From assembly GCF_024707485.1 (NCBI RefSeq), contig NZ_CP102602.1, positions 620,001-684,000 on the forward strand: 64,000 nucleotides of DNA, in the 5' to 3' direction. The notes beneath the pieces were generated by a model. The model searched no databases. It was given only the letters and a program-made list of their open reading frames with translations, and had not been told where the DNA came from. The translations under genes were made by a program, and so were the position numbers. Shown here piece after piece: positions 1 through 64,000 of the stretch (its first letter is position 1; the number at the start of each line of letters is the position of its first letter). This DNA is from Thermococcus thermotolerans. Its GTDB lineage: Archaea > Methanobacteriota_B > Thermococci > Thermococcales > Thermococcaceae.

Positions 1-2
1 TC

Positions 3-395
3 ACCAAGGGGAGATTCCTACGTATGTGTGAAGAAGCTCAGAAAGCAGGCTTTGAATTTTTGAATCCAGAGGACTGTGAGGGACTCTACGAAATGCTGAC
101 TGAAAGGCTCGGAATAAGGATGGCCAGAAGAGGCGAGATAATCCCGAACGCTGAGATAAAGTTCCCCAAGGATTATTTTCACAGGGAAGCACTTAAAAAC
201 AGGATCCCCGTCCGACTTAACGGTCATTGGATTTACATATCGCCGATAGAACTCCAGATAGCCTACAAGCTCTATCTTGGCACGGACAAGGATGTAGAAG
301 ACGCGTTTTTCCTCTATGAGCTTTTCAAGAAAAGGATAGACAGGAGGACACTAAATGACTATGCGAAAAGGCTCGGCGTTGAGGTTCCCTTCTAA
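3..395 (+). CDS. Hypothetical protein, 5' end outside window
   Basis: The reading frame is open to the left edge of the window, so the true start probably lies upstream; an internal ATG at 24 is the first in view. The visible 131 residues contain a stretch (ELQIAYKLYLGTDKDVEDA) that resembles the C-terminal part of stand-alone nucleotidyltransferase-fold proteins, where a similar pattern follows the catalytic domain. No catalytic GS...DxD motif is in view, so this is a weak guess. It overlaps the next gene by 41 bases, which suggests translational coupling and a two-gene unit. Confidence 0.6.
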   Translation, partial: TKGRFLRMCEEAQKAGFEFLNPEDCEGLYEMLTERLGIRMARRGEIIPNAEIKFPKDYFHREALKNRIPVRLNGHWIYISPIELQIAYKLYLGTDKDVEDAFFLYELFKKRIDRRTLNDYAKRLGVEVPF

Positions 396-579
396 GCGTG
401 ACATGGAGGAGAGACTTGCATTCATCCAGCTCTACGTCAAAAGGCTAAAGGAGAACCCGGATGAGGTCTTCAGGCAACAGGTGAAACTCGTGAACTCGTT
501 TCTCGCCTCGGCAAAAGACTTTCCGCTGAGCAGGGAGGAGTACCTGAGAATGAAAGGAGAACTAAGGGAAAGGAATTAA
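355..579 (+). CDS. Small hypothetical protein
   Basis: This is a 74-residue, mostly helical and charged protein with no recognised domain. The start at 355 is supported by an AGGAGG ribosome binding site seven bases upstream, although it makes the gene overlap its neighbour by 41 bases; an ATG at 403 is the alternative. Its close coupling to the preceding gene, which may be nucleotidyltransferase-like, would fit a two-component unit such as a toxin/antitoxin pair, but nothing in the sequence proves it. Confidence 0.6.
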   Translation: MTMRKGSALRFPSKRDMEERLAFIQLYVKRLKENPDEVFRQQVKLVNSFLASAKDFPLSREEYLRMKGELRERN

Positions 580-605
580 ACAGAATCCTTCACTATTTTA
601 TCACT

Positions 606-929
606 CTACCCATTTCCCTTATTGGAGAGTTTTATTCCACGCGGCTTGAAGTCTCCAACCCTGTACCTCACCACGTACCTGCCGTGCTCGAACTCATCTT
701 CCTCGGCCTCCAAAACCTCCACCGGCTCGATTTCCAGGCCGAAGTCCATCGCCTCCCACTTGATATCATCGAAGTAGTCGTAGAGCCCGCACGTGGCACA
801 GAATGAGCCGGAGAACTCAATGATAGCCTCATCTCCCTCAACTCGCAGTATCTTCGCTTGAGCCTCACTCCCGTGAAGCCTGTTGAACTCCTCCAGGACT
901 CTCTCCAGTTTCCCAATCTTCCCTTCCAT
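606..929 (-). CDS. Conserved hypothetical protein with a CxxC motif
   Basis: A 107-residue acidic protein. Its N-terminal half is a helix followed by a beta-rich segment holding one CATC pair (about residues 44-47), which could bind metal or an Fe-S cluster or act as a thiol pair. It is read divergently from the helicase at 1020. The start has GGTGAG four bases upstream, and a TATA-like CTTTTTAAG lies further up. I do not recognise the family; the single CxxC with flanking hydrophobic strands is reminiscent of NifU-like C-terminal domains, but the fit is poor. Confidence 0.65.
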   Translation of the reverse strand: MEGKIGKLERVLEEFNRLHGSEAQAKILRVEGDEAIIEFSGSFCATCGLYDYFDDIKWEAMDFGLEIEPVEVLEAEEDEFEHGRYVVRYRVGDFKPRGIKLSNKGNG

Positions 930-987
930 CCTCTCACCGTTTTGAGTTCCTATTCAGCACTTAAAAAGTTTGTTAAGATAACCGAAT

Positions 988-999
988 AGCTTAAAAATC
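988..999 (+). promoter_or_regulatory. TATA box of the Lhr helicase gene, probably leaderless
   Basis: AGCTTAAAAATC is a good archaeal BRE/TATA match. Its centre is about 27 bases from the ATG at 1020 and there is no Shine-Dalgarno sequence in between, so transcription probably begins at or next to the start codon. Confidence 0.55.
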
Positions 1000-1019
1000 G
1001 AAAACCCAACCGAACCTCG

Positions 1020-3623
1020 ATGCGCGGGGAAAGGATACGCTACGCCGAGAGGGAATACACTGATGAGGAAATATTTGGGATACTCAGCGAGCCGGTTAGG
1101 GAGTGGTTTAGGCGGAAGTTTGGAACATTCACACCGCCACAGCGCTACGCGGTCATCGAAATCCACAAGGGAGAGAACGTGCTCATCTCATCTCCAACCG
1201 GTTCCGGGAAGACCCTTTCGGCTTTTCTCGCGGCCATAAACGAGCTTATCCTCCTCGGCAAGGCCGGGAAGCTTGAGGATAAAATCTACGTGCTCTATGT
1301 CTCCCCGCTGAGGGCTTTGAACAACGACATTAAGCGCAACTTGGAGGGGCCCTTGGCCGAGATAAAGGAGGTGGCAAAGGAGCTCGGCTACGAGATTCCG
1401 GACATAAGGGTTGGCATAAGAACGAGCGATACCTCAAGCTACGAGAAGAGCAAGATGGTGAAGAGGCCGCCGCACATACTTATAACCACACCCGAAAGTC
1501 TTGCCATAGCCCTGAATGCCCCCAAGTTCCGCGAGAGGCTTAAGACGGTCAAATACCTCATCATAGACGAGGTTCACGCTTTAGCTGAAAACAAGCGCGG
1601 CACTCACCTCGCGCTCAGCGTCGAGAGGCTCGCCCATTGGTCCGAGAACGAATTCGTGAGGATAGGCCTGAGCGCGACAATTCATCCGCTTGAGGAGGTC
1701 GCCAAATTCGTCTTCGGCTTCGATGACGATGGGAAGCCGAGACCGGGCCTGATAGTTGACGTTAGCTTCGCCAAGGAGACTAAGATATGGGTCGAGAGCG
1801 TGGTTGACGACCTTGTTTATACCGATGCTGGAACGCTTAGCAACGCCCTGTACCGCCGTCTGGCGGAGCTCATCAGGGAGCACATGACAACGCTGATCTT
1901 CACCAACACGAGGAGCGGTGCCGAGAGGGTCGCATACAACCTGAAAAAGCGCTATCCGGAGTTCGAGGGTCTTATAGAGGCGCACCATTCAAGCCTCTCG
2001 CGGGAAGTTCGGTTAGACGTTGAGGAGAAGCTCAAGAAGGGCGAGCTTAAAGCGGTTGTCACCTCGACGAGCCTTGAGCTTGGGATTGACATTGGGACAA
2101 TTGATTTGGTCATTCTTATCGGTTCGCCGAAGAGCGTTAACAGGGCCCTGCAGCGCATTGGAAGGGCCGGCCACAGGCTCCACGACGTCAGCAAAGGAGT
2201 AATCCTCGCCCTCGACCGCGACGACCTCGTGGAGGTTACGGTCTTAGCGCACAACGCGAGGAACAGAAGGCTCGACCGGATAAGGATACCGAAGAACCCC
2301 CTCGATGTCCTCGTCCAGCACCTCCTCGGGATGGCGCTCAACCAGGTGTGGGATGTGGAGGAGGCGTACAAACTTGTGAGGCGCGCCTATCCGTACAGGG
2401 ACCTGCCCTTTGAAGACTTCATGAGCGTGCTGAGGTATCTCGCCGGGGAGTACGCTGGTCTGGAGGAGAGGAAGGTCTACGCGAAGATATGGCTTGAGGA
2501 CGGCCGCTTCGGAAGGCGCGGCAAGATGACGAGGGCGATCTACTATATGAACGTCGGCACGATACCTGACGAAGCAAAGATACGGGTCTACACCATGGAC
2601 AAGCAGATGATCGGAACGGTTGAGGAAGAGTTTGCCGAAAGGCTGATGCCCGGCGACATCTTCGTCTTGGCGGGGAGAACCTACGAGTTCGTCAAGAGCA
2701 GGGGCAACAAGATTTACGTGATTCCCCGCGAGGGGGCGAAGCCGACCATTCCAGCATGGTTCTCGGAGATGCTTCCGCTCAGCTTCGACCTTGCTATGGA
2801 TGTCCAGCGCTTTAGAAAGGAGGTCGCCGGCCTCGTGGACAACAAGCGAGCCAAGAGCCTGCTCATGAGGAAGTACGGCATAGATGAGAGGGCCGCCAAG
2901 GCGATTTTGACTTATTTCCGCGAGCAGGCGAGGTATTCAACGGTTCCGGACGACGAGACTGTTCTCGTCGAGGAAGTCCTCGGGGATAAGAGGAACCGCT
3001 ACTTTTTCCACACCCTCATCGGAAGGCGCGCAAACGACGCCCTGAGCAGGGCTTTTGCATATCTCGTGAGCAAGAAAAAGAGGACCAATGTCGGTGTCGC
3101 CATAAACGACAACGGCTTCGCCCTGCTCCTTCCCCCTGATAAGAGGTTGAGCGAAGAGGAGATAATGGCCCTGTTTGAAATCGAAGACCTCCGCGAGGTT
3201 CTTAGGAGGGCCCTTGACAACACGGAGCTCCTCAAGAGGCGCTTCAGGCACGTCGCCAACCGCGGGCTGCTGATCCTCAGGAGATACATTGGAAGGAGCA
3301 AGCGCCTCGGAAGGCAACAGGTCATGGCCGTTGCGCTCCTCAAAGTGCTCAAGGAGAACCACCCTGACTTTCCGCTTCTCAAGGAGGTCTACCGTGAGAT
3401 AATGGAGGACAAGATGGACGTTGAGGCTGCCGAACTCTTCCTCCGCTGGGTCAGGGAGGGAAGGATAAAGGTGGTGGTCGAGCACAACGAACTCCCAAGT
3501 CCATTCGCATTCAACCTTGAAGTGATAGGCTCAAGCGACGTGGTCCTCATGGAGGACAGAAGGGAGATGATAAAACAGCTCCACAGAAAGATAATGGCGA
3601 TGATAGAAGCGTCAGGGCAGTGA
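1020..3623 (+). CDS. lhr: Lhr-family ATP-dependent helicase
   Basis: A superfamily 2 helicase of 867 residues in the Lhr (large helicase-related) family, which unwinds or anneals DNA:DNA and RNA:DNA duplexes in repair or restart. Visible motifs are the Q-motif region TPPQRYA (about 38-44), Walker A SSPTGSGKT (57-65), DEVH (183-186), SAT, and the C-terminal RecA motifs TSTSLELGIDIG and QRIGRAGHR. A winged-helix and Lhr core region fills the rest. The length matches archaeal Lhr proteins. The start is set by the leaderless promoter spacing. The 3' end overlaps the convergent KaiC-like gene by 12 bases. Confidence 0.93.
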   Translation: MRGERIRYAEREYTDEEIFGILSEPVREWFRRKFGTFTPPQRYAVIEIHKGENVLISSPTGSGKTLSAFLAAINELILLGKAGKLEDKIYVLYVSPLRALNNDIKRNLEGPLAEIKEVAKELGYEIPDIRVGIRTSDTSSYEKSKMVKRPPHILITTPESLAIALNAPKFRERLKTVKYLIIDEVHALAENKRGTHLALSVERLAHWSENEFVRIGLSATIHPLEEVAKFVFGFDDDGKPRPGLIVDVSFAKETKIWVESVVDDLVYTDAGTLSNALYRRLAELIREHMTTLIFTNTRSGAERVAYNLKKRYPEFEGLIEAHHSSLSREVRLDVEEKLKKGELKAVVTSTSLELGIDIGTIDLVILIGSPKSVNRALQRIGRAGHRLHDVSKGVILALDRDDLVEVTVLAHNARNRRLDRIRIPKNPLDVLVQHLLGMALNQVWDVEEAYKLVRRAYPYRDLPFEDFMSVLRYLAGEYAGLEERKVYAKIWLEDGRFGRRGKMTRAIYYMNVGTIPDEAKIRVYTMDKQMIGTVEEEFAERLMPGDIFVLAGRTYEFVKSRGNKIYVIPREGAKPTIPAWFSEMLPLSFDLAMDVQRFRKEVAGLVDNKRAKSLLMRKYGIDERAAKAILTYFREQARYSTVPDDETVLVEEVLGDKRNRYFFHTLIGRRANDALSRAFAYLVSKKKRTNVGVAINDNGFALLLPPDKRLSEEEIMALFEIEDLREVLRRALDNTELLKRRFRHVANRGLLILRRYIGRSKRLGRQQVMAVALLKVLKENHPDFPLLKEVYREIMEDKMDVEAAELFLRWVREGRIKVVVEHNELPSPFAFNLEVIGSSDVVLMEDRREMIKQLHRKIMAMIEASGQ

Positions 3624-4316
3624 AATGACGCGGTCGTGGTGGACGACTATCCCCCTGCTGGTTATCTCGTACGGGCGCATACTGTGGTCGAAGCCACTTC
3701 CCCTGAACTTCAGTATCTTCAGCCCGCGGTATAGCGTCCCCTGGATGTCAAACATCCTCAATTCTATGACCCCGCTCACAAGGTACTCCTCGATGTCGGT
3801 CTTCTGCAGTTCGGACGTCATGAGAACCGTTGCACCCATCCGGGCCATGCTCTTCACAAAGCTCAGAAAGGCTTTTCGGTATTCCATCTCCTTTGAGGAG
3901 GTCAGCTTAAGCATTGTTATTGGGTCAAGTATGATCCTGGTGTAATGTCTTTCCCTCAGCTGCTCCTTTATTGCGGCGGTCATTTTCTCCATGCTTCCAG
4001 CAAAGGACTCAAAGAAGTCCTCGACAAGAACGTATCTCTCCGATGTGGGGGTGGCGTCTATCAGGGTAAACCTGCTGTCGTTGATTCTAAAGCCCATCTT
4101 CGCCATATCAGCCCTCAGGTTCTCGGCGGGCTCTTCGAGGGTTACGTAGAGGACGTTTTCACCGTTTGCGATTCCAGCCATAGCAAAGTGCATGGCGAGG
4201 GTAGTTTTGCCAGTACCTGGAGCACCTTTTACCAAGTACGTCCTTCCGGGTATCAATCCGCCCCTGAGCATGACATCGAGCCCCGGGATGCCCGTTGATA
4301 TCCTCTTGCTGTACAT
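3612..4316 (-). CDS. KaiC-like RecA-superfamily ATPase
   Basis: A single-domain KaiC/RadA-type ATPase of 234 residues. Walker A is GAPGTGKTT at 31-39, and a Walker B-type strand (TRIILDPIT) lies near 150. Single KaiC domains of this kind are common in Thermococcales; roles are mostly unproven, with proposals in signalling, motility or RNA/DNA transactions. The N-terminus STGIPGLDVMLRGGLIPG is the typical KaiC start. It is not RadA or RadB, since it lacks their DNA-binding and polymerisation motifs. The gene stands alone, convergent with the helicase. Confidence 0.85.
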   Translation of the reverse strand: MYSKRISTGIPGLDVMLRGGLIPGRTYLVKGAPGTGKTTLAMHFAMAGIANGENVLYVTLEEPAENLRADMAKMGFRINDSRFTLIDATPTSERYVLVEDFFESFAGSMEKMTAAIKEQLRERHYTRIILDPITMLKLTSSKEMEYRKAFLSFVKSMARMGATVLMTSELQKTDIEEYLVSGVIELRMFDIQGTLYRGLKILKFRGSGFDHSMRPYEITSRGIVVHHDRVISLP

Positions 4317-4401
4317 GATTCCGCCCCTAGTCTATTACTCCTATGCCCGGATATAAGAACTTTTCGAGCTTCCCGGGGCAAAATTGAAAAGGTATGGTTG
4401 G

Positions 4402-6246
4402 TCAGAGGTTCTTGATGACAAAGGCCAGAAGGTCGGTCAGTTCCCTCGCTCTCGTTTCCGGTGAAGCGCCCATGTGACCGCTCTTCGTCTCCACGCGGAG
4501 ATAGACGGGGGCACCGACTTCCTTCAGTAGTTTGAAGAACTTGAGTGCATGTGCCGGATGCACACGGTCGTCGTGGAGGCCGGTGTAGAGGAGTGTCGGC
4601 GGATATTTTGCCGGCTTCACGTTGTGGTACGGGCTGTATCTTAGGAGAAACTCCCTGTCCTTCGGGTCGTCGGGGTTGCCGTATTCGGGAATCCAGACGC
4701 TCCCGATGTATAGCTTATGGAACCGGAGCATGTCTATGACGGGATACCCTATCAGCGCCGCATCCATGATGTCCGGCCTCTGGGTGAGCGTTGCTGAGAC
4801 GAGAAGTCCGCCATTGCTCCTGCCCCAGGCCGCTATCCTGTAACCCTCGCCTTTGAGCTTCTCCAGAACCGCTATGAAGTCATCGAAGACATTCTGTTTG
4901 TTCTCCCTCATTCCAGCCCGGTGCCACTCCTCACCGTACTCGGAACCGCCGCGGAGGTTGGCCATGGCGAAGGTTCCGCCCCGCTTTATGAAGGGTATCA
5001 CCTGTGGAAAGAACCTTGGCGTCAGCGAGATGTTGAAGCCGCCGTAGCCGAAGACCCACGCCTTCTTCTCGTCCTTCTCACCCCTAACGAGGAAGTAGTG
5101 AACCCTCGTTCCGTCTTTGGAGACGGCAAAGTCCTCCTCGACCCTGAAGTTCCCTTCAACTTCTTGCTCCTCTATGAGATTAAGCTTCCCCTCGAACTCG
5201 TAGAGCCTGTACGGAACTGTGAAGCTCTCGTACCTTATGAGGGCTTTCTTTCCATCGGTGTCGAGGGGATGGGCGCTTCCCGGAAGGTCGAAGGCCGCCT
5301 CCTCAAGCTTTTCACCGTCCAGGGAGTAGACCTCAAGGCGGTAGCTCGCGTGGACGAGCCTGCCAGCGAGTATTTTACCGTCCACGATAACCGCCCACTC
5401 CAGCGGGAATTCGCTCTCAGGTATAATCTCCGCAACTTCGCCGTCTTCCACCGTTATTACCTTTCCGAGGCCCCTCCCCTCCCTCGTGAGGACGTAGAGC
5501 TTTCCGTCGATCACGTCAATCGGCTCCGCCGGAACCTCTGCAGAGTAGGCCTTCTCCCACCTCTCCGGCTCCTCAATCGGCCCGACGTATATCTCCGCCC
5601 TGTTCCAGCCGAAGGTCACCGTTACCATCGCAGTCTTTCCATCGGTGCTCTTCCTCAGCGAGATGAAGTAGCCGGAGCCGAGGCCCTCACCGAAGACCAT
5701 CCTTTCACCGCTCTCGTCCTTCCAAAAGAGCCTCACCGCTGGAGCCTTAACCCCGTCGGGCGTCTCACCGTGCCGGTAGAAGCGCGAGAAGTAGTAGCCA
5801 TTCTCAAGGAATGTCACATTCCAGACCGAGGGCTTCATCTCATCGATGAGCTTTCCTGTTTTGAGGTCTATGATTCGGGTTATCCCCTCGTCGGCGCCGC
5901 CTATCGAGAAGCTGTAGGCGAGGAACCTTCCCTTCCCGTCGGCGGTGAAGCCCTGTAGCAGAACCTCGTCGTTAAGCTCCTCCTCAAGGGCCTTGGAGTC
6001 AACTATGACATCGCCACCGAGCCATCTGATAAGCTGTCTCTCCCTCTCCTTGTACATCGCTATGATGCCCTTCTCGGTGAGCTTCGCACCGTAGAGCGTC
6101 GGCATCGAGTAGTACTCCCAGACCTCCGGAAACAGTTCGTCGCTCAGTTCTCCAATGAACTCCCTAAAGCGCTTGTTCTCTTCCTCAACGAGCCTGAGAA
6201 CCCGCTCATCTTTGAGGTTTTCCATCCATGCGTAGGGGTCTTTCAT
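4402..6246 (-). CDS. Prolyl oligopeptidase (S9A)
   Basis: A cytoplasmic serine peptidase that cleaves short peptides after proline, probably in peptide catabolism. At 614 residues it closely resembles the P. furiosus enzyme as I remember it. An N-terminal beta-propeller (about 60-390) is followed by an alpha/beta hydrolase with the nucleophile in GRSNGG, the acid in HDDRVHP and the histidine in KSGHMG (His591). I chose the ATG at 6246 because the family begins with M-x-DPY-x-WMENL and GGTGA precedes it; an upstream in-frame start at 6312 would add 22 unlikely residues and run into the rib promoter. There is no signal peptide. Confidence 0.95.
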   Translation of the reverse strand: MKDPYAWMENLKDERVLRLVEEENKRFREFIGELSDELFPEVWEYYSMPTLYGAKLTEKGIIAMYKERERQLIRWLGGDVIVDSKALEEELNDEVLLQGFTADGKGRFLAYSFSIGGADEGITRIIDLKTGKLIDEMKPSVWNVTFLENGYYFSRFYRHGETPDGVKAPAVRLFWKDESGERMVFGEGLGSGYFISLRKSTDGKTAMVTVTFGWNRAEIYVGPIEEPERWEKAYSAEVPAEPIDVIDGKLYVLTREGRGLGKVITVEDGEVAEIIPESEFPLEWAVIVDGKILAGRLVHASYRLEVYSLDGEKLEEAAFDLPGSAHPLDTDGKKALIRYESFTVPYRLYEFEGKLNLIEEQEVEGNFRVEEDFAVSKDGTRVHYFLVRGEKDEKKAWVFGYGGFNISLTPRFFPQVIPFIKRGGTFAMANLRGGSEYGEEWHRAGMRENKQNVFDDFIAVLEKLKGEGYRIAAWGRSNGGLLVSATLTQRPDIMDAALIGYPVIDMLRFHKLYIGSVWIPEYGNPDDPKDREFLLRYSPYHNVKPAKYPPTLLYTGLHDDRVHPAHALKFFKLLKEVGAPVYLRVETKSGHMGASPETRARELTDLLAFVIKNL

Positions 6247-6292
6247 GAAAATCACCATCTTAACGTTCGACGAAGGGCATAAAAAAGTTTTG

Positions 6293-6336
6293 TTGTTCCA
6301 AACAAGGAACAAAAAATTTAAAATTTTGGAACAAAG
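6293..6336 (+). promoter_or_regulatory. Promoter/operator of the riboflavin operon
   Basis: An inverted repeat TTGTTCC-N6-GGAACAA occupies 6293-6312, and a further direct GGAACAA copy sits at 6328-6334, 22 bases (about two helical turns) from the first. The A/T-rich TATA box (TTTAAAAT, 6317-6324) lies between them, about 28 bases from the ribD ATG, so the transcript is probably leaderless. A protein bound to both elements would straddle the TATA box. The riboflavin regulator RbkR known from Euryarchaeota is one candidate, but its motif was not compared. The same DNA also lies just upstream of the divergent peptidase promoter. Confidence 0.6.
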
Positions 6337-6344
6337 TCCCGACC

Positions 6345-7427
6345 ATGAGCATGGAAGACGAGGGGTTCATGTGGCTCGCGCTCGAGCTCGCGAGGAAAGG
6401 CGAGGGCTGGGTCAATCCTAACCCGATGGTCGGGGCTGTCATAGTAAAGAACGGGGATATAATCGGCGTTGGCTGGCATCAGCGCTTCGGCGAGAAGCAC
6501 GCAGAGGTTGTGGCTATAGAGGACGCTAAGCAGAAAGGCCACGACGTTAGGGGCGCTACGATGTACGTAACGCTCGAACCCTGCTCCCACTGGGGGAAGC
6601 AGCCACCCTGCGCCGACAGGATAATAGAGGAGGGGTTCAAGCGCGTTGTAGTGGCGATGGAAGACCCTAACCCCATCGTGACCGGCAGGGGAATCGAGAA
6701 GATGAGGAAAGCGGGCATAGAGGTCGAGGTAGGCGTTCTGGAGGAGGAGGCGAGGAAGCTCAACGAGATTTTCATCAAGTACATAACCACCGGAACCCCC
6801 TTCGTCTCGATAAAGCTCGCCCTGACCTTAGACGGCTTCATCGCGACCGAAAACGGCTCTTCACAGTGGATTACCGGAGAAAAGGCGAGGCTGAAGGTCC
6901 AGGAGCTCAGGAGGAGGCACATGGCTATAATGGTCGGCTCCGGAACGGTTCTAGCAGACGACCCAAGGCTCAACTGCCGGCTTGAAAACTGCCCGGAGAA
7001 GGTGAAGGTAATCCCCGACCGCTCCGGAAGGGTTGCGGAAGCAATTAAGGCGGGAAGGAGGTTCAAACTCTTCGAGGACGGGAGGGCGATATTCTTCACC
7101 GAGAGGCCGGAACTCTTCGAAGGCATAGCGGAGGCCTACCCAATAACGGAACCTGCAGAAATCCTGAGGAAACTCGGCGAGCTGGGGATAGACAGCGTTC
7201 TAATCGAGGGTGGAAGGATAGCGTGCGAGTTCTTAGCTTTTGCGGATAAGTTCTACCTCTTCTACGGGTCGAAGCTCTTCGGCAACGGAATCAAGCCCTT
7301 CGAGTGCCTGAAGGTCGAGAACGCCAACGACGCTCCCATGCTCGAGATAGAATCGCTGGAGAGGCTCGGCGAGAGCTTCCTCGTGACGGCTTACCCCGGT
7401 GATGGAGATGTTCAGCGGAATCGTTGA
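6345..7427 (+). CDS. ribD: Bifunctional pyrimidine deaminase/reductase RibD
   Basis: Carries out the second and third steps of riboflavin synthesis: deamination, then NADPH-dependent reduction of the ribosylaminopyrimidine. The N-terminal deaminase domain (about 1-145) shows the zinc signature HAE and PCSHWGKQPPCAD. The reductase domain follows, starting near SIKLALTLDGFIA (about 148) and including VGSGTVLADDP. The length of 360 is normal for the bacterial RibD/RibG type. First gene of ribD-ribC-ribBA-ribH; its end overlaps the next gene by 20 bases. The archaeal pathway normally uses separate enzymes, so the bacterial-type fusion points to old gene transfer. Confidence 0.95.
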   Translation: MSMEDEGFMWLALELARKGEGWVNPNPMVGAVIVKNGDIIGVGWHQRFGEKHAEVVAIEDAKQKGHDVRGATMYVTLEPCSHWGKQPPCADRIIEEGFKRVVVAMEDPNPIVTGRGIEKMRKAGIEVEVGVLEEEARKLNEIFIKYITTGTPFVSIKLALTLDGFIATENGSSQWITGEKARLKVQELRRRHMAIMVGSGTVLADDPRLNCRLENCPEKVKVIPDRSGRVAEAIKAGRRFKLFEDGRAIFFTERPELFEGIAEAYPITEPAEILRKLGELGIDSVLIEGGRIACEFLAFADKFYLFYGSKLFGNGIKPFECLKVENANDAPMLEIESLERLGESFLVTAYPGDGDVQRNR

Positions 7428-7965
7428 GGGAACGGGAAGGGCCCGCTACTCCGCTGGAAGGCTCTACGTCGAGTTACCCTTCGAGGTCAAACCCGGGGAT
7501 AGCGTCGCCGTTAACGGGGCCTGCCTAACGGTGGTCGAGTTCGACGGGAGAAAGGCTCTCTTCGACGTCGGTGAGGAGACCCTGAGGAGGACGAACCTGA
7601 GGGAAGCCAAGGTGGTGAATCTCGAGAGGGCTTTGAAGCTCGGCGAAAGGCTCAACGGACACATCGTTACCGGCCACGTGGACGGGACGGTGCGCTTTCT
7701 GACGGCAAGGAGCTCAAGGAACACTACCTTGATGGCCTTCGAGATGCCGGCCGAGAGGTGGGGCGTTGCCGAGAAGGGCTCCATAGCCCTAAACGGAGTT
7801 TCCCTCACCGTTGCGAGGGTAGAAGCCAACCGCTTTTGGGTCCAGGTAATTCCGTACACCCTCAAAAACACCAACCTCGGTCTCCTGAGGCCTGGTGAGA
7901 GGGTGAACTACGAGATTGACGTCCTGGCCAGATACGTAAAGCGCATCATGGAGGCAGGGGTATGA
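7408..7965 (+). CDS. ribC: Riboflavin synthase (alpha-chain type)
   Basis: Dismutates two molecules of 6,7-dimethyl-8-ribityllumazine to riboflavin plus the pyrimidine product. At 185 residues it has two repeated lumazine-binding domains: the first starts MFSGIVEG and contains VNGACLTV, the second has LNGHIVTGHVDG and LNGVSLTV. I placed the start at 7408 because MFSGIVEG is the canonical N-terminus and GGTGAT lies four bases upstream; GTG at 7399 and ATG at 7402 are alternatives. This is the bacterial-type enzyme, not the lumazine-synthase-like archaeal RibC. It is also called ribE in some systems. Confidence 0.93.
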   Translation: MFSGIVEGTGRARYSAGRLYVELPFEVKPGDSVAVNGACLTVVEFDGRKALFDVGEETLRRTNLREAKVVNLERALKLGERLNGHIVTGHVDGTVRFLTARSSRNTTLMAFEMPAERWGVAEKGSIALNGVSLTVARVEANRFWVQVIPYTLKNTNLGLLRPGERVNYEIDVLARYVKRIMEAGV

Positions 7966-9122
7966 ACTGGGAGGAGATCAGGAAAGCCGTGCTCGATGGG
8001 AAGCCGGTCGTTTTGATAGACGACAGGAGGGAGTTCGAAGCGGATTTGATTTATCCCGCGGAGATAGCTTCGTCCGAGGTCGTCAGCTTCATGCTCTCGG
8101 CCAAGGGGCTTCTCTGCCTCACGATGGACATGGACGAGGCTCTAAAGCGGGGCTTCTTCTCCCTCCCGACCAAGGAGGGCGAGACGAACTTCCTGATTCC
8201 GGTTGATTACAGGGAGACGTTCACGGGAATAACCGCGGAGGAGAGGGCTTTAACCGCTCGAAAAATCGCCGAGGGGCTGGACATCGAGGCCTTCCGCTAC
8301 CCCGGTCATCTTCCGCTTCTCGGCGGAGTGGGCCTCAACAGGCGGAAGGGACACACCGAGAGCTCGCTGGAGCTGATGGGGTTCCTCGGCTTCAAGCGCT
8401 ACGCCCTGATCGTGGAGATTCTCGACGAGAAGGGTAATTCCCACAACAGGGACTACGCGCTCAACTTCGCGAGGGAGCACGGTTTGCCTGTCCTTACAAC
8501 CGACGACGTCTGGAAGGAGTTCGTGAGGAGGAAGGGGCTGATTAAAGTTTACGCCAACGCGAGACTGCCGACGCGCTACGGCGAGTTCAGAATCATAGCC
8601 TTCGACAACGAGCTGGACTTCAGGGAGCACGTAGCGATAGTGAAGGAGCCCTACGGCGAGGTTCCGCTGGTAAGGATCCACTCGAAATGCCTGACCGGGG
8701 ACACCTTGACCTCTCTCAAGTGCGACTGCGGCAGTCAGCTGGCCCATGCCCTAATGATGATAGCCCAGGAGGGAGGCATATTCCTCTACATGGACCAGGA
8801 GGGCAGGGCAATAGGGCTGAAGGAGAAGATAAAGGCCTACGAGCTCCAGGATAAGGGCCTCGACACGGTTGAGGCAAACGAGGCGCTCGGCCATAATGCC
8901 GACGAGAGAACCTACGAAGCTGCGTTCCAGATGCTCCGTGCTTTAGGAGTCTCCAAGGTCAAGCTAATCACCAACAACCCGGCAAAAGCCAAAGCCCTCG
9001 AGGAGTTCGGAATCGAGGTCGTCGAGATCATTCCAGCTCCGGGCGAGGTTACGGAGCACAACAGACCTTACCTCAGGGTGAAGGCTGAGAAGCTCGGCCA
9101 CAGGCTGCCCTTCGAGGTTTAG
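7962..9122 (+). CDS. ribBA: DHBP synthase / GTP cyclohydrolase II fusion RibBA
   Basis: Makes both precursors of the lumazine. The N-terminal half (about 1-195) is 3,4-dihydroxy-2-butanone 4-phosphate synthase, with IDDRREFEADLIYPAE and a GHLPLLGGVGLNRRKGHTE segment. The C-terminal half (about 200-386) is GTP cyclohydrolase II, with RIHSKCLTGD, the zinc cysteines in LKCDCGSQ, and DQEGRAIGL. The start codon overlaps the riboflavin synthase stop (ATGA), which implies coupled translation. Many archaea use GTP cyclohydrolase III instead, so the RibBA fusion again marks this as a bacterial-type operon. Confidence 0.95.
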   Translation: MNWEEIRKAVLDGKPVVLIDDRREFEADLIYPAEIASSEVVSFMLSAKGLLCLTMDMDEALKRGFFSLPTKEGETNFLIPVDYRETFTGITAEERALTARKIAEGLDIEAFRYPGHLPLLGGVGLNRRKGHTESSLELMGFLGFKRYALIVEILDEKGNSHNRDYALNFAREHGLPVLTTDDVWKEFVRRKGLIKVYANARLPTRYGEFRIIAFDNELDFREHVAIVKEPYGEVPLVRIHSKCLTGDTLTSLKCDCGSQLAHALMMIAQEGGIFLYMDQEGRAIGLKEKIKAYELQDKGLDTVEANEALGHNADERTYEAAFQMLRALGVSKVKLITNNPAKAKALEEFGIEVVEIIPAPGEVTEHNRPYLRVKAEKLGHRLPFEV

Positions 9123-9133
9123 GAGGTGGTTTG

Positions 9134-9604
9134 ATGGAGGTAAAAACAATCGAAGGGGCCTTTATAGGAAAGGGCCTGAGGATTGGCATCGTCGTTGCCC
9201 GCTTCAACGACCTCCTCACCGAAGAGCTCCTTAAGGGAGCACTCGACTGCTTCGAGAGGCACGGCGTGGAGAGGGTAGACGTCGTGAAGGTCCCGGGTTC
9301 CTTTGAGATACCGCTCGCCGCCAAAAAGCTCATTGAGAGTGGGAGGTACGATGCGGTCCTTGCCCTCGGCGCCGTCGTGAGGGGGGAAACCAAACACTTC
9401 GACCTCGTCGCGAACGAGGTTGCCAAAGGCGTTGCCAAGGTCTCCCTCAACAGCGGCGTTCCCGTAATCTTCGGTGTGATAACGGTCGAGGACGAGCTCC
9501 AGGGCTTCAACAGGGCGGGTGTGAAGAGCAACAAGGGCTTCGAGTACGCGATGGCAACGCTCGAGATGGCGAACCTCATGAAAGAACTCAGCGGCGGGGA
9601 CTAA
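9134..9604 (+). CDS. ribH: 6,7-dimethyl-8-ribityllumazine synthase RibH
   Basis: Condenses the butanone phosphate with the ribitylaminopyrimidine to form lumazine. The 156 residues show the lumazine synthase core: IGIVVARFND near the N-terminus, VPGSFEIPLAAK, LGAVVRGETKHFD and a C-terminal MANLMKEL helix. The enzyme usually assembles into an icosahedral or pentameric shell. Start at ATG 9134, preceded by the strong site AGGAGGTGG. Last gene of the rib operon; its end overlaps the convergent purO by 17 bases. Confidence 0.95.
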   Translation: MEVKTIEGAFIGKGLRIGIVVARFNDLLTEELLKGALDCFERHGVERVDVVKVPGSFEIPLAAKKLIESGRYDAVLALGAVVRGETKHFDLVANEVAKGVAKVSLNSGVPVIFGVITVEDELQGFNRAGVKSNKGFEYAMATLEMANLMKELSGGD

Positions 9605-10181
9605 AGGCCAGCCCCCACCCCTTCCTTTCTTTCACTATTCCAACTGCGAGCACCTTCTTCTCGAAGGACAGCCACATAGCCCTCTCGGCAAGCTCCTCGG
9701 CGCCATCAAAGCCCGGGAAATCGAGCTTCGCAAAGCCGAGGTTGTATGTTGCCGTCACGAAGGCTTTTCCATCTTTAAGCTCCAACGTCTTCACCCAGAA
9801 CTCGTCCCTCCCGGCGAAGCCGAGCCAGCCCTTCCCGCTGGTTCCGATTATTCCGGCTATCCTAGGCGTGTCGTAGTCGTCCCTCTCGTAGTCAAGGGCG
9901 TCCAAAACGTGAACCAGGGCCTTCTTTGGACTCTCCCACTCGAGGGCCTGGGCAATGAAGTCCGTCTGGAGACCGTTGGTGACGACGGCGTACTCATCGA
10001 GGAGCCTCACGACGGGGTAGCTGACGTAGGGGTTGTCCGTCTCTGTTAGGTTCTCGATGTAGACCGCGTTTTCTCTCACGATTGCCTTCCTCCTAGGGAA
10101 GGAGCGGGAGCAGAGGAGGTAGAAGGCGAAGGGTTTGCCGTCCATCAGACCGATCCCAAGGGTCCTTCCCGTGTAGGTCAA
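9588..10181 (-). CDS. purO: Archaeal IMP cyclohydrolase PurO
   Basis: Catalyses the last step of purine synthesis, closure of FAICAR to IMP, in archaea that lack the PurH cyclohydrolase. The 197 residues match the archaeal PurO type (Y-x-GRTLGIG at the start, VTNGLQTDF and YNTPRI-like segments inside; here written YDTPRIAGI). The start codon is TTG at 10181, supported by GGAGGTGG just upstream and by overlap with the purP stop (TTGA). It is the last gene of thiC-purC-purP-purO. Confidence 0.9.
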   Translation of the reverse strand: MTYTGRTLGIGLMDGKPFAFYLLCSRSFPRRKAIVRENAVYIENLTETDNPYVSYPVVRLLDEYAVVTNGLQTDFIAQALEWESPKKALVHVLDALDYERDDYDTPRIAGIIGTSGKGWLGFAGRDEFWVKTLELKDGKAFVTATYNLGFAKLDFPGFDGAEELAERAMWLSFEKKVLAVGIVKERKGWGLAFSPRR

Positions 10182-11110
10182 GTTACCACCTCCCCAAGCC
10201 TCTCCTCCCCGAGAGCGAGCCTTATCTCCCGCGCTATCCTCCTCCCAACGGCCATCTCTTCCCGCCAGTAGAGTCTTCCGTACCAGTGGAGTGCGTTCGA
10301 GCCACCGTCTATCCGCGAGGCGAAGCCTATCGCCCTAAAACTCCCGTCGTAGGCGAAGTGGAGCGCAAATGGACCAATTATTCCCGGCGGTTCGAGCCTT
10401 TTCATCGCCTCAACGAAGGCCAAACCGTAGTCGTAGAGCCTCGGCAGGAGGGACTCCCTTAAAGCTACTCCCACGTTCCCCGCTATGGTGTAGGGGAGCT
10501 GTTTCACAGGCCAGCGGGCGTTTCCATCGGCTATAACTACCCGCTCATCGACGCCGAGGAGCTCAAGCCTTTTCAAAATCGGCGAATAGAAGAAGTGGAC
10601 GTAGAGGTAAACACCGGGAACAAACTCCTCGATTCTGAAGTTGGCCTTGATGTTCCCCAGTCTCCCCTCCAACTCCTCTCCCCTGTCTATGAAGTGCCCT
10701 CTCCCGCCCCTCGGCCCCTCAAGGCGAACGAAGTAAAGCTCATCAGGCTCAATCTCCCCCGGCTCAACTACCTGAACCCTTGGAATCCCCGCCTCATCCA
10801 GCGCTTTATCCTGCAGTTCAAAGGTCGTCTCCCACTTCAGGAAGCGTTTGTTGCCGAAGAACCTGGCTTTAGCCTTCTCTATTGCCTCAAGCCCGAGGTA
10901 AGCGACGAAGGAGCCGTGAGGGATTACGATTCCATCGTCCCCAAGAATCACGCCCATGTCTTCCGTGACGACAAGCTCGTCCGCGAGCCTCGTGGAGGCG
11001 TAGAAGGCCCTCCTTTCGGGCTTCACGTAGAGCCTCGCCTTGAATCCCTCGTCTTTAGCTCCAAGGAGAATCTGGAGGGAGGAATGAGAGGCTATCGTCG
11101 AGATAATCAT
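10178..11110 (-). CDS. purP: FAICAR synthetase PurP (formate-dependent)
   Basis: An ATP-grasp enzyme that formylates AICAR with free formate and ATP, replacing the folate-dependent PurH transformylase. It has 310 residues; the N-terminus MIISTIASHSSLQIL and the central EGPRGGRGHFI and GPFALHF segments are typical of PurP. The start overlaps the purC stop (ATGA). Together with PurO it completes IMP synthesis without the bacterial PurH bifunctional enzyme. Some Thermococcales carry PurP paralogues, so the assignment as the catalytic copy rests on the operon context. Confidence 0.9.
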   Translation of the reverse strand: MIISTIASHSSLQILLGAKDEGFKARLYVKPERRAFYASTRLADELVVTEDMGVILGDDGIVIPHGSFVAYLGLEAIEKAKARFFGNKRFLKWETTFELQDKALDEAGIPRVQVVEPGEIEPDELYFVRLEGPRGGRGHFIDRGEELEGRLGNIKANFRIEEFVPGVYLYVHFFYSPILKRLELLGVDERVVIADGNARWPVKQLPYTIAGNVGVALRESLLPRLYDYGLAFVEAMKRLEPPGIIGPFALHFAYDGSFRAIGFASRIDGGSNALHWYGRLYWREEMAVGRRIAREIRLALGEERLGEVVT

Positions 11111-11766
11111 TCAATCACCTCCGAGAGCTCCTCCCGAGTCAGAACCATCTCCTTTTTCGCGACGCGCATCGTGTCCCCGCTAAGTTCGTCTATAACTATC
11201 AGCCCACCATCGAGCCTTCCGAACTCAAGCTTGAAATCAACGAGCTGGAGGCCCCTTGATGAGAAGAACTTCCCTAATATTCTTGCCACCTTCCTCGTCG
11301 TTTCCTTCATCTCCTCGACCTCTCTCCGACTCGCGATTCCGAGGGCAACTACTGCCTCCTCAGCTATGAGCGGGTCGTCGAGGGAATCATCTTTTAGCGT
11401 GAACTCCACGATGTTGAGCTCCTGCAATTGATTGACCCAACCCCTGTAGCGCCTGAGAAAGCTCCCGTAGGCCTTGAAACGATAGATAACTTCCAGCGGA
11501 ATCCTCTCTGCCTTCAGGAAGCGTGCTTTTCTTTCATCAATGCGCTCGATGAAGTGCGTTTTTACGCCGTTTCTCTCAAGAAGTTTGAAGAAGAACTCCG
11601 TCTGCTCCAGGACAATGCTTCCTTTTCCCTCCCTCTCACCGATTACCTCGTTGCCTCCGCTGTCTTCCTTCCCTTCTCTGCCGAGAACTGTATCCTTGAA
11701 GTGGAAGATTAGGTAGGGGCCCTCCTCGTAAACGTCCTTCGTCTTTCCCCGGTAGACCAGCCTCAA
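11107..11766 (-). CDS. purC: SAICAR synthetase PurC
   Basis: Joins aspartate to CAIR in an ATP-dependent step of purine synthesis. The 219 residues contain the family pattern YRGKTKDVYE at the N-terminus, GKGSIVLEQTEFFF, VIYRFKAYGSFLRRY and LVDFKLEFG. The start codon is TTG at 11766 with GGGGTGA upstream, which itself spans the thiC stop; no ATG fits. It lies between thiC and purP in one operon. The whole operon therefore handles the fate of AIR: PurC works on its carboxylated product, ThiC on AIR itself. Confidence 0.93.
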   Translation of the reverse strand: MRLVYRGKTKDVYEEGPYLIFHFKDTVLGREGKEDSGGNEVIGEREGKGSIVLEQTEFFFKLLERNGVKTHFIERIDERKARFLKAERIPLEVIYRFKAYGSFLRRYRGWVNQLQELNIVEFTLKDDSLDDPLIAEEAVVALGIASRREVEEMKETTRKVARILGKFFSSRGLQLVDFKLEFGRLDGGLIVIDELSGDTMRVAKKEMVLTREELSEVIE

Positions 11767-11770
11767 TATC

Positions 11771-13051
11771 TCACCCCTTTCTGAGCATGTCGTTGATGAG
11801 CTTTATCGCGCACAAATCGCCACACATCGAGCATGCCTCCGTTTTAGTCGGCCTCTCCTTCCTTATCTCGATGAACTTATCCCTGTCCTGGCTCAGCTCA
11901 AACTGCTTCGCCCAGTCGAGCCTGCCACGAGCGAGGCTCATGAGGTAGTCCTTTCTAAAATCCGCCTCGAAGCGCGTCAAATTGACTGCATGGGCGGCTA
12001 TTTTTGAAGCTATCACTCCTTCCTTTACGTGCTCCACCGTTGGCAGTCCGAGGTGCTCCGCCGGGGTGACGTAGCAGAGGAAGTCTGCGCCGTTTAGAGC
12101 AGCTATCGCCCCGCCTATGGCAGCTGTGATGTGATCGTAGCCCGGAAAGATGTCCGTAACGATGGGCCCCAGCACGTAGAAGGGCGCGTTGTCCGTTGCA
12201 ACCTTGGCGAGCTTTATCTGGGCCGGTATCTGGTCTATAGGTACATGCCCGGGCCCCTCGACCATCGTCTGGACGCCGAATTCCCTGGCTTTTCTAACGA
12301 GCCTCCCGAGGGTGTAGAGCTCGGATATCTGCAGTTCATCGCCGGCATCTGGAAGTCCACCGGGCCTCAGCCCGTCGCCGAGGCTCAGAACGACGTCGTA
12401 TTCCTTGGCCAGCTCAAGGAGGTAGTCGTAGTCCCTGTAGAAGGGGTTCTCCTCGCCCCAGTGGAGTATCCATGCCGCCAGAAAAGTGCCACCGCGCGAG
12501 ACCATGCCGACGACTCTCTTTACCCTCTTCATCTTCTCGACGACTTCCCTGGTTACTCCAACGTGAATCGTCGTGTAATCAACGCCGTCCTGGAAGTGCT
12601 TCTCAACGGCCTTCCACATGTCGTCTTCGGTCATCTCGATGATTGCCTTCCCCTTGGCCAGCATCTCCTCGGCGGCCTGGTAGATTGGAACCGTCCCGAT
12701 TGGCACATCAACGGCGTGCATTATGGCCTTCCTTATGGAGTCGAGGTCACCGCCGGTGGAGAGGTCCATTATCGTGTCGGCGCCGTACTTGACAGCGACC
12801 TTAGCCTTCTCTATTTCGGCCTTGACATCGACGATGTCGCGGGAGGTGCCTATGTTTGCGTTCACCTTGACGCGAACGACGTCGCCGACCGCGACGGGCT
12901 TAACCCAGTCGTGGCGGACGTTGCGGAAGATGACGGTGTGTCCTTTAGCCACGCTCCTCCTGAGCTTTTCGGGGCTTATCCCCTCCCTCTCGGCGATGAA
13001 CTTCATCTCCTCCGTGATTACCCCGCGTTTGGCCTCCTCAAGCTGGGTCAT
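11771..13051 (-). CDS. thiC: Phosphomethylpyrimidine synthase ThiC
   Basis: A radical SAM enzyme that rearranges AIR (5-aminoimidazole ribonucleotide) to the hydroxymethylpyrimidine phosphate of thiamine. The Fe-S cluster motif CSMCGDLC lies at the C-terminus, as is typical. The start at 13051 follows GGTGAT by four bases; an in-frame GTG at 13060 is less likely. At 426 residues it is the usual archaeal length. It is the first gene of thiC-purCPO and is transcribed away from the thi4 operon, separated from it by inserted DNA flanked by a repeated promoter sequence. Confidence 0.95.
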   Translation of the reverse strand: MTQLEEAKRGVITEEMKFIAEREGISPEKLRRSVAKGHTVIFRNVRHDWVKPVAVGDVVRVKVNANIGTSRDIVDVKAEIEKAKVAVKYGADTIMDLSTGGDLDSIRKAIMHAVDVPIGTVPIYQAAEEMLAKGKAIIEMTEDDMWKAVEKHFQDGVDYTTIHVGVTREVVEKMKRVKRVVGMVSRGGTFLAAWILHWGEENPFYRDYDYLLELAKEYDVVLSLGDGLRPGGLPDAGDELQISELYTLGRLVRKAREFGVQTMVEGPGHVPIDQIPAQIKLAKVATDNAPFYVLGPIVTDIFPGYDHITAAIGGAIAALNGADFLCYVTPAEHLGLPTVEHVKEGVIASKIAAHAVNLTRFEADFRKDYLMSLARGRLDWAKQFELSQDRDKFIEIRKERPTKTEACSMCGDLCAIKLINDMLRKG

Positions 13052-13064
13052 TCCCATCACCCGG

Positions 13065-13113
13065 TTTTAAAACCCGTTTATAACAAAGTTTTTAAATTTC
13101 AAAACTCAGTTTT
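13065..13113. repeat. thi control region, copy 1 (49-bp direct repeat)
   Basis: Forty-nine bases identical to 14828-14876, beginning TTTTAAAACCCG and ending CAAAACTCAGTTTT. Similarity continues to about 13130 (CTTAAAAGG shared) but with mismatches. This copy lies 14 bases from the thiC start codon. On the minus strand it supplies TATA-like TTTAAAAAC, about 40 bases before the ATG. It probably was once the shared bidirectional promoter of thiC and thi4. Confidence 0.85.
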
Positions 13114-13115
13114 GA
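13099..13115. promoter_or_regulatory. Palindromic operator candidate in the thi promoter
   Basis: TCAAAACTCAGTTTTGA is a perfect 17-bp palindrome with a single central base. In the second copy (14862-14878) one base differs (TTTTTA end). It sits upstream of the thiC TATA-like element. The thiamine regulator ThiR is known from archaea, but I could not compare its motif. Confidence 0.5.
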
Positions 13116-13195
13116 ACGGGACTTAAAAGGTTTTTGGAGCGCTCAATCGAAAACTTTTTGAAGTCGTAAGTATTATTAGCTGTTGAGGTGACCTT

Positions 13196-14779
13196 ATGAA
13201 AAAACTAATAATAGCAATTTTGGTAGGTTTAGGCTTAGTATTAACGGCACTTTCAGCCGCGTTGCAGATTCCCATAACCTCAATGGAGTACGCCGGAACG
13301 AAGGTTGAGTATTACAGGGGCACGTTTCTTGGCCCCTCCTTTGAGGTCGAGCTACCAACCAGCGACCCAGCAACGGTCACGGTCTCAATGCTCATGCCCA
13401 ACGGCTCTATGGTGGATCTTGGAGTGTATTCCGGCAAAGGCAAAATCTCAATAGACTTCCGCCGGGTACTTTACGCCATGCGTGAATGGAATAGATACCT
13501 GAGGGCAGAAGGCATAAACCCCGAGAGTGTTAAACCTTCACTGCTTCTGCTGGGGACTACGGTTGACAGAGACGGCAATCTAAACTACTTCATGAAAACG
13601 GTTCCCCTCAACATTGGCAGAATCGTGTCTGGAATGAGAGTTAAAGTCCAACTCGATAATTCAGCATCGGGCAGGCTTTATAGCAAAAGCGAAGTTGAGA
13701 AGATCCTCCATGATTCCAAAAGAGTAATCCCAAGGGAAATTGTAGGCGCGTCTTCCGATGGATCATCACTATTAGGATCTTCATGTTCACCTCCGTTCTA
13801 TGAGGGCGGTGATTGGACATGGTACTGCTTTGAGTGGTTCCACGAGAAGACATTGGGGAGGGCCAGCATCATTCCAGTGGCCGCTTTCCAAGTGGCTGGC
13901 GATACTGATAAGGTGAACAGCATTTTCATTTCTTTGAATTATGATGCAATATCTGACAACAGTGCGGAGCTGGCTTTTTCTGCAGTGGGAGCTATTGAGA
14001 AAGGCAGTGTCGGCGGTTCAGTGGAGGGAAAAATACTGGGTTATTCCTACACAATAGACAGTAGATCACTAAGGATCCCGGAATCGACAGTTAAGATATA
14101 GGGCTCAGAATTAACATCACCATCTGTTGTCGGGGCAGGGATTGGGGGAAGTGCTGTATTTTCTAAGTACAGGCTCTATAGAGTGGACTATGTCAACGGG
14201 AGAGTCTGGAACAAGAAGCCCCTGGACACTTATGCCTATGTGATTCTTGGAAAGCCTGATGAAAAGGACATGAGTCTAAGGAAATTCGTTGAACCCGGAT
14301 GGCCAAGAAATAGTGGTGGGCCAATGAGTAGAACTATGTGGTTCGTGCATTGGTATTGGGATACTAAAGGTAATATCGAGGGCAAGGGAGGAATCCTCAC
14401 CAATACTTACTACTTTGGTCACAGGGTGGACACCCTTCCACTGTTTTCGGCTTCAGCGCCGGTACTGGGTATCATCGGAAGCGGAAACACAAAAGTTGCA
14501 CCTTTTACCTTGGCGATTGGTGTGGGGTTAACCAAAGAAACAAGAACGTCCTCACTGGTCAGCGTCTCATTGGCACTAAAAGAAACGTACAAAAACACCA
14601 ACGTTCGTCTCACGATATACTCCAGTAAGGTTAGGCTTGAGTACAAGGGCAGGAAATATCCCCTCACGGGAATGTTCGGAGATATCTTCATACCTGGGAG
14701 TTCAGGGTACAATCCTCCCTGTGATCCACACAAGAGGTACTGTCCCACGGAGAATCCTGAAAACCCAACAGATCATTGA
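13196..14779 (+). pseudogene. Secreted protein gene interrupted by an in-frame TAG
   Basis: A signal peptide (MKKLIIAILVGLGLVLTALS) starts a 301-residue reading frame that ends at TAG 14099-14101. The same frame then continues without a break to 14779; the downstream part alone has a GTG at 14183, but the codons between (GSELTSPSVVGAG) read as ordinary protein. The whole would be about 526 residues. One TGG-to-TAG change would explain the break. RBS GAGGTGA precedes the start. Base composition is richer in A/T than the neighbours, consistent with acquired DNA. The family is not recognised; a glycine/serine-rich outer domain is plausible. Sequencing error or readthrough are alternatives. Confidence 0.75.
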
Positions 14780-14827
14780 TTTCCACCCTTTTTGATTTTA
14801 TCTGTAGATTTATGGTCTAAAGCTGAT
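14780..14827 (+). terminator. T-rich stretch after the interrupted gene
   Basis: The sequence after the stop codon has T-runs (CCCTTTTTGATTTT) typical of archaeal intrinsic termination, and it runs directly into the second copy of the thi repeat. Confidence 0.35.
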
Positions 14828-14876
14828 TTTTAAAACCCGTTTATAACAAAGTTTTTAAATTTCAAAACTCAGTTTT
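14828..14876. repeat. thi control region, copy 2 (49-bp direct repeat)
   Basis: Identical over 49 bases to 13065-13113. This copy is 32 bases upstream of the thi4 ATG and provides the plus-strand TATA candidates GTTTATAAC and TTTTTAAAT. After base 14876 the two copies diverge but still share CTTAAAAGG and TTTT. The two copies bracket 1,714 bases (13114-14827). Confidence 0.85.
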
Positions 14877-14908
14877 TACCGCGGCTTAAAAGGTTTTGGG
14901 TGGTCGCG

Positions 14909-15661
14909 ATGCTGAGGGAGATGGAGATAAGCAGGGCGATAATCGAGGCCTACACGGCCGAGCTTCTTGAGGGCCTGAGCCTCGACGTCGCTATTGTGGG
15001 CGCGGGCCCCTCGGGAATGGTTGCCGGCTACTACCTTGCCAAGAACGGGGTCAAGGTTGCGGTCTTCGAGAAGAAGCTCTCCATCGGCGGCGGAATCTGG
15101 GGCGGCGCGATGGGCTTCAACAGGATAGTCGTGCAGGAAGAGGCCAGAGAAATCCTCGATGAGTTCGGCATAACGTACAAGTCCTTCAAAAACGGCCTCT
15201 ACGTTGCCGATGCCATCGAGACAGCAACCACAATCGCGAGCCAGGCCGTTAAGGCCGGCGTGAGGTTCTTCAATATGGTTGAGGTCGAGGACTTGGTTCT
15301 CAAGGACGACCGCGTGGCCGGGATAGTGATCAACTGGACGCCGGTTCTCATGACGGGCCTCCACGTAGACCCGCTCACGGTGGAGGCGAAGTTTGTAATC
15401 GATTCGACTGGCCACGGGGCGCAGATAAGCCGGCACCTCGTCAAGAGGGGCCTGCTTGAGGTTCCCGGGGAGGGCCCGATGTGGGCCGAGAGGGGCGAGG
15501 AGCTGACGGTAAAGCACACGAGGGAAATCTTCCCCGGCCTCTACGTCACAGGGATGGCCGCCAATGCAATAGCCGGAGCACCGAGGATGGGACCGATATT
15601 CGGCGGAATGTTCCTGAGCGGGAGGAAAGCGGCCTTCGAAATTCTCGAAAAGCTGAGGTGA
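14909..15661 (+). CDS. thi4: Thiazole synthase Thi4
   Basis: Builds the thiazole moiety of thiamine from NAD and glycine. The 250 residues have a Rossmann FAD/NAD fold: VAIVGAGPSGMVAGYYLA near residue 27, then EKKLSIGGGIWGG, and C-terminal GAPRMGPIFGGMFLSGRKAAFE. The yeast enzyme gives up an active-site cysteine as sulfur donor; the corresponding stretch here (STGHGAQISRHLVKRG) has no cysteine, which fits the archaeal type that uses sulfide and works catalytically. Start at ATG 14909 with GGTGG upstream; GTG at 14900 is less likely. thiDN follows four bases after the stop. Confidence 0.93.
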   Translation: MLREMEISRAIIEAYTAELLEGLSLDVAIVGAGPSGMVAGYYLAKNGVKVAVFEKKLSIGGGIWGGAMGFNRIVVQEEAREILDEFGITYKSFKNGLYVADAIETATTIASQAVKAGVRFFNMVEVEDLVLKDDRVAGIVINWTPVLMTGLHVDPLTVEAKFVIDSTGHGAQISRHLVKRGLLEVPGEGPMWAERGEELTVKHTREIFPGLYVTGMAANAIAGAPRMGPIFGGMFLSGRKAAFEILEKLR

Positions 15662-15665
15662 TGGA

Positions 15666-16949
15666 ATGGCCGTTTTGATTATAGCCGGCCTCGACACCGG
15701 CGGGGGAGCTGGACTGAAGGCTGACATCGAGACGGTCTCGGCTTTAGGGGAGCACCCGCTCCCAATTCTTACAGCGGTCACCTACCAGAACCCCGAGAAG
15801 GTTTCTGGCTATTTCTCTCTTCCAGTGGAGGTCGTGAGGGACCAGATACAGGCCGTTAATGGGCACTTCGATATTAAGGCAGTCAAAGTGGGCATGCTTG
15901 GGAGCGGGGAGATAGCCAAGGTCGTTGCCAAGGAGACGGAGGACTTAACGAGGGTCTTCGACCCGGTGATGGCTTCGAGCACCGGTGAGAGGCTCATTGA
16001 CGACATCGAGTCGCTCAAGGTCCTCGTGAAGGGCTCAATAGTTACCCCAAATGTCCCGGAGGCCGAAGCTCTAAGCGGTCTTAAAATCCACTCCCTCGAG
16101 GACATGAAGGAATCCGCCAAGTTCATCGCCCAAACTCTGAAAGCGGAGGCGGTAATAGTCAAAGGCGGGCACCTGAACCTAACCGATCTCCTCTACTGGA
16201 ACGGGGAGTTTTTCGAGTTTCCTGGGGAAAGGGTCGATGGCTTCACCCACGGGACGGGCTGTGCCTTCTCGTCAGCCTTGGCCGCTTTTCTGGCGAAGGA
16301 GTTTGAGCTTCCCGAGGCAGTTGGAAATGCTAAGAGCTTCGTCGAAGGCGCCATAAGGTTCTCAAAGGCCGAAGCAAAGGCCGTCAATCCCCTCTGGAAG
16401 CTCCAGAGAGATGCCTACCGCTGGAGGGCCAGGGAAGAGCTTGAAAGGGCCGTTCAAGAACTCGTGAAGCTCGGCGAAAAACTCAACCCTCACGTTCCCG
16501 AGGTGGGGACGAACTTCGCGCTGGCGACTGCCCTTGGAGAGGTCTTCGCGGTGAAGGGCAGAATCGTCCGCTACGGAAAAACGGTTAAGCCAGTAGGACC
16601 GGTTGAGCTTGGAGCGAGCGACCACCTGAGAAGGGCATTGCTCAAGATGCGCGAGTTTTATCCTGAGGTTAGGGCCGTGCTCAACCTCCGCTATTCGGAA
16701 GGGCTGATAGAGCGGGCTAAAAAGCTCGGCCTCGTCGTTTCCTTCTACGACAGGAGGGAGGAGCCGGAGGAAGTAAAGAGGGCCGAGAGGGGGACGATGG
16801 AGTGGGGCATAGAAACTGCCGTGAAAAGGGCGGAAAAGAGGCCGGATTTAATCTACCACCTCGGTGACTGGGGCAAGGAGCCGATGGTTCTCATCTTTGG
16901 AAGGGACGCTCGGGAGGTTGTGGAGAGAGTTAGGGGACTTTTGGACTAA
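15666..16949 (+). CDS. thiDN: HMP-P kinase / thiamine phosphate synthase fusion ThiDN
   Basis: The N-terminal ThiD domain (about 1-250) phosphorylates hydroxymethylpyrimidine phosphate; it shows AGLDTGGGAGLKADI, the VGMLGS segment and the ATP-site pattern DGFTHGTGCAFSSALAAFL. The C-terminal ThiN domain (about 265-427) couples pyrimidine and thiazole to thiamine phosphate, replacing bacterial ThiE. The start follows the thi4 stop closely, with GGTGAT upstream. Together with ThiC and Thi4 the window encodes nearly the whole route to thiamine phosphate. Confidence 0.93.
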   Translation: MAVLIIAGLDTGGGAGLKADIETVSALGEHPLPILTAVTYQNPEKVSGYFSLPVEVVRDQIQAVNGHFDIKAVKVGMLGSGEIAKVVAKETEDLTRVFDPVMASSTGERLIDDIESLKVLVKGSIVTPNVPEAEALSGLKIHSLEDMKESAKFIAQTLKAEAVIVKGGHLNLTDLLYWNGEFFEFPGERVDGFTHGTGCAFSSALAAFLAKEFELPEAVGNAKSFVEGAIRFSKAEAKAVNPLWKLQRDAYRWRAREELERAVQELVKLGEKLNPHVPEVGTNFALATALGEVFAVKGRIVRYGKTVKPVGPVELGASDHLRRALLKMREFYPEVRAVLNLRYSEGLIERAKKLGLVVSFYDRREEPEEVKRAERGTMEWGIETAVKRAEKRPDLIYHLGDWGKEPMVLIFGRDAREVVERVRGLLD

Positions 16950-16987
16950 CGTTTTAACCCCTTTGCCCTATTTTACTCGGTGGTTCC

Positions 16988-18883
16988 ATGCTCATACGGG
17001 GAAAGGTCGTCGGGAGCGAAATCCCGCGCTTCAAACACCGCTGGTTTGGAATCCTTGAAGTTGAGGCGGAGGAGGGAAAATACCGCCTCTACATGACCGG
17101 CACCGTAGCCCAGTGGTTCCTGACGGGCGACGAGGTGGAGATAGAGGTTCTCAACGAGCCGAGGGAGAGAAACGGGGCTAAGGTCCTTGACTTCGACGAC
17201 TACCGTCTCTGGAAGTTCTACGATGGAGATAAAATTCCGGTCTGGCCCCTCTTCGAGAAAACCGTTGAGGCGAAGCGCTACTCGCCTTTAACAGGTGAGC
17301 TGCTCTACACCTACAGACTCCGCGCGAGAGAAGCCAAATACGAGAGCGATTTTGAGGCCATAGCGGAGCTTGAGCAGTACCACTACGCGAGCCAAAAGGA
17401 GAAGGTCGCCCTGTGGCGCTGTGAGAACGGACACATCTTCGAGGCGAACACGAGGGAAGCCTGCCCCGTCTGCGGGAGCGAGGATGTGCACATCCTTGAG
17501 ATAAAGGGTTCCACGCCAGCATCGCGTTTCCTGATCCTTGAGCTCGTCGAGAGGGAGGAGTACGAGCCAAAAATCCTGAGCTACGTCCGGATTGACCCGC
17601 CCATACCCCTCATGCACCGCAGCCTGCCGAACGGCGAAGTTGAGAAAAACATCCGGGAAAAAGTCTTTCCTAAGGAGTGGTTTCATCCGGCCTTCTGGCC
17701 TGAGAGGATAATGAGAGAGCTTTACGAGGAGCTGAGGAGGAGGTACAAGAAAAGAATAGCGCGCTCCTACCTCTGGGAGGAGGCCAAGTGGAAGGCCCTG
17801 GCGGAGACCAACACCGCCGGAGCGAGGATTGCCCGCGTTGTGGTTCACCCAGACTACCGCTCCGACGGGCTGGGACAGCTGAGCGTCAAATCCGCCCTCG
17901 AATGGGTAGCCAAGCGCAGGATTCCCGAGATGAGGAAGAGGAAGCACCTCGTCGAGACCATAGCCCAGATGGCCCGCTACAACCCCTTCTTCGAGAAGGT
18001 CGGCTTCAAGTTCCTCTGGGAGACCGCCAGTGGAAGGCCCGTCCTCTTCTACCCGCTGAGCGAAGAGGCTAAGGAATACATCGAGCGCTTTTTGAAGGAA
18101 GACCCGTACGCGCCGGAGGATGGAAAGCTGTGGAAACCGAGCTACGGAAAGGTTGAGCCTCTGAGCGGGCCGATAAGGTTCATCAACGTGAGCAAGGTCT
18201 TCGAGAGCGAGCTCGACATTAAAGGATTGCCGGAGGAGATTCAGGAACTGCTGAAGGCCTTTGGTGTGAGACACCGCGTCATCCAGAGGCCCGTCCTGAG
18301 GAACCTCAACTTCGAGATAAAGCCCGGCGAACTGGTTGCTATAGTGGGTGCGAGCGGGGCAGGAAAGACCACCCTGCTGAGGCTCGTTCTCGGCTCTGCA
18401 AACGGCTGGTGGGAGGAGAGGTACAGGCCAACCACCGGCCGGATAGAAGTGCCCGGGAACGTGAAGGCCTCAGTCCTGATACCAGGTGAGTTCGAGCCGA
18501 ACTTCGGCTCCGAGAGCATACTGGAGCACGTTTACAGGAAGATCAGGGACATAAACGCCGCCGTGGAGATACTCAACAGGGCCGGCCTGAGCGATGCGGT
18601 GCTGTATAGGGCCAAGTTCTCTGAGCTGAGCACCGGACAGAAGGAGAGGGCGAAGATAGCCTCGCTTCTGGCCGAAAAGCCGAACCTCCTCCTGATGGAC
18701 GAGTTCGCGGCCCATCTCGATACGCTAACGGCCATGCGCGTTGCAAAGAAAGTTGCGGAGATAGTAAGGGAAGCGGGCATAACTGCTTTGATAATCACCC
18801 ACAGGCCGGAGGTTCTGAAGGCTTTAGATCCCGACAGGGTGCTCTTCGTTGGCTACGGGACGGCCAGAGTATCTAAACTGTAA
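16988..18883 (+). CDS. ABC-type ATPase fused to a GNAT acetyltransferase domain
   Basis: A 631-residue fusion that matches the description of COG2401. In order: an N-terminal beta domain (1-115), a zinc-ribbon-like segment WRCENGHIFEA...CPVCGSED (about 140-165), a GNAT domain with the acetyl-CoA loop VVVHPDYRSDGLGQ (about 285-300), and an ABC ATPase with Walker A GASGAGKTT (about 457-465), signature LSTGQ (about 545) and Walker B LLLMDEF. No membrane segment or permease accompanies it, so it is not a transporter. The cellular role is unknown; substrates could be protein or nucleic acid. Its start follows GGTGG. Confidence 0.88.
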   Translation: MLIRGKVVGSEIPRFKHRWFGILEVEAEEGKYRLYMTGTVAQWFLTGDEVEIEVLNEPRERNGAKVLDFDDYRLWKFYDGDKIPVWPLFEKTVEAKRYSPLTGELLYTYRLRAREAKYESDFEAIAELEQYHYASQKEKVALWRCENGHIFEANTREACPVCGSEDVHILEIKGSTPASRFLILELVEREEYEPKILSYVRIDPPIPLMHRSLPNGEVEKNIREKVFPKEWFHPAFWPERIMRELYEELRRRYKKRIARSYLWEEAKWKALAETNTAGARIARVVVHPDYRSDGLGQLSVKSALEWVAKRRIPEMRKRKHLVETIAQMARYNPFFEKVGFKFLWETASGRPVLFYPLSEEAKEYIERFLKEDPYAPEDGKLWKPSYGKVEPLSGPIRFINVSKVFESELDIKGLPEEIQELLKAFGVRHRVIQRPVLRNLNFEIKPGELVAIVGASGAGKTTLLRLVLGSANGWWEERYRPTTGRIEVPGNVKASVLIPGEFEPNFGSESILEHVYRKIRDINAAVEILNRAGLSDAVLYRAKFSELSTGQKERAKIASLLAEKPNLLLMDEFAAHLDTLTAMRVAKKVAEIVREAGITALIITHRPEVLKALDPDRVLFVGYGTARVSKL

Positions 18884-20018
18884 AGAAATCATAACTTTCT
18901 CCATTTTCATCAATGAAGACCCTCACGTGCTCAGGGGCTTTCTCCTTTATTTCCTCGACCAGCTCTGGCCGCTCGAAGTAAATTTTAAGAAGAACCTCTC
19001 CCCTGCGCCACCGGTTTTCGATTTTTTCGGAAATCTTCAGGGCCATCTCGTGCAGTCCCGAGTTGATGAGTGCTATGGCGGCGGAGTGGTACGCTTCATC
19101 GCTTCCGACTTCCTCAGCCAGTTCCAGCCCCTCGTTGTAGAGCCCTCCCCAAGTGACCCTGTAAACCAGATGTGCCAGAGCCTTCTCCCTGTATTCCGTG
19201 GGCAAACTTCGGTAAAACTCCTCTACCACTTTGAAAGAAACTTCAGAGCCTATCTCAAAGACTGCCGTGAGGAAGTGGTTTGGATTCCTGAGGGTCGAGA
19301 TTACCGTCAGCGCGCCCTCAACGTTGTCCCTGAGCAAAAGCATGGAGGTGAACCGGGAGAGTTTCTCCACTTCCCACGGGGCGTAAGCTGGTGGTAATGC
19401 GTCGATATCAACTGGGTGGGCGTCAAGGAGGAGGCGCAGTAAAGCCTTGGCCCGGCTGAGGATTTCCGGATAGTTCGAGTAGCCGAAGCGGAGGAGGGTT
19501 TCCCTCATGGCCTCCATGTCTCTAATTGCCATCGCGATAAACCCAACAGTGCCGTCGAGCCACTCCCTGACCGGAATCTCGTCATAAATCCATTGATGCG
19601 GGCCGTACCATCTCAGAGAGAGGACGCGGATTCTCTCACCGTCCGGAACGAGATGGAGGTCTATGAAGGGGTCGTAGGAGCCGAGGCCGAGCACGGGATG
19701 CTCGTCAAGGAACGGCTCGATGTTTCCCCCGACGAGGGAGCGGAGGTATGGAGAGTCATCAACCCGCCCATTTCTGAGTTCCGTTTGCTCCACTGGGCCA
19801 TTGATTTCGAGGAGGGAGAAATTGAAGGCCGCGAGCTCTTCGATGGCCCTCAGAATGGAACAGTCCGCGGAGAAGATTGAATTATCTCTGGAGATGACGA
19901 GGTAGTCGTCCTCAAGAACCGATGAGCGGTAGTATTTAACGTCTCCACTCTCCATGAGTTCCTTAAGATTTTGAAGTAGTGTCCCCCACTCAGTCCCGAA
20001 CTTCCAGTTCACTTTCAT
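18873..20018 (-). CDS. Hypothetical protein with helical repeats
   Basis: A 381-residue soluble protein. The N-terminal half (1-190) is mixed alpha/beta with no recognised motif. The C-terminal half (about 200-365) is a run of helix pairs with TPR-like spacing (EVEKLSRFTSMLLLRDN, ALTVISTLRN, EKALAHLVYRV, GLELAEEVGSDEA, ALKISEKI). It overlaps the upstream gene by 29 bases, so the two form an operon and the products may act together. Its 3' end overlaps the GNAT-ABC gene by 11 bases on the opposite strand. Confidence 0.75.
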   Translation of the reverse strand: MKVNWKFGTEWGTLLQNLKELMESGDVKYYRSSVLEDDYLVISRDNSIFSADCSILRAIEELAAFNFSLLEINGPVEQTELRNGRVDDSPYLRSLVGGNIEPFLDEHPVLGLGSYDPFIDLHLVPDGERIRVLSLRWYGPHQWIYDEIPVREWLDGTVGFIAMAIRDMEAMRETLLRFGYSNYPEILSRAKALLRLLLDAHPVDIDALPPAYAPWEVEKLSRFTSMLLLRDNVEGALTVISTLRNPNHFLTAVFEIGSEVSFKVVEEFYRSLPTEYREKALAHLVYRVTWGGLYNEGLELAEEVGSDEAYHSAAIALINSGLHEMALKISEKIENRWRRGEVLLKIYFERPELVEEIKEKAPEHVRVFIDENGESYDFFTV

Positions 20019-20616
20019 AGCCGACCACCTTGAGGAGAAGCCTGACCGGGGCAGTGTTGCGGAGGAACTCCCTCCCCAGCCCGGCGGAGGAGTACCTCTC
20101 CCAGAGCTCCCTCATCTGCCAAGGAAACGGCCCGAGGAGAAAGTCCCATATCTCCTCTCGCACCGCGCTCGCTGGAACTTCTCTCCTGTCGTCGTCCCCA
20201 AAGGCAACCAGCGAGCTGTTCCTTATCTCAAAGGCCGCCCCATCTTTAGTGCCGAACTCGTGAACGAGCTTGCCTCCCCTGACCCTACCGGAGAGCTTTA
20301 CGCCGGTTATTCTGGCAATCTCCCTTGCGTTCCTGAAACTTCCGTCAATCCACGCGAGGAGGCAGAGTAGACCCTCGACGAAGTTGAGGTAGTCGCCCCT
20401 TCCCTTCGCGACCACCCATCTTCCGAGAGAGAACTCGACCTCTGCTTTAGGCCTGGCGCATTCCCTGAGCCTGTATCCCAAACCCGGTGAGAATAGTTTT
20501 CCCACGAAATCGCTCTCGTCCCTCGACGCCTCGTCCACGAGGGCCTCAAGTGCGGCCTTCTTTATGCACTCCCGTAGGTCGTCATTATCCGGCATGGCTC
20601 TAATTTCCACGTTCAT
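19990..20616 (-). CDS. Hypothetical protein
   Basis: A 208-residue protein with no recognised domain, no signal peptide and no membrane segment. It is rich in charged residues and has a central helix (FVEGLLCLLAWIDGSF). The promoter on the minus strand is clear: TTTAAAAGGG followed by GTTGTTCCAAC, a short inverted repeat related to the elements before ribD. It is translationally coupled to the TPR-like gene downstream, so the two probably form a complex or pathway of unknown kind. Confidence 0.7.
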   Translation of the reverse strand: MNVEIRAMPDNDDLRECIKKAALEALVDEASRDESDFVGKLFSPGLGYRLRECARPKAEVEFSLGRWVVAKGRGDYLNFVEGLLCLLAWIDGSFRNAREIARITGVKLSGRVRGGKLVHEFGTKDGAAFEIRNSSLVAFGDDDRREVPASAVREEIWDFLLGPFPWQMRELWERYSSAGLGREFLRNTAPVRLLLKVVGYESELEVRD

Positions 20617-20655
20617 ACGATTTGAAGTTGGAACAACCCTTTTAAATTTTCCGGT

Positions 20656-21402
20656 TTAGATTGGAAGACCGGGAAGAGGACCGTAAATGAGCCTCAGCAG
20701 GCCCACGAGGATCGGCTGGTGGATCATGTAGATCAGGAGGGTGTGCCTTCCGGCAAAGGCAACGAAGTGAATTAGCGGACTCGATGGAAGGTCTATCTCC
20801 CTTTTTCTCCTCCCATCAGGATAGAAAACGCTCCCTGCAGTCATTCCGAGTAAGAAGACCCCGAACCACGGGAATATCGGGAAGTAATCGGGGGTAAAGT
20901 AGTTCTCCGGCATGATTCCAATGGGCAGAAGCCAGAGTCCATCGTGGAAGTTCCTGAGAACCAGATGTCCGAGGATAAAGAAGGCCGCCCAGAGCACGTT
21001 AAGGCGCCCAAACCTGTAAAAAAGCATTCCGAGGAGCGTTGCAAGGCCGAGGAAGTGGAGGATTCCAAAATGGATCGTCATGCCAAGGAAATACGTTACA
21101 GCTGTAATCAGCAGTCCAAGGCCGAAGAGCTTGAAAAAGCGCATGATGTACTTCCTATAGGGGCTGGCACTTTTTCCCAGCGTTCTGGAGTAGCTTATCC
21201 ACATTGAGAGGCCCGAGGCGAAGACGAATATAGTGGCCGTGGTGAGGGCAAAGGCGAACGAGAAAGTCCTGTGGGAGGAGTAGTTAAGGAACAGCTGTAA
21301 GTCCGTTACGAAGTTTGAGACCACCATCATAGTTATTCCGATGCCTCGGAGAAGGTCGATTTCCCAGTAGCGGCGGTTGGTGTATATCTCGGAACCGAAC
21401 AT
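20656..21402 (-). CDS. DUF1624-type integral membrane protein
   Basis: A 248-residue protein with about seven membrane segments. The N-terminus (YWEIDLLRGIGITMMVVSNFV) has the ExDxxRG pattern of DUF1624, a family related to heparan-alpha-glucosaminide N-acetyltransferases and other acyltransferase-3-like proteins, which move acyl groups onto sugars across the membrane. A late H-x-LLIYMIHQPIL segment is also typical. The substrate is not known. It is close to the CPBP-type protease gene on the same strand, 38 bases apart. Confidence 0.75.
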   Translation of the reverse strand: MFGSEIYTNRRYWEIDLLRGIGITMMVVSNFVTDLQLFLNYSSHRTFSFAFALTTATIFVFASGLSMWISYSRTLGKSASPYRKYIMRFFKLFGLGLLITAVTYFLGMTIHFGILHFLGLATLLGMLFYRFGRLNVLWAAFFILGHLVLRNFHDGLWLLPIGIMPENYFTPDYFPIFPWFGVFLLGMTAGSVFYPDGRRKREIDLPSSPLIHFVAFAGRHTLLIYMIHQPILVGLLRLIYGPLPGLPI

Positions 21403-21440
21403 AGAAGGAGTTTATGCCTTCCCCTAAATAGGCCTTTCGC

Positions 21441-22043
21441 TCAGAGGAGGACGCAGAGGATATCAAAGAGAACCGACCCGAACCAGTGGAGCAGGAAGCT
21501 TGGAAGAAAGCTCCCGCTCTTGAGGTCGATCTTGGCGAAGACTATCCCTGCCACGAAGGAGTATGGAACCTCTATTCCCGGCTTGCCGATGTGCACGAGC
21601 GCGTAGGGGATGTCCTGTGCGAGTATGCCGAGCCACTCCTTCTTCCTGGCGAGCGGAAAGAGGATAATCCCCCGGTAGAACGCCTCGTGGGAGAACATTA
21701 TCACTCCCACCGCCAGCTCCTTGAAGAAGAAGTCGCCCCAACCGGAGTACTCAAATATCGGATAGTAGTTCCTCATAGAGGGCACGGTCGTGCCGTAGAG
21801 GCTCAGGGGGATCGTCAGCAGAAACAGTACCAGCGCCCATTTATACCCTTCTTCCTTTCCAACCTTCACCCCCAGTTCAGCGGGCTTAAATCCAAGGAGT
21901 CTCACGAGGAGCAGGGGCGAGGCGAAGTAGAAGAGGATGTTATAGCCTGCCCATCGGAAAATCCCGCCGTCGCTGTAGCGGACGAGGAGGATGAACGGCA
22001 ACAGTGCAGTGTAGAGAACCCAAGGATTTCTCCGGATCCTCAT
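21441..22043 (-). CDS. CPBP-family intramembrane protease homologue
   Basis: A 200-residue protein with about five or six membrane segments. Motif one of the CPBP (CAAX protease/Abi) family is present as HEAFYRG, where most members have EExxxR, so the first glutamate is replaced by histidine. Motif two (FxxxH) fits ALVHIGKPG, and a third histidine is in FLLHWFG. These residues would sit in the membrane and coordinate zinc or catalyse cleavage of prenylated or other membrane proteins. Activity is uncertain because of the changed residue. The gene precedes the DUF1624 gene. Confidence 0.75.
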   Translation of the reverse strand: MRIRRNPWVLYTALLPFILLVRYSDGGIFRWAGYNILFYFASPLLLVRLLGFKPAELGVKVGKEEGYKWALVLFLLTIPLSLYGTTVPSMRNYYPIFEYSGWGDFFFKELAVGVIMFSHEAFYRGIILFPLARKKEWLGILAQDIPYALVHIGKPGIEVPYSFVAGIVFAKIDLKSGSFLPSFLLHWFGSVLFDILCVLL

Positions 22044-22076
22044 GAGAAAAAGTTTAGGGAGAAGGATAAAAGCTTT

Positions 22077-23114
22077 TCACTCCTCCTTGGATTCCTCACT
22101 CTTCTCCTCGGCGGCCTTGACCTTCTTCTTGCTGGTGGTCTTCTTGGTGGTCGTCCTGCGTGTCTTCCTGCCCTTGGTGCTCTTCCTCGTGGTCTTTCTC
22201 TTGGGCTTCTTCTCCTTCTTTGCCTCCTTCGGCTCTTCGGCATTTTCCTCGGGGGCTTCTTCCGGTTTCTCCTCGGCCTTCTCGGCCTCGGGCTCCTCCT
22301 TGGTCTCCTCCGCCTTCTCCTCTGCCCCTTCCTTTTCTTCACCCTTCTCAACGAGGGGCTCGCTGGTCTCTTCTTCAAGCTCGACGGCCTCTTTCTCCTC
22401 CTCAGGAGGCTTGAGGAGCTCCTCAACGCTTGGTTTGAAGGTGACCTCCTCGTAGCCTATGAACTTGAGGTCGCTCTCAAGGAGTATCTCACCGAGGACG
22501 AGGGTGTTCTTGTCGATTTCATTGAGAAGCTGGCCGAAATCAACGGTAACGTCCTTCTCACCGACCTCAATGATGACCTTCTCGGTGTCAACCATCGGCA
22601 TGCGGAGCTCTATGAGGGCCTTGACCTTCTCGATGGGGTCTTCAATCTTCTCGACGATCTCAACCTCATATACGAGGTGCTTGCCGGCGTAGGGGTGGTT
22701 GAAGTCGACCCTAACGCGACCGCCGCTGACCGTGAGAACCTTGCCCTTAAGCTTCCTTCCGCTTTCGGTCTCTATCTCGACGGGCATGCCCGGGAAGGGG
22801 TAGATGCCCTGCCTCCTGAACTGGCCGAGGGTGAAGGTCTTTATGAGCTTGGGGTCGCGCTTTCCGAAGCCCTTCTCGGGCGGGATTATTATCTCGTACC
22901 TCTCCCCAACTTCAAGCCCCTCAAGCTGCTCGTCGAGGCCCTTGAGAACGTGGCCAGCGCCAACGGCTATCGGAACCGGGCCGTAGATTCCCTTCTCAGA
23001 GTATATCCCGGCTTCCTTGGCGACATCCTCAAAGGTCGTGTCAAATATCTCACCGATCTCCTTGACCTTTCCGGTGTAGTGGAGCCTTATAACGTCTCCC
23101 TTCTGAACCTTCAT
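22077..23114 (-). CDS. Long FKBP-type peptidyl-prolyl isomerase with charged tail
   Basis: Residues 1-90 and 130-155 form the FKBP catalytic domain (RLHYTGKV, VGAGHVLKGLDEQLEGL, VDFNHPYAGKHLVYEVEI) with an inserted IF-type flap between, as in archaeal long FKBPs that act as chaperones and isomerases. A middle domain follows (about 155-240). The last 100 residues are unusual: an acidic Glu/Ala/Lys-rich repeat stretch (KAEETKEEPEAEKAEEKPEE) and then a strongly basic Lys/Arg/Thr run (KRKTTRKSTKGRKTRRTTTK) ending in acidic residues. Such histone-like tails are not usual for the family. Start at ATG 23114 after AGGAGGT. Confidence 0.9.
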   Translation of the reverse strand: MKVQKGDVIRLHYTGKVKEIGEIFDTTFEDVAKEAGIYSEKGIYGPVPIAVGAGHVLKGLDEQLEGLEVGERYEIIIPPEKGFGKRDPKLIKTFTLGQFRRQGIYPFPGMPVEIETESGRKLKGKVLTVSGGRVRVDFNHPYAGKHLVYEVEIVEKIEDPIEKVKALIELRMPMVDTEKVIIEVGEKDVTVDFGQLLNEIDKNTLVLGEILLESDLKFIGYEEVTFKPSVEELLKPPEEEKEAVELEEETSEPLVEKGEEKEGAEEKAEETKEEPEAEKAEEKPEEAPEENAEEPKEAKKEKKPKRKTTRKSTKGRKTRRTTTKKTTSKKKVKAAEEKSEESKEE

Positions 23115-23159
23115 CACCGTAACCTCCTTTCACTGCTCTAACCCCGATTGAAGGAGTCG

Positions 23160-23173
23160 GTTTTTAAGCTTTT
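23160..23173 (-). promoter_or_regulatory. Promoter of the FKBP gene
   Basis: On the minus strand AAAGCTTAAAAACC is a strong BRE/TATA match, about 50 bases before the FKBP start, giving a short leader with AGGAGGT. The divergent transporter has a weaker TTTTAAG near 23195. Confidence 0.55.
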
Positions 23174-23234
23174 GCCGGGGGTTAAATCCGAAAGGGTTTT
23201 AAGACGTTCATTTCAGGACATATTGGGAAAAGTG

Positions 23235-24443
23235 GTGACGAGTACACAGAGATGGGTAGTTCTTGTGGGAACCTTTCTGATGGGCCTCGTTGGAGGAATC
23301 TCCTACGCGTGGGGCGTCTTCGTCTATCCCATGATGAAGGCCTTTGGCTGGAGCAGGGCGGAGGCAGTTCTGCCATATACCGTGTTCATGATAGTCTTTA
23401 CACTGACGATGTTCCCTGCCGGCAGGATGCAGGACGTTAGGGGGCCCAGAAAGACCGCCATGCTTGGTTCCCTGCTCTTCGTGGTGGCGTATTCTCTCGC
23501 TTCACTCGTCGGGAGGTTCCAGACACCGGTATGGCTCGCGCTCACATACGGCCTTATAGGCGGTGTTGGCTGCGGTCTGGTTTATGCATCGACAACACCT
23601 CCCGCCAGGAAGTGGTTCCCGGACAGGCCGGCCCTGGCGATATCGATAGCCGTGATGGGGTTTGGAATAGCCGCAATGCTCTTTGCGCCCCTGAAGGCCA
23701 GGCACCTGATACCGAGCCTCGGGATACCCACTACGTTCCTTGCCCTCGGCTTTATAACCGGAGGACTTGGCCTCCTAGCGTCCTTACTGGTCAAGAATCC
23801 ACCGGAGAGCTTCCACGTGTCGGCCAGGAAAGGGAGCTCAAACACGGGGGACGACATCGGGCCAAGGAAAGCCGTCCGAACTGCCACTTTCTGGATGACG
23901 TGGCTGACCTTCGCTCTGGTCGCCGCGGGAGGGTTCATCGTGATAGGCCTTGTCCCGGTTTACGGGGAGCAGGTGCTGAACCTGAGCCCCTCGCGTGCCG
24001 CCCTGGCCATCTCGATATTCTCCTTCTTCAACGGCTTCGGAAGGCCGCTCTCAGGAATGCTCAACGACAGGTACGGTCCCCTGATGGTCATGGACGTTAC
24101 GTACCTCCTTCAGGCGGCTACACTTCTGGCCTTTCCGTTCCTGGTCACCAGCGACATCTCCCTGTACCTCGCCAGCGCTATCATAGGCTGGAGTTTTGCG
24201 GTAACGCTCGCGTCATTCCCCACCCTGACGGCTCTGGCTTTCGGCGTCAAAAACATGGGGGCCAACTACGGGCTCGTGTTTACCGCCTTCGGCCTGGCTT
24301 CCCTGTCACCAACCCTCGCATCATGGATCATGGGCGGCTCGCTTGACTATTCCCCCGCGTTCATCGGAGCGGGAATCCTCTCCGGGGCGGGAGCACTCGT
24401 CGTGATGGCTATGAAAAGGGCGGGTATCCTTCACAAACGATAA
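23235..24443 (+). CDS. MFS transporter, OxlT-like
   Basis: A 402-residue twelve-helix major facilitator. The early segment RWVVLVGTFLMGLVGGISYAWG and the loop GRMQDVRGPRKT (loop 2-3 motif) resemble the oxalate/formate antiporter group, as do PxRKWFPDRPALA-type residues. The substrate cannot be told from sequence. The upstream TTG at 23148 is in frame but unlikely; a TATA-like TTTTAAG at about 23195 sits 40 bases ahead of GTG 23235, which I take as the start. It is divergent from the FKBP gene. Confidence 0.85.
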   Translation: MTSTQRWVVLVGTFLMGLVGGISYAWGVFVYPMMKAFGWSRAEAVLPYTVFMIVFTLTMFPAGRMQDVRGPRKTAMLGSLLFVVAYSLASLVGRFQTPVWLALTYGLIGGVGCGLVYASTTPPARKWFPDRPALAISIAVMGFGIAAMLFAPLKARHLIPSLGIPTTFLALGFITGGLGLLASLLVKNPPESFHVSARKGSSNTGDDIGPRKAVRTATFWMTWLTFALVAAGGFIVIGLVPVYGEQVLNLSPSRAALAISIFSFFNGFGRPLSGMLNDRYGPLMVMDVTYLLQAATLLAFPFLVTSDISLYLASAIIGWSFAVTLASFPTLTALAFGVKNMGANYGLVFTAFGLASLSPTLASWIMGGSLDYSPAFIGAGILSGAGALVVMAMKRAGILHKR

Positions 24444-24485
24444 CCTAATAAAAGAACCTTCCAAAGTTCCCCCGGTGGTGAGAAG

Positions 24486-25916
24486 ATGGCCATAAGAGTG
24501 TACAACACCCTGACGAAACAGAAGGAGGAGTTCAGGCCCTTACGGGAAGGCGAGGTCAGGATGTACGTCTGTGGGCCGACGGTCTACGATTACACTCACC
24601 TCGGGCATGCCAGGACATACATAGCCTTCGACGTCATCCGGAGGTACCTGGAGCACCGCGGTTATACCGTCCTCATGGTGATGAACTTCACGGACATAGA
24701 CGACAAGATAATCCGGAGAGCCAACGAGACCGGCGAGGATCCGAAGGAGCTGGCTGAAAAGTTCCTGAAGTACTTCCTTGAGGACATGAAAGCTCTCAAG
24801 GTCAAGCCGGCGGACATCTATCCGCGCGTTACCGAGCACATCGAGGACATCATAGACTTCGTGAAGAAGCTGGAGGAGAAGGGCTACGCCTACGAAGGCT
24901 CTGACGGCGTTTACTTCGAGGTTCAGAGGTTCAGGGACTACGGAAAGCTCAGCGGGATAAAGCTTGAAGAGCTCAGGAAGGGCGCAAGAGTTGAACCCGG
25001 TGAGGGCAAGAAGAACCCCGAAGACTTTGCCCTCTGGAAGAAAGCCAAGCCCGGGGAGCCCAAGTGGGAAAGCCCCTGGGGCGAGGGAAGGCCCGGCTGG
25101 CACATAGAGTGCTCCACGATGAGCACCAAGTACCTCGGGGAGAGCTTCGACATCCACGGCGGCGGCAACGACCTCATCTTCCCGCACCACGAGAACGAGA
25201 TAGCCCAGACGGAAGCGTGCACCGGCCAGCAGTGGGTCAAATACTGGCTCCACACCGGGTTCCTGATGGTGAACGGGGAGAAGATGAGCAAGAGCCTCGG
25301 CAACTTCGTGACCATAAGGGAGATGCTCCAGCGCTACGACCCAGAGGTCATAAGGCTCTTTGTCCTCCAGAGGCACTACCGCTCGCCACTAGACTACACT
25401 GAGGAGGGCATGGAGCACGCCAGGAACAACCTGGAGAGGCTCTACAACACCCTTGAGAACATCCGCGTGGCAATGGAGAAGGCGGAGATCTCATTTAAGT
25501 GGGAAAGCGAGGAGTTCGAGGCCTATGAGGCTATACGGAACGCGAGGAAGAAGTTCTACGAGGCTATGGACGACGACTTCAACACGGCAGAGGCGCTCAA
25601 GGCCGTCTTCGAGGTAAGCGGCGCCGTAAACAGGTACCTCAGCAGGGTCGAAAGGCCAAAGGAGAGCATCCTCAGGAAGGCGTGGGAGTTCTTCAGAATA
25701 GTTAGCGAGGTCTTTGGAATCTTCGAGGACTACTTCAGGGAGCAGAGGGCCGGTGAGGAGGAGGCGCTCATCGAGCTCCTCATAGAGGTCCGCGCCCAGC
25801 TCAGAAAGGAGAAGAACTTCGCCCTGGCGGACAAGATAAGGGCCCAGCTCAGGGAGATGGGCATCCAGCTCGAAGACACACCGCAGGGGACGATATGGAA
25901 GAGGGTTAAGGTCTGA
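24486..25916 (+). CDS. cysS: Cysteinyl-tRNA synthetase
   Basis: Class I enzyme that charges tRNA-Cys. The 476 residues hold the HIGH-type motif in YDYTHLGHART (about 34-44), KMSKS (about 264-268), and zinc ligands near ECSTM and FPHHENEIAQ. The DALR-type anticodon-binding helices fill the C-terminus. The length is normal. RBS GGTGGTGAG is upstream. It stands alone between the transporter and a phosphoribosyltransferase gene. Confidence 0.97.
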   Translation: MAIRVYNTLTKQKEEFRPLREGEVRMYVCGPTVYDYTHLGHARTYIAFDVIRRYLEHRGYTVLMVMNFTDIDDKIIRRANETGEDPKELAEKFLKYFLEDMKALKVKPADIYPRVTEHIEDIIDFVKKLEEKGYAYEGSDGVYFEVQRFRDYGKLSGIKLEELRKGARVEPGEGKKNPEDFALWKKAKPGEPKWESPWGEGRPGWHIECSTMSTKYLGESFDIHGGGNDLIFPHHENEIAQTEACTGQQWVKYWLHTGFLMVNGEKMSKSLGNFVTIREMLQRYDPEVIRLFVLQRHYRSPLDYTEEGMEHARNNLERLYNTLENIRVAMEKAEISFKWESEEFEAYEAIRNARKKFYEAMDDDFNTAEALKAVFEVSGAVNRYLSRVERPKESILRKAWEFFRIVSEVFGIFEDYFREQRAGEEEALIELLIEVRAQLRKEKNFALADKIRAQLREMGIQLEDTPQGTIWKRVKV

Positions 25917-25943
25917 TTTCCCCACCCTCTTTTGCCATATTTA
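25917..25943 (+). terminator. T-rich end of the cysS transcript
   Basis: Pyrimidine-rich run with CTCTTTTGCC and ATATTT directly after the cysS stop, of the kind that ends transcription in Thermococcales. Confidence 0.35.
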
Positions 25944-25968
25944 CGTCAAAGCTCCGAGCGTAACGCTT

Positions 25969-25982
25969 AAATATAACCTTCC
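25969..25982 (+). promoter_or_regulatory. Promoter of the phosphoribosyltransferase gene
   Basis: GCTTAAATATAACC fits an archaeal BRE/TATA site and lies about 30 bases before the ATG at 26007, leaving a short leader. Confidence 0.5.
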
Positions 25983-26006
25983 CCTTGCTCCGTTAAGGGA
26001 AATACA

Positions 26007-26657
26007 ATGAAGAAGTTTCCGGCTTATCTCGCTTCTTGGGACGACATAGAAAGGTGGGCAAAGGAAGGTGCCTGGAAGGTTCTGGAGGACGGCTGGAGGC
26101 CGGACGTCATAGTCGGCCTCGCAAGGGGCGGCTGGATCGCGGCAAGGCTCTACTGCGACTACCTCGGCGTCAAGGACCTCGTCAGCCTCAAGGTCGAGCA
26201 CTGGGGCGTTACCGCCACCCCGGACGGAAAGGCCAGGCTCAAGTACGGGAGCAACTATGACCTGGGTGGGAAGAAAGTCCTCATAGTGGACGACATCAGC
26301 GACACCGGTGAGAGCCTAACGCTTGCTAAGAACTACGTCGAGGGACAGAAGCCGGCAGAGATAAGGGTCGCAACGCTCCTCACCATAAAGGGCTCACGCT
26401 TTAAGCCGGACTACTACGGCGAGGAAATCGACTGGGCTTGGATAGTCTTCCCATGGAACTTCGTCGAGGACATGATAAACCTTGTCGGCAACCTCTTCGA
26501 GGAGAGGGAGGCTTTAACCACCGATGAAATCATTGAGCTGTTCAAGGAGCTCCACAACCTTGAGGTTCCGAAGGGCAAGCTTGAGGAAGCCCTCCGCATG
26601 GCCGAGCGCAGGAAAGTTTTTAAGTTCCGGGAGGGAGCATGGCGCAAAGCCCCATGA
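26007..26657 (+). CDS. Phosphoribosyltransferase (probable purine salvage)
   Basis: A type I phosphoribosyltransferase of 216 residues. The PRPP-binding loop VLIVDDISDTGES lies at about 91-103, and an early GLARGGWIAARLYCDYLG segment is typical of the COG2236 group. Members of this group are usually called xanthine/hypoxanthine or purine phosphoribosyltransferases; the base specificity is not decided here. The C-terminal extension (about 150-216) is charged and helical. A TTG-started small gene follows 19 bases after the stop. Confidence 0.85.
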   Translation: MKKFPAYLASWDDIERWAKEGAWKVLEDGWRPDVIVGLARGGWIAARLYCDYLGVKDLVSLKVEHWGVTATPDGKARLKYGSNYDLGGKKVLIVDDISDTGESLTLAKNYVEGQKPAEIRVATLLTIKGSRFKPDYYGEEIDWAWIVFPWNFVEDMINLVGNLFEEREALTTDEIIELFKELHNLEVPKGKLEEALRMAERRKVFKFREGAWRKAP

Positions 26658-26675
26658 AGCCCGGGAAGTGGTAGC

Positions 26676-26996
26676 TTGAATAAAGATAAGAAGGTCGAAG
26701 AAATCCGGAGCCACAGCGTTTACGCCCGGGAAATCTACGACATGCACAGCGAAAGCATAGACAGGGTTCTCGAAGACTACGATGGCCTCAAAGAGGACTA
26801 CCTGAACGACCACTCGCGGGCGAGGATAGTACGCATAGTCTTTAATGAAGACAACGGCCTCCCCCTGGCGATAGAGTTCAACAGAAAGGACGACAGCTTC
26901 AAGGGGTTCACAATAGCCATCGGTAAGCCCCACATCAAGAGCAACGGAAATGGAAAGGAGGGGGAGAAATCCCCTCAGGACGGGGAAAGCGGCTGA
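26676..26996 (+). CDS. Conserved hypothetical protein
   Basis: A 106-residue charged protein with start TTG at 26676 preceded by GTGGTAG-like purines. It is probably conserved in Thermococcales but I do not recognise a domain. The middle (ARIVRIVFNEDNGLPLAIEFNR) looks like two beta strands around a turn, and the C-terminus is lysine/glycine-rich and likely disordered. It probably shares the transcript of the phosphoribosyltransferase. Its end overlaps the convergent metallopeptidase by 22 bases. Confidence 0.6.
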   Translation: MNKDKKVEEIRSHSVYAREIYDMHSESIDRVLEDYDGLKEDYLNDHSRARIVRIVFNEDNGLPLAIEFNRKDDSFKGFTIAIGKPHIKSNGNGKEGEKSPQDGESG

Positions 26997-28765
26997 ACGT
27001 AGAAGCCCATCTCTATCTCTTTTCCCGTAAATATCTCGTAGCTGCTCAGGTAGTACGTCGGGTTTCTGAAGAGCCTGGTGCCGTAGCGGTCTGCTCCTGC
27101 TATCCAGACGATGTAATTCGCTGGATTGCTGGGGTTCCTCACCGCGACCAGGAGCGATGCATTGTGGTCATCCGATAGATCGAGCCGCCCTTTCATCACC
27201 GGATCACTCTCGTTCTCGGTTATTATGAACGACTCGACACTCCAGTTGGTGCCATGCTCGACCACCCAGTGGCCCCCTTCCTTCACAAAGCGCAGCGGGA
27301 AGTGTTCCTGCATCTCAGCGACCACCGAATTCGCCGCGGGGCCTCCGACGAGAACAAGGTTTTCTCCAAGCTCATCCTCCGTCACGTTCACATCGGCTTT
27401 AACGACTATCTCCACGCTTCCGTTCCACTGGGAGTAGAAGGTTCTGAGGTTGTCCGCTATAAGTTCGGCGGTTTCCCTATCGTATTCCGTCCCTCTGGGG
27501 TCGGGGTTTTGCGTTCCGTAAACCACCACGACTTTCCCAGTGACCGCACCCCTGTCAAAGGCCCTCAGAGGAGTTACGGGAACGCGTTGCTGATACATGT
27601 CCTCCGCCACTTCAGGAGGAACGCTCTTCCTGAGCTCGGCCAGCATATCATCCACGTATTCCTCGATTGAGACACCGTTCTTCTGGCTCAGAGTCGCATA
27701 CTTCTCGTATATCCTGAGCACGTCGTCGATCCAGAACTCCCCCCAGCCCCTCTGCATCCACATAGCCAGGGCAGAGTAGTCGGGGTCAACGTGGAGAAGA
27801 GCAAAGTCCGCCCAGCCGTCCGCGAAGCCCTCGTATATCATCATAGTATCCCACCAGAAATGTATGTCGTAGGTGGCGAGGTAGGGCATGTCACCTTCTA
27901 TCGTGTCCTCCAGGTAGTGCAGGCTGTAGGTGTCCTCGTAGTACCTGTTCAGTCCCGGAACCGTTGTATCGTGGCCGAGTTCATGGTAAACAAAACTGAG
28001 ATAGATGAGCCGATCCAATCCGGTGTTGTTTATGTAGTCTCTGTTGAGCGGCAGACCAAACACGGTATCCCTCGCGGTCTTGTGACTCCAGAGGGTTCTT
28101 TGTGGATCCCTCCTTACCAGCGGGACCATCCCGCCGGCACCGTATATCTGGGTTCCATCCCTCACAGGGCTAAAGCTGTGTCCGTGTATCGCTACAAGAA
28201 ATGGGTGCTGGAACTCGAAGCGTACGTTGGAAACATCAATATAGTCACCCATAAAGTCGTCGGGAGGAAGTTGCTCAAGGGCACCTTTGTAGACGTTTAT
28301 ATCTTCCGCATAGTAGTCCTCATGCTGCCTGTAGAACTCCATAAAGTTGCTTTTCTTTGCGAAATCCCTGAGAACCCCAAGGTACTCCGAAGTCCAGGGG
28401 TCGTAGAATCCTGCCCACTGCCGAAGCTCTGGAGGCTCAGTACACTGGAGCAGATCCGCCTCAAGATAGTAAAGCATACGATCCCTGTCGGAGATGCTGG
28501 TAGCGTTCTGAAGATGCTCCCTCAGCATTGTAACGGCCGGATGGTTTCGGTAGGGTCCGAACCATGCATCGACTTCGTCCAGATAACCTCCCCGATGGAT
28601 GACGAAGGGGTCATCCCTGCCGAAGGCCAGGTAATATACAACGCTCAGTAGTTCTGAGTTCGGGCTGATTCCCACAGACACGCCCGGTGTTATTTCATAT
28701 GCTGCGGAAGGTACTGCCGACGCTGTCACGGCAAGAGCAATTATTAACGCGACCAGTCTCTTCAT
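26975..28765 (-). CDS. Secreted HExxH zinc metallopeptidase, DUF4932-like
   Basis: A 596-residue protein with a signal peptide (MKRLVALIIALAVTASAVPSAAY). The zinc motif HELGH is at 261-265, and YEGFADGWAD with Glu312 supplies the likely third ligand, the arrangement of gluzincin-type (clan MA) peptidases. The sequence resembles DUF4932 proteins. The C-terminal part (about 400-596) begins with VTGKVVVVYGT, a Rossmann-like or S-layer-associated domain with glycine and proline turns, perhaps for substrate or cell-surface binding. It has no lipobox. Its promoter region is shared, divergently, with the zinc-type binding protein at 28864. Confidence 0.78.
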   Translation of the reverse strand: MKRLVALIIALAVTASAVPSAAYEITPGVSVGISPNSELLSVVYYLAFGRDDPFVIHRGGYLDEVDAWFGPYRNHPAVTMLREHLQNATSISDRDRMLYYLEADLLQCTEPPELRQWAGFYDPWTSEYLGVLRDFAKKSNFMEFYRQHEDYYAEDINVYKGALEQLPPDDFMGDYIDVSNVRFEFQHPFLVAIHGHSFSPVRDGTQIYGAGGMVPLVRRDPQRTLWSHKTARDTVFGLPLNRDYINNTGLDRLIYLSFVYHELGHDTTVPGLNRYYEDTYSLHYLEDTIEGDMPYLATYDIHFWWDTMMIYEGFADGWADFALLHVDPDYSALAMWMQRGWGEFWIDDVLRIYEKYATLSQKNGVSIEEYVDDMLAELRKSVPPEVAEDMYQQRVPVTPLRAFDRGAVTGKVVVVYGTQNPDPRGTEYDRETAELIADNLRTFYSQWNGSVEIVVKADVNVTEDELGENLVLVGGPAANSVVAEMQEHFPLRFVKEGGHWVVEHGTNWSVESFIITENESDPVMKGRLDLSDDHNASLLVAVRNPSNPANYIVWIAGADRYGTRLFRNPTYYLSSYEIFTGKEIEMGFYVQPLSPS

Positions 28766-28819
28766 AACAACCCACCGTGGTATTTAATGAACACGTCATT
28801 TTAAGTGTTTTGGTACCAG

Positions 28820-28830
28820 CAGGTTTAAAA
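28820..28830 (+). promoter_or_regulatory. TATA box of the zinc-type binding protein gene
   Basis: CAGGTTTAAAACCC provides the TATA core TTTAAAA, about 35-40 bases before the ATG at 28864. The peptidase is transcribed in the other direction from the same 98-base gap. Confidence 0.45.
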
Positions 28831-28863
28831 CCCGTGAGGGGAACAGAATTCGGGTGACCGAAA

Positions 28864-29847
28864 ATGAAGGCGAGGGTATTTGTCCCCCTCATGCTGTTCC
28901 TTGGAGCGCTTGTGCCTCTGATGGGGGCCTCGGGGGAAAAGCCCCTGGTGGTGACAACGATAGCACCGCTGGAGGGAATAGTGAGCGACGCCTTCGGGGA
29001 TTCGGTTGAGGTGGTCTATCTGATACCCCCGGGTGCAGACCCCCACGAGTACCAGCTCACAGCGAGCCAGATAGAGCTCCTCCGGAGGGCGGACGTGATA
29101 GTAACAACCGGCGGCCACCTACCGGTTGAGAAAAGGATAGATGAGCTGAAGAAAGAGGGCACAATAAGAGCTGAGGTTCTGTTCATTGACGACTACAGGA
29201 GGGGGGGCTTTCGTTATCTGCCCGAATACTGGTACAACGATAAGGACAACCCCCACGGCATCTGGCTGGACCCAACCAACGCTCTGGCAATAGCAAAGGC
29301 CACCGAAAGGGCCCTTGAAAGGGTCGACGGGGCCAACGCCAACGTTTACCGGGTGGAGTATGAGCGTTTCGAGAACCGCGTAATGACTGTGATGCGCTCC
29401 TATAGGGCCATCGTCGAGGGCGAAAAAAGTGCAGTAATCCAGATGCCCGCGGATCAGTATGCAATAGAGTGGCTTGGAATCAAAGCGATAGCGTCTGTAA
29501 AACCCGAAGAGGAGATCCCCGCGATGGGGGTAGATGAACTCGTTTCAACGGCGCTCAAGTCGGACGTTATAGTCTATGCCGTGGACAGCCCCGATCAGCT
29601 GAAGGATGCCGTAAGGGAGCTCTCAGCCAAAAGCGGAAAACCGCTGGTGGAGATAAGAGTCTTCTGGAGCGGTAGGCCCTATACGGAAATACTCATCGAA
29701 AACAGCGCCGCCATTATTAGAGCCCTCGGTGAAAAAGCACCTGAAAACAAACCTGTGGCCGAGACGGACGTGACGAGATACGTTGCCCTTTCTCTGGTGG
29801 CCGGAATCGTTCTGGGGACTGCCATAGGTGTCCTCATCAAAAAGTGA
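28864..29847 (+). CDS. ZnuA-like metal-binding protein with C-terminal anchor
   Basis: A 327-residue periplasmic-binding-type protein of the ZnuA/TroA (cluster 9) family: signal peptide, then VVTTIAPLEGIVSDAFGD, the metal ligands in PPGADPHEYQL, TTGGHLP and PHGIWLDP, and a final acidic/histidine-poor lobe. A hydrophobic C-terminal segment (VALSLVAGIVLGTAIGVLIKK) would anchor it to the membrane, in place of a lipobox. No permease or ATPase gene is adjacent, so it either works with a transporter elsewhere or serves a different zinc function, possibly with the metallopeptidase next door. Confidence 0.85.
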   Translation: MKARVFVPLMLFLGALVPLMGASGEKPLVVTTIAPLEGIVSDAFGDSVEVVYLIPPGADPHEYQLTASQIELLRRADVIVTTGGHLPVEKRIDELKKEGTIRAEVLFIDDYRRGGFRYLPEYWYNDKDNPHGIWLDPTNALAIAKATERALERVDGANANVYRVEYERFENRVMTVMRSYRAIVEGEKSAVIQMPADQYAIEWLGIKAIASVKPEEEIPAMGVDELVSTALKSDVIVYAVDSPDQLKDAVRELSAKSGKPLVEIRVFWSGRPYTEILIENSAAIIRALGEKAPENKPVAETDVTRYVALSLVAGIVLGTAIGVLIKK

Positions 29848-29857
29848 CTCCTTCGTG

Positions 29858-29873
29858 TTTCTTTTCTTTCTTT
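29858..29873 (+). terminator. T-rich terminator after the zinc-type binding protein
   Basis: TTTCTTTTCTTTCTTT lies eleven bases after the stop codon, a typical archaeal poly-T terminator, and separates this gene from the convergent ABC permease gene. Confidence 0.5.
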
Positions 29874-29896
29874 AAAACAAAAATGGAAAGGGGAAG

Positions 29897-30784
29897 TCAC
29901 TCCCTCTTGTAGGGCCTTCCGTCCCACTTCGGCGGCCTAGCCTTTCCGATGATTCCTGCAACTATGATGAGGGTCATTATGTAGGGCAGCATCAGGATGA
30001 ACTGCCCCGGTATTATGTGGAGCGGTGCGAGCCACGCCGCCAGTGCGTCGAAGAACCCGAAGAGCCAGCCGCCGAGGAGGGCAACGAGGGGGTTCCAGCC
30101 GCTGAAGACCATGTTGGCAAGTGCTATGAATCCCCTGCCGGCGGACATGGTCTTCTGGACAACACCGAGCCAGGCGACGCTCATGTACGCTCCTCCGAGA
30201 CCGGCCAGAGCGTGTCCGTAGACCGTTGACCAGAACCTGTACTTCTCGACGTTGATACCGAGTGCGTCCGCCGCCTCGGGGTTCTCACCGACAGACCTAA
30301 CGCGCAGTCCAAGGGGAGTCTTGAATAGCACCCACCAGGTTATTACAGCTATTGCTATGGTCACGAACACCATGGGGCTTATCTTTCCGTACTTGGTGTT
30401 CCAGCTCCAGAGAGTAACCGCAACCTGGTGCTGACCGGCAGTTCCCCAGTAGGCAAGGATACCGAAGGGGACGACACCCATAGCCAGCAGGTTGATGCCT
30501 ATGCCCGGTATGATGTGGTCGCCCTTGAGATACACCGTGAGTACCCCATGGAGGATTCCGAAGATGATGCCCGTGGCTATGCCGCCAACAAGCCCCATGA
30601 TGCCACTGCCGGTCACTTCAGCCGCTATTGCTCCGAAGAAAGCGCTCATGAGAAGGACTCCCTCGTAGCCGATGCTGACAACACCGGCCCTCTCGCTCCA
30701 GACGGCACCGACGCTCGTCAGCACTATCGGCACCATTGCCATGAGGGAAGTAATCAGGATTGAGATTATTGACCCGAGGTCCAT
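29897..30784 (-). CDS. ABC transporter permease, nucleoside/BMP type
   Basis: A 295-residue permease with about eight to ten membrane helices, of the COG1079 group (second permease of BMP-type nucleoside/simple sugar importers). Segments EVTGSGIMGLVGGIATGIIFG, and GWNPLVALLGGWLFGFFDALA are typical. It overlaps the previous permease by one base (ATGA), so it is the last gene of the four-gene bmp-ATPase-permease-permease operon on the minus strand. Confidence 0.9.
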   Translation of the reverse strand: MDLGSIISILITSLMAMVPIVLTSVGAVWSERAGVVSIGYEGVLLMSAFFGAIAAEVTGSGIMGLVGGIATGIIFGILHGVLTVYLKGDHIIPGIGINLLAMGVVPFGILAYWGTAGQHQVAVTLWSWNTKYGKISPMVFVTIAIAVITWWVLFKTPLGLRVRSVGENPEAADALGINVEKYRFWSTVYGHALAGLGGAYMSVAWLGVVQKTMSAGRGFIALANMVFSGWNPLVALLGGWLFGFFDALAAWLAPLHIIPGQFILMLPYIMTLIIVAGIIGKARPPKWDGRPYKRE

Positions 30785-31836
30785 CAGGCCTCCCCCCTCT
30801 TGAAAGCCTTCTTGATGAGGTCATAAAGCCCGGGTATGGCTACGGTTATGACTATGATGCCCTGTATGACCTTGATGATCTCCAGAGGCACCTGTGCTCC
30901 AATCTGCATCAGCGGTGTTCCGGCGCGGAGCATTCCAAAGAATATAGCCGCAAATATTATGCCCAGCGGATGGTTCCTGCCAACGAGGGCGACGCCTATT
31001 CCATCGAAACCAAGTCCATACACGTTGGCCATTCCCTGGCTTATGGCGTATGTTGGCGGCTCGCCCATGATCTTCATTGCACCACCGAGGCCGCTCATGA
31101 TTCCTCCTATGACGAAGGACCATATTATTGCCTTGTTCGGGTTAACTCCGCCGTATCTTGCCGCCTTTGGGTTAATCCCGCTTGCCCTCATGCCAAATCC
31201 GAACACGGTATGCCAGAGGAGGTAGTACGTGAGGACTGAGGCAATGACGGCAATTATGAACGCTATTGAGAGGTCGGTGTTGCCTATCAGGGGAAGCCTC
31301 GCGCTTTCAGGTATCCTTATTGTCTTGTTGGGGTCGTTTGGATTGGCGTAAGGACCAACGACGAGCCAGAGGACAAAGAACCACGCAATCCAGTTGAGCA
31401 TGATGGTGGATATAACCTCGTGGACACCGCGGTAGACCTTCAGGAAGGCCGCCGGAAGGCTCCAGAGCGCGCCGAGGAGCATGCCCATAGCGAGACCGAA
31501 CCACATGTTGCCCCATATGTTGGTGAAGATGACGGCCGCTATCGCACCGAAGTAGAAGGAACCCTCTGCACCTATGTTGAATATTCCAGTCCTGGCGCTT
31601 ATGGCAAAGGTGAGTGCAGTCAGCATTATCGGAGTGGAGTACGCAAGGGTGCTGGCTATACCATTGGTTGAGCCGAGGGCACCTTTAAAGAGCCAGTAGT
31701 AGGTTTCAGCTGGGCTGTATCCGAAAACAAGGAGCACTATGGCCCCCAGGAGGAAGCCGACGAATATTGCTATGAGGCTCTCGATGAGAGCTTTGAAGTT
31801 GAAGAACTTAAGGGCATCACTTTTTGAGCTCTTCAT
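30784..31836 (-). CDS. ABC transporter permease, nucleoside/BMP type
   Basis: A 350-residue permease of the COG4603 group, the first permease of BMP-type nucleoside importers; membrane helices run through most of the protein and the segment GTGIFNIGAEGSFYFGAI-like loop (RTGIFNIGAEGSFYFGA) is the typical cytoplasmic coupling region. The start lies inside the end of the ATPase gene (20-base overlap), and its stop is coupled to the next permease. The substrate is most likely a nucleoside, from the family's usual role. Confidence 0.9.
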   Translation of the reverse strand: MKSSKSDALKFFNFKALIESLIAIFVGFLLGAIVLLVFGYSPAETYYWLFKGALGSTNGIASTLAYSTPIMLTALTFAISARTGIFNIGAEGSFYFGAIAAVIFTNIWGNMWFGLAMGMLLGALWSLPAAFLKVYRGVHEVISTIMLNWIAWFFVLWLVVGPYANPNDPNKTIRIPESARLPLIGNTDLSIAFIIAVIASVLTYYLLWHTVFGFGMRASGINPKAARYGGVNPNKAIIWSFVIGGIMSGLGGAMKIMGEPPTYAISQGMANVYGLGFDGIGVALVGRNHPLGIIFAAIFFGMLRAGTPLMQIGAQVPLEIIKVIQGIIVITVAIPGLYDLIKKAFKRGEA

Positions 31837-33355
31837 AGCGTATTCCCCCCATCATCATTCCTATTTCCTCTGTGGTGACATCCTCAGGCTTGACAACTCC
31901 CATGAACTCGCCTTCGTAGATTATTCCCATCCTGTCGCTGAGCTGGATGACCTCATCGAGGTCAGCCGAAACAAGAAGGACTGCCTTGCCCTCGTTTCTC
32001 AGCTTGATCAGATAGTTTCTGATGTACTCCGTTGAGGCAACGTCAACACCCCTCGTAGGCTGGGAGGCTATCACAAGGACGGGCTCCTTGCTGACCTCTC
32101 TGGCAACGATGAGCTTCTGCTGGTTTCCACCGCTGAGGCTTTTGACGGGGGCGTCCACTCCGGGAGCGGATATCTCGAACTGTTCGATGAGCTTTACCGT
32201 ATGCTTTTTCGCCTTGCCCCAGTCTATTGCACCCTTCCAGCGCTGGAACTCCTTCCTCCACTGCAGTCCGAGTATGGCATTTTCAGTAACGGTCATGTCA
32301 AGAATCAGGCCCATGTGAGTTCTGTCCTCCGGGATGTGGGCCATTCCAGCATCGTAGAGCTCCTTTGGAGGCTTACCGGTAATATCCTGGCCGTTGAGGA
32401 GAACACTTCCCTTTTCAGGTTTCCTAAGTCCGGTTATGGCCTCAATAAGCTCCGTCTGGCCGTTGCCCTCGACGCCGGCTATACCGAATATCTCCCCGGC
32501 CCTCACCTGGAAGGTGAGCCCCCTAACGGCGTCCTCACCACGGTCACCCTTGACCCAGAGATCCTTAACCTCAAGTATGGGCTCTCCCGGCTTCTTGGGT
32601 GGCTTCTGGATCCTGAGAACGACATCCCTGCCGACCATCATCCTCGCAAGGAGCTGGGGCGTTGCCTCGCTCGTGTTGACGGTTCCTATGACCTCACCCT
32701 TTCTGATGACGGTAACGCGGTCGGTGAGTTCCATGACCTCGTTGAGCTTGTGGCTGATGAAAATTATCGTCTTGCCCTCCGCCTTCAGCTTCTTGAGGAC
32801 TGCAAAGAGCTCCTCGACTTCAATAGGCGTCAGCACTGCCGTTGGCTCGTCGAGTATGAGAACATCAACGTCCCTGAAAAGCATCTTGAGGATTTCAATC
32901 CTCTGCTGAACTCCAACGGGGAGCTCCTCCACCGGGACATCCAGGGGTACTTTAAAGTTGAGATCCTCCATAAGCCTCTGGAGTTTCTCTCTCGCCTTGT
33001 CAACATCTATCTTCGAGAACATCCCGTGCCCTTCCATTCCCAGGATTATGTTGTGAAGGGCATCAAAAACCTCAACGAGGGTAAAGTGCTGGTGAACCAT
33101 ACCAATACCGTTTGCGAGTGCATCAGCCGGACTCTTAAAGCGGGTCTCCTTACCGCGGACGTAGATTTTACCCGCGGTGGGATGGAGCATTCCAAAGAGG
33201 ATTTTCATAAGGGTCGTCTTTCCAGCGCCGTTCTCACCAAGGAGGCCAAGTATCTCGCCCTGATACACGGTCAAATCAACACCCTTGAGCGCTCTGGTAC
33301 CGTCGGGATACACCTTCACTATGCCCTTCATCTCCAGTATTGGAGTCTCTCCCAT
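31817..33355 (-). CDS. ABC transporter ATPase, nucleoside/BMP type (double)
   Basis: A 512-residue double ATPase of the COG3845 group that drives the two permeases. The first half has Walker A GENGAGKTTLMK (about 39-50) and LPVGVQQRIEILK as its signature; the second half has a degenerate Walker-A region (GVEGNGQTELIE) and signature LSGGNQQK. It belongs with the lipoprotein gene 69 bases upstream and the two permeases downstream. The 69-base gap has no clear promoter or hairpin visible. Confidence 0.93.
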   Translation of the reverse strand: MGETPILEMKGIVKVYPDGTRALKGVDLTVYQGEILGLLGENGAGKTTLMKILFGMLHPTAGKIYVRGKETRFKSPADALANGIGMVHQHFTLVEVFDALHNIILGMEGHGMFSKIDVDKAREKLQRLMEDLNFKVPLDVPVEELPVGVQQRIEILKMLFRDVDVLILDEPTAVLTPIEVEELFAVLKKLKAEGKTIIFISHKLNEVMELTDRVTVIRKGEVIGTVNTSEATPQLLARMMVGRDVVLRIQKPPKKPGEPILEVKDLWVKGDRGEDAVRGLTFQVRAGEIFGIAGVEGNGQTELIEAITGLRKPEKGSVLLNGQDITGKPPKELYDAGMAHIPEDRTHMGLILDMTVTENAILGLQWRKEFQRWKGAIDWGKAKKHTVKLIEQFEISAPGVDAPVKSLSGGNQQKLIVAREVSKEPVLVIASQPTRGVDVASTEYIRNYLIKLRNEGKAVLLVSADLDEVIQLSDRMGIIYEGEFMGVVKPEDVTTEEIGMMMGGIRYEELKK

Positions 33356-33424
33356 GCAAGCACCCCCTGAAATTTAAGAATTCACAGACAAAATTGGCGG
33401 ATAAAAAAATAAGGCTGGAAAAAA

Positions 33425-34663
33425 TCACTTGGCAAGCTGCATCATTTCCTGCCAGGTCTTAGCGTTCCTGATGGCCTCGATCTCGTCCTTGTTGAAGGCC
33501 TTCGGAACCTTGATCTCACCGCTGACTATCTTCTGCTTGAGCTCGTCAACTGCCTGCCAGATCCAGTCCGGAACCTGCTTCCTGGTGTCCTCAAGGTACT
33601 TCCTGAGCTCGTCCTTGCTGTTGAATCCAAGCTCCTTGAGCTTCTGCTGCTGTGTGTCCGCAGGAAGTGAGTCAAACATGGCCATAACGTCGTCAACGGT
33701 GCTGACGCCGACACCGCCTTCCTTGAGGCCGAGCTCTACCACACCGCCCTTGAAGTTACCCTCGACGGCGTCCTTGACGGCGGTGTAGACACCGACATCA
33801 ACGCGCTTCATCATGCTGGCAATGATGGCTCCCGGCTTAATCCAGTCCTGGGCGGAGTCAACACCGACGGCGAACGGCGGGCCCATCTTCTGGTTGTGGG
33901 CCTGGAGGTACTCGCTGATGGCGTTGAAGACACCGACACCAGTTCCGCCGGCGACCTGGTAGATGACCCAGGCGCCCTGGTCAAGCTGGGCCTTCGCGGC
34001 CTGGTAGCCCTTGGCGGGGTCGGTGAAGGTTCCGGTGTACTGATAGAGGACGTCTATCTTAACGTCCTTTCCGGTCTTCTGCTTGTAATAGTCCTCGGCC
34101 CAGGCGACACCGAAGCGGTAGCCACCCTCAAACTTGTAGAGAACAGGTATCTCCATTCCAAGGACGATTCCGACCTTGTCCTTACCGCTGTCGGCGGCGA
34201 TGAGGGCAGAGAGAGCACCTATGAGCGCAGAACCCTCGTTCTCCTTGAAGAGTATCATCATGACGTTGTCCGGCATCTCCGGGTCGTAACCATCGATGAT
34301 TGCAAAGTGCTGGTTCGGATACTCTGAAGCGACCTTCTTGACGGCGTCGGTCATCATGAAACCGACCGCGATTATAACGAGGTAGTCGCCCTGCTGGGCG
34401 AGGGTTTCAAGGTTCTTGACGTAGTCGTCCTCCGTGTTGCTCTGGAGCTCAACGAGCTCAAGGTTGAAGTCCTCTGAAGCCTTCTTGGCACCTATATACG
34501 CCATGTCGTTAAAGCTCAGGTCACCCCTTCCACCGACGTCATAGACGATGGCAATCTTGCCCTTGGTCTGGGTGGTGGTCTCCCCACCGCCACTTATGCA
34601 ACCGCTGGCCACGACGCTTATGGCCAGGAGGCCGATTAAAAACAGGCTCAACCACTTCCTCAT
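33425..34663 (-). CDS. BMP-family substrate-binding lipoprotein
   Basis: The extracellular receptor of the nucleoside-type ABC importer. The 412 residues begin with a lipoprotein signal (VVASGC at 19-24, cysteine to be lipidated) and continue with a BMP/Med domain: KIAIVYDVGGRGDLSFNDMAYIGA, VIIAVGFMMTDAVKK, ADSGKDKVGIVLG, FAVGVDSAQDW. Start at 34663: GGAGGG lies six bases upstream; an in-frame start further up would put 78 extra residues, including the promoter, into the protein. Two TATA-like elements precede it (34704-34720). Confidence 0.93.
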   Translation of the reverse strand: MRKWLSLFLIGLLAISVVASGCISGGGETTTQTKGKIAIVYDVGGRGDLSFNDMAYIGAKKASEDFNLELVELQSNTEDDYVKNLETLAQQGDYLVIIAVGFMMTDAVKKVASEYPNQHFAIIDGYDPEMPDNVMMILFKENEGSALIGALSALIAADSGKDKVGIVLGMEIPVLYKFEGGYRFGVAWAEDYYKQKTGKDVKIDVLYQYTGTFTDPAKGYQAAKAQLDQGAWVIYQVAGGTGVGVFNAISEYLQAHNQKMGPPFAVGVDSAQDWIKPGAIIASMMKRVDVGVYTAVKDAVEGNFKGGVVELGLKEGGVGVSTVDDVMAMFDSLPADTQQQKLKELGFNSKDELRKYLEDTRKQVPDWIWQAVDELKQKIVSGEIKVPKAFNKDEIEAIRNAKTWQEMMQLAK

Positions 34664-34703
34664 ATGAAACCCTCCGCGAGTTTTGCAGATGTATATAGGC
34701 GGC

Positions 34704-34720
34704 GAAAATATATACTTTGC
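34704..34720 (-). promoter_or_regulatory. Promoter of the nucleoside importer operon
   Basis: On the minus strand GCAAAGTATATATTTTC supplies a strong BRE/TATA (TATATA core), about 45 bases before the ATG; the leader then holds GGAGGG. The divergent gene has CTTATAAAA near 34725 on the plus strand, so the two promoters lie back to back. Confidence 0.55.
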
Positions 34721-34781
34721 GGTGCTTATAAAACCGAAAACACAAGAAAGAATTTTAACCTTGGAGTAAAAGTTTTTTGTG

Positions 34782-35237
34782 ATGACCATGCTGAAGAAAA
34801 TAGCCAAATTGGACTCGGGAACCGTTTTAATCACCGGAGACGGGAAGAAGATTGCCAGGATATACCTGAATGCATGGGCAAAGCGGGGAAAGCGCATACT
34901 TGCTGAATACCTGCCGTTTCAGGTCGATGGTGACGTCTACATCGGCTCGCCGTTTGAGAGCGATGACTTCGATGTCTACCTGATAGTCAATCCACTCTCG
35001 CGATCAAAGGCCGAAAGGGAGAAGCTAAAAGAGTGGCTCGCCTCCCATACGGACAGGCTCGTCTTGCTCTACGAGCGCAAGTACGTGAAGGACTCGATAG
35101 CCCGGTATGGGATAGGGGAGTTCATCGACTATTTAATAGCCTACAAGAGGGAAACCGTTGGCTTCGAAAGGCTGGACGTCATGAGGCTGGAAGATGGAAA
35201 GGTCGCCGAAAGCAAGACCTACGTCAGGAGGTACTGA
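34782..35237 (+). CDS. Conserved hypothetical protein
   Basis: A 151-residue protein. The middle holds a pattern of strands and helices (DDFDVYLIVNPLSRSKAE, RLVLLYERKYVKD, IGEFIDYLIAYKRET) that may form a small alpha/beta fold; I do not recognise the family. Three start codons are possible (GTG 34779, ATG 34782, ATG 34788) with no strong ribosome binding site, so the exact start is uncertain. It is divergent from the BMP lipoprotein and directly followed by a guide RNA gene. Confidence 0.65.
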   Translation: MTMLKKIAKLDSGTVLITGDGKKIARIYLNAWAKRGKRILAEYLPFQVDGDVYIGSPFESDDFDVYLIVNPLSRSKAEREKLKEWLASHTDRLVLLYERKYVKDSIARYGIGEFIDYLIAYKRETVGFERLDVMRLEDGKVAESKTYVRRY

Positions 35238-35238
35238 G

Positions 35239-35247
35239 TTTATAAAC
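35239..35247 (+). promoter_or_regulatory. Promoter of the C/D box sRNA
   Basis: GTTTATAAAC-like TATA (GTTTATAAAC, core TTTATAAA) begins right at the preceding stop codon. About 25 bases downstream is the expected start of the sRNA at 35263-35266, just before the C box, which fits a dedicated promoter. Confidence 0.6.
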
Positions 35248-35262
35248 AATGCCTCCAAACAA

Positions 35263-35326
35263 CTCCGCCCGATGACGAGCGGTTTCGGGTCTGAGGTGTG
35301 ATGACACCAGCTATCGCTGAGGGCGT
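35263..35326 (+). ncRNA. C/D box guide sRNA, two 23S rRNA targets
   Basis: All four boxes of an archaeal C/D guide RNA are in place and correctly spaced: C box CCGATGA (35269-35275; its second base departs from the RUGAUGA consensus), D' CTGA (35291-35294), C' GTGATGA (35298-35304) and D CTGA (35317-35320). The D' guide (35276-35290, ending GCGGTTTCGGGT) is complementary to ACCCGAAACCGC; the D guide (35305-35316) to CGATAGCTGGTG. Both targets match, from memory, conserved segments of 23S rRNA domain II roughly 130 bases apart (ACCCGAAACC; GATAGCTGGT). By the D+5 rule the methylated bases would be the G of CCCGAAA and the second A of GATAG. Such RNAs direct 2'-O-methylation by fibrillarin, Nop5 and L7Ae. 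Confidence 0.85.
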
Positions 35327-35375
35327 TCATAATAATTATATATGCATAAGTCCCTCGCTCATAGGGTGATGGAAG

Positions 35376-36281
35376 ATGCTGGGAAAACTCAGGGAGAAGT
35401 TAGGCTCATTCGTGGACAAGGTTTCGCAGACTGAAATAAGCGAAAAGGACGTGGAAAACGCGCTCTGGGATCTGGAAATAGAACTCCTTGAGGCGGATGT
35501 CGCCCTCGAAACCGTTGAGGAGCTGAAGGAAAGGATAAAGGAGAAACTTGTTGGCCAGAAGGTAAAGATAGGCACCAACAAAAAGGCACTGGTTGAAAAG
35601 GCCGTCCGTGAGGCCGTCCTTGAGGTTCTGGCACCTGAGAAGAGAATAGACCTCCTTGAGCTGATCAGGTCAAAGGAAGAGAAGCCCTTTGTCATCGCCT
35701 TCGTGGGCTTCAACGGCTCCGGAAAGACGACCACCATAGCCAAGCTCGCTCACTGGCTCAAGAAGAACGGTCTAAGCGTTGTCATAGCCGCGAGCGACAC
35801 CTTCAGGGCTGGAGCGATTGAGCAGGTTGAGGAGCACGCAAGGCGCGTCGGTGTTAAGGTCATCAAGCACTCCTACGGTGCGGATCCGGCTGCAGTTGCC
35901 TACGACGCGATCCAGCACGCCAAGGCGAGGGGCCTTGATGTGGTCCTCATAGACACCGCCGGAAGGAACGAGCTGAACAGGAACCTCATGGATGAGATGA
36001 AAAAGATAGCGCGCGTAACCAAGCCCGACCTGGTGATATTCGTCGGCGACAGTTTGGCCGGCAACTCAGTGGTAGAGCAGGCGAAGCAGTTCAACGAGGC
36101 GGTAAAGATCGACGGGGTAATCCTCACGAAGCTGGACGCGGATGCGAGAGGCGGTGCCGCTTTAAGCATAAGCCATGCAATCGGCGCTCCCATACTCTTC
36201 GTCGGCGTCGGACAGGGCTACGACGACCTAAGGCCATTCGACGAGAAGTGGTTCGTCGAGAGGATTTTTGGAGAGGGATGA
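35376..36281 (+). CDS. ftsY: Signal recognition particle receptor FtsY
   Basis: The SRP receptor GTPase that brings ribosome-nascent chain complexes to the membrane. The 301 residues show an N domain helix bundle (1-100) and a G domain with G1 GFNGSGKTT (about 112-120), [16 protein letters not shown] and TKLD. The short N-terminus is typical of archaeal FtsY. Start at 35376 with GGTGAT six bases upstream; TATA-like TTATATATG is near 35337. The last 64 bases overlap, on the other strand, a small reading frame. Confidence 0.95.
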
Positions 36282-36355
36282 GCTTTTTCTTTTTCCTGTA
36301 CACTAACCGCGAGTCCCATAAGAGCCACTACCAATAGAAATTTACCCTTCCTCAT
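36218..36355 (-). other. Possible small or remnant secreted-protein ORF
   Basis: A 45-codon minus-strand frame begins MRKGKFLLVVALMGLAVSVQ, which looks like a signal peptide or single membrane helix, then runs into the antisense of ftsY and stops. No ribosome binding site is visible before it. It could be the remains of a gene cut off by ftsY, a real micro-protein, or chance. Confidence 0.25.
36282..36296 (+). terminator. T-rich terminator after ftsY
   Basis: GCTTTTTCTTTTTCC immediately follows the ftsY stop. Confidence 0.45.
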
Positions 36356-36387
36356 TTCAGTATTTTTTCAAATCTCTCCTCTTCCAA

Positions 36388-36855
36388 TCAGCAACTGACA
36401 GCGAGTCCGCCGAGTATCATCATAAACACAATAAAACCCGGCAAAAAGCCCTCGATGGCAAGTAACGCTTTCTCTCCTTTGTCCTCTCCCAGCATGAGGC
36501 CAACACCGGTCGAAATTGCAAGCAGGACAAAGAAGGAACCCTTGAGAGTTAAGAGGGAAACGAGAACCACTGACAGGATGGATAATCCAATGTCGAAACC
36601 TGACTTCTCCAGGAGGGGTTCTTTGAAACGAACGTAAAGAACGAAGAGAATAATCGCCGGAAGGAGAACAAGGATGACGAAGGGGGGCGAGGGAGAATAC
36701 CTGAACCAGCATGCGGGGATTCCATCCCTGATGTAGGTGCTCCTGCCTTCGATGTAGTAGCTCCTCAGCCAAGTCATGTTGTAGAGGAGAAGGAGCTCCC
36801 ATGCCGTTGATGATGCGATAATAAGAAAGTATCGGAGGTTTTTCGGAATTCTCAC
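36388..36855 (-). CDS. Small integral membrane protein
   Basis: A 155-residue protein with about four hydrophobic segments (FLIIASSTAWELLLLY, FVILVLLPAIILFVLYV, IGLSILSVVLVSLL, GFIVFMMILGGLAV). The start is GTG at 36855 with GGTGA repeats just upstream. It has no recognised family. It is separated from the surE gene by 68 bases and may be on the same transcript in part. Confidence 0.6.
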   Translation of the reverse strand: MRIPKNLRYFLIIASSTAWELLLLYNMTWLRSYYIEGRSTYIRDGIPACWFRYSPSPPFVILVLLPAIILFVLYVRFKEPLLEKSGFDIGLSILSVVLVSLLTLKGSFFVLLAISTGVGLMLGEDKGEKALLAIEGFLPGFIVFMMILGGLAVSC

Positions 36856-36923
36856 CGATTCACCTCACCCACCATACCAAATTCGCTACATAGTTATCCA
36901 ATATGGCCCCGTCAGAGGGTGTG

Positions 36924-37697
36924 TTAAACGTCCAAAATCTCTGCGAGGTACCCAAAATCCACTCCCGCGGTCATGTCTATGTTTATCGGCGTGACACTGA
37001 CCTTCCTCTCCACTTTCAGGGCGTAGGCGTCCGTCCCGGGCTCGAACTTCTCACACTTCCTTCCCACTATCCAGTAGTACGGATGCCCCCTCGGGTCGAT
37101 GCGCTCCTCTATGGTCGGGCGGTACCTCCTTCTGGCGAGTCTCGTTATCACTATCTCCGTCTCCGGCGTGGCGTCCCTGGGCACGTTCACGTTGAGCATG
37201 TCAACGCCTCTGGGAAAGCCCCTTTCAAGAACCGCCTTGGCTATCCTCCTCAGGAAATGCGACGCAACGGAGAAGTCTATCCCCTCCCCCTCACTGAGGG
37301 TCTTTCTCCAGTCGACTTCGAGACTCACGGCTATGCTGGGAATACCGTGCGTGGCGGTCTCAATGGCAGCAGATGCGGTTCCGGAGACGGTTATCTCGGT
37401 GCTGAGGTTTTCCCCGAGGTTGATGCCGCTTATGGCGAGGTCGAAGTCGGTGAAGCGCGCGAGGGCAAAGATTACACAGTCCACTGGCATTCCATCGAGA
37501 CCGTAGGCAACCTTTGCGCCGGGAACGTCAACGAGCTTTGCCCTAAGGGGCCTGTGAAGGGTCATAGCTCTGCCGCTGGCACTCCTCTGAAAGAGCGGGG
37601 CAACCACATACACCTCACCGAGGTCTTTCACGGCCTCAACGGCGGCACGGATGCCCTTTGAATAAATTCCATCGTCGTTCGTGATTAGAATCCTCAT
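36924..37697 (-). CDS. surE: 5'-nucleotidase SurE
   Basis: A metal-dependent nucleoside 5'-monophosphate phosphatase. The 257 residues begin MRILITNDDGIYSKG, with the metal-binding NDDG motif, and continue with VVAPLFQRSASGRAMT and AISGINLGENLSTE; length and motifs are those of the SurE/stationary-phase survival family. Its start overlaps the end of the VapC-like gene by four bases (ATGA). Confidence 0.93.
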   Translation of the reverse strand: MRILITNDDGIYSKGIRAAVEAVKDLGEVYVVAPLFQRSASGRAMTLHRPLRAKLVDVPGAKVAYGLDGMPVDCVIFALARFTDFDLAISGINLGENLSTEITVSGTASAAIETATHGIPSIAVSLEVDWRKTLSEGEGIDFSVASHFLRRIAKAVLERGFPRGVDMLNVNVPRDATPETEIVITRLARRRYRPTIEERIDPRGHPYYWIVGRKCEKFEPGTDAYALKVERKVSVTPINIDMTAGVDFGYLAEILDV

Positions 37698-38164
37698 TCC
37701 TTCCCCTCCAAATCCTCAACCTTTGAAACCGCGAGCAGTCCTTCCTTGGGTGCAATTTGGAGGAGATCAGAGTCAAGGCTGACGATGCCATCAAGACCGT
37801 AGTACTTTGCGGTTGCGAGGATTAGGGCGTCGCTCGGGAGAAGTCCGTAAGTGGTCACGAACGTGAGTGCCTCCACGATTATCTCATTCGTAGTGTCCAG
37901 GAACTTTGGAAACGCAAGGAGGGGCAGTATGGAATCCACAAACTCGTTACCTGCCCTTTTAACGAGTTCTGGATGCTTTTTCAAGCCCCAGTATCCCTTG
38001 CCAGTTCTGTGTTTAAGGTACATGAAAAGAACCTCGTTGTAAACGACATCATTTATAAACAGGGAATAACTCCCTGGAAACAGCGTCTCGATCAGTTGGT
38101 TCGCCCGGGGATTTCCTCGGAAGTGCTCAATAAACACGTTGCTGTCAAGGAACAAGCTCATCAT
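37694..38164 (-). CDS. PIN-domain toxin VapC
   Basis: A 156-residue PIN-fold RNase. Acidic residues at the expected sites are in FLDSNVFIEHF (first Asp, N-terminus), NEVLF (Glu), SDALILATA and DSDLL. Such toxins cut specific RNAs when freed from their antitoxin. It overlaps the antitoxin gene by 20 bases. The start at 38164 has GGAGG nine bases upstream; the next codon is also ATG. SurE follows with a four-base overlap. Confidence 0.85.
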   Translation of the reverse strand: MMSLFLDSNVFIEHFRGNPRANQLIETLFPGSYSLFINDVVYNEVLFMYLKHRTGKGYWGLKKHPELVKRAGNEFVDSILPLLAFPKFLDTTNEIIVEALTFVTTYGLLPSDALILATAKYYGLDGIVSLDSDLLQIAPKEGLLAVSKVEDLEGKE

Positions 38165-38339
38165 ACATCTCTGCCTCCAACTCCTGCCACGGCTTTGCTC
38201 CCTTCATGACCCCCTTAGCGCGTTTAAGTGCCTCCTCAACGTTTAGTCTGCCCTGAAGCATTGCCAGCTCAATCTTGAGTCTTTCGGCATTTTTCTGAGA
38301 AGTCCTAATCACGATGTGAACTTCAGTAACATCTTCCAT
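38145..38339 (-). CDS. VapB-type antitoxin
   Basis: A 64-residue, mostly helical and charged protein. A start at 38339 (MEDVTEVHIVIRTS) is preceded by GGTGGG; the upstream in-frame start at 38366 is unlikely. It overlaps the following PIN gene by 20 bases, the usual arrangement of an antitoxin and its toxin. The family of the DNA-binding part is not clear (no AbrB swapped-hairpin motif is seen). Confidence 0.7.
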   Translation of the reverse strand: MEDVTEVHIVIRTSQKNAERLKIELAMLQGRLNVEEALKRAKGVMKGAKPWQELEAEMYDELVP

Positions 38340-38428
38340 AATCCCACCAACCTGTACTCTGCCCAAGAAGATTTAAACCTTCCCTCACCTTTAAAAACCC
38401 TAACTCCCAGCCGGGTTCAGGTGAGATA

Positions 38429-39403
38429 ATGAGCTACTGGACGAGCGAGGACAACGTTGCCGGCAAGCCCGGAACGGCGCTGTTTATCATACTCCCGACT
38501 ATTGGATGCTACCGCTTTAGAATAAACGAGGCCTGCTACATGTGCGCATATCCCACCGCCGCGCCGAAGGTCAGGTGGAGCCAGGAGGCCATAGTTGACT
38601 ACGTGAGAGAGGCCCTTAAGAAAATCGAGGGTAAAGAAGAACCCTTTGCAGTCAGGATGTTCACCTCCGGTTCGTTCCTGGACAACGGAGAGCTCAAACC
38701 GGAGACGAGGAGAAAAATCTTTGAACTCCTCCGTGAGATGGACAACGTTAAGGAAATCGTCATCGAGAGCAGGAGCGAGCTGGTTCGCTACGATGCCGTG
38801 AAGGAGCTGGCCGAGATAGTTCCTGATAAGCACTTCGAAGTTGCCATAGGCCTTGAAACCGCCAACGACGATATAGCTGATGTTTCAATCAACAAGGGCA
38901 ACACCTTCGAGGATTTTGTTAAGGCCGCGGAGATAACCCACGAAGCCGGAGCAAAGGTCAAAGCGTACCTCCTTCTAAAGCCGATATTACTGAGCGAGCG
39001 CGACGGCATAAATGACGTTAAGGAGAGCATAATCAAGGCAGAACCCTACACGGACACCTTCTCGATAAACATCACGGACATCCAGAAGGGGACGCTCTAC
39101 GAGAGGCTCTGGGAGAAAAAGGAGTATCGTCCTCCGTGGCTCTGGAGTGCCGTTGAGGTCATTATCTGGGCGAAGAAGCGCTTCCCGAACAAGAGGATCC
39201 TGAGCGACCCGGTGGGGGCTGGCTCGAAGCGTGGGCCTCACAACTGCCTCACGGACTATGACAGGGTTATCGGAAGGGCTATAAAGAAGTTCTCGGCCAC
39301 GCAGGACATCAGCCACATCGAGAGGCTCAAGCCGGAGTGCCGCGAGAGGTGGGAGTACATAGTTGAGAACGGCCTTCTCGACTGGCAGCTGGTGACGTGG
39401 TGA
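38429..39403 (+). CDS. Archaeosine radical SAM protein RaSEA
   Basis: A radical SAM enzyme of 324 residues that, with ArcS, converts the glutamine-lysine adduct or preQ0-lysine of tRNA position 15 to archaeosine. The cysteine cluster is GCYRFRINEACYMCAYPTA, with widely spaced cysteines typical of this family (C-x8-C-x2-C). Sequence and length match RaSEA, first shown in Thermococcus. ArcS is not in this window. RBS GGTGAG sits five bases before the ATG. A plain gene, standing alone ahead of the ferredoxin oxidoreductase cluster. Confidence 0.88.
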   Translation: MSYWTSEDNVAGKPGTALFIILPTIGCYRFRINEACYMCAYPTAAPKVRWSQEAIVDYVREALKKIEGKEEPFAVRMFTSGSFLDNGELKPETRRKIFELLREMDNVKEIVIESRSELVRYDAVKELAEIVPDKHFEVAIGLETANDDIADVSINKGNTFEDFVKAAEITHEAGAKVKAYLLLKPILLSERDGINDVKESIIKAEPYTDTFSINITDIQKGTLYERLWEKKEYRPPWLWSAVEVIIWAKKRFPNKRILSDPVGAGSKRGPHNCLTDYDRVIGRAIKKFSATQDISHIERLKPECRERWEYIVENGLLDWQLVTW

Positions 39404-39553
39404 AGGTATTTCGTTTTTGAAGGAATTCTCATGTTTTCTTTTCGTGGGACTTATAACGCCTCTCGTGATTCTTTGATGCTCACTTATGGGCCTCCACGAA
39501 ACCTTTAAATGTTGACAAACGTAAACGGGGTTAGCAAATCGCGGGTGATGCTT

Positions 39554-39823
39554 ATGGCCGAAGATTCAAAAACCGTGGTCGAAAAGGTGGAGTACCTGGT
39601 CACCGGCAAGGCCGAGGGCGTTGTTGAGATCGATGTGGACACTTTTCTGTGCAAGGGCTGTGGCATCTGTCTTGAAATGTGCCCAAGGAAAGTCTTCGAA
39701 TGGAGCAAGGAGCTGAGCGAGAAGGGTGTCCACTATCCGGTTCCGGTTAACGCCGAGAAGTGCGTCAAGTGTAAGCTCTGTGAGTTGCTCTGTCCTGACT
39801 TTGCTATAGCGGTAAGGTGGTGA
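39554..39823 (+). CDS. korD: 2-oxoacid:ferredoxin oxidoreductase, delta subunit (ferredoxin-like)
   Basis: An 89-residue 8Fe ferredoxin-like subunit. Two cluster motifs are visible, CKGCGICLEMCP and CVKCKLCELLCP. It passes electrons from the catalytic alpha/beta subunits to ferredoxin. The start at 39554 follows GGTGAT; ATGs further up would add residues inside the leader after a TATA near 39505. It is the first gene of seven and is shared by, or dedicated to, the first of two oxidoreductase sets. Confidence 0.88.
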   Translation: MAEDSKTVVEKVEYLVTGKAEGVVEIDVDTFLCKGCGICLEMCPRKVFEWSKELSEKGVHYPVPVNAEKCVKCKLCELLCPDFAIAVRW

Positions 39824-39826
39824 CTC

Positions 39827-41017
39827 ATGATCATTCGTGGTGACGAGCCTGACCAGGTCAGGCTCATTAGAAAGCTCTACAAGCCGGGCAACTACTTTAT
39901 GCAGGGCAACGAGGCGGTTGCCTACGGAGCAATATTTGCCGGTTGTCGCTTTTACGCCGGCTATCCGATAACCCCGTCCAGCGAGATAGCCGAAACGATG
40001 GCCAGGGAGCTTCCAAAGCTCGGTGGCTACTACCTCCAGATGGAAGACGAAATAGGAAGCATAGCGGCTATGATAGGCGCCTCCTGGACGGGTTTTAAGG
40101 TGATGACGGCAACGGCTGGGCCGGGCTTTTCGCTCATGCAGGAAAACCTCGGCTACGCTGTAATGACCGAAACACCGCTCGTTCTGGTCGACGTTCAGAG
40201 GAGTGGCCCGTCAACCGGCCAGGCCACGAAGGGTGCTCAGGGCGACTTCTTCCAGGCGAGGTGGGGAACGCACGGGGACCACCCAATCGTTGCCGTTTCT
40301 CCAACGAGCGGGCAGGATGCATTCTGGGAGACGATAAGGGCCTTTAACATCTCCGAAAGGCTGAGAACTCCGGTGGTGGTGCTCTTCGATGGAGTCCTCG
40401 CCCACACGAGGGAGCAGATAAAGATTCCAGACATCGAGGAGGTGGAGATAGCCTACCGCAAGCTTCCCAGGAATGAGGAGGAGGCTAAGCTCCCCTTCGG
40501 CGACCCCCACGGGGACGGCGTCCCGCCGATGCCTCTCTTCGGTCACGGCTACTTCACCCACGTCACCGGTTCAACACACAAGGAGAATGGACTTAGGGAC
40601 GTCTACACGCCGGATGTTCATGAGAGGCTCGTGAGGAGAATCCACCGCAAGATTGAGAAGAACCGCGAGGTTTACGAGAAGTACGAGGAGCACTTCACCG
40701 AAGATGCTGAAATCCTCATCGTCAGCTGGGGGGTAACGGCCAGGCCTGCCCTCGGAGCGGTTCTCAAGGCCAGGGAGGAGGGAATAAACGTCGGCCTCTT
40801 CGTGCCCAAGACCGTCCACCCGTTCCCGGCGGAGAGGATGCGCGAGCTGGCAAAAAAAGCAAGGGCAATACTCGTCGCTGAGATGAACCTCGGACAGATG
40901 ATAATAGAGGTCGAGCGCTACGTTAACGACGACGTCCTCCTCAAGGGCGTGAACAAAATCGGCGGCGTGCCTCTGACCGTTGAGGAAATTCTCCGCGAGA
41001 TAAGGGGTGTTGCCTGA
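39827..41017 (+). CDS. korA: 2-oxoglutarate:ferredoxin oxidoreductase, alpha subunit
   Basis: The catalytic alpha subunit of the first KOR set, 396 residues: it holds the pyrimidine-binding and transketolase-like domains (FYAGYPITPSSEI, GPGFSLMQENLGYA, DVQRSGPSTGQATKG) that work with TPP bound by the beta subunit. The enzyme oxidatively decarboxylates 2-oxoglutarate with CoA, reducing ferredoxin. The gene follows korD by three bases and overlaps korB by one base. Confidence 0.9.
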   Translation: MIIRGDEPDQVRLIRKLYKPGNYFMQGNEAVAYGAIFAGCRFYAGYPITPSSEIAETMARELPKLGGYYLQMEDEIGSIAAMIGASWTGFKVMTATAGPGFSLMQENLGYAVMTETPLVLVDVQRSGPSTGQATKGAQGDFFQARWGTHGDHPIVAVSPTSGQDAFWETIRAFNISERLRTPVVVLFDGVLAHTREQIKIPDIEEVEIAYRKLPRNEEEAKLPFGDPHGDGVPPMPLFGHGYFTHVTGSTHKENGLRDVYTPDVHERLVRRIHRKIEKNREVYEKYEEHFTEDAEILIVSWGVTARPALGAVLKAREEGINVGLFVPKTVHPFPAERMRELAKKARAILVAEMNLGQMIIEVERYVNDDVLLKGVNKIGGVPLTVEEILREIRGVA

Positions 41018-41871
41018 TGGCGAAGAAGATATACTCCACGTATCCAATGGTTAAGTACCTCCGCAAGGAGGCCCTGCCAACGGCCCTCTGCCCCGGCTGT
41101 GGCGGTGGAACTGTTCTCAACGCATTTGCAAATGCGATTGACCAGCTCAAGCTCGACCCGAGGGATTTGGTCGTTGTCAGCGGAATAGGCTGTTCAGCGT
41201 GGATAGCCTCGCCGTACTTCCTCGCGGACACGCTCCACACGACCCACGGAAGGGCGATAGCCTTCGCGACCGGCGTCAAGGTCGGACTGCCGGACAAGAA
41301 GGTCGTTGTCATAAGCGGCGACGGCGACTTGGCGAGCATAGGAGGAAACCACCTCCTCCATGCAGCAAGGAGAAACATCGACATGACTGTCATCCTCGTC
41401 AACAACTTCATCTACGGGATGACGGGCGGACAGGTCGCTCCAACGACACCTTTCGGCGCAAAAACCACCACCAGCCCGTACAGAAACATAGAGCACCCGC
41501 TTCAGATCTCTGAGACTGTTGCTGCCGCCGGAGCGAGCTACGTTGCCCGCTGGACGACTGCCCACGTTTACCAGCTCATTGAGAGCATCAAGAAGGCTCT
41601 TCAGGTGAAGGGCTTCTCGCTCGTTGAGGTCATCTCCCAGTGTCCCGTCCAGTACGGAAGGAGGAACAGGATGAAGGAACCGGCCGAGATGCTCCGCTGG
41701 TTCCTCAAGAACAGCGTCCCCGTGAGCAAAGCCAAGAACATGTCCCCTGAGGAGCTTGAAGGCAAGTTCATCATCGGCGAGATAATCAACAGACAGAGGC
41801 CCGAGTTCACTGAAGAGCTGAACAAGCTTATTGATGAAGTCCAGGAGCACTTCGGCCTTAAGGGGGAGTGA
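41017..41871 (+). CDS. korB: 2-oxoglutarate:ferredoxin oxidoreductase, beta subunit
   Basis: The TPP-binding beta subunit, 284 residues, with the cluster cysteines in PTALCPGCGGG, the TPP site GDGDLASIGGNHLLHAARRN and NNFIYGMTGGQ. It pairs with KorA. The start overlaps the korA stop by one base (TGATG), and the end overlaps korC by one base or less, which indicates a tight operon. Confidence 0.92.
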   Translation: MAKKIYSTYPMVKYLRKEALPTALCPGCGGGTVLNAFANAIDQLKLDPRDLVVVSGIGCSAWIASPYFLADTLHTTHGRAIAFATGVKVGLPDKKVVVISGDGDLASIGGNHLLHAARRNIDMTVILVNNFIYGMTGGQVAPTTPFGAKTTTSPYRNIEHPLQISETVAAAGASYVARWTTAHVYQLIESIKKALQVKGFSLVEVISQCPVQYGRRNRMKEPAEMLRWFLKNSVPVSKAKNMSPEELEGKFIIGEIINRQRPEFTEELNKLIDEVQEHFGLKGE

Positions 41872-41876
41872 TGGTT

Positions 41877-42389
41877 ATGCAGATTAGGTTCGCAGGCATA
41901 GGTGGTCAGGGTGTTGTGCTCGCGGGGGTAATACTCGGCGAGGCCGCCGCCATAGAGGGCCTGAACGTCGTCCAGACTCAGGACTACAGCTCGGCCAGCA
42001 GGGGCGGCCACTCGATAGCTGACGTCATCATCTCGAAGGAGCCGATTTACGATGTCATAGTCACTGAGGCGGACGTCCTGGTTGCCCTCGCCCAGCTCGG
42101 CTACGACACCGTAAAAGACGAGCTGAGAGAGGACGGATTGCTGATTATAGACACCGACCTGGTCAAACCTGAGGGGGACTACATCGGTGCACCCTTTACC
42201 CGGCTCGCCGAGGAGAGCACCGGCCTGGCACTCACCGTCAACATGGTAGCGCTTGGCTACCTCGTGGCGAAGACGGGAGTTGTGAAGAAGGAAAGCATCG
42301 AGGAGGCAATCCGGAGGCGCGTTCCGAGGGGGACGGAGGAGATAAACATCAAGGCGTTCACCGTGGGATATGAGGAGGGGTTGAAATGA
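41877..42389 (+). CDS. korC: 2-oxoglutarate:ferredoxin oxidoreductase, gamma subunit
   Basis: A 170-residue gamma subunit of the pyruvate/2-oxoacid ferredoxin oxidoreductase family, starting MQIRFAGIGGQGVVLAG. I chose ATG 41877 because AGGGGGAG lies eight bases upstream and the family starts with this segment; ATG 41871, which overlaps the korB stop, and GTG 41868 are alternatives. It completes the first alpha-beta-gamma-delta set. Confidence 0.88.
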   Translation: MQIRFAGIGGQGVVLAGVILGEAAAIEGLNVVQTQDYSSASRGGHSIADVIISKEPIYDVIVTEADVLVALAQLGYDTVKDELREDGLLIIDTDLVKPEGDYIGAPFTRLAEESTGLALTVNMVALGYLVAKTGVVKKESIEEAIRRRVPRGTEEINIKAFTVGYEEGLK

Positions 42390-43534
42390 GATACCCGTTT
42401 CCTGTTGGAAAGTCAGACTTCATTCAGGGTGATGAGGCGATAGCGAGGGCGGCCATCCTGGCCGGCTGCAGGTTCTATGCGGGCTATCCCATCACTCCCG
42501 CGAGTGAGATCTTCGAGGCGATGGCGCTCTACATGCCCCTCGTTGATGGGGTAAGCATACAGATGGAGGACGAGCTGGCGAGCATGGCTGCCATAATAGG
42601 CGCCTCATGGGCCGGTGCGAAGGCCATGACCGCAACGAGCGGGCCGGGATTCAGCCTCATGATGGAGAACCTCGGCTACGCGATAATGACTGAAACCCCG
42701 GTCGTTGTTGTTGATGTTCAGCGCGGAGGTCCGTCGACCGGACAGCCAACCCTTGCCGCCCAGGGCGACATAATGCAGGCCATCTGGGGAACTCACGGCG
42801 ACCACTCGCTCATAGTCCTCAGTCCTTCAACCGTCCAGGAGGCCTTTGACTTCACGATAAGGGCCTTCAACCTGGCCGAGAAGTACAGGACGCCAGTGGT
42901 TCTGCTTACTGACGCTGAAATAGCCCACATGCGCGAGCGCGTTTACATTCCAAATCCCGGAGAGATAGAGATTATAGACCGCAAGCTACCTGCCAACGAG
43001 GAGGAGGCCAAGTATCCCTTCGGGGACATACACGGTGACGGTGTTCCGCCCATGCCGATATTTGGAAAGGGCTACCGCACGTACGTTACGGGTTTGACGC
43101 ACGACGAGCGCGGAAGGCCCAGAACTGTCGATGCGGAGGTTCACGAGAAGCTGATAAAGAGGATAATTGGGAAGATAGAGAACAACAGGAGAGACATAAT
43201 ATCCTACCACACCTACGAGCTCGACGACGCGGAGATAGCGATAATAAGCACGGGCATAGTATCGCGCTCCGCCGTCAGGGCCGTCAAGATTCTCCGCGAT
43301 AGGGGTGTTAAGGCAGGCCTCCTCAAGCTCAACACGATATGGCCCTTCGACTTTGACATGATTGAGGAGCTTGCCGAGCGCGTGAAGAAGATATACGTCC
43401 CGGAGATGAACCTCGGACAGCTCTACCACCTCGTCAAGGAAGGGGCGAACGGGAAAGCTGAGGTCGAGCTGATAGCGAAGATAGGCGGCGAGGTTCACAC
43501 TCCGATGGAGATAGTCGAGAGGGTGGTGGGCTGA
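42386..43534 (+). CDS. Second 2-oxoacid:ferredoxin oxidoreductase, alpha subunit
   Basis: A 382-residue paralogue of the upstream alpha subunit, with the same motifs (FYAGYPITPASEI, GPGFSLMMENLGYA, DVQRGGPSTGQPTLA) but clearly divergent. The substrate of this second set is not known; in related Thermococcales the second set is annotated only as a 2-oxoacid oxidoreductase. The ATG lies inside the korC stop (ATGA), so both sets seem to be co-transcribed. Confidence 0.88.
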   Translation: MRYPFPVGKSDFIQGDEAIARAAILAGCRFYAGYPITPASEIFEAMALYMPLVDGVSIQMEDELASMAAIIGASWAGAKAMTATSGPGFSLMMENLGYAIMTETPVVVVDVQRGGPSTGQPTLAAQGDIMQAIWGTHGDHSLIVLSPSTVQEAFDFTIRAFNLAEKYRTPVVLLTDAEIAHMRERVYIPNPGEIEIIDRKLPANEEEAKYPFGDIHGDGVPPMPIFGKGYRTYVTGLTHDERGRPRTVDAEVHEKLIKRIIGKIENNRRDIISYHTYELDDAEIAIISTGIVSRSAVRAVKILRDRGVKAGLLKLNTIWPFDFDMIEELAERVKKIYVPEMNLGQLYHLVKEGANGKAEVELIAKIGGEVHTPMEIVERVVG

Positions 43535-44380
43535 ATGTACCTGAGATCCGCTTACGAGATTCGCGACAAGTACCTGAGAAAGGACATGCTTCCTACAATA
43601 TTCTGTCCGGGCTGTGGAATAGGCTCAGCTTTACAGTACACGCTCCGCGCGATAGACGACTTAAAGCTAAACCCTGACGAGATAGTCTGGGTCAGCGGGA
43701 TTGGCTGTTCCTCCCGTGTTCCTGGCTTCGTCAACTTCGACGGCCTCCACACGACCCACGGGAGGGCACTTGCCTTTGCCACCGGCATAAAGCTCGCAAA
43801 CCCAAACCTCAAGATAATCGCCTTCATGGGTGACGGCGACGCGGCCGCCATAGGCGGGAACCACTTCATCCACGCCATCAGGAGAAACCTCGACGTAACG
43901 GTAATCCTCATCAACAACTTCACCTACGGAATGACCGGTGGACAGGTCGCACCTACCGCTCTGAAGGGCCTGCGCGGAACCACGGCGCCGTACGGCCAGT
44001 TTGAGAACCCCTTTGACATAGCTGACTTGGCCGTCTCAGCTGGGGCCAACTACGTGGCCAGGTGGAGCGTCTTCAACTACCTCCAGGGAATCAACAGCAT
44101 CAAGAAGGCCCTGCAGAAGGAGGGCTTCACGCTCGTTGAGTTCCTCTCGCCGTGTCCGATAAGCTTCGGAAGGAGGAACAGGATGAAGACGGCTCCAGAG
44201 CTTCTCCGCTGGTACCAGAAGATAACCGTCCCGCTGGCGAAAGCCAAAAAGATGCCCCCTGAGGAGCTGGAAGGCAAGATAGTCATCGGCGAGTTCGTAG
44301 ACAGGGACAGACCCGGTTTGGTTAGGGAGTACGAGGCCTACAAGAAGCGCGCCAAGAAGATGATGGGGTGGGAAGAATGA
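43535..44380 (+). CDS. Second 2-oxoacid:ferredoxin oxidoreductase, beta subunit
   Basis: A 281-residue TPP subunit paralogous to korB, with FCPGCGIG, GDGDAAAIGGNHFIHAIRRN and NNFTYGMTGGQ. It directly abuts the second alpha gene, with no spacer, and its end overlaps the start of the gamma gene. The gene pair could share the single delta subunit with the first set. Confidence 0.9.
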   Translation: MYLRSAYEIRDKYLRKDMLPTIFCPGCGIGSALQYTLRAIDDLKLNPDEIVWVSGIGCSSRVPGFVNFDGLHTTHGRALAFATGIKLANPNLKIIAFMGDGDAAAIGGNHFIHAIRRNLDVTVILINNFTYGMTGGQVAPTALKGLRGTTAPYGQFENPFDIADLAVSAGANYVARWSVFNYLQGINSIKKALQKEGFTLVEFLSPCPISFGRRNRMKTAPELLRWYQKITVPLAKAKKMPPEELEGKIVIGEFVDRDRPGLVREYEAYKKRAKKMMGWEE

Positions 44381-44937
44381 GGAGGGAGATACTCTTCAGC
44401 GGCTTCGGCGGCCAGGGAGTTATCTTGGCAAGCGTCATACTCGGAAGGGCGGCGGCGGTTTACGAGAACCTCTACGCGGTGCAGACGCAGGCCTACGGGC
44501 CGGAGTCGAGGGGAGGAGCGAGCAAGGCGGAGGTTGTGATAAGCGACGAGCCGATAGACTACCCCAAGACCCTCAAGCCGGACTGCGCGGTGTTTTTCTC
44601 CCAGGAGGCCTACAACAAGTACCTTCACACGGTGAGGGAGGGCGCCAGGATAATAGTCGAGGAGGACCTCGTTCCCCACAGGGATTTCGAGTTTGAGAAG
44701 AAGCTTGAGGTGCTCTCGCTTCCCCTCACGGAGATAGCCGAAGAAACCACCGGACTGAGCCTCACCATGAACATCCTCTCACTCGGAATCCTTACCGCGT
44801 GGACGGAGGTTGTGAGCAGGGAGGCTATAGAAAAAGCCGTTTTGGACGCCGTGCCGAAGGGGACGGAGGAGATAAACCTGAGGGCCCTACACAAGGGCTT
44901 TGAACTCGGACAGAAGGCCAAGGCCGGGGAACTTTGA
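44377..44937 (+). CDS. Second 2-oxoacid:ferredoxin oxidoreductase, gamma subunit
   Basis: A 186-residue gamma subunit ([16 protein letters not shown]). The start at 44377 overlaps the preceding stop (ATGA) and has GGTGG upstream; a GTG at 44368 is also in frame. There is no second delta gene, so this set must borrow the ferredoxin subunit from korD or use free ferredoxin. It is the last gene of the seven-gene operon. Confidence 0.88.
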
Positions 44938-44989
44938 TCCCCCGCTTCTTTTCCCAAAAACTTATCAATCCGCATTCCCATCTTCTATC

Positions 44990-45460
44990 ATGCTCATCAA
45001 CGAGACCAAAGGCAGAACATGGCACGGGAGAGTCAAACTTGCCGACAGCTTCTTCAAACGGTTTAGAGGGTTAATGCTCATCAGGAACATCAACTATGCC
45101 CTGGTCTTCGTTCTTCCCGCCGAGACAAAGGCCAACGCCTCAATCCATATGTTCTTCATGCTGGGTGATATCGACGTCATCTGGCTTGACTCATCGAGGA
45201 GAGTCGTCGACTTCAAGACTGCCAAGAAGTGGCGGCTCTACACCCCCAAAAAAGCCGCGAAGTACATAATCGAGGGGCCGGTTGGGATAACGAGGGTTCT
45301 TGAGGTCGAAGAGGGAGACATAATAAACTGGACACCGAGCGAAGAGAATGAAAAGGCCGTGCCGGTGAAGGTGTCCCTGCCGGAGAAGATTTCCTTCGAG
45401 GCGTCCAACGGTGTCGTAATGGCCGAGAGCGTTAAGGAGGTTAAGGCCGAGTCACGGTAG
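44990..45460 (+). CDS. DUF192-family protein
   Basis: A 156-residue protein whose core (about 15-110) fits DUF192: a conserved [20 protein letters not shown] segment, then [16 protein letters not shown] and YIIEGPVG. The family folds as a small beta barrel and its function is unknown. A lysine/glutamate-rich C-terminal tail (about 120-156) is extra. The start at 44990 is chosen because the family begins with the L-I-N-x-T strand; the gene is otherwise isolated between the oxidoreductases and a vapBC pair. There is no signal peptide, unlike bacterial members. Confidence 0.75.
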
Positions 45461-45592
45461 GGCCGGTGCCGTGGGGTTCTTTTCATACCTACTGAGCATA
45501 AAACAAGAAAAGGCTTGCAGTTCATCTGGTCTTCATCAGGGCGACTAATTTCCCAACGAGTTTTTAATTCTTTTTAGAGTTATATAGCCACT

Positions 45593-46045
45593 CTATCTCC
45601 AGAACCCCTCCGGAGCGAGTTTGATGATGTCCTTCACAGCGTCAAAGTCCTCGTCGAGGGTGGCGAGCCTGTCACAGTTGTATTCTAAGGCAGTGGCGAG
45701 GATTCTGGCGTCGTGGGGCATCAGACCAAATTCTCTAACGTGATAGGCGATTTTTGTCCAGTTTGAAGAATCTGGCACGATTACAACGTTTTGAGCGCTG
45801 AGAAAACCCAGTATTCCGCTCAAATATTTAACTGCCATTTTTCTAGACTCATAACTGTTTTTGAGCATTTTCTTTATTTTCCACGGGGATCCTGTGTCTC
45901 TCTTGAGAAGTGCAAACCAAACCTCATCCACCACGAGCTCCGAAGTTACCCTTGGTTCTTCAGCTTTGAATATTTCGGCGGCATATTCCGTGAGTTCAGT
46001 CACTACGAGCGCATTATACAGAACGCTTGAGTCTATAAAAATCAC
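45593..46045 (-). CDS. PIN-domain toxin VapC
   Basis: A 150-residue PIN protein starting with IFIDSSVLYNALVV (first acidic residue), with VVDEVWFALL (Glu), LMPHDARILATALEYNCD and LATLDEDFD. It would be an RNase restrained by the gene next to it. The start is GTG 46045, overlapping the antitoxin stop by four bases. The gene pair lies between the DUF192 gene and the pterin-synthase homologue, with about 130 bases of A/T-rich spacer to the left. Confidence 0.85.
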   Translation of the reverse strand: MIFIDSSVLYNALVVTELTEYAAEIFKAEEPRVTSELVVDEVWFALLKRDTGSPWKIKKMLKNSYESRKMAVKYLSGILGFLSAQNVVIVPDSSNWTKIAYHVREFGLMPHDARILATALEYNCDRLATLDEDFDAVKDIIKLAPEGFWR

Positions 46046-46224
46046 TGCTCGTACACCTCAAGCTTTGCCTTAAAGAAATCCTCCGCTTTCCCCTTTCCAA
46101 ACATTCCAATACGGGCGGTTTTTTTGGCCTCCTCCACCATCATCAAGAACTCCTCTTCAGCCAGCAGTTCCCTTAGGAGCCTTTCTTTGAGGGATGAAAG
46201 GGAGTTCTCAGCAACGTTCTCCAT
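46042..46224 (-). CDS. Probable VapB-type antitoxin
   Basis: A 60-residue helical, charged protein (MENVAENSLSSLKERLLREL) with start at 46224 after GGTGAG. It overlaps the PIN gene by four bases. I do not recognise its family: it resembles neither AbrB nor RHH antitoxins clearly, so the role is by position. Confidence 0.65.
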   Translation of the reverse strand: MENVAENSLSSLKERLLRELLAEEEFLMMVEEAKKTARIGMFGKGKAEDFFKAKLEVYEQ

Positions 46225-46270
46225 TACACTCACCAAGGGGTTCTTTGGGATGCATGAATAAAAACGTTTC

Positions 46271-46618
46271 TCAAAACTCAAACTCAACCCCGTTCTCGTC
46301 CCCTTCCCATAGCACAACGCGCTGGAGCCTGACCCCTTCGGGGAGCCTCTTCTTGAGTTCTCCCGCTATCCAGAGGGCAACGTTCTCAGTCGTGGGGTTC
46401 TCAAAGAGCGTGTTTAGATTCCTGTGGTCGAGCTTTCCGATGATCTCATTCACTATTCTCCTCAGCTCAAGGAAGTCCATCACGTAGCCCCTCTTTAGTT
46501 CCCCTTCGACGGTCACCTCAAGCCTGAATGTGTGGCCGTGTGTCTCCTCAGGCTTTCCATCTATGATGACGGCATGGGCGGCCTCGAACTTGAAGCGCTC
46601 GACGATGCGGGACTTCAT
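46271..46618 (-). CDS. 6-pyruvoyltetrahydropterin synthase / QueD homologue
   Basis: A 115-residue T-fold enzyme. Zinc-binding histidines are visible in FEAAHAVI (about residue 14) and ETHGHTFRLE (about 28-30). QueD and eukaryotic PTPS carry a catalytic cysteine just before the second histidine pair; here the stretch is KPEETHGH, so that cysteine is missing and a glutamate stands in its place, as in some PTPS variants. The reaction may be in archaeosine/preQ0 or pterin metabolism; a gene for RaSEA is also in this window. Start ATG 46618 follows GGTGAG. Confidence 0.8.
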   Translation of the reverse strand: MKSRIVERFKFEAAHAVIIDGKPEETHGHTFRLEVTVEGELKRGYVMDFLELRRIVNEIIGKLDHRNLNTLFENPTTENVALWIAGELKKRLPEGVRLQRVVLWEGDENGVEFEF

Positions 46619-46795
46619 TTTACTCACCTTGACTTTCTTACCATCCAAACCCAAATTAGCGCCAACGCCTAAAACCTTTGGGGATCGGTTTATGTATAAC
46701 TCAACATATTTTTGTCATTTAAAAATAACCCACCGTAATGTTTAAAACCCGCAGGCCTTATAAGGGGCTAAACCCATTGCCGGACGGTGGTTAAA

Positions 46796-49024
46796 ATGGT
46801 CAGGTACATGGTAACCTCTGCCCTCCCTTACGCTAACGGGCCGATTCACGCGGGACACCTGGCAGGAGCGTACCTCCCAGCGGACATCTTCGTCCGTTAT
46901 CTGAGGCTCAAGGGAGAGGAAGTGCTCTTCGTCTGTGGAACCGATGAACACGGCACACCAATAACCTTCCGCGCGCTCAAGGAGAACAGGAGCGCGAGAG
47001 AAATCGTCGACGAGTTCCACGAGCACATAAAGACGACCTTCGAGAGGGCCAAGATAAGCTTCGACTACTTTGGAAGAACCGAGCTTCCGGTTCACTACCG
47101 GGTAAGCCAGGAGTTCTTCCTAAGGGCACTTGAGAACGGACATCTCGTCAAGAAGGTCACCAAGCAGGCCTACTGCGAGCACGACAAGATGTTCCTGCCG
47201 GACAGATACGTCATAGGCACGTGCCCCTACTGCGGCGCCGAGAACCAGCGCGGCGACCAGTGTGAGGTCTGCGGCCACCCCCTGACACCGGAGAAGCTCA
47301 TCAATCCGCGCTGCAACATCTGCGGCAACCCGATAACATTCAAGGATTCGGCCCACTACTACATCCGGATGCAGGACTTCGAGGAAAGACTGAGGGAGTG
47401 GGTCGAGGGTCAAAAACACTGGAAGCCCAACGTCAGGAACACCGTACTCGGCTGGATAAGGGAGGGCCTCGAAGAGAGAGCTATAACGCGCGATCTCGAC
47501 TGGGGAATCCCAGTCCCGCTCGACGACGAGGACGTTAAAGGAAAGGTGCTCTACGTCTGGTTCGAGGCGCCCATAGGCTACATCAGCATCACCATCGAGC
47601 ACCTGAAGAGAGAGGGACAAGAGAACGAGTGGAAGAAGTTCTGGCTCAACCTCGACGGTGAGACGAAAGTTATACACTTCATCGGCAAGGACAACGTGCC
47701 CTTCCACGCCATATTCTGGCCGGCCTTCCTGATGGCCTACGGCAAGTATAAAGACGAAGAAACCGAGGCCGAGTGGCTTCTCCCCTACGACATTCCCGCC
47801 AACGAGTACCTCAACCTTGAGGGCAAGAAGTTCTCCACCAGCAGGAACTGGGCGATATGGGTTCACGAGTTCCTCGATGCTTTCCCAGCGGACTACCTCC
47901 GCTACTATCTCACCGCCATAATGCCCGAAACGAGGGACAGCGACTTCAGCTTTGCCGACTTCAAGAGCAAGATAAACGAGGAGCTGGTCAACAACCTCGG
48001 AAACTTCGTCCACAGGGCGATGACCTTCGCCAACCGCTACTTCGATGGGGCTGTTCCCGAGAGAGGCGAGCTAGACGACCTCGATAGGCAGGCCTTTGAG
48101 GAGATTGAGAGGGTCTTCGAGGAGACCGGAAAGCTGATAGCTCAATACAAGTTCAAGGACGCGTTAAAGAGGGTCATGGAGCTGGCAATCTTCGGCAACC
48201 GCTACTTCGACTATCAGAAGCCGTGGAAGACAGCCAAAACAGACCCCGTGAGGACTGCAACCACCGTGAACATATCCCTCCAGATAGTCAAGGCCCTCGG
48301 AATCCTGCTTGAGCCGTTCCTTCCAGATGCCAGCGAGAAGATATGGCACCTCCTCAACCTTGAGGAGCTCAAGCGCTGGGAGTTCACCGAAATTCCGGCC
48401 GGACACAGGGTTAGAAAGGCCACCCCGATGTTCAAGAAGGTAACCGACGAGGACATTATCTACTTCATCGTGAACTACATAGCACAGGGCAACCCCGAGA
48501 GCGCCAAACTGCTCCTTGACAAGTACTACAAGCGGGACGACGTTGTGAAGGTTGCACTCGAACGCTTCAATAACAGGGATGAGGCGGTGGCAATCCTCAA
48601 GAGCATCTACGGGGATGAGCTGGGGGTTAAAACTGAAAAGCCCGGGAAGGCCTCGAAGAAGGAGAAGGTGAAGAAAAAGGAGAAAGGTGGTGAGAGCGTG
48701 GGATACGTAAGCTTTGACGACTTCATGAAGCTCGACCTGAGGGTTGGAAAGATAATCGAGGTCAAAGACCACCCGAACGCCGACAGGCTCTACGTGGTCA
48801 AGGTTGATCTGGGCGACGAGGTCAGACAGCTCGTCGCTGGTTTGAAGAAGTACTACAAGCCGGAAGAGCTGCTCAACCACTACGTCGTCATCATAGCGAA
48901 CCTTGAACCCAAGAAGCTCAGGGGAGTAGAGAGCCAGGGAATGCTTCTCGCTGCTGACGACGGCGAGAACGTGGCTTTGCTCATGCCAGATAAAGAAATA
49001 AAGCTGGGTGCGAGAATAAGGTGA
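46796..49024 (+). CDS. metG: Methionyl-tRNA synthetase with C-terminal tRNA-binding domain
   Basis: A class I enzyme of 742 residues. It has the HIGH-type segment ANGPIHAGHLAG (about 15-25), two CxxC zinc knuckles (CPYCGAENQRGDQCEVCG and CNICG), and the KMSKS-type motif as KFSTSR. The C-terminal 105 residues (from about 636, DFMKLDLRVGKIIEVKDHPNADRLYVVKVDLG) are an OB-fold tRNA-binding domain as in EMAP II/Arc1p, fused as in other Thermococcales. A lysine-rich linker precedes it. Start at 46796 after GGTGG; the extended start at 46787 is less likely. Confidence 0.96.
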   Translation: MVRYMVTSALPYANGPIHAGHLAGAYLPADIFVRYLRLKGEEVLFVCGTDEHGTPITFRALKENRSAREIVDEFHEHIKTTFERAKISFDYFGRTELPVHYRVSQEFFLRALENGHLVKKVTKQAYCEHDKMFLPDRYVIGTCPYCGAENQRGDQCEVCGHPLTPEKLINPRCNICGNPITFKDSAHYYIRMQDFEERLREWVEGQKHWKPNVRNTVLGWIREGLEERAITRDLDWGIPVPLDDEDVKGKVLYVWFEAPIGYISITIEHLKREGQENEWKKFWLNLDGETKVIHFIGKDNVPFHAIFWPAFLMAYGKYKDEETEAEWLLPYDIPANEYLNLEGKKFSTSRNWAIWVHEFLDAFPADYLRYYLTAIMPETRDSDFSFADFKSKINEELVNNLGNFVHRAMTFANRYFDGAVPERGELDDLDRQAFEEIERVFEETGKLIAQYKFKDALKRVMELAIFGNRYFDYQKPWKTAKTDPVRTATTVNISLQIVKALGILLEPFLPDASEKIWHLLNLEELKRWEFTEIPAGHRVRKATPMFKKVTDEDIIYFIVNYIAQGNPESAKLLLDKYYKRDDVVKVALERFNNRDEAVAILKSIYGDELGVKTEKPGKASKKEKVKKKEKGGESVGYVSFDDFMKLDLRVGKIIEVKDHPNADRLYVVKVDLGDEVRQLVAGLKKYYKPEELLNHYVVIIANLEPKKLRGVESQGMLLAADDGENVALLMPDKEIKLGARIR

Positions 49025-49028
49025 GGGC

Positions 49029-49967
49029 TCAAAGTTTGAGCTCCACCCAGTTCTCTCTCTTCTTCTTGTAGACCCTTACCAGCCCCTGCTTTTCAAGGCG
49101 CTGGAACATCCTCCAGGCGGTCGTCTTAGGAATCCCCAGCATCTCCCTAACTTCAGCCTGTTTGGCCTTCCCGCCCCGATCAAACAGGTAGAGCAGGGCT
49201 TTCTCCTCGTCCTTCGTCAGTTCGTACTCCCTGAGGCGTCTCTCGAAGTCCTCCCTGCTGATGCCGATGGCTTTTTCTTCTCCCCCGCGCCTCATGTAGA
49301 GGAAGCTCCCGCCGGCAGCGAGTGCTAGAAGGGCCAGGACACCGACCATCGTCCAGTTTGTAGAACCCTCACCTGAAGAGGGAGATGAAGAGCCCGGATT
49401 GGATGGCACCGTTGAGTTGGAGGGCTCGGTAGTCGTTCCTGAGGCTGAGGTTGGGGCCGTTGGGGCCCCCGTTCCCGCTGGTCTGTACTGGATAACGTAG
49501 GAGACGCTCTGATTGCCGGCTGGCATTAGTATCGAGTTCCCATTTATCTCAAGTGGTATGTCCGTGAGGTCGACTATGACAGCGTTATCCGGAAACGTGA
49601 TTTTAACTGGGACGGTTGAGCTGAAACTAAGGGTCCATATGGCACCGTTTTTTGCGGTCAGGTCTGGGGTGTAATAGGTTACCCTAACCCCAGTGGCGTT
49701 TTCAAAATACACAACAAGAGTGGAGCCGTTTATCTCATACGGCAGGGGTTTTCCGTTTTCATCGATGACGGTCAGCCCCTCAACGTTGGTAGCGAGGAGC
49801 GGGACGGAAAAGCTGACCGTGTAGTTCTCGGGAACGATGACCTCAACTACCTTAACGTACCCGTCGGAGTAGACCGTAAGGCTGAGGGATTCGACGGAGT
49901 ACTGCCCGCTTACGAGGGGCAGGATCATGAGCGCAATTGCGAGCACCATCACTGCTTTGCTCCTCAT
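49029..49967 (-). CDS. Membrane-anchored winged-helix regulator, module copy B
   Basis: Signal peptide (1-21), an extracellular beta-rich domain (about 23-160) containing DIPLEINGNSILMPAGNQSV, a Ser/Thr/Pro/Gly-rich linker (165-203), one membrane helix (about 205-225, WTMVGVLALLALAAGG) and a cytoplasmic winged helix (about 245-312, KAKQAEVREMLGIPKTTAWRM). So the domain order is sensor outside, DNA-binding domain inside, a one-component signalling layout. A paralogue lies at 51450-52289. The upstream gene encodes a secreted coiled-coil protein, which may be its ligand or partner. Start ATG 49967 after GGAGGTG. Confidence 0.82.
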   Translation of the reverse strand: MRSKAVMVLAIALMILPLVSGQYSVESLSLTVYSDGYVKVVEVIVPENYTVSFSVPLLATNVEGLTVIDENGKPLPYEINGSTLVVYFENATGVRVTYYTPDLTAKNGAIWTLSFSSTVPVKITFPDNAVIVDLTDIPLEINGNSILMPAGNQSVSYVIQYRPAGTGAPTAPTSASGTTTEPSNSTVPSNPGSSSPSSGEGSTNWTMVGVLALLALAAGGSFLYMRRGGEEKAIGISREDFERRLREYELTKDEEKALLYLFDRGGKAKQAEVREMLGIPKTTAWRMFQRLEKQGLVRVYKKKRENWVELKL

Positions 49968-50023
49968 CACAGCACCTCCAGAAGTTAAGAAATCCTCCTT
50001 AAAAAGATATTAGAAGGGGAGGT

Positions 50024-51295
50024 TCACTCGCCATCCTCCGACTCGTCTTCACCGTTGTGTTCCTCGCCCCCGTTGCCATCCTCAGAGTCCTCATGCTGAC
50101 CGTTGTCCTCATCGGGGGAATCCTGCTCCTCATAGTCCCCATTCTGGTCATCTTCGCTCTCATCACCGGTGTATTCGTCCTTGTGCTCGTCCTTCTCCTT
50201 GTGGTCATCCTCGTATTCATCCCCGTGCTCCTTCTCCTTGTGCTCTTTCTCTTCCTTGTACTCCTTTTCTATCTCTTTGGTGTCCTCGATTATCTCCTTC
50301 AGCTCCTCGTTGATGTCGTGGAGCATGTCAAGTGCCTCCTCGTACTGGCCGCTCTCAACAAGGGCGTTAAACTGCTCGTACATGGTCTGGAGCTCCATGA
50401 GGTTCTCCTGGAGGTAGGTGGCGTTTATCGTGGAGTTCTGGATCATGGCCATTAGCTCCTGCATGAGCTTCATCTGCTCCTGGAGCTTCTCCATGAAGGC
50501 CTGGCTTATCTCATCGGCCTTTGCGCTGACTATCTGCTCCTGGAGCTTCTCAACGGCATCCTCAAGCTTGTCCATGAGCTCTTCCGCATACTCAAGGTCT
50601 GCCTTGAGCGCTGTGACGTTGCCGCTGGCAAGGTCCTGGGCGACGACCATATAAGCCGCTTTAGTCTCATTGTAAAGCTCCATGACATAGGTGACGTTTA
50701 GGCCCTCTGCTTTGGCCTCCGCGATAACTTTCTCCACGTAGGGGAAGTACTCACTGGCTCTCTGGAGCTCCTCCTTGGCGTCCATTATTGTCTCATAGTA
50801 CTCGTGCTCTTCCTCCATTTTCTTCTCCTTGTGCTCCTCGTAGTAGTCGGTGAGCTCCTCGATGACCTCCTTGTAGAGGTAGAGGGCATTCATGGAGGCG
50901 TTTATGCTCTCGCTGTAGTTGCCCGCGTTGTAAAGCTCCCACGCCTGGGCACGGGCTGCTTCAGCCTGAGAGTAGAGGTCGAGGGTGTAGTTGGAGATCG
51001 TGACGTTGCTCGCATTGAGCTCGGCCATCAGGCTGGCGGTGTAGTTGGCGACCTTATCCAGTATTACAAGCAGATTGTACGCCTGAATAGCGCTCGTGTT
51101 CGTTGTATTGGTGACGTTGGTCATGTTAACAGGGGTGGTGTTGGTCACGTTCGTGGAGTTAACCGGCAGGGTCTGGTTGCTCACTGCGGTTGTGTTGGTT
51201 GCCGTGGCGTTTACGCTGGCCGCCCATGCAGCGGTGCTGAGCGGTATCAGTGCCCCTATGAAGAGCACCAGCAGTGTTTTCATACCAATCTTCAT
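50024..51295 (-). CDS. Secreted coiled-coil protein with acidic tail, module copy B
   Basis: A 423-residue exported protein. The signal peptide (to about 26) is followed by an Asn/Thr-rich segment full of N-x-T/S glycosylation sites (NTTNTS), then long helices with TPR-like spacing and coiled-coil character (about 75-345), and a final stretch of about 75 residues made almost only of Glu, Asp, Lys, Gly and His (EEHNGEDESEDGE at the end). The central part is clearly homologous to the protein of copy A, sharing LYNETKxAYxVV and ALxxMLHD/EDALAVMKD-like segments. No membrane helix is present in the C-terminus. Function unknown. Start ATG 51295 after AGGTGAG. Confidence 0.8.
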   Translation of the reverse strand: MKIGMKTLLVLFIGALIPLSTAAWAASVNATATNTTAVSNQTLPVNSTNVTNTTPVNMTNVTNTTNTSAIQAYNLLVILDKVANYTASLMAELNASNVTISNYTLDLYSQAEAARAQAWELYNAGNYSESINASMNALYLYKEVIEELTDYYEEHKEKKMEEEHEYYETIMDAKEELQRASEYFPYVEKVIAEAKAEGLNVTYVMELYNETKAAYMVVAQDLASGNVTALKADLEYAEELMDKLEDAVEKLQEQIVSAKADEISQAFMEKLQEQMKLMQELMAMIQNSTINATYLQENLMELQTMYEQFNALVESGQYEEALDMLHDINEELKEIIEDTKEIEKEYKEEKEHKEKEHGDEYEDDHKEKDEHKDEYTGDESEDDQNGDYEEQDSPDEDNGQHEDSEDGNGGEEHNGEDESEDGE

Positions 51296-51356
51296 GGTTC
51301 TCACCTGATGTTATGTAGGTGTCCACACGTATATTAGGAACCCGCCGGACTTTGCT

Positions 51357-51372
51357 CGTTTCAGAACGTTCC
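51357..51372 (-). promoter_or_regulatory. Conserved upstream element, module copy B
   Basis: CGTTTCAGAACGTTCC is 62 bases upstream of the coiled-coil gene start and upstream of its TATA-like CCTAATATACG (near 51326-51340). It differs from the element before copy A in one base out of 16. Its half GAACGTTC is palindromic. The position upstream of the TATA box fits an activator site. Confidence 0.6.
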
Positions 51373-51449
51373 TCCGAGTTTCTCTTTCACAAAAAAGCAT
51401 TTAAGAAGATGAAAAAGAGGGTTGAAGGTTTTATCTGCCCTTATAAAGC

Positions 51450-52289
51450 CTAAAACCTAAGCTCCACCCAGTTTTCCTTCCTGCCCTTAAGAACCTTCAC
51501 CAGCCCCTTCCGCTCAAGGCGCTTGAACATCCTCCATGCGGTGGTTTTGGGCAGGCCTATCGCTTCACGAACCTCCGCCTGACTGGCCTTTCCACCCTTG
51601 TCAAAGATGTATAGTAGCGCGCGTTTCTCTTCCTCGTTGAGGTCGAGGTTCTCAAGCCTGGCCTGGAACTCCTCACGGCTTGGCATTGATTTTCCTCCGC
51701 CTTTCATTCTCCAGAGGGCGTAGGCTAAACCCCCGACCACACCGAGACCCACTAAGATTGGCAGATACTCCGAACTCCCCGTTCCACCCCCGTTGTCGGT
51801 CCCTCTTCCGCTGAGCGTGTAAGAAACGCTCTGGTTTCCGGGGGGCATGGTTATCGAGTTCCCGGCTATCTCAAGCGGTATGTCGCTCAGGTCAACCACT
51901 ATGGCGTTTTCGGGCAGCACAACTGTAAAGGAATTGTTGGTCGCGATGTTAAGCGTCCACACCATGCCCTGCTTCACGGTCAGATCGGGAGTATAGTACG
52001 AAACTCTGACCAGATCCGCCTCCCCGGAATATATGAGAAGGCTTCCGTTCTCAAGCCTGAAGTTGAGGGGATTTCCGTTCCCGTCCTCAACGATGACGTT
52101 CTCGTAATGGTTGCCAAGGAGGGGGAGTTCAATCTGGGATGAATACTCCGCGGGCAGGATTTCGTATTCAACCTTGACGTAGCCGTCATTGTAAACCGTC
52201 AAAACCAGGGAGGAGACGGTATAGGAACTAACCCCTGGAAGGAGGATGAGCGTTATCATCATGAGGATTGGGACCCATTTGAGTCTCAT
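51450..52289 (-). CDS. Membrane-anchored winged-helix regulator, module copy A
   Basis: A 279-residue paralogue of the protein at 49029-49967: signal peptide, extracellular beta domain with YDGYVKVEYEI-like start (VYNDGYVKVEYEI) and DIPLEIAGNSITMPPGNQSV, one membrane helix (about 174-192, YLPILVGLGVVGGLAYAL) and a C-terminal winged helix (KASQAEVREAIGLPKTTAWRMFKRLERKG). It lacks the long Ser/Thr/Pro linker of copy B. The coiled-coil gene of copy A is 33 bases upstream on the same strand, so each regulator directly follows its own coiled-coil gene. Confidence 0.82.
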   Translation of the reverse strand: MRLKWVPILMMITLILLPGVSSYTVSSLVLTVYNDGYVKVEYEILPAEYSSQIELPLLGNHYENVIVEDGNGNPLNFRLENGSLLIYSGEADLVRVSYYTPDLTVKQGMVWTLNIATNNSFTVVLPENAIVVDLSDIPLEIAGNSITMPPGNQSVSYTLSGRGTDNGGGTGSSEYLPILVGLGVVGGLAYALWRMKGGGKSMPSREEFQARLENLDLNEEEKRALLYIFDKGGKASQAEVREAIGLPKTTAWRMFKRLERKGLVKVLKGRKENWVELRF

Positions 52290-52322
52290 TTAAGCATCCC
52301 TCCATAAACTAAAAAGGAAAGG

Positions 52323-53528
52323 TCAGGAGTGGGCGAGTATGAACTCGTCTACCCTGTGGAGCATGTCCAGGGCTATTGCGAAGTGGGCCTTGGCTTGGAG
52401 GGGTTTCTTCGCTTTTAGAAGCTCGACGCCTATCCTGAGCTCCTGGGAGGCCACTTTCAGCTGAACCTCTGCCCGGGTGGTGTCGACGCCCCTGCTCTTG
52501 AGCTCGCGGAGCGCTTTCTCGTCCTTTTGAATCCTGTCGTTCATCTCCCTGAGGAAAGCGCGGATGTCCTTCAGCTTTTCATCGAGCTCCCTCTCGCGAA
52601 CCTTCCTGAGTACGAACTCAACAGCCCTGTGGAACTCAATTATTGTTTCCCTGTTGTCTTTCATGACTGCGAGGGCGTCCTCCCACTTGCCCTCGTCGGC
52701 AAGAGCCTTGACCTGACTGTAAACCTCCGAGAAGGCATCGAGCCTCTCTTGGAGCTCCGTCACGTTGTAGCCGTTCCCCTCCCCGACCTCGATTGCCTTC
52801 TGAGCTATCTCCATTCCCTTCTCACCCTTGATCAGGAAGTCCTTGACGATCTTATCGGCGTTGGCATAGGCGAGCTCCTCGCGGACCTTTCTCAGCTCCC
52901 TGTCAAGAAGGGCCTTCTTCTCCTTGGCGACTTCATAGTCTGCCTTCGCCTTTTCGTAGTCCCCGGCCTTAAGGTCATCGAGCACAACTTTGTAGGCATC
53001 CTTGGTCTCGTTGTAAAGTGCGGTGAGGTTGCTCACGTCTATCCCCTGGTTCTCCGCCAGCCTTATGGTCTTTTCAACGAACCTGAAGTACTCACTGAGC
53101 CGCTCGATTTCCATTTTGATGCGTTCCCTTACATCCTGGACCTTCTCTCTGCCCTCCTTGAGAGCAGAGAGGGCAACCTTGTAGTGGTGCATCGCAGTGA
53201 GGCTGTCGAGTATCGAACTGTAGTAGTCGCCGGCCTCGTATTCGCTCACCGCCTTTTCCTTGTAGTCCTCAGCGAGCTCATAGTGGGTTAGTATAGTCGA
53301 GTTCTCGGGCAGCTTGTCCTTTATAGGTTCTATCTTGTCTTCGGCGAACTTGCTCAGCCTCTGAAGCTGATCGATCAGTTGACCCGCTATCACCATCTCC
53401 CTGGTGCTGTTGTCGAGGACTCCTGTGTACGACCCCGTGGTGTTGTTGCTCTCTGCCAGTCCCAGGGGTATCACACTTCCAACCAGCAATATTGCCAGGG
53501 CCAGTGCAAAGCCCTTCATCCCCTTCAT
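52323..53528 (-). CDS. Secreted coiled-coil protein, module copy A
   Basis: A 401-residue exported protein: signal peptide (FALALAILLVGSVIPLGLA), then several long charged helices with TPR-like spacing and coiled-coil heptads (about 60-395). It is homologous to the coiled-coil protein of copy B (both have YFxxVEKxI, LYNETKxAYxVV and xNVTxLQExL) but has no acidic/His tail and few glycosylation sites. Start ATG 53528 after GGTGAT (four bases); ATG 53534 is possible. It is the first gene of the copy A module. Confidence 0.8.
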   Translation of the reverse strand: MKGMKGFALALAILLVGSVIPLGLAESNNTTGSYTGVLDNSTREMVIAGQLIDQLQRLSKFAEDKIEPIKDKLPENSTILTHYELAEDYKEKAVSEYEAGDYYSSILDSLTAMHHYKVALSALKEGREKVQDVRERIKMEIERLSEYFRFVEKTIRLAENQGIDVSNLTALYNETKDAYKVVLDDLKAGDYEKAKADYEVAKEKKALLDRELRKVREELAYANADKIVKDFLIKGEKGMEIAQKAIEVGEGNGYNVTELQERLDAFSEVYSQVKALADEGKWEDALAVMKDNRETIIEFHRAVEFVLRKVRERELDEKLKDIRAFLREMNDRIQKDEKALRELKSRGVDTTRAEVQLKVASQELRIGVELLKAKKPLQAKAHFAIALDMLHRVDEFILAHS

Positions 53529-53585
53529 GGGCATCACCGATGAACGCTACGCCCCAAACCTATTTGAGGACTCCGACGGAACGAA

Positions 53586-53601
53586 CGTTTCAGAGCGTTC
53601 C
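53586..53601 (-). promoter_or_regulatory. Conserved upstream element, module copy A
   Basis: CGTTTCAGAGCGTTCC lies 58 bases upstream of the copy A start, in the same place as the copy B element. Here it is part of a larger inverted repeat, GGAACG-N12-CGTTCC (53578-53601). A TATA-like TCAAATAGG lies about 25 bases further downstream. Confidence 0.6.
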
Positions 53602-53789
53602 ATTCTCTTTAATCGGTGTTGAGAGATAAGTTACAGGGCATACATAATTTCAGTGGCCTTAAAATACAATATTCAGTTGCGTGTTTGCTTTTTCATACCC
53701 GGCCACATAGTTGTGCCCGTGCATCCCTTGAAATCCCGCCTCCGGTTTTCCCTGTTCTGTATTCGGTGAGGTGTTAATAAACATGTGCC
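53602..53789. other. Intergenic stretch without recognisable gene
   Basis: Between the copy A element and the TSUP gene. It is A/T-rich with pyrimidine runs (TTTGCTTTTTCAT). No coding frame or RNA motif was recognised. It may hold the distal part of the promoter of the module and the tail of the TSUP transcript. Confidence 0.4.
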
Positions 53790-54521
53790 CTAAAGGAGCA
53801 TTTTGATTGCTACGACCACCAAAATAGCGGAAAATGCCTTTCGAAGGTGCCGCGGGTGAGCCCTGTGAACCAGAAGGGCCCCAATTCTGGCCCCCACAAG
53901 AAGACCAGGTGCAAGAAGAAGAGCCGTATGCAAGTCAACCTGCCCGAGGCGGTAGTGGCCGAAAGAGGCCGCAAGAGCGGTGAAAAAAAGGGCCAGGCTG
54001 GAGGTGCCAACGGCATATTTCATGGGTATCCTTACATAGGCATGGAAAAGGGGGACGTTCAAAATGCCTCCACTGATGCCCAGCAGTCCAGAAATCAAGC
54101 CCGAGAGAATTCCCACTGCTGAAATTCGGAGGGTTTTGAGTTCTCCCCCCTCAAGGTCGGTAGTGGTTTCGTCCCGCCACATCTTAAACGAGAGGTAGAG
54201 GAGGAGCAGTATGAACATGGACTTGAGAATATCTTCGGGGAGCAGTGAGGAGGCGTAAGCACCCACTAAGGCAGCGGGCACCGAAAATACCTCTTTAATG
54301 GCCACAACACGGTAGAGAACAGTTCCCCGCCTTATATGGGTGGCCGCCGCGGAGAGGGAGCTGAGGACTATGCAGGCTAAACTCGTCCCGATGGCCACGT
54401 GTATCGGCAGGCCCAGTATCGTCAGGGCGGGGACTATGAGGAATCCCCCGCCGACCCCGAAGAGACCGGCTATTAGGCCTATGCCGATGCCGAGCAGGAA
54501 ATCGAGGAAGTATTCCAGCAT
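53790..54521 (-). CDS. TSUP (TauE/SafE) family membrane transporter
   Basis: A 243-residue protein with about eight membrane helices in two repeats: the first starts GIGIGLIAGLFGVGGGFLIVPALTIL, the second GILSGLISGLLGISGGILNVPLF. The repeated GxxGxGGG-type signature is that of TauE/SafE exporters, which move sulfite, sulfoacetate or other organic anions. The substrate cannot be read from sequence. A second TSUP gene sits 0.6 kb downstream on the same strand, with a small membrane protein gene between on the other strand. Confidence 0.88.
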   Translation of the reverse strand: MLEYFLDFLLGIGIGLIAGLFGVGGGFLIVPALTILGLPIHVAIGTSLACIVLSSLSAAATHIRRGTVLYRVVAIKEVFSVPAALVGAYASSLLPEDILKSMFILLLLYLSFKMWRDETTTDLEGGELKTLRISAVGILSGLISGLLGISGGILNVPLFHAYVRIPMKYAVGTSSLALFFTALAASFGHYRLGQVDLHTALLLAPGLLVGARIGALLVHRAHPRHLRKAFSAILVVVAIKMLL

Positions 54522-54566
54522 GGGAACTCTTTTTAGGGATGGCGTTAAAAATTCTCCGGTGATGGG

Positions 54567-55127
54567 GTGAAGGCCGCAGAGCTCAGGTTCTGGCTCATGG
54601 TAACGCTCGCCTTCGTCCTGACCCAGCCCGGTGCGATAGCCTTCGCCAACTGGGACGCACCCTACGGCCTCTACAAGGACCTCTCGGTGTGGATGAGCTG
54701 TGCGGCGGCAGGATTGGTGCTGGTGCTCGCTTACGGCCTGTATGGGTGGAGAAATGGAGAGCTGAGTCTTTTGGACCCTATTCTGGCTGGAGGCGTCCTC
54801 ATCCTAACAGCCTTAATCGGCTACCGTGCCGAGCTTGCCCTCGGGGGCGAAATGGGCTATGGAAGCGGGAACTTCCTGGGGTTCCTGATAGGAGGATTCA
54901 TCGGACTGGTTCTCAGCCTCATGCTTCTGCCGGCTTCCCTCCTTTACGCGCTCACCGGCGACCTCTACTACTCCCATGACCGTCCCCTAACGATTGCTTG
55001 GGTATCGATGGTGATAATTGCCATAGCTCTGATGGCCGCATACATAAAAGCAAGAAAAGAAGAGAAGCTCATGGAACCGGAAGGCCGAGACCCTTCAGTA
55101 TCATCCTCAGGGCAAGGAGGGCCATGA
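54567..55127 (+). CDS. Hypothetical membrane protein
   Basis: A 186-residue protein with about five membrane segments (LMVTLAFVLTQPGAIAF, SCAAAGLVLVLAYGLYG, GVLILTALIGY, LGFLIGGFIGLVLSLMLL, AWVSMVIIAIALMAAYI). Start GTG 54567 with GGTGATGG upstream. It is divergent from the first TSUP gene and its end overlaps the second, convergent one by 59 bases. I do not recognise a family; the position suggests a link to the transporters. Confidence 0.65.
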   Translation: MKAAELRFWLMVTLAFVLTQPGAIAFANWDAPYGLYKDLSVWMSCAAAGLVLVLAYGLYGWRNGELSLLDPILAGGVLILTALIGYRAELALGGEMGYGSGNFLGFLIGGFIGLVLSLMLLPASLLYALTGDLYYSHDRPLTIAWVSMVIIAIALMAAYIKARKEEKLMEPEGRDPSVSSSGQGGP

Positions 55128-55833
55128 CAACGGCGAAGGCCTTTTTTAGGGAAGATGCCCTCGTCCGCTTCGCTATCCTCGCACCGAGTTGGGCACCGAT
55201 TATGAGGCCCGGAACGAGGAGAACCAGCCACTGCGTTTCAACGTTGCCCATGGCGTAGTGTTTGAGCGCTCCAGCGGTTGCGGTGAAGACTATCGCAAAG
55301 CTTGAGGTAGCGACCGCGTAGTGTATCGGCAGGCCGAGGTACGTTAAAAACGGCACGTTGATTATTCCCCCGCCAACGCCAAGGAGGCCGCTGGCAATTC
55401 CGGCAAAGAACCCACCTATGGGGACGAGCTTGTAGTTGACCTCAACTTCCTCAAGCTTAACTTCGCTCGGCTCGGCAGTCTTCTTCCTGTATATCCTGAT
55501 GGCCACTACAACGAGGGCCGCGCCGAAGATGACCTTCAGCTGGCCGGCGCTTATAAAGGAGGTCATCCACGCACCGATGTATGCTCCTATTACGGCCGTT
55601 GAGGCCAAAAGGAGGCCGACTTTATAGTGTATTCTCTTCTGCCTTGAGTATGCTATCGCCGAGCTGAGGGAGGTAAAGACAACGGCCGCACTGGAAGTTC
55701 CGACGGCGTGGTGTATCTCAACGCCGAGGAAGTTGAGTGTAGGGACTATCAGGAACCCTCCTCCAAGGCCAAAGAGGGCCGCGAGGATGCCTATGAAGAC
55801 TCCGACCGCGAAGTAGCCGAGGTATTTCAGCAC
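55069..55833 (-). CDS. TSUP (TauE/SafE) family membrane transporter
   Basis: A 254-residue protein with about eight membrane helices and the same repeated TSUP signature (GILAALFGLGGGFLIVPTLNFLG; GIASGLLGVGGGIINVPFLTYLG). Its relation to the TSUP protein at 53790 is close enough to suggest an old duplication. The start follows the PIN toxin gene stop by four bases, so both may be co-transcribed. Confidence 0.9.
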   Translation of the reverse strand: MLKYLGYFAVGVFIGILAALFGLGGGFLIVPTLNFLGVEIHHAVGTSSAAVVFTSLSSAIAYSRQKRIHYKVGLLLASTAVIGAYIGAWMTSFISAGQLKVIFGAALVVVAIRIYRKKTAEPSEVKLEEVEVNYKLVPIGGFFAGIASGLLGVGGGIINVPFLTYLGLPIHYAVATSSFAIVFTATAGALKHYAMGNVETQWLVLLVPGLIIGAQLGARIAKRTRASSLKKAFAVVMALLALRMILKGLGLPVP

Positions 55834-55837
55834 TCAA

Positions 55838-56251
55838 TCACCTCCTTAGAATCCTTCGTATTGCTTCGCTTATGCTCCACATATCAATCAGACCTTCTTC
55901 GGCCACCTTCTCAAAATGCCTATCATTGGTTATCAATACTGCCCCCGTTTTCATACAGGTGGCCGCGTGCACCGCATCAGCGATCTGAGTGGGAGGAAAG
56001 TAGGGAAGGAGACGAAGCACCTCTTCTCGGCTGGGATTAACTATTTCCATTCTGAGCCTCAGGAACTCGTAGAAATCCCGGGCATTGAGCCTCTCCGCAT
56101 ATTTCCGATACTCGGCCAGCAGGACGTCGTTTCCAATAACCCCGTATTTATCATCGGATAAAATATGGAGCAGGAGCTCCGTGGTGTCCGTCCAGCCCTT
56201 TTTCACCGCGGCTATGAACACGTTTGTGTCCAGGAGAAATTTAGAGGCCAT
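55838..56251 (-). CDS. PIN-domain toxin VapC
   Basis: A 137-residue PIN RNase starting MASKFLLDTNVFIAAVK (first Asp) with LLAEYRKY (Glu), TQIADAVHAATC and ITNDRHF. It overlaps the AbrB-type antitoxin gene by 11 bases. An in-frame upstream start at 56266 is less likely. Confidence 0.85.
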   Translation of the reverse strand: MASKFLLDTNVFIAAVKKGWTDTTELLLHILSDDKYGVIGNDVLLAEYRKYAERLNARDFYEFLRLRMEIVNPSREEVLRLLPYFPPTQIADAVHAATCMKTGAVLITNDRHFEKVAEEGLIDMWSISEAIRRILRR

Positions 56252-56495
56252 AGAGCTCTTTCGCAACCCTATTCCCCTCTTTCTCGGTTTCTTCCTTTAG
56301 TTCGTGGAGATTGATGCCTTTGGCGTTCTTTATCATTTCTTCAAGCATCTTCCTGACGTCGAAGCGTTTCATGACTATCGTATCCTCATCTATCTCGGTT
56401 ATCAGGAACTCTTCTCCGGGCTTTATGCCCATCCTTTTTCTGATATCCTTCGGAATGACCACCCTGCCCTTGGTGTCGACCTTAGTCAGTCCCAC
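56241..56495 (-). CDS. AbrB-type antitoxin VapB
   Basis: An 84-residue protein with an N-terminal AbrB/SpoVT swapped-hairpin domain (GLTKVDTKGRVVIPKDIRKRMGIKPGEEF), which binds DNA and the toxin's promoter. The start at GTG 56495 has GGTGGG four bases upstream, and a TATA-like GCTTAAATATTCC near 56524-56536 puts transcription start only a few bases ahead; GTG 56513 and 56504 are alternatives. It is followed by the PIN toxin with 11 bases of overlap. Confidence 0.8.
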   Translation of the reverse strand: MGLTKVDTKGRVVIPKDIRKRMGIKPGEEFLITEIDEDTIVMKRFDVRKMLEEMIKNAKGINLHELKEETEKEGNRVAKELYGL

Positions 56496-56537
56496 TTTTC
56501 CCACCAATCCCACATATGCATCAGGAATATTTAAGCT

Positions 56538-57533
56538 TTACAGTTCAAACGCTATCGCCTCTATAAGCTTTATCAGCGCCTCAAGGTCGGCCAGATGGAG
56601 CATCTCGACCTCGCTGTGGAGGTACCTTATCGGAACGCTCAAAGCTAAAACCTCGCTCTTACCCTGGAAGACCGATGCGTCTGTTCCACCACCGGTAACA
56701 CCTATCTGGAGCGGGATGCCGTTCCTTGAAGCGATTTCCGCCACTCTTCTGGCGAGCTTCCTCGTGTAAATCGCGGAGTTATCGACTGCCCTTATCACGG
56801 CACCTCCTCCGAGCCTTACGTCTCCGGTTATATCGCCGCAGCATGCGAAGGAGTCTACGGCAAAGGCGTACTTTGGAGTGTAATGCTCGGCCAAGAACTT
56901 CGCCCCTTTGAGGCCTATCTCCTCCTGAACCGTGAAGGCGAAAATCCACCTTCCATCGAGGTCGTGGTCAACGAGGTCCTTTATTGCCTCAACCAGTGCA
57001 ACGACACCGAAGCGGTCGTCCAGAGAACGGGTTGAAACGTAACGGTTGTTGAGAACCGCGAAGTGCTTCTTGAAGACCGCGTAATCCAACACCTTAACGC
57101 CAAGGGCTTCTACCTCCTCCCTGCTCTCGGCGCCGATGTCTATGACCAGCCTGCTCCAGGGAACCGTGTCAAACTTTCTTTCAAGGTTTAAGTGCACCGG
57201 AAGTGCTCCGATAACGCCGTCGAGCTTCCCGTTCTCGGTGATGACGTCAAGGTGCCTTCCGTAGAGGAGCCTGTCATCAATGCCCCCGATTTTCCTGAAG
57301 GTAAGCTTTCCGTCCGGCCTTACGCCTGTTATGAGAAGCCCAATCTCGTCCATGTGGGCCATGAAGATGCCCTTGAGTTCGCCCTCGCCGAGCTCGACGG
57401 TGAGGTTTCCGATGGTGTCAACCGCGTAGTCGGCGTATGGCTCAAGCCACTCACCTATCTTCTCCCGGATCCTTTCCTCGTAGCCCGAAATACCGGGGAT
57501 CCCGGTTATTTCCCTCAGCTCCTCAACAAGCAT
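56538..57533 (-). CDS. M42-family aminopeptidase
   Basis: A cobalt/zinc aminopeptidase of the M42 (TET/glutamyl aminopeptidase, formerly called endoglucanase) family, 331 residues. Metal ligands are visible in MAHMDEIG (His), RSLDDRFG (Asp), TVQEEIGLKGA (Glu-Glu), AVDSFACCGD (Asp) and RYLHSEVEM (His). These enzymes form a tetrahedral dodecamer that trims peptides in the cytoplasm. The start at 57533 follows GAGGTGG; GTG at 57542 is less likely. It follows the dehydrogenase gene by 10 bases and is probably co-transcribed. Confidence 0.92.
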   Translation of the reverse strand: MLVEELREITGIPGISGYEERIREKIGEWLEPYADYAVDTIGNLTVELGEGELKGIFMAHMDEIGLLITGVRPDGKLTFRKIGGIDDRLLYGRHLDVITENGKLDGVIGALPVHLNLERKFDTVPWSRLVIDIGAESREEVEALGVKVLDYAVFKKHFAVLNNRYVSTRSLDDRFGVVALVEAIKDLVDHDLDGRWIFAFTVQEEIGLKGAKFLAEHYTPKYAFAVDSFACCGDITGDVRLGGGAVIRAVDNSAIYTRKLARRVAEIASRNGIPLQIGVTGGGTDASVFQGKSEVLALSVPIRYLHSEVEMLHLADLEALIKLIEAIAFEL

Positions 57534-57543
57534 TACAACCACC

Positions 57544-58545
57544 TCAGAGCATCTTTACCTTCTCTGGCGGACGGATTTCGAGCACTTCATGATTCACCAG
57601 AGTGTCTGGAACTTCACCGCGGAGAACGGCGAGGAGATTCCTAACCGCCTGGAAGCCCATGTCTTCCATGGCTTCCTTTGAGAGGCCGGCGTGGTGGGGG
57701 GTCAGAACGGTCTCCCACCCATGTTCAAAGAGTTCGTGCTCTTGAACGGGCTCGTTTTCAAAGACGTCCGTTGCATAGCCCTTCAGCGTTCCTTCCTCAA
57801 TGGCCTTCACGAGGGCCTTCTCGTCCACCAGCGTCCCGCGGCCGATGTTGACGAGGTACTTGCCCTCAAGGAGTTCCAGCCTCTCCGCGTTTATGATGTG
57901 GTACGTCTCCGGTGTGGACGGCAGGGCCAGAATCACGATATCGCTTTCCCGCAGAACGTCTTCGAGTGGCATATATCTGGCCCCGACTTCCTTTTCAATA
58001 TCGGGCTTCTGAGAGCGGGACCAGTAGAGTATCTCCGTGCCCATCGCCTTCATTCTTCTCGCTATGGCCTTTCCAATGGCGCCCATGCCGAGGATTCCAA
58101 CTTTCTTCCCGTAGACCGTTTCTATGTCCCTGAACCCGCTCCAGACGGTTCTGTGGGAGTCCCACTTCCCGGCACGGATGAACCTGTCGGAGTAGGCGAT
58201 CTTCCTGAGGAGTGCTATGGTCAGGCCAACGGCAAACTCCGCGACAGCCTCGCTGAGAACGCCCGCAACCTTGGTGACGTATATTCCCCTCTCGGTTGCA
58301 GCTTTAACGTCAACGTGGTCGTAGCCGGCGGAATGACAGCTGATAACCTTTAGCCTCTCAGCCCTCTCGATGAGTTCGCGCGGAAACCTGTTCAGCGGGG
58401 ATATTATGACCCCGTCAAACTCTCCTATCCTTTCCTTGAGCTCATCGACACCTGGATACAGTATGAATTCAACGTCCGCGTATTTCCTGAGCTCCTCAAT
58501 GGGCTTGCTCTTCATCTTAAAGAGAACGGCCACCTTCGGCCTCAT
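57544..58545 (-). CDS. D-2-hydroxyacid dehydrogenase (NAD-dependent)
   Basis: A 333-residue D-isomer-specific 2-hydroxyacid dehydrogenase, of the glyoxylate/hydroxypyruvate reductase type. Rossmann motif GILGMGAIGKAIARR (about 150), then the catalytic Arg (NIGRGTLVDEKAL), Glu (DVFENEP) and His (TPHHAGLS). The exact substrate is not decided by sequence; glyoxylate, phosphoglycerate and phosphonates are all possible in this family. It forms an operon with the M42 peptidase. Confidence 0.9.
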   Translation of the reverse strand: MRPKVAVLFKMKSKPIEELRKYADVEFILYPGVDELKERIGEFDGVIISPLNRFPRELIERAERLKVISCHSAGYDHVDVKAATERGIYVTKVAGVLSEAVAEFAVGLTIALLRKIAYSDRFIRAGKWDSHRTVWSGFRDIETVYGKKVGILGMGAIGKAIARRMKAMGTEILYWSRSQKPDIEKEVGARYMPLEDVLRESDIVILALPSTPETYHIINAERLELLEGKYLVNIGRGTLVDEKALVKAIEEGTLKGYATDVFENEPVQEHELFEHGWETVLTPHHAGLSKEAMEDMGFQAVRNLLAVLRGEVPDTLVNHEVLEIRPPEKVKML

Positions 58546-58670
58546 GGTATCACCTTAAGATGCTTATCGAAACGACCCTAATAAGGCTTTTGCATGGGAT
58601 TCGTCAAAAAGCCGAGACGCCACCGGGAAAACTTAAAAACTTTTTCGATTTCTCCCTCTAGGTGGTGCAG

Positions 58671-60119
58671 ATGGGTAAGGTGGAGAGGAAGAAGTGGAGC
58701 GAGAATTTCAGCGAGTGGTACAACGAGCTGATTGAAACGGCCGGAATCCAGGACAAGCGCTATCCGGTCAAGGGAATGAACATCTGGCTCCCGTACGGGT
58801 TGAAAATCATGAGGAACATTGAGAGGTTCATCCACTCCGAGATGGAGAGAACCGGGCACGAGGAGGTTCTCTTCCCGGCGCTCATCCCCGAGACCGAGTT
58901 CCAGAAGGAGGCCGAACACATAGCCGGTTTCGAGGGAGAAGTTTTTTGGGTCACCCACGCCGGTCATGACCCCCTCGACGTCAGGCTCATTCTCCGCCCG
59001 ACGAGCGAGACGGCGATGTACTCAATGTTCTCGCTCTGGATAAGGTCACACGCCGACCTGCCCTTCAAGGTCTACCAGATAGTTAACGTTTACCGCTACG
59101 AGACCAAGCACACGAGGCCCCTTATCAGGGTCAGGGAAATCAGCAGGTTCTTCGAGGCCCACACCGCCCATGACAGCTACGAGGACGCTGAGAGGCAGAT
59201 ACAGGAGGACCTTGAGATATTTGACAACCTTGCGAGGTTCCTCGCGATTCCCTACATCGTCTCCAAGCGCCCCGACTGGGACAAGTTCCCCGGTGCCTAC
59301 TACTCCCTTGGCGCTGAGGTCATGATGCCCGACGGCAGGACTCTTCAGATAGGCACCATGCACAACTACCGCCAGAACTTCGCAAGGGCATACAACATCC
59401 AGTACGAGACCGAGAGCGGCGACCACGAGTACGTCCACCAGACCACCTTCGGAATGAGCGAGAGGCTTTTGGCGGCGGTCATGGCCATACACGGCGACGA
59501 CAACGGCCTCGTCCTCCCGCCTACGATAGCTCCAATACAGGTCGTTATCGTTCCGATACCGAAGAAGGACGCCGAGGCCGACGTCTTTGCCTACGCGAGG
59601 GAGATAGCGGAAGAGCTCAGGAACGCCGGGATACGCGTCCATGTGGACGAGCGTGACATAAGGCCCGGAAGGAAGTACTACGACTGGGAGCTGAAAGGGG
59701 TTCCCCTCAGGATAGAGGTCGGCCCGAGGGACGTTGAAGGAAAGAAGGCCGTCCTGGCCAGGCGCGATACACTCACCAAGGAGGTCATTGAGAGGGCAGA
59801 GATCGTCGATGCCGTCAGGAAGACTTTCGACAAGATAATGGAGAACCTTTACAACCGTGCAAGGGAGTTCCTTGAGAGCCACATCAAGCGCGTTGACACC
59901 ATCGAGGAAGCGAAGGAAGTTTTCGAGGACAGGCGTGGCATAGTGGAAATCGCGTGGTGCGGCGAGGAGAGCTGCGGGCTTGAGATGGAGGAAATACTGG
60001 ACGCCAAGATGCTCGGAACCCCGTATCCTGACGAAGAGGCCAGGGCCCCAGAAGGAAAGAAGTGCCCGGTCTGCGGCAGGGAGGCGAAGTTCATAGCGAG
60101 GTTCGCCAGAACCTACTGA
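58671..60119 (+). CDS. proS: Prolyl-tRNA synthetase (archaeal/eukaryotic type)
   Basis: A class II enzyme of 482 residues that charges tRNA-Pro. Motif 2/3 regions [27 protein letters not shown] and [13 protein letters not shown] are visible, followed by the anticodon domain and the C-terminal zinc-binding domain ([30 protein letters not shown]), which ends in the tyrosine typical of archaeal ProRS. Start at 58671 after AGGTGGTG; GTG 58662 would be an extension. TATA-like CTTAAAAAC is 40 bases upstream. Confidence 0.97.
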
Positions 60120-60124
60120 TACCC

Positions 60125-60145
60125 CTTCTTTCAGCCTTTATTTTT
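60125..60145 (+). terminator. T-rich stretch after proS
   Basis: CTTCTTTCAGCCTTTATTTTT follows the proS stop and ends in a T-run; it also separates the convergent small secreted-protein gene. Confidence 0.4.
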
Positions 60146-60165
60146 GAGAGAATAAGGAAGAGGAA

Positions 60166-60552
60166 TCATGCAGTTCCAGTCTCAAGGGGAGCAAGCGCCT
60201 CTTCAAGAAGCTCAACGGCCTGACTTATGTAGAGGTAGGCCTTCCTTATGTGGACGCTGAAGACGACCCAGCGGAACGTCTGCGTCTCCTGCGGGATTCC
60301 GTAGGTTATTGCCTGGCTGTACTCGGCGCTTGCGTTGCTGTAAAGCTCCATCGCAAGGGCGAGAGTCTCGTTGCTGACGTTCATCTGGACGCTGAGGTTG
60401 TAGAGCTCATTGAACTTCTGCTCATCGCTCTGGTACAGGTAGTACCAGGCAATTGACTGTTTGATGAAGTTTTCATAGTTCCATGTTGTGGCTCCTGCAA
60501 CGGGAACGAGCGCCAGGAAGAGCAGGGCAATGATTGCAGCAGCCTTTTTCAT
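60166..60552 (-). CDS. Small secreted helical protein
   Basis: A 128-residue exported protein with a signal peptide (IIALLFLALVPVAGA) and the rest predicted helical, including LYSNASAEYSQAITYG and AYLYISQAVELLEEAL. It resembles, weakly, the LYNETKxAYxVV segment of the coiled-coil proteins at 50 and 52 kb, but there is no acidic tail and no regulator gene nearby. No function is recognised. Confidence 0.65.
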   Translation of the reverse strand: MKKAAAIIALLFLALVPVAGATTWNYENFIKQSIAWYYLYQSDEQKFNELYNLSVQMNVSNETLALAMELYSNASAEYSQAITYGIPQETQTFRWVVFSVHIRKAYLYISQAVELLEEALAPLETGTA

Positions 60553-60641
60553 GGTTTCACCTCCAACATGTATTAATCTGGCGGGATTTTTAAATTCTTC
60601 CCCTCCCCAACCTTTAAAAGAGGAAGGTGGAATGCACCACC

Positions 60642-62909
<2,268 letters not shown>

Positions 62910-63055
62910 GAATTTACAAGCTTATGGAGTCTGTGTTAAAGTTGCTCTTTCAATGACCTATTAGGTTCTTTCATGCCCTCTTAAGCACTTCGATGAACAT
63001 CTTTTCGTTGAGGTAAAGTTATAAACATTGTCCCGAAGGAAAAGCGGTGATGCTC

Positions 63056-64000
63056 ATGGCGCTGAGCGACAGGCTGGAACTCGTTAACCCTTCTGAAATT
63101 AGGAAGCTCTTTGACCTCGCTCAGGGTGTTGAAGAGTTAATCTCACTGGGCATCGGTGAGCCTGACTTTGATACTCCCGAGCACATCAAGGAATACGCAA
63201 AAGAGGCCCTCGACAAGGGAATGACGCATTATGGCCCGAATGCTGGACTGATGATGCTCAGGGAAGCCTTGGCGTGGAAGCTCAAGGAGCAGAACGGCAT
63301 CGATGCTGACCCCAAGACTCAAATCATGGTAACCGTTGGCGCTAACCAGGCGTTTCTGATGGGGTTCGCGGCCTTTCTCCGGGAGGGAGAGGAAGTCCTG
63401 ATTCCAAGCCCGATGTTCGTCAGCTACGCCCCGGCGGTTATTCTCGCCGGAGGAAAGCCCGTTGAGGTGCCGACCTACGAGGAGAACGAATTCAGGCTGA
63501 GCGTTGACGACCTCGAAAAGCACGTTAGCGAAAAGACAAGGGCGCTCATCATAAACTCCCCCAACAACCCGACCGGTGCGGTTCTCACCAGGAAGGACCT
63601 CGAGGAGATAGCCGACTTTGCTGTGGAGCACGACCTCATAGTCTTCAGCGATGAAGTTTATGAGCACTTCGTTTATGATGGTGCCAGAAACTACAGCATA
63701 GCCTCCCTCGACGGAATGTTCGAGCGCACCCTCACAATCAACGGCTTTTCCAAGACCTTCGCCATGACCGGCTGGCGCCTCGGGTTTGTCGTAGCTCCGG
63801 AATGGATAATCGAGAGAATGACCCGCTTCCAGATGTACAACTCGACCTGTCCGGTTACCTTCGCACAGTATGCAGCTGCAAAAGCTCTGAAGGACGAGCG
63901 CAGCTGGAAGGCAGTCGAGGAGATGAGGAGGGAGTACGAACGCAGGAGGAACCTCGTTTGGAAGAGACTCAACGAGATGGGACTTCCGACGGTCAAGCCC
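63056..64000 (+). CDS. Aromatic aminotransferase, 3' end outside window
   Basis: A PLP-dependent fold-type I aminotransferase, 315 residues visible. It is very close to the P. horikoshii aromatic aminotransferase as I remember it (MALSDRLELV...SEIRKLFD start). SLGIGEPDFDTP, YGPNAGLMMLREA, NSPNNPTGAVLT, DEVYEHFVYD, and the PLP lysine in INGFSKTFAMTGWRLGF are visible. It transfers amino groups between aromatic amino acids and 2-oxoacids, feeding the ferredoxin oxidoreductases. Start at 63056 after GGTGAT; ATG 63050 is possible. Confidence 0.92.
   Translation, partial: MALSDRLELVNPSEIRKLFDLAQGVEELISLGIGEPDFDTPEHIKEYAKEALDKGMTHYGPNAGLMMLREALAWKLKEQNGIDADPKTQIMVTVGANQAFLMGFAAFLREGEEVLIPSPMFVSYAPAVILAGGKPVEVPTYEENEFRLSVDDLEKHVSEKTRALIINSPNNPTGAVLTRKDLEEIADFAVEHDLIVFSDEVYEHFVYDGARNYSIASLDGMFERTLTINGFSKTFAMTGWRLGFVVAPEWIIERMTRFQMYNSTCPVTFAQYAAAKALKDERSWKAVEEMRREYERRRNLVWKRLNEMGLPTVKP

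Follow-up and report, generated by a model that had tools for sequence, protein, structure and literature searches.

Duplication of the thiC-thi4 control region around a secreted-protein gene exchanged between Thermococcus species

Results

Organization of the locus

The window is a stretch of 64,000 nucleotides from Thermococcus thermotolerans, and positions given without a contig refer to it. thiC (phosphomethylpyrimidine synthase) occupies 11771-13060 on the minus strand (Pfam ThiC_Rad_SAM, E=5e-185). On the plus strand, thi4 (thiazole synthase) is found at 14900-15661 (Pfam Thi4, E=2e-79), with its true start likely at the ATG at 14909, behind GGGTGGT. A thiD-thiN fusion (15666-16949, plus strand; Pfam Phos_pyr_kin and ThiN) belongs to the same operon as thi4. 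Between thiC, which reads away from it, and thi4 lies a direct repeat of 73 bp at 93% identity (13065-13137 and 14828-14900), with 49 identical bases at 13065-13113 and 14828-14876. The repeat has only two copies in the 2.07-Mb genome, both at the thiC/thi4 site, which is far beyond chance.

The left copy of this bidirectional control region serves thiC and spans 13061-13137, and the right copy, for thi4-thiDN, spans 14828-14899. Each corresponds to the single thiC-thi4 spacer of relatives. Both contain a putative ThiR operator, the left one at 13098-13116 (palindrome TTCAAAAC-TCA-GTTTTGAA, conserved across Thermococcaceae) and the right one present as half-sites AAAACT-C-AGTTTT at 14864-14876. 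The inserted cassette begins at 13138-13195 (plus strand) with the left junction, a BRE/TATA-like box and a Shine-Dalgarno-like sequence, conserved in nearly all of the 10 genomes that carry it. It continues with the inserted gene, encoding a secreted all-beta protein (13196-14779, plus strand) and interrupted by a TAG at 14099-14101. A T-rich stretch at 14789-14799, 3' of the gene on the same strand, may act as a terminator. The original prediction had described 49 identical bases with weaker similarity beyond, enclosing one broken secreted-protein gene, with thiC to the left and thi4 to the right; all of this is borne out, and the search that it proposed for further copies of the repeat returned only these two places.

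The inserted gene

The inserted frame carries a signal peptide, and intact homologues of 527-530 codons are present in nine genomes. Ka/Ks values among carriers are mostly 0.04-0.3; the value of 1.87 for the first part of the gene, between the window genome (G000) and G071, comes from seven differences only and is uninformative. The gene is under purifying selection in the other carriers and is not mere debris. The nonsense codon in the window genome is either recent or a sequencing error, since elsewhere the frame matches the intact copy of G071 at 99% identity.

No match of value for the protein was obtained in Pfam, NCBIfam, PHROG, PADLOC or PDB sequences. Structure prediction gave an all-beta model of long strands (mean pLDDT 65), for which fold comparison against PDB and viral models returned no useful TM-score.

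Upstream of the gene are the BRE/TATA-like box CGAAAACTTTTTGAAG (13148-13163) and the Shine-Dalgarno-like GAGGTGAC (13185-13192), which nearly all carriers have with the expected spacing. Paralogues at other loci have the same box arrangement without the thi region, so the gene probably arrived with its own promoter, for which this box is the candidate element. One distant intact paralogue, with about 31-38% identity, is present in the same genome outside the window (G000:C1:119339-120856). Paralogues bearing the repeat were considered as a possible origin of the second control region and rejected, as no such region exists upstream of the paralogues.

Control region and putative operator

The duplicated unit is the entire thiC-thi4 intergenic region, beyond the core alone. 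In G055, the sequence ATCACCCGG abutting the thiC start is still present in both copies, the right one included. The stretch ATAACAAAGTTTTTAAATTTCAAAACTNAGTTTT is near invariant in 35 single-copy sequences and holds TATA-like elements for both directions together with the palindrome AAAACT-N-AGTTTT. The repeat constitutes a compact promoter for both directions, with this palindrome as its operator. An Rfam search of the repeat for riboswitches returned nothing credible.

In the window genome, the exact operator AAAACTNAGTTTT occurs at two sites only, one per control copy. The palindrome is found at thiC/thi4 across genera of Thermococcaceae, and its core is also upstream of thiC in G093 and G012, with an altered form in G002. 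Matches with one mismatch are barely above a reversed-pattern control genome-wide (11 versus 8 per strand). In T. kodakarensis, TATA boxes are located ~23 bp upstream of the start (PMC4247193). With such a spacing, the palindrome would be placed between the thi4 TATA box and the start, a position suited to a repressor.

The genome also encodes an HTH-ThiN regulator (C1:1842930-1843817; HTH_3 E=2e-8, ThiN E=2e-45), which is reportedly the architecture of ThiR. In Pyrococcus, ThiR is identified as PF0601 (PMC10746257, citing Rodionov 2017). The palindromic motif, the HTH-ThiN gene in the genome and the operator core before thiC elsewhere make ThiR control likely, and the palindrome is most likely the site of this thiamine repressor.

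A near-match of the operator, with one mismatch, lies 11 bp before the start of the regulator gene, and this arrangement (G000:C1:1842906-1843817, outside the window) suggests autoregulation. Another operator-like sequence outside the window, AAAACTAAGTTAT (G000:C1:1238746-1238758), lies 25 bp ahead of a gene for a permease of the xanthine/uracil type. This permease is possibly a thiamine-precursor transporter, although single-mismatch sites are near background.

Empty and filled sites among relatives

We searched 94 Thermococcaceae genomes with thi4 and read the spacer wherever there was a close homologue of this gene. In 48 genomes (G061 was read from two contigs), thiC and thi4 lie next to each other and diverge. 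Most of these, 37, have one control copy and a spacing of 58-76 bp, and 8 of the 37 carry genus codes other than the window's (four codes, g2-g5). Presence in other genera indicates that the single copy is ancestral. Seven g3 genomes have a related region upstream of thi4, with thiC located elsewhere. Scanning further contigs with thi4 added only two useful loci of Thermococcus type, L003 and L004, each with one copy. In G016, a second thi4-like sequence is decayed, with eight stop codons (G016:C4:78717-79466).

Two copies around the secreted-protein gene of ~528 codons are found in ten Thermococcus genomes (G000, G071, G061, G070, G035, G016, G065, G055, G023 and G017), where the thiC and thi4 start codons are about 1.82-1.86 kb apart. 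In an eleventh genome, G044, two copies flank an unrelated ORF of 184 codons whose N-terminus is signal-like (G044:C1:1614828-1615379), for which no homologue was found in the 94 genomes. Two control copies without cargo were seen in no genome examined, and no cassette remnant was found in the empty genomes.

These counts bear directly on the original prediction, which proposed that thiC and thi4 once shared a bidirectional promoter that was duplicated around an insertion, leaving a copy per operon. The single copy that it expected in relatives holds in 37 genomes, other genera included. None of the outcomes that it named as contrary was encountered: two copies occur only in the 11 insert-bearing genomes, which supports the proposal, and the same inserted gene was recovered at this site in ten of them.

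As for the identity of the core, left and right copies within a genome differ on average at 2.82 of 38 core columns, and those drawn from different genomes at 2.95 (permutation p = 0.38). Homogenization of the core by gene conversion is therefore unsupported, with a weak signal for a longer stretch (p = 0.044). The core identity in the window is what conservation alone gives. Selection or recent recombination had been put forward for it; the first agrees with the near invariance in single-copy genomes, and homogenization within a genome does not find support. In G044, a private variant, AAAAGATTTTTGG, is common to both copies, and in that genome gene conversion or a more recent duplication may have occurred.

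Exchange between species

On the rpoB tree the carriers are scattered, with 8 changes needed, 5 of them forced by well-supported branches, and the AU test rejects grouping them as a single clade (p = 6e-5). The tree of the inserted gene conflicts with rpoB: G023 groups with G065 and not with G016, and the sisters G065 and G055 are separated.

G000 and G071 share 99.1% DNA identity in the insert, against 89.4% in thiC, 88.7% in thi4 and 72% in thiDN, and Ks is 0.005-0.013 in the insert versus 0.45-0.47 in the flanking genes. The second half of the insert is 98.8% identical between G016 and G070 (rpoB 83.4%), and the inserts of G023 and G065 are 95-96% identical (rpoB 82.5%); some exchange partners are draft genomes, with G065 read on a 3.7-kb contig. 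The sister species G016 and G023 have insert alleles with 64-72% identity, with rpoB at 95.9%. Sliding comparisons reveal that the alleles are mosaics, whose sharp boundaries fall close to the gene start and at either the right control copy or the start of thi4. These patterns show that the insert has been exchanged between Thermococcus species. T. kodakarensis is naturally competent, and takes up and homologously recombines linear or circular DNA (PMC4633485).

Furthermore, thiC of G055/G071 and of G065/G022 (for the latter pair, thi4 too) is 91-93% alike. As this exceeds the 83% seen in rpoB, the flanking thiamine genes themselves appear to have been exchanged between species.

Discussion

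History of the site

The most probable history, in our assessment, is a duplication of the control region around the cassette, followed by exchange of the cassette as a minimal mobile element by homologous recombination. In the ancestor, thiC and thi4 were divergent and lay on either side of a single compact bidirectional promoter whose operator would have responded to thiamine, ThiR being the most likely regulator. A single-gene secreted-protein cassette with its own promoter would have entered together with a second whole control copy, providing a complete copy for each thi operon. Only the duplicated form would be expected to survive, because an unduplicated insertion into an overlapping bidirectional promoter would disable one operon. 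Simultaneous duplication and insertion needs a donor that already bears the control region, or an earlier tandem duplication. The founding event may have been a tandem duplication followed by an insertion, the integration of a circle bearing the region, or a repair with long duplication. From then on, the cassette and its alleles would have passed between Thermococcus species through homologous recombination, taking place in the flanking thiC and thi4, in the control copies or within the gene, and the cassette could be cleanly lost when the two repeats recombine with each other. The carriers share the left junction CTTAAAAGGTTTTTGG, where TTTTTGG is followed by a GCGCTCAA-like stretch, and the right junction varies among them; the common left junction argues for few origins.

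This junction, the clean state of the empty genomes and a repeat of ~75 bp that would ease clean loss also agree with one early gain in Thermococcus, where the scatter would mostly reflect repeated precise loss between the direct repeats, restoring a scarless single copy. We consider this tenable but somewhat unlikely as an account of its own. Near-identical inserts despite distant flanking genes require horizontal exchange anyway, and loss alone cannot account for the divergent alleles of the sisters G016 and G023. Several independent insertions, with the control region duplicated each time, are unlikely. G044 is the case in their favour, given its unrelated ORF and the private variant in both copies, but its likeness to the carriers extends 13 bases past the end of similarity to empty genomes. 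These extra bases suggest instead that the gene was replaced within an existing two-copy site, or that gene conversion took place. A further reading, in which circles of one control copy plus cargo are excised via the repeats and re-enter single-copy genomes, would make the control region a reversible, integrase-free attachment site; we regard it as speculative and decidedly improbable.

Other explanations concern the nature of the cargo. The secreted protein could be a member of the thiamine regulon, recruited under ThiR control from the rightward half of the left copy, for example to capture thiamine or a precursor. It is true that the carriers have preserved this half (CTTAAAAGGTTTTTGG) with thi4 no longer behind it, but its retention may simply reflect recombination. 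The inserted gene is preceded, at the expected distance, by a BRE/TATA-like box of its own, its paralogues carry the box without any thi operator, and no family or fold ties the protein to thiamine, which leaves this reading quite unlikely. Finally, direct repeats on both sides of an insert could be taken as the mark of a transposon or virus with a long target-site duplication, an origin we find hardly credible. Unlike a transposable element, the thi insert is a single ORF without a transposase or integrase domain and without terminal inverted repeats, and its main gene has no PHROG match. No kind of target-site duplication known to us coincides exactly with an intergenic region of ~75 bp, as this one does.

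Duplication and exchange by homologous recombination, our preferred history, give the site a wider interest. Its natural intermediates (empty, filled, and refilled with other cargo) show how a gene can enter an overlapping bidirectional promoter with both operons unbroken, and gene-sized allele swaps between hyperthermophilic species are documented at one fixed site. The site could also be used as a test bed in a naturally competent archaeon, where the predicted scarless loss through the 75-bp repeat and the independence of the operator copies are both measurable.

Comparison with known systems

The closest parallel is with the minimal mobile elements of Neisseria, described as incorporated by homologous recombination, with no mobility gene (PMC3082526, citing Snyder 2007). 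Here too, two conserved flanking genes are found in a fixed order (thiC/thi4 in the 48 genomes) around a variable cassette, which is absent in 37, a secreted-protein gene in 10 and the unrelated 184-codon ORF in 1. No mobility gene was found in the thiC-thi4 insert, and its near-identical tracts have sharp edges. In contrast to the Neisseria elements, the host is an archaeon, a single control region serves the two divergent flanking genes, and the cassette is exchanged between species. The duplication of this shared control region when the site is filled is the unusual feature with respect to ordinary minimal mobile elements.

The ThiR regulon offers a second parallel, with an HTH-ThiN regulator and a palindrome at thiC, at thi4 and, with one mismatch, before the regulator. 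The difference is that the operator, putative here, is duplicated around a foreign gene, an arrangement not found in the searchable literature. Lastly, the site resembles other bidirectional divergent promoters in having one intergenic region, two start directions and a common operator, and differs from them in that the whole region is present twice, while the known thi genes require each copy in a single direction.

Follow-up and report, generated by a model that had tools for sequence, protein, structure and literature searches.

What is encoded in the short gap between a hypothetical gene and ftsY in Thermococcus thermotolerans, and on which nucleotides would its product act? The locus was studied within a stretch of 64,000 nucleotides of this genome, hereafter called the window. 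The original prediction placed there a C/D box guide RNA with properly spaced C, D', C' and D boxes and two targets in 23S rRNA. An Rfam search agrees with the class and adds what that prediction had not recognised, namely that the RNA belongs to an already named family. RF01136 (sR28) matches the plus strand at 35268-35322 with 62.8 bits (gathering score 39, E 8.7e-14). The alignment spans the full model (positions 1-55 of 55), with the same boxes and the same two guides, and no other Rfam family exceeds its own gathering score in the window. Small differences from the family consensus exist nevertheless: box C is AUGACGA instead of AUGAUGA, and the base preceding box D' is U where the consensus has a. 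We consider that the window RNA is almost certainly the Thermococcus sR28, a dual-guide C/D box sRNA acting at G794 through its D' guide and at A926 through its D guide.

Other identities were rejected. The family RF01147 (sR12) reaches 37.3 bits against a gathering score of 38 and its guides differ, and the remaining C/D families of Rfam all stay under their own thresholds. A fortuitous C/D-like match was also rejected, on the basis of a scan for the box architecture with Markov controls and of the guide shuffling described below. When both strands of the window were scanned, the sR28 site scored 21 out of 22 and the sole other site 19, whereas none of 20 Markov-shuffled sequences of window length (one strand each) contained a site scoring at least 20.

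The features of the locus are collected in the table.

Features of the sR28 locus and its neighbours (window coordinates).
Feature	Position	Strand	Basis or remark
Upstream hypothetical gene	34779-35237	+	ORF, 152 aa; ends 34 bases before box C
TATA-like promoter element TTTATAAA	35239-35246	+	Sequence
Terminal stem, 5' arm CGCCC	35266-35270	+	Pairs with GGGCG 35321-35325, 5 bp
Likely mature sR28, 62 nt	35267-35328	+	Ends projected from T. kodakarensis sR20
Box C ATGACGA (AUGACGA)	35272-35278	+	Fifth base C instead of U, one off consensus
D' guide GCGGUUUCGGGU	35279-35290	+	12 nt; C35286 faces 23S G794
Box D' CTGA (CUGA)	35291-35294	+	Sequence, Rfam alignment
Box C' GTGATGA (GUGAUGA)	35298-35304	+	Sequence, Rfam alignment
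D guide CACCAGCUAUCG	35305-35316	+	12 nt; U35312 faces 23S A926
Box D CTGA (CUGA)	35317-35320	+	Sequence, Rfam alignment
Terminal stem, 3' arm GGGCG	35321-35325	+	Pairs with CGCCC 35266-35270
ftsY (SRP receptor GTPase), downstream	35376-36281	+	PF00448 and PF02881

The four boxes follow one another in the order C, D', C', D, the guides fall within the 10-14 nt expected of C/D sRNAs, and the D'-C' spacer measures 3 nt. The terminal stem exceeds the three pairs used as a criterion for circular archaeal C/D sRNAs (PMC9014305). Both neighbours are those that had been named; the upstream ORF matched no Pfam family, and the RNA, encoded on the strand of ftsY, lies 55 nt ahead of the start of that gene. 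The announced TATA box is indeed present, starting 24 nt before the 5' end that had been proposed for the RNA. The RNA itself was correctly located, but its ends had been set at 35263-35326 and, by analogy with T. kodakarensis, should rather be placed at about 35267-35328. A scan for bacterial-type promoters and terminators returned nothing of use.

We then aligned both guides with the organism's own rRNA, which is encoded by a single 23S gene (G000:C1:1889729-1892759, where G000 is the window's own genome). The D guide forms 11 Watson-Crick pairs with CGAUAGCUGGU at 922-932, and the D' guide forms 10 Watson-Crick pairs and one G-U pair with ACCCGAAGCCG at 790-800. The G-U pair arises because the 23S rRNA of this organism reads ACCCGAAGCC instead of ACCCGAAACC, the sequence that had been given for the D' target; the site was right, the sequence was not. 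As expected of C/D sRNAs acting on a stable RNA, a Watson-Crick pair is found at the fifth position from both D and D'. The nucleotides at this position are G794 and A926, in agreement with the G and the A that had been forecast. They are separated by 132 nt, close to the anticipated 130, and their equivalents in Escherichia coli are G674 and A804 (numbering of strain NCTC86, counted from matched motifs).

How far these matches depart from chance was assessed by shuffling the guides 6000 times, with G-U pairs taken into account. The score of the D' guide was reached 140 times and that of the D guide 11 times, and no shuffle gave both within 150 nt of each other. This test supersedes an earlier one with 2000 shuffles and no G-U pairs, where 1296 matched the D' score and the match looked chance-like. 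Even in the G-U-aware test, the D' match by itself is not extreme. The guide scan covered the 23S gene plus about 1500 bases on each side, and guide matches outside 23S were also seen in these flanks, for example at 3419 in G003 and at 4262 in G000.

Two of the proteins expected for such a mechanism are encoded in this genome, which carries fibrillarin (PF01269) and Nop (PF01798). L7Ae, Nop5 and fibrillarin have been described to assemble on the two motifs of such RNAs, fibrillarin methylating the nucleotide five bases from D or D' (PMC4644070). In sR28, the C and D boxes would form a k-turn and C' and D' a related motif, both of which would be bound by L7Ae, Nop5 and fibrillarin. The guides would pair with domain II of 23S rRNA, and 2'-O-methylation would fall on the rRNA nucleotide that faces the guide base five positions upstream of each D box, G794 being the predicted target of the D' guide and A926 that of the D guide. 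The RNA is presumably expressed and circularised in T. thermotolerans, and both nucleotides presumably methylated there.

The conservation of sR28 across the genus argues for such a function. A strong match is found in 33 of 37 genomes, the window's own included, and the 33 sequences (26 of them distinct) align over 59 nt without any gap in the stretch compared. Within the 12-nt D guide, only the first base varies. The D' guide occurs in two main forms, whose cores GUUUCGGG and GCUUCGGG differ at a single site. In the 24 genomes that have both sR28 and a full 23S sequence, pairing extends over 10-12 bp at the D site and over 10-11 bp at the D' site near 785-790. Terminal stems of 3-6 bp are present at all loci, counted as contiguous pairs in a fixed register with G-U allowed, and box D is CCGA in 23 of 33. 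Second matches to RF01136 are weak (20-24 bits), and one of them, in the window's own genome, is another C/D candidate (L113). The genome of Sulfolobus acidocaldarius, used as a control, also exceeds the RF01136 cut-off, which could reflect shared descent or convergent guides. When genome contigs were scanned for both guides together, 14 loci were obtained, 13 of them titled Thermococcus, Thermococcaceae or Thermococci; the lone Oscillospiraceae locus was taken as chance. No Pyrococcus appears among the 14, a point on which this collection cannot decide, and the Rfam consensus fits the pattern.

The surroundings of the RNA are less uniform. Downstream of box D, at a distance of 43-67 nt, the N-terminus of ftsY could be identified at 29 of the 33 loci; its motif was not recognised at the other four. 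By the longest-frame rule used to assign the ends of upstream ORFs, all 33 loci have a long open frame that stops within sR28 or ahead of it. Its stop codon is the TGA of box C at seven loci (L002, L004, L005, L007-L009 and L029) and lies in box C' at four (L013, L017, L018 and L028), so that coding sequence and guide RNA overlap at these 11 loci; at the remaining 22, window included, the frame ends before the RNA. Archaeal C/D genes are known to overlap stop codons in this way (PMC7994747). Of the 33 loci, only 14 carry a TATA-like hexamer located at -35 to -32 relative to box C, and none of the 11 overlapping ones is among them; the promoter element seen in the window is not a general property of the genus.

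Since a strong match is absent from four genomes (G007, G019, G016 and G028), the genus can do without sR28. Two of the four, G007 and G019, are 99% complete and assembled as single contigs, and both keep the two 23S targets and ftsY while the RNA in front of ftsY has gone (L084 and L085). The genomes devoid of sR28 were read by eye for CCAGCTATC...YGA sites. None was found in G007; in G019, one site corresponds to the complementary strand of that genome's 23S sequence and another, at 891280, is antisense to a coding sequence; the remaining sites showed no convincing second box pair. A 23S tree of 28 rows puts G007 together with the RNA-bearing G000 and G012 (support 100/99); G019 is weakly placed (85/8). 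The distribution of sR28 on this tree requires three changes, one of which falls at the outgroup, and two losses are thus the simplest reading. These losses are apparent ones, yet G007, which is closely related to the window's genome and has kept the targets without the RNA, offers a clean test case for the role of the two methyl groups.

Could the D' guide work mainly, or additionally, elsewhere, with the D guide still at A926? The D site is clearly first, with a duplex energy of -18.4 kcal/mol against -13.8 for the next. For the D' guide, the site at 790 does rank first in the organism's own 23S rRNA (-20.1 kcal/mol), but the choice is less clear-cut than had been claimed, with site 468 within 1 kcal/mol (-19.1) and a site at about 704 at -17.3. 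In the window's subclade the alternative nucleotide would be G472 (site 468); in relatives it would be a G at about 702-706. Indeed, in G005, G009, G015 and G024 (L007, L008, L009 and L029) the D' guide forms 12 bp, 11 of them Watson-Crick, at about 702, which exceeds the pairing at about 788, and at every alternative site the fifth pair is still G-C. On the other hand, the site near 785-790 pairs over at least 10 bp in 24 of 24 genomes with both sequences, whereas its rivals rank high in some only, and a published table for Pyrococcus abyssi carries the equivalent of G794. We regard a D' target away from G794 as improbable. Separately, one D' guide might methylate two G residues in L007, L008, L009 and L029.

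Two further roles would leave the RNA in place and change what it does. The two targets of sR28 flank a helix of 23S rRNA (C798-C803/G916-G921, identified by eye) that closes a subdomain of 112 nt. The D' duplex spans three bases of its 5' strand and the D duplex begins directly after its 3' strand. Compensatory changes, also read by eye and in few sequences, occur in this helix, its third pair being G-C in G000 and A-U in G048 and G049. By binding on both sides, sR28 could keep the helix open until its release, and a chaperone role, which the original prediction had suggested, would fit this geometry. Such a role has been proposed for other dual-guide sRNAs (PMC7994747). That folding would be the main task of sR28 and methylation a secondary one is nonetheless quite improbable, as both sites preserve the geometry for methylation, and the same targets persist in G007 and G019, where the RNA is absent. 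Far less probable still is that the element would be no guide RNA at all and would act in cis as a k-turn leader of ftsY. Leaders bound by L7Ae through a k-turn have been reported in archaea (PMC5539422), and the position of the element close to the ftsY start and on its strand would suit one. However, the guides are its most conserved part and match rRNA, it has a TATA element of its own upstream, a separate RNA of 62 nt exists in T. kodakarensis, and G007 and G019 retain ftsY with no such RNA ahead of it. A guide RNA for G794 and A926 is the reading that we retain.

A peculiarity of this guide RNA lies in its k-turn, whose third pair is made of base 5 of box C and base 2 of box D. Among the 33 sR28 sequences this pair is C-C in 23, U-U in eight, C-U in one (the window) and A-U in one. 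The same tendency is seen within the window's own genome, where 21 C/D candidates were found by pattern and 20 kept, the one without a D box being left out. Base 5 of box C is C in seven of these 20, four of which have C at base 2 of box D, and all 13 candidates with U have U in box D (Fisher p 0.007, a statistic that ignores ancestry). This observation concerns the window's own pair of boxes (35272-35278 with 35317-35320) as well as L121 and L123-L128. McPhee and others reported that C at position 3b or G at 3n, but not both, allows folding by metal ions; by their account, the archaeal box C/D k-turn in their assays did not fold in this way (PMC4382518). The coordinated passage from U-U to C-C at one k-turn pair, together with the two apparent losses of sR28, is what appears mildly new here. 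On the presumption that box C provides the b strand of the k-turn, the 3b rule predicts protein-independent folding of the C forms. We tentatively suggest, as a possibility that we hold to be rather unlikely as a whole, that the third pair moved jointly from U-U to C-C or C-U in Thermococcus sR28 and in several C/D sRNAs of the window's genome, that this subset, in contrast to the standard k-turn, may already be folded in the absence of L7Ae, and that the apparent double loss of sR28 beside an unchanged target provides natural knock-outs.

An apparent counterpart of sR28 has been sequenced in a relative. In G011, which we take to be T. kodakarensis, the sR28 match lies at 558825-558876. These positions are inside those of T. 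kodakarensis sR20 (Tko-sR20; 558818-558879), an RNA of 62 nt with linear and circular reads (PMC9014305). The wild type gave 1,622 aligned reads of sR20, 21 of them circular, and none was circular in an RNA ligase knock-out (PMC9014305). By its position, sR20 appears to be the ortholog of sR28. The two loci differ in their 5' context: in T. kodakarensis the stop of the upstream ORF falls within box C and a start site is predicted at 558914, whereas the window has an intergenic TATA box. The family and the pair of sites are already on record, both spots are very probably known, and as a guide RNA the window sR28 is an ordinary member of its family that adds little to it.

A parallel can also be drawn with more distant systems. 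Yeast Gm805 is presumably the G of ACCCG. A table in a 2024 review puts Gm809 of P. abyssi 23S rRNA on the same line as yeast Gm805, and its Am941 on that of Arabidopsis Am945 (PMC11542601). The caption of this table cites references 62 and 63, neither of them archaeal, so the listed sites may be mapped or predicted (PMC11542601). The distance between Gm809 and Am941 is 132, the same as between 794 and 926 in the window's organism. In yeast, the nucleotide equivalent to the D' target is methylated by snR39b, which is a eukaryotic snoRNA (PMC11542601). Since yeast also carries a methyl group at the equivalent of G794, this site would be either old or one reached repeatedly.
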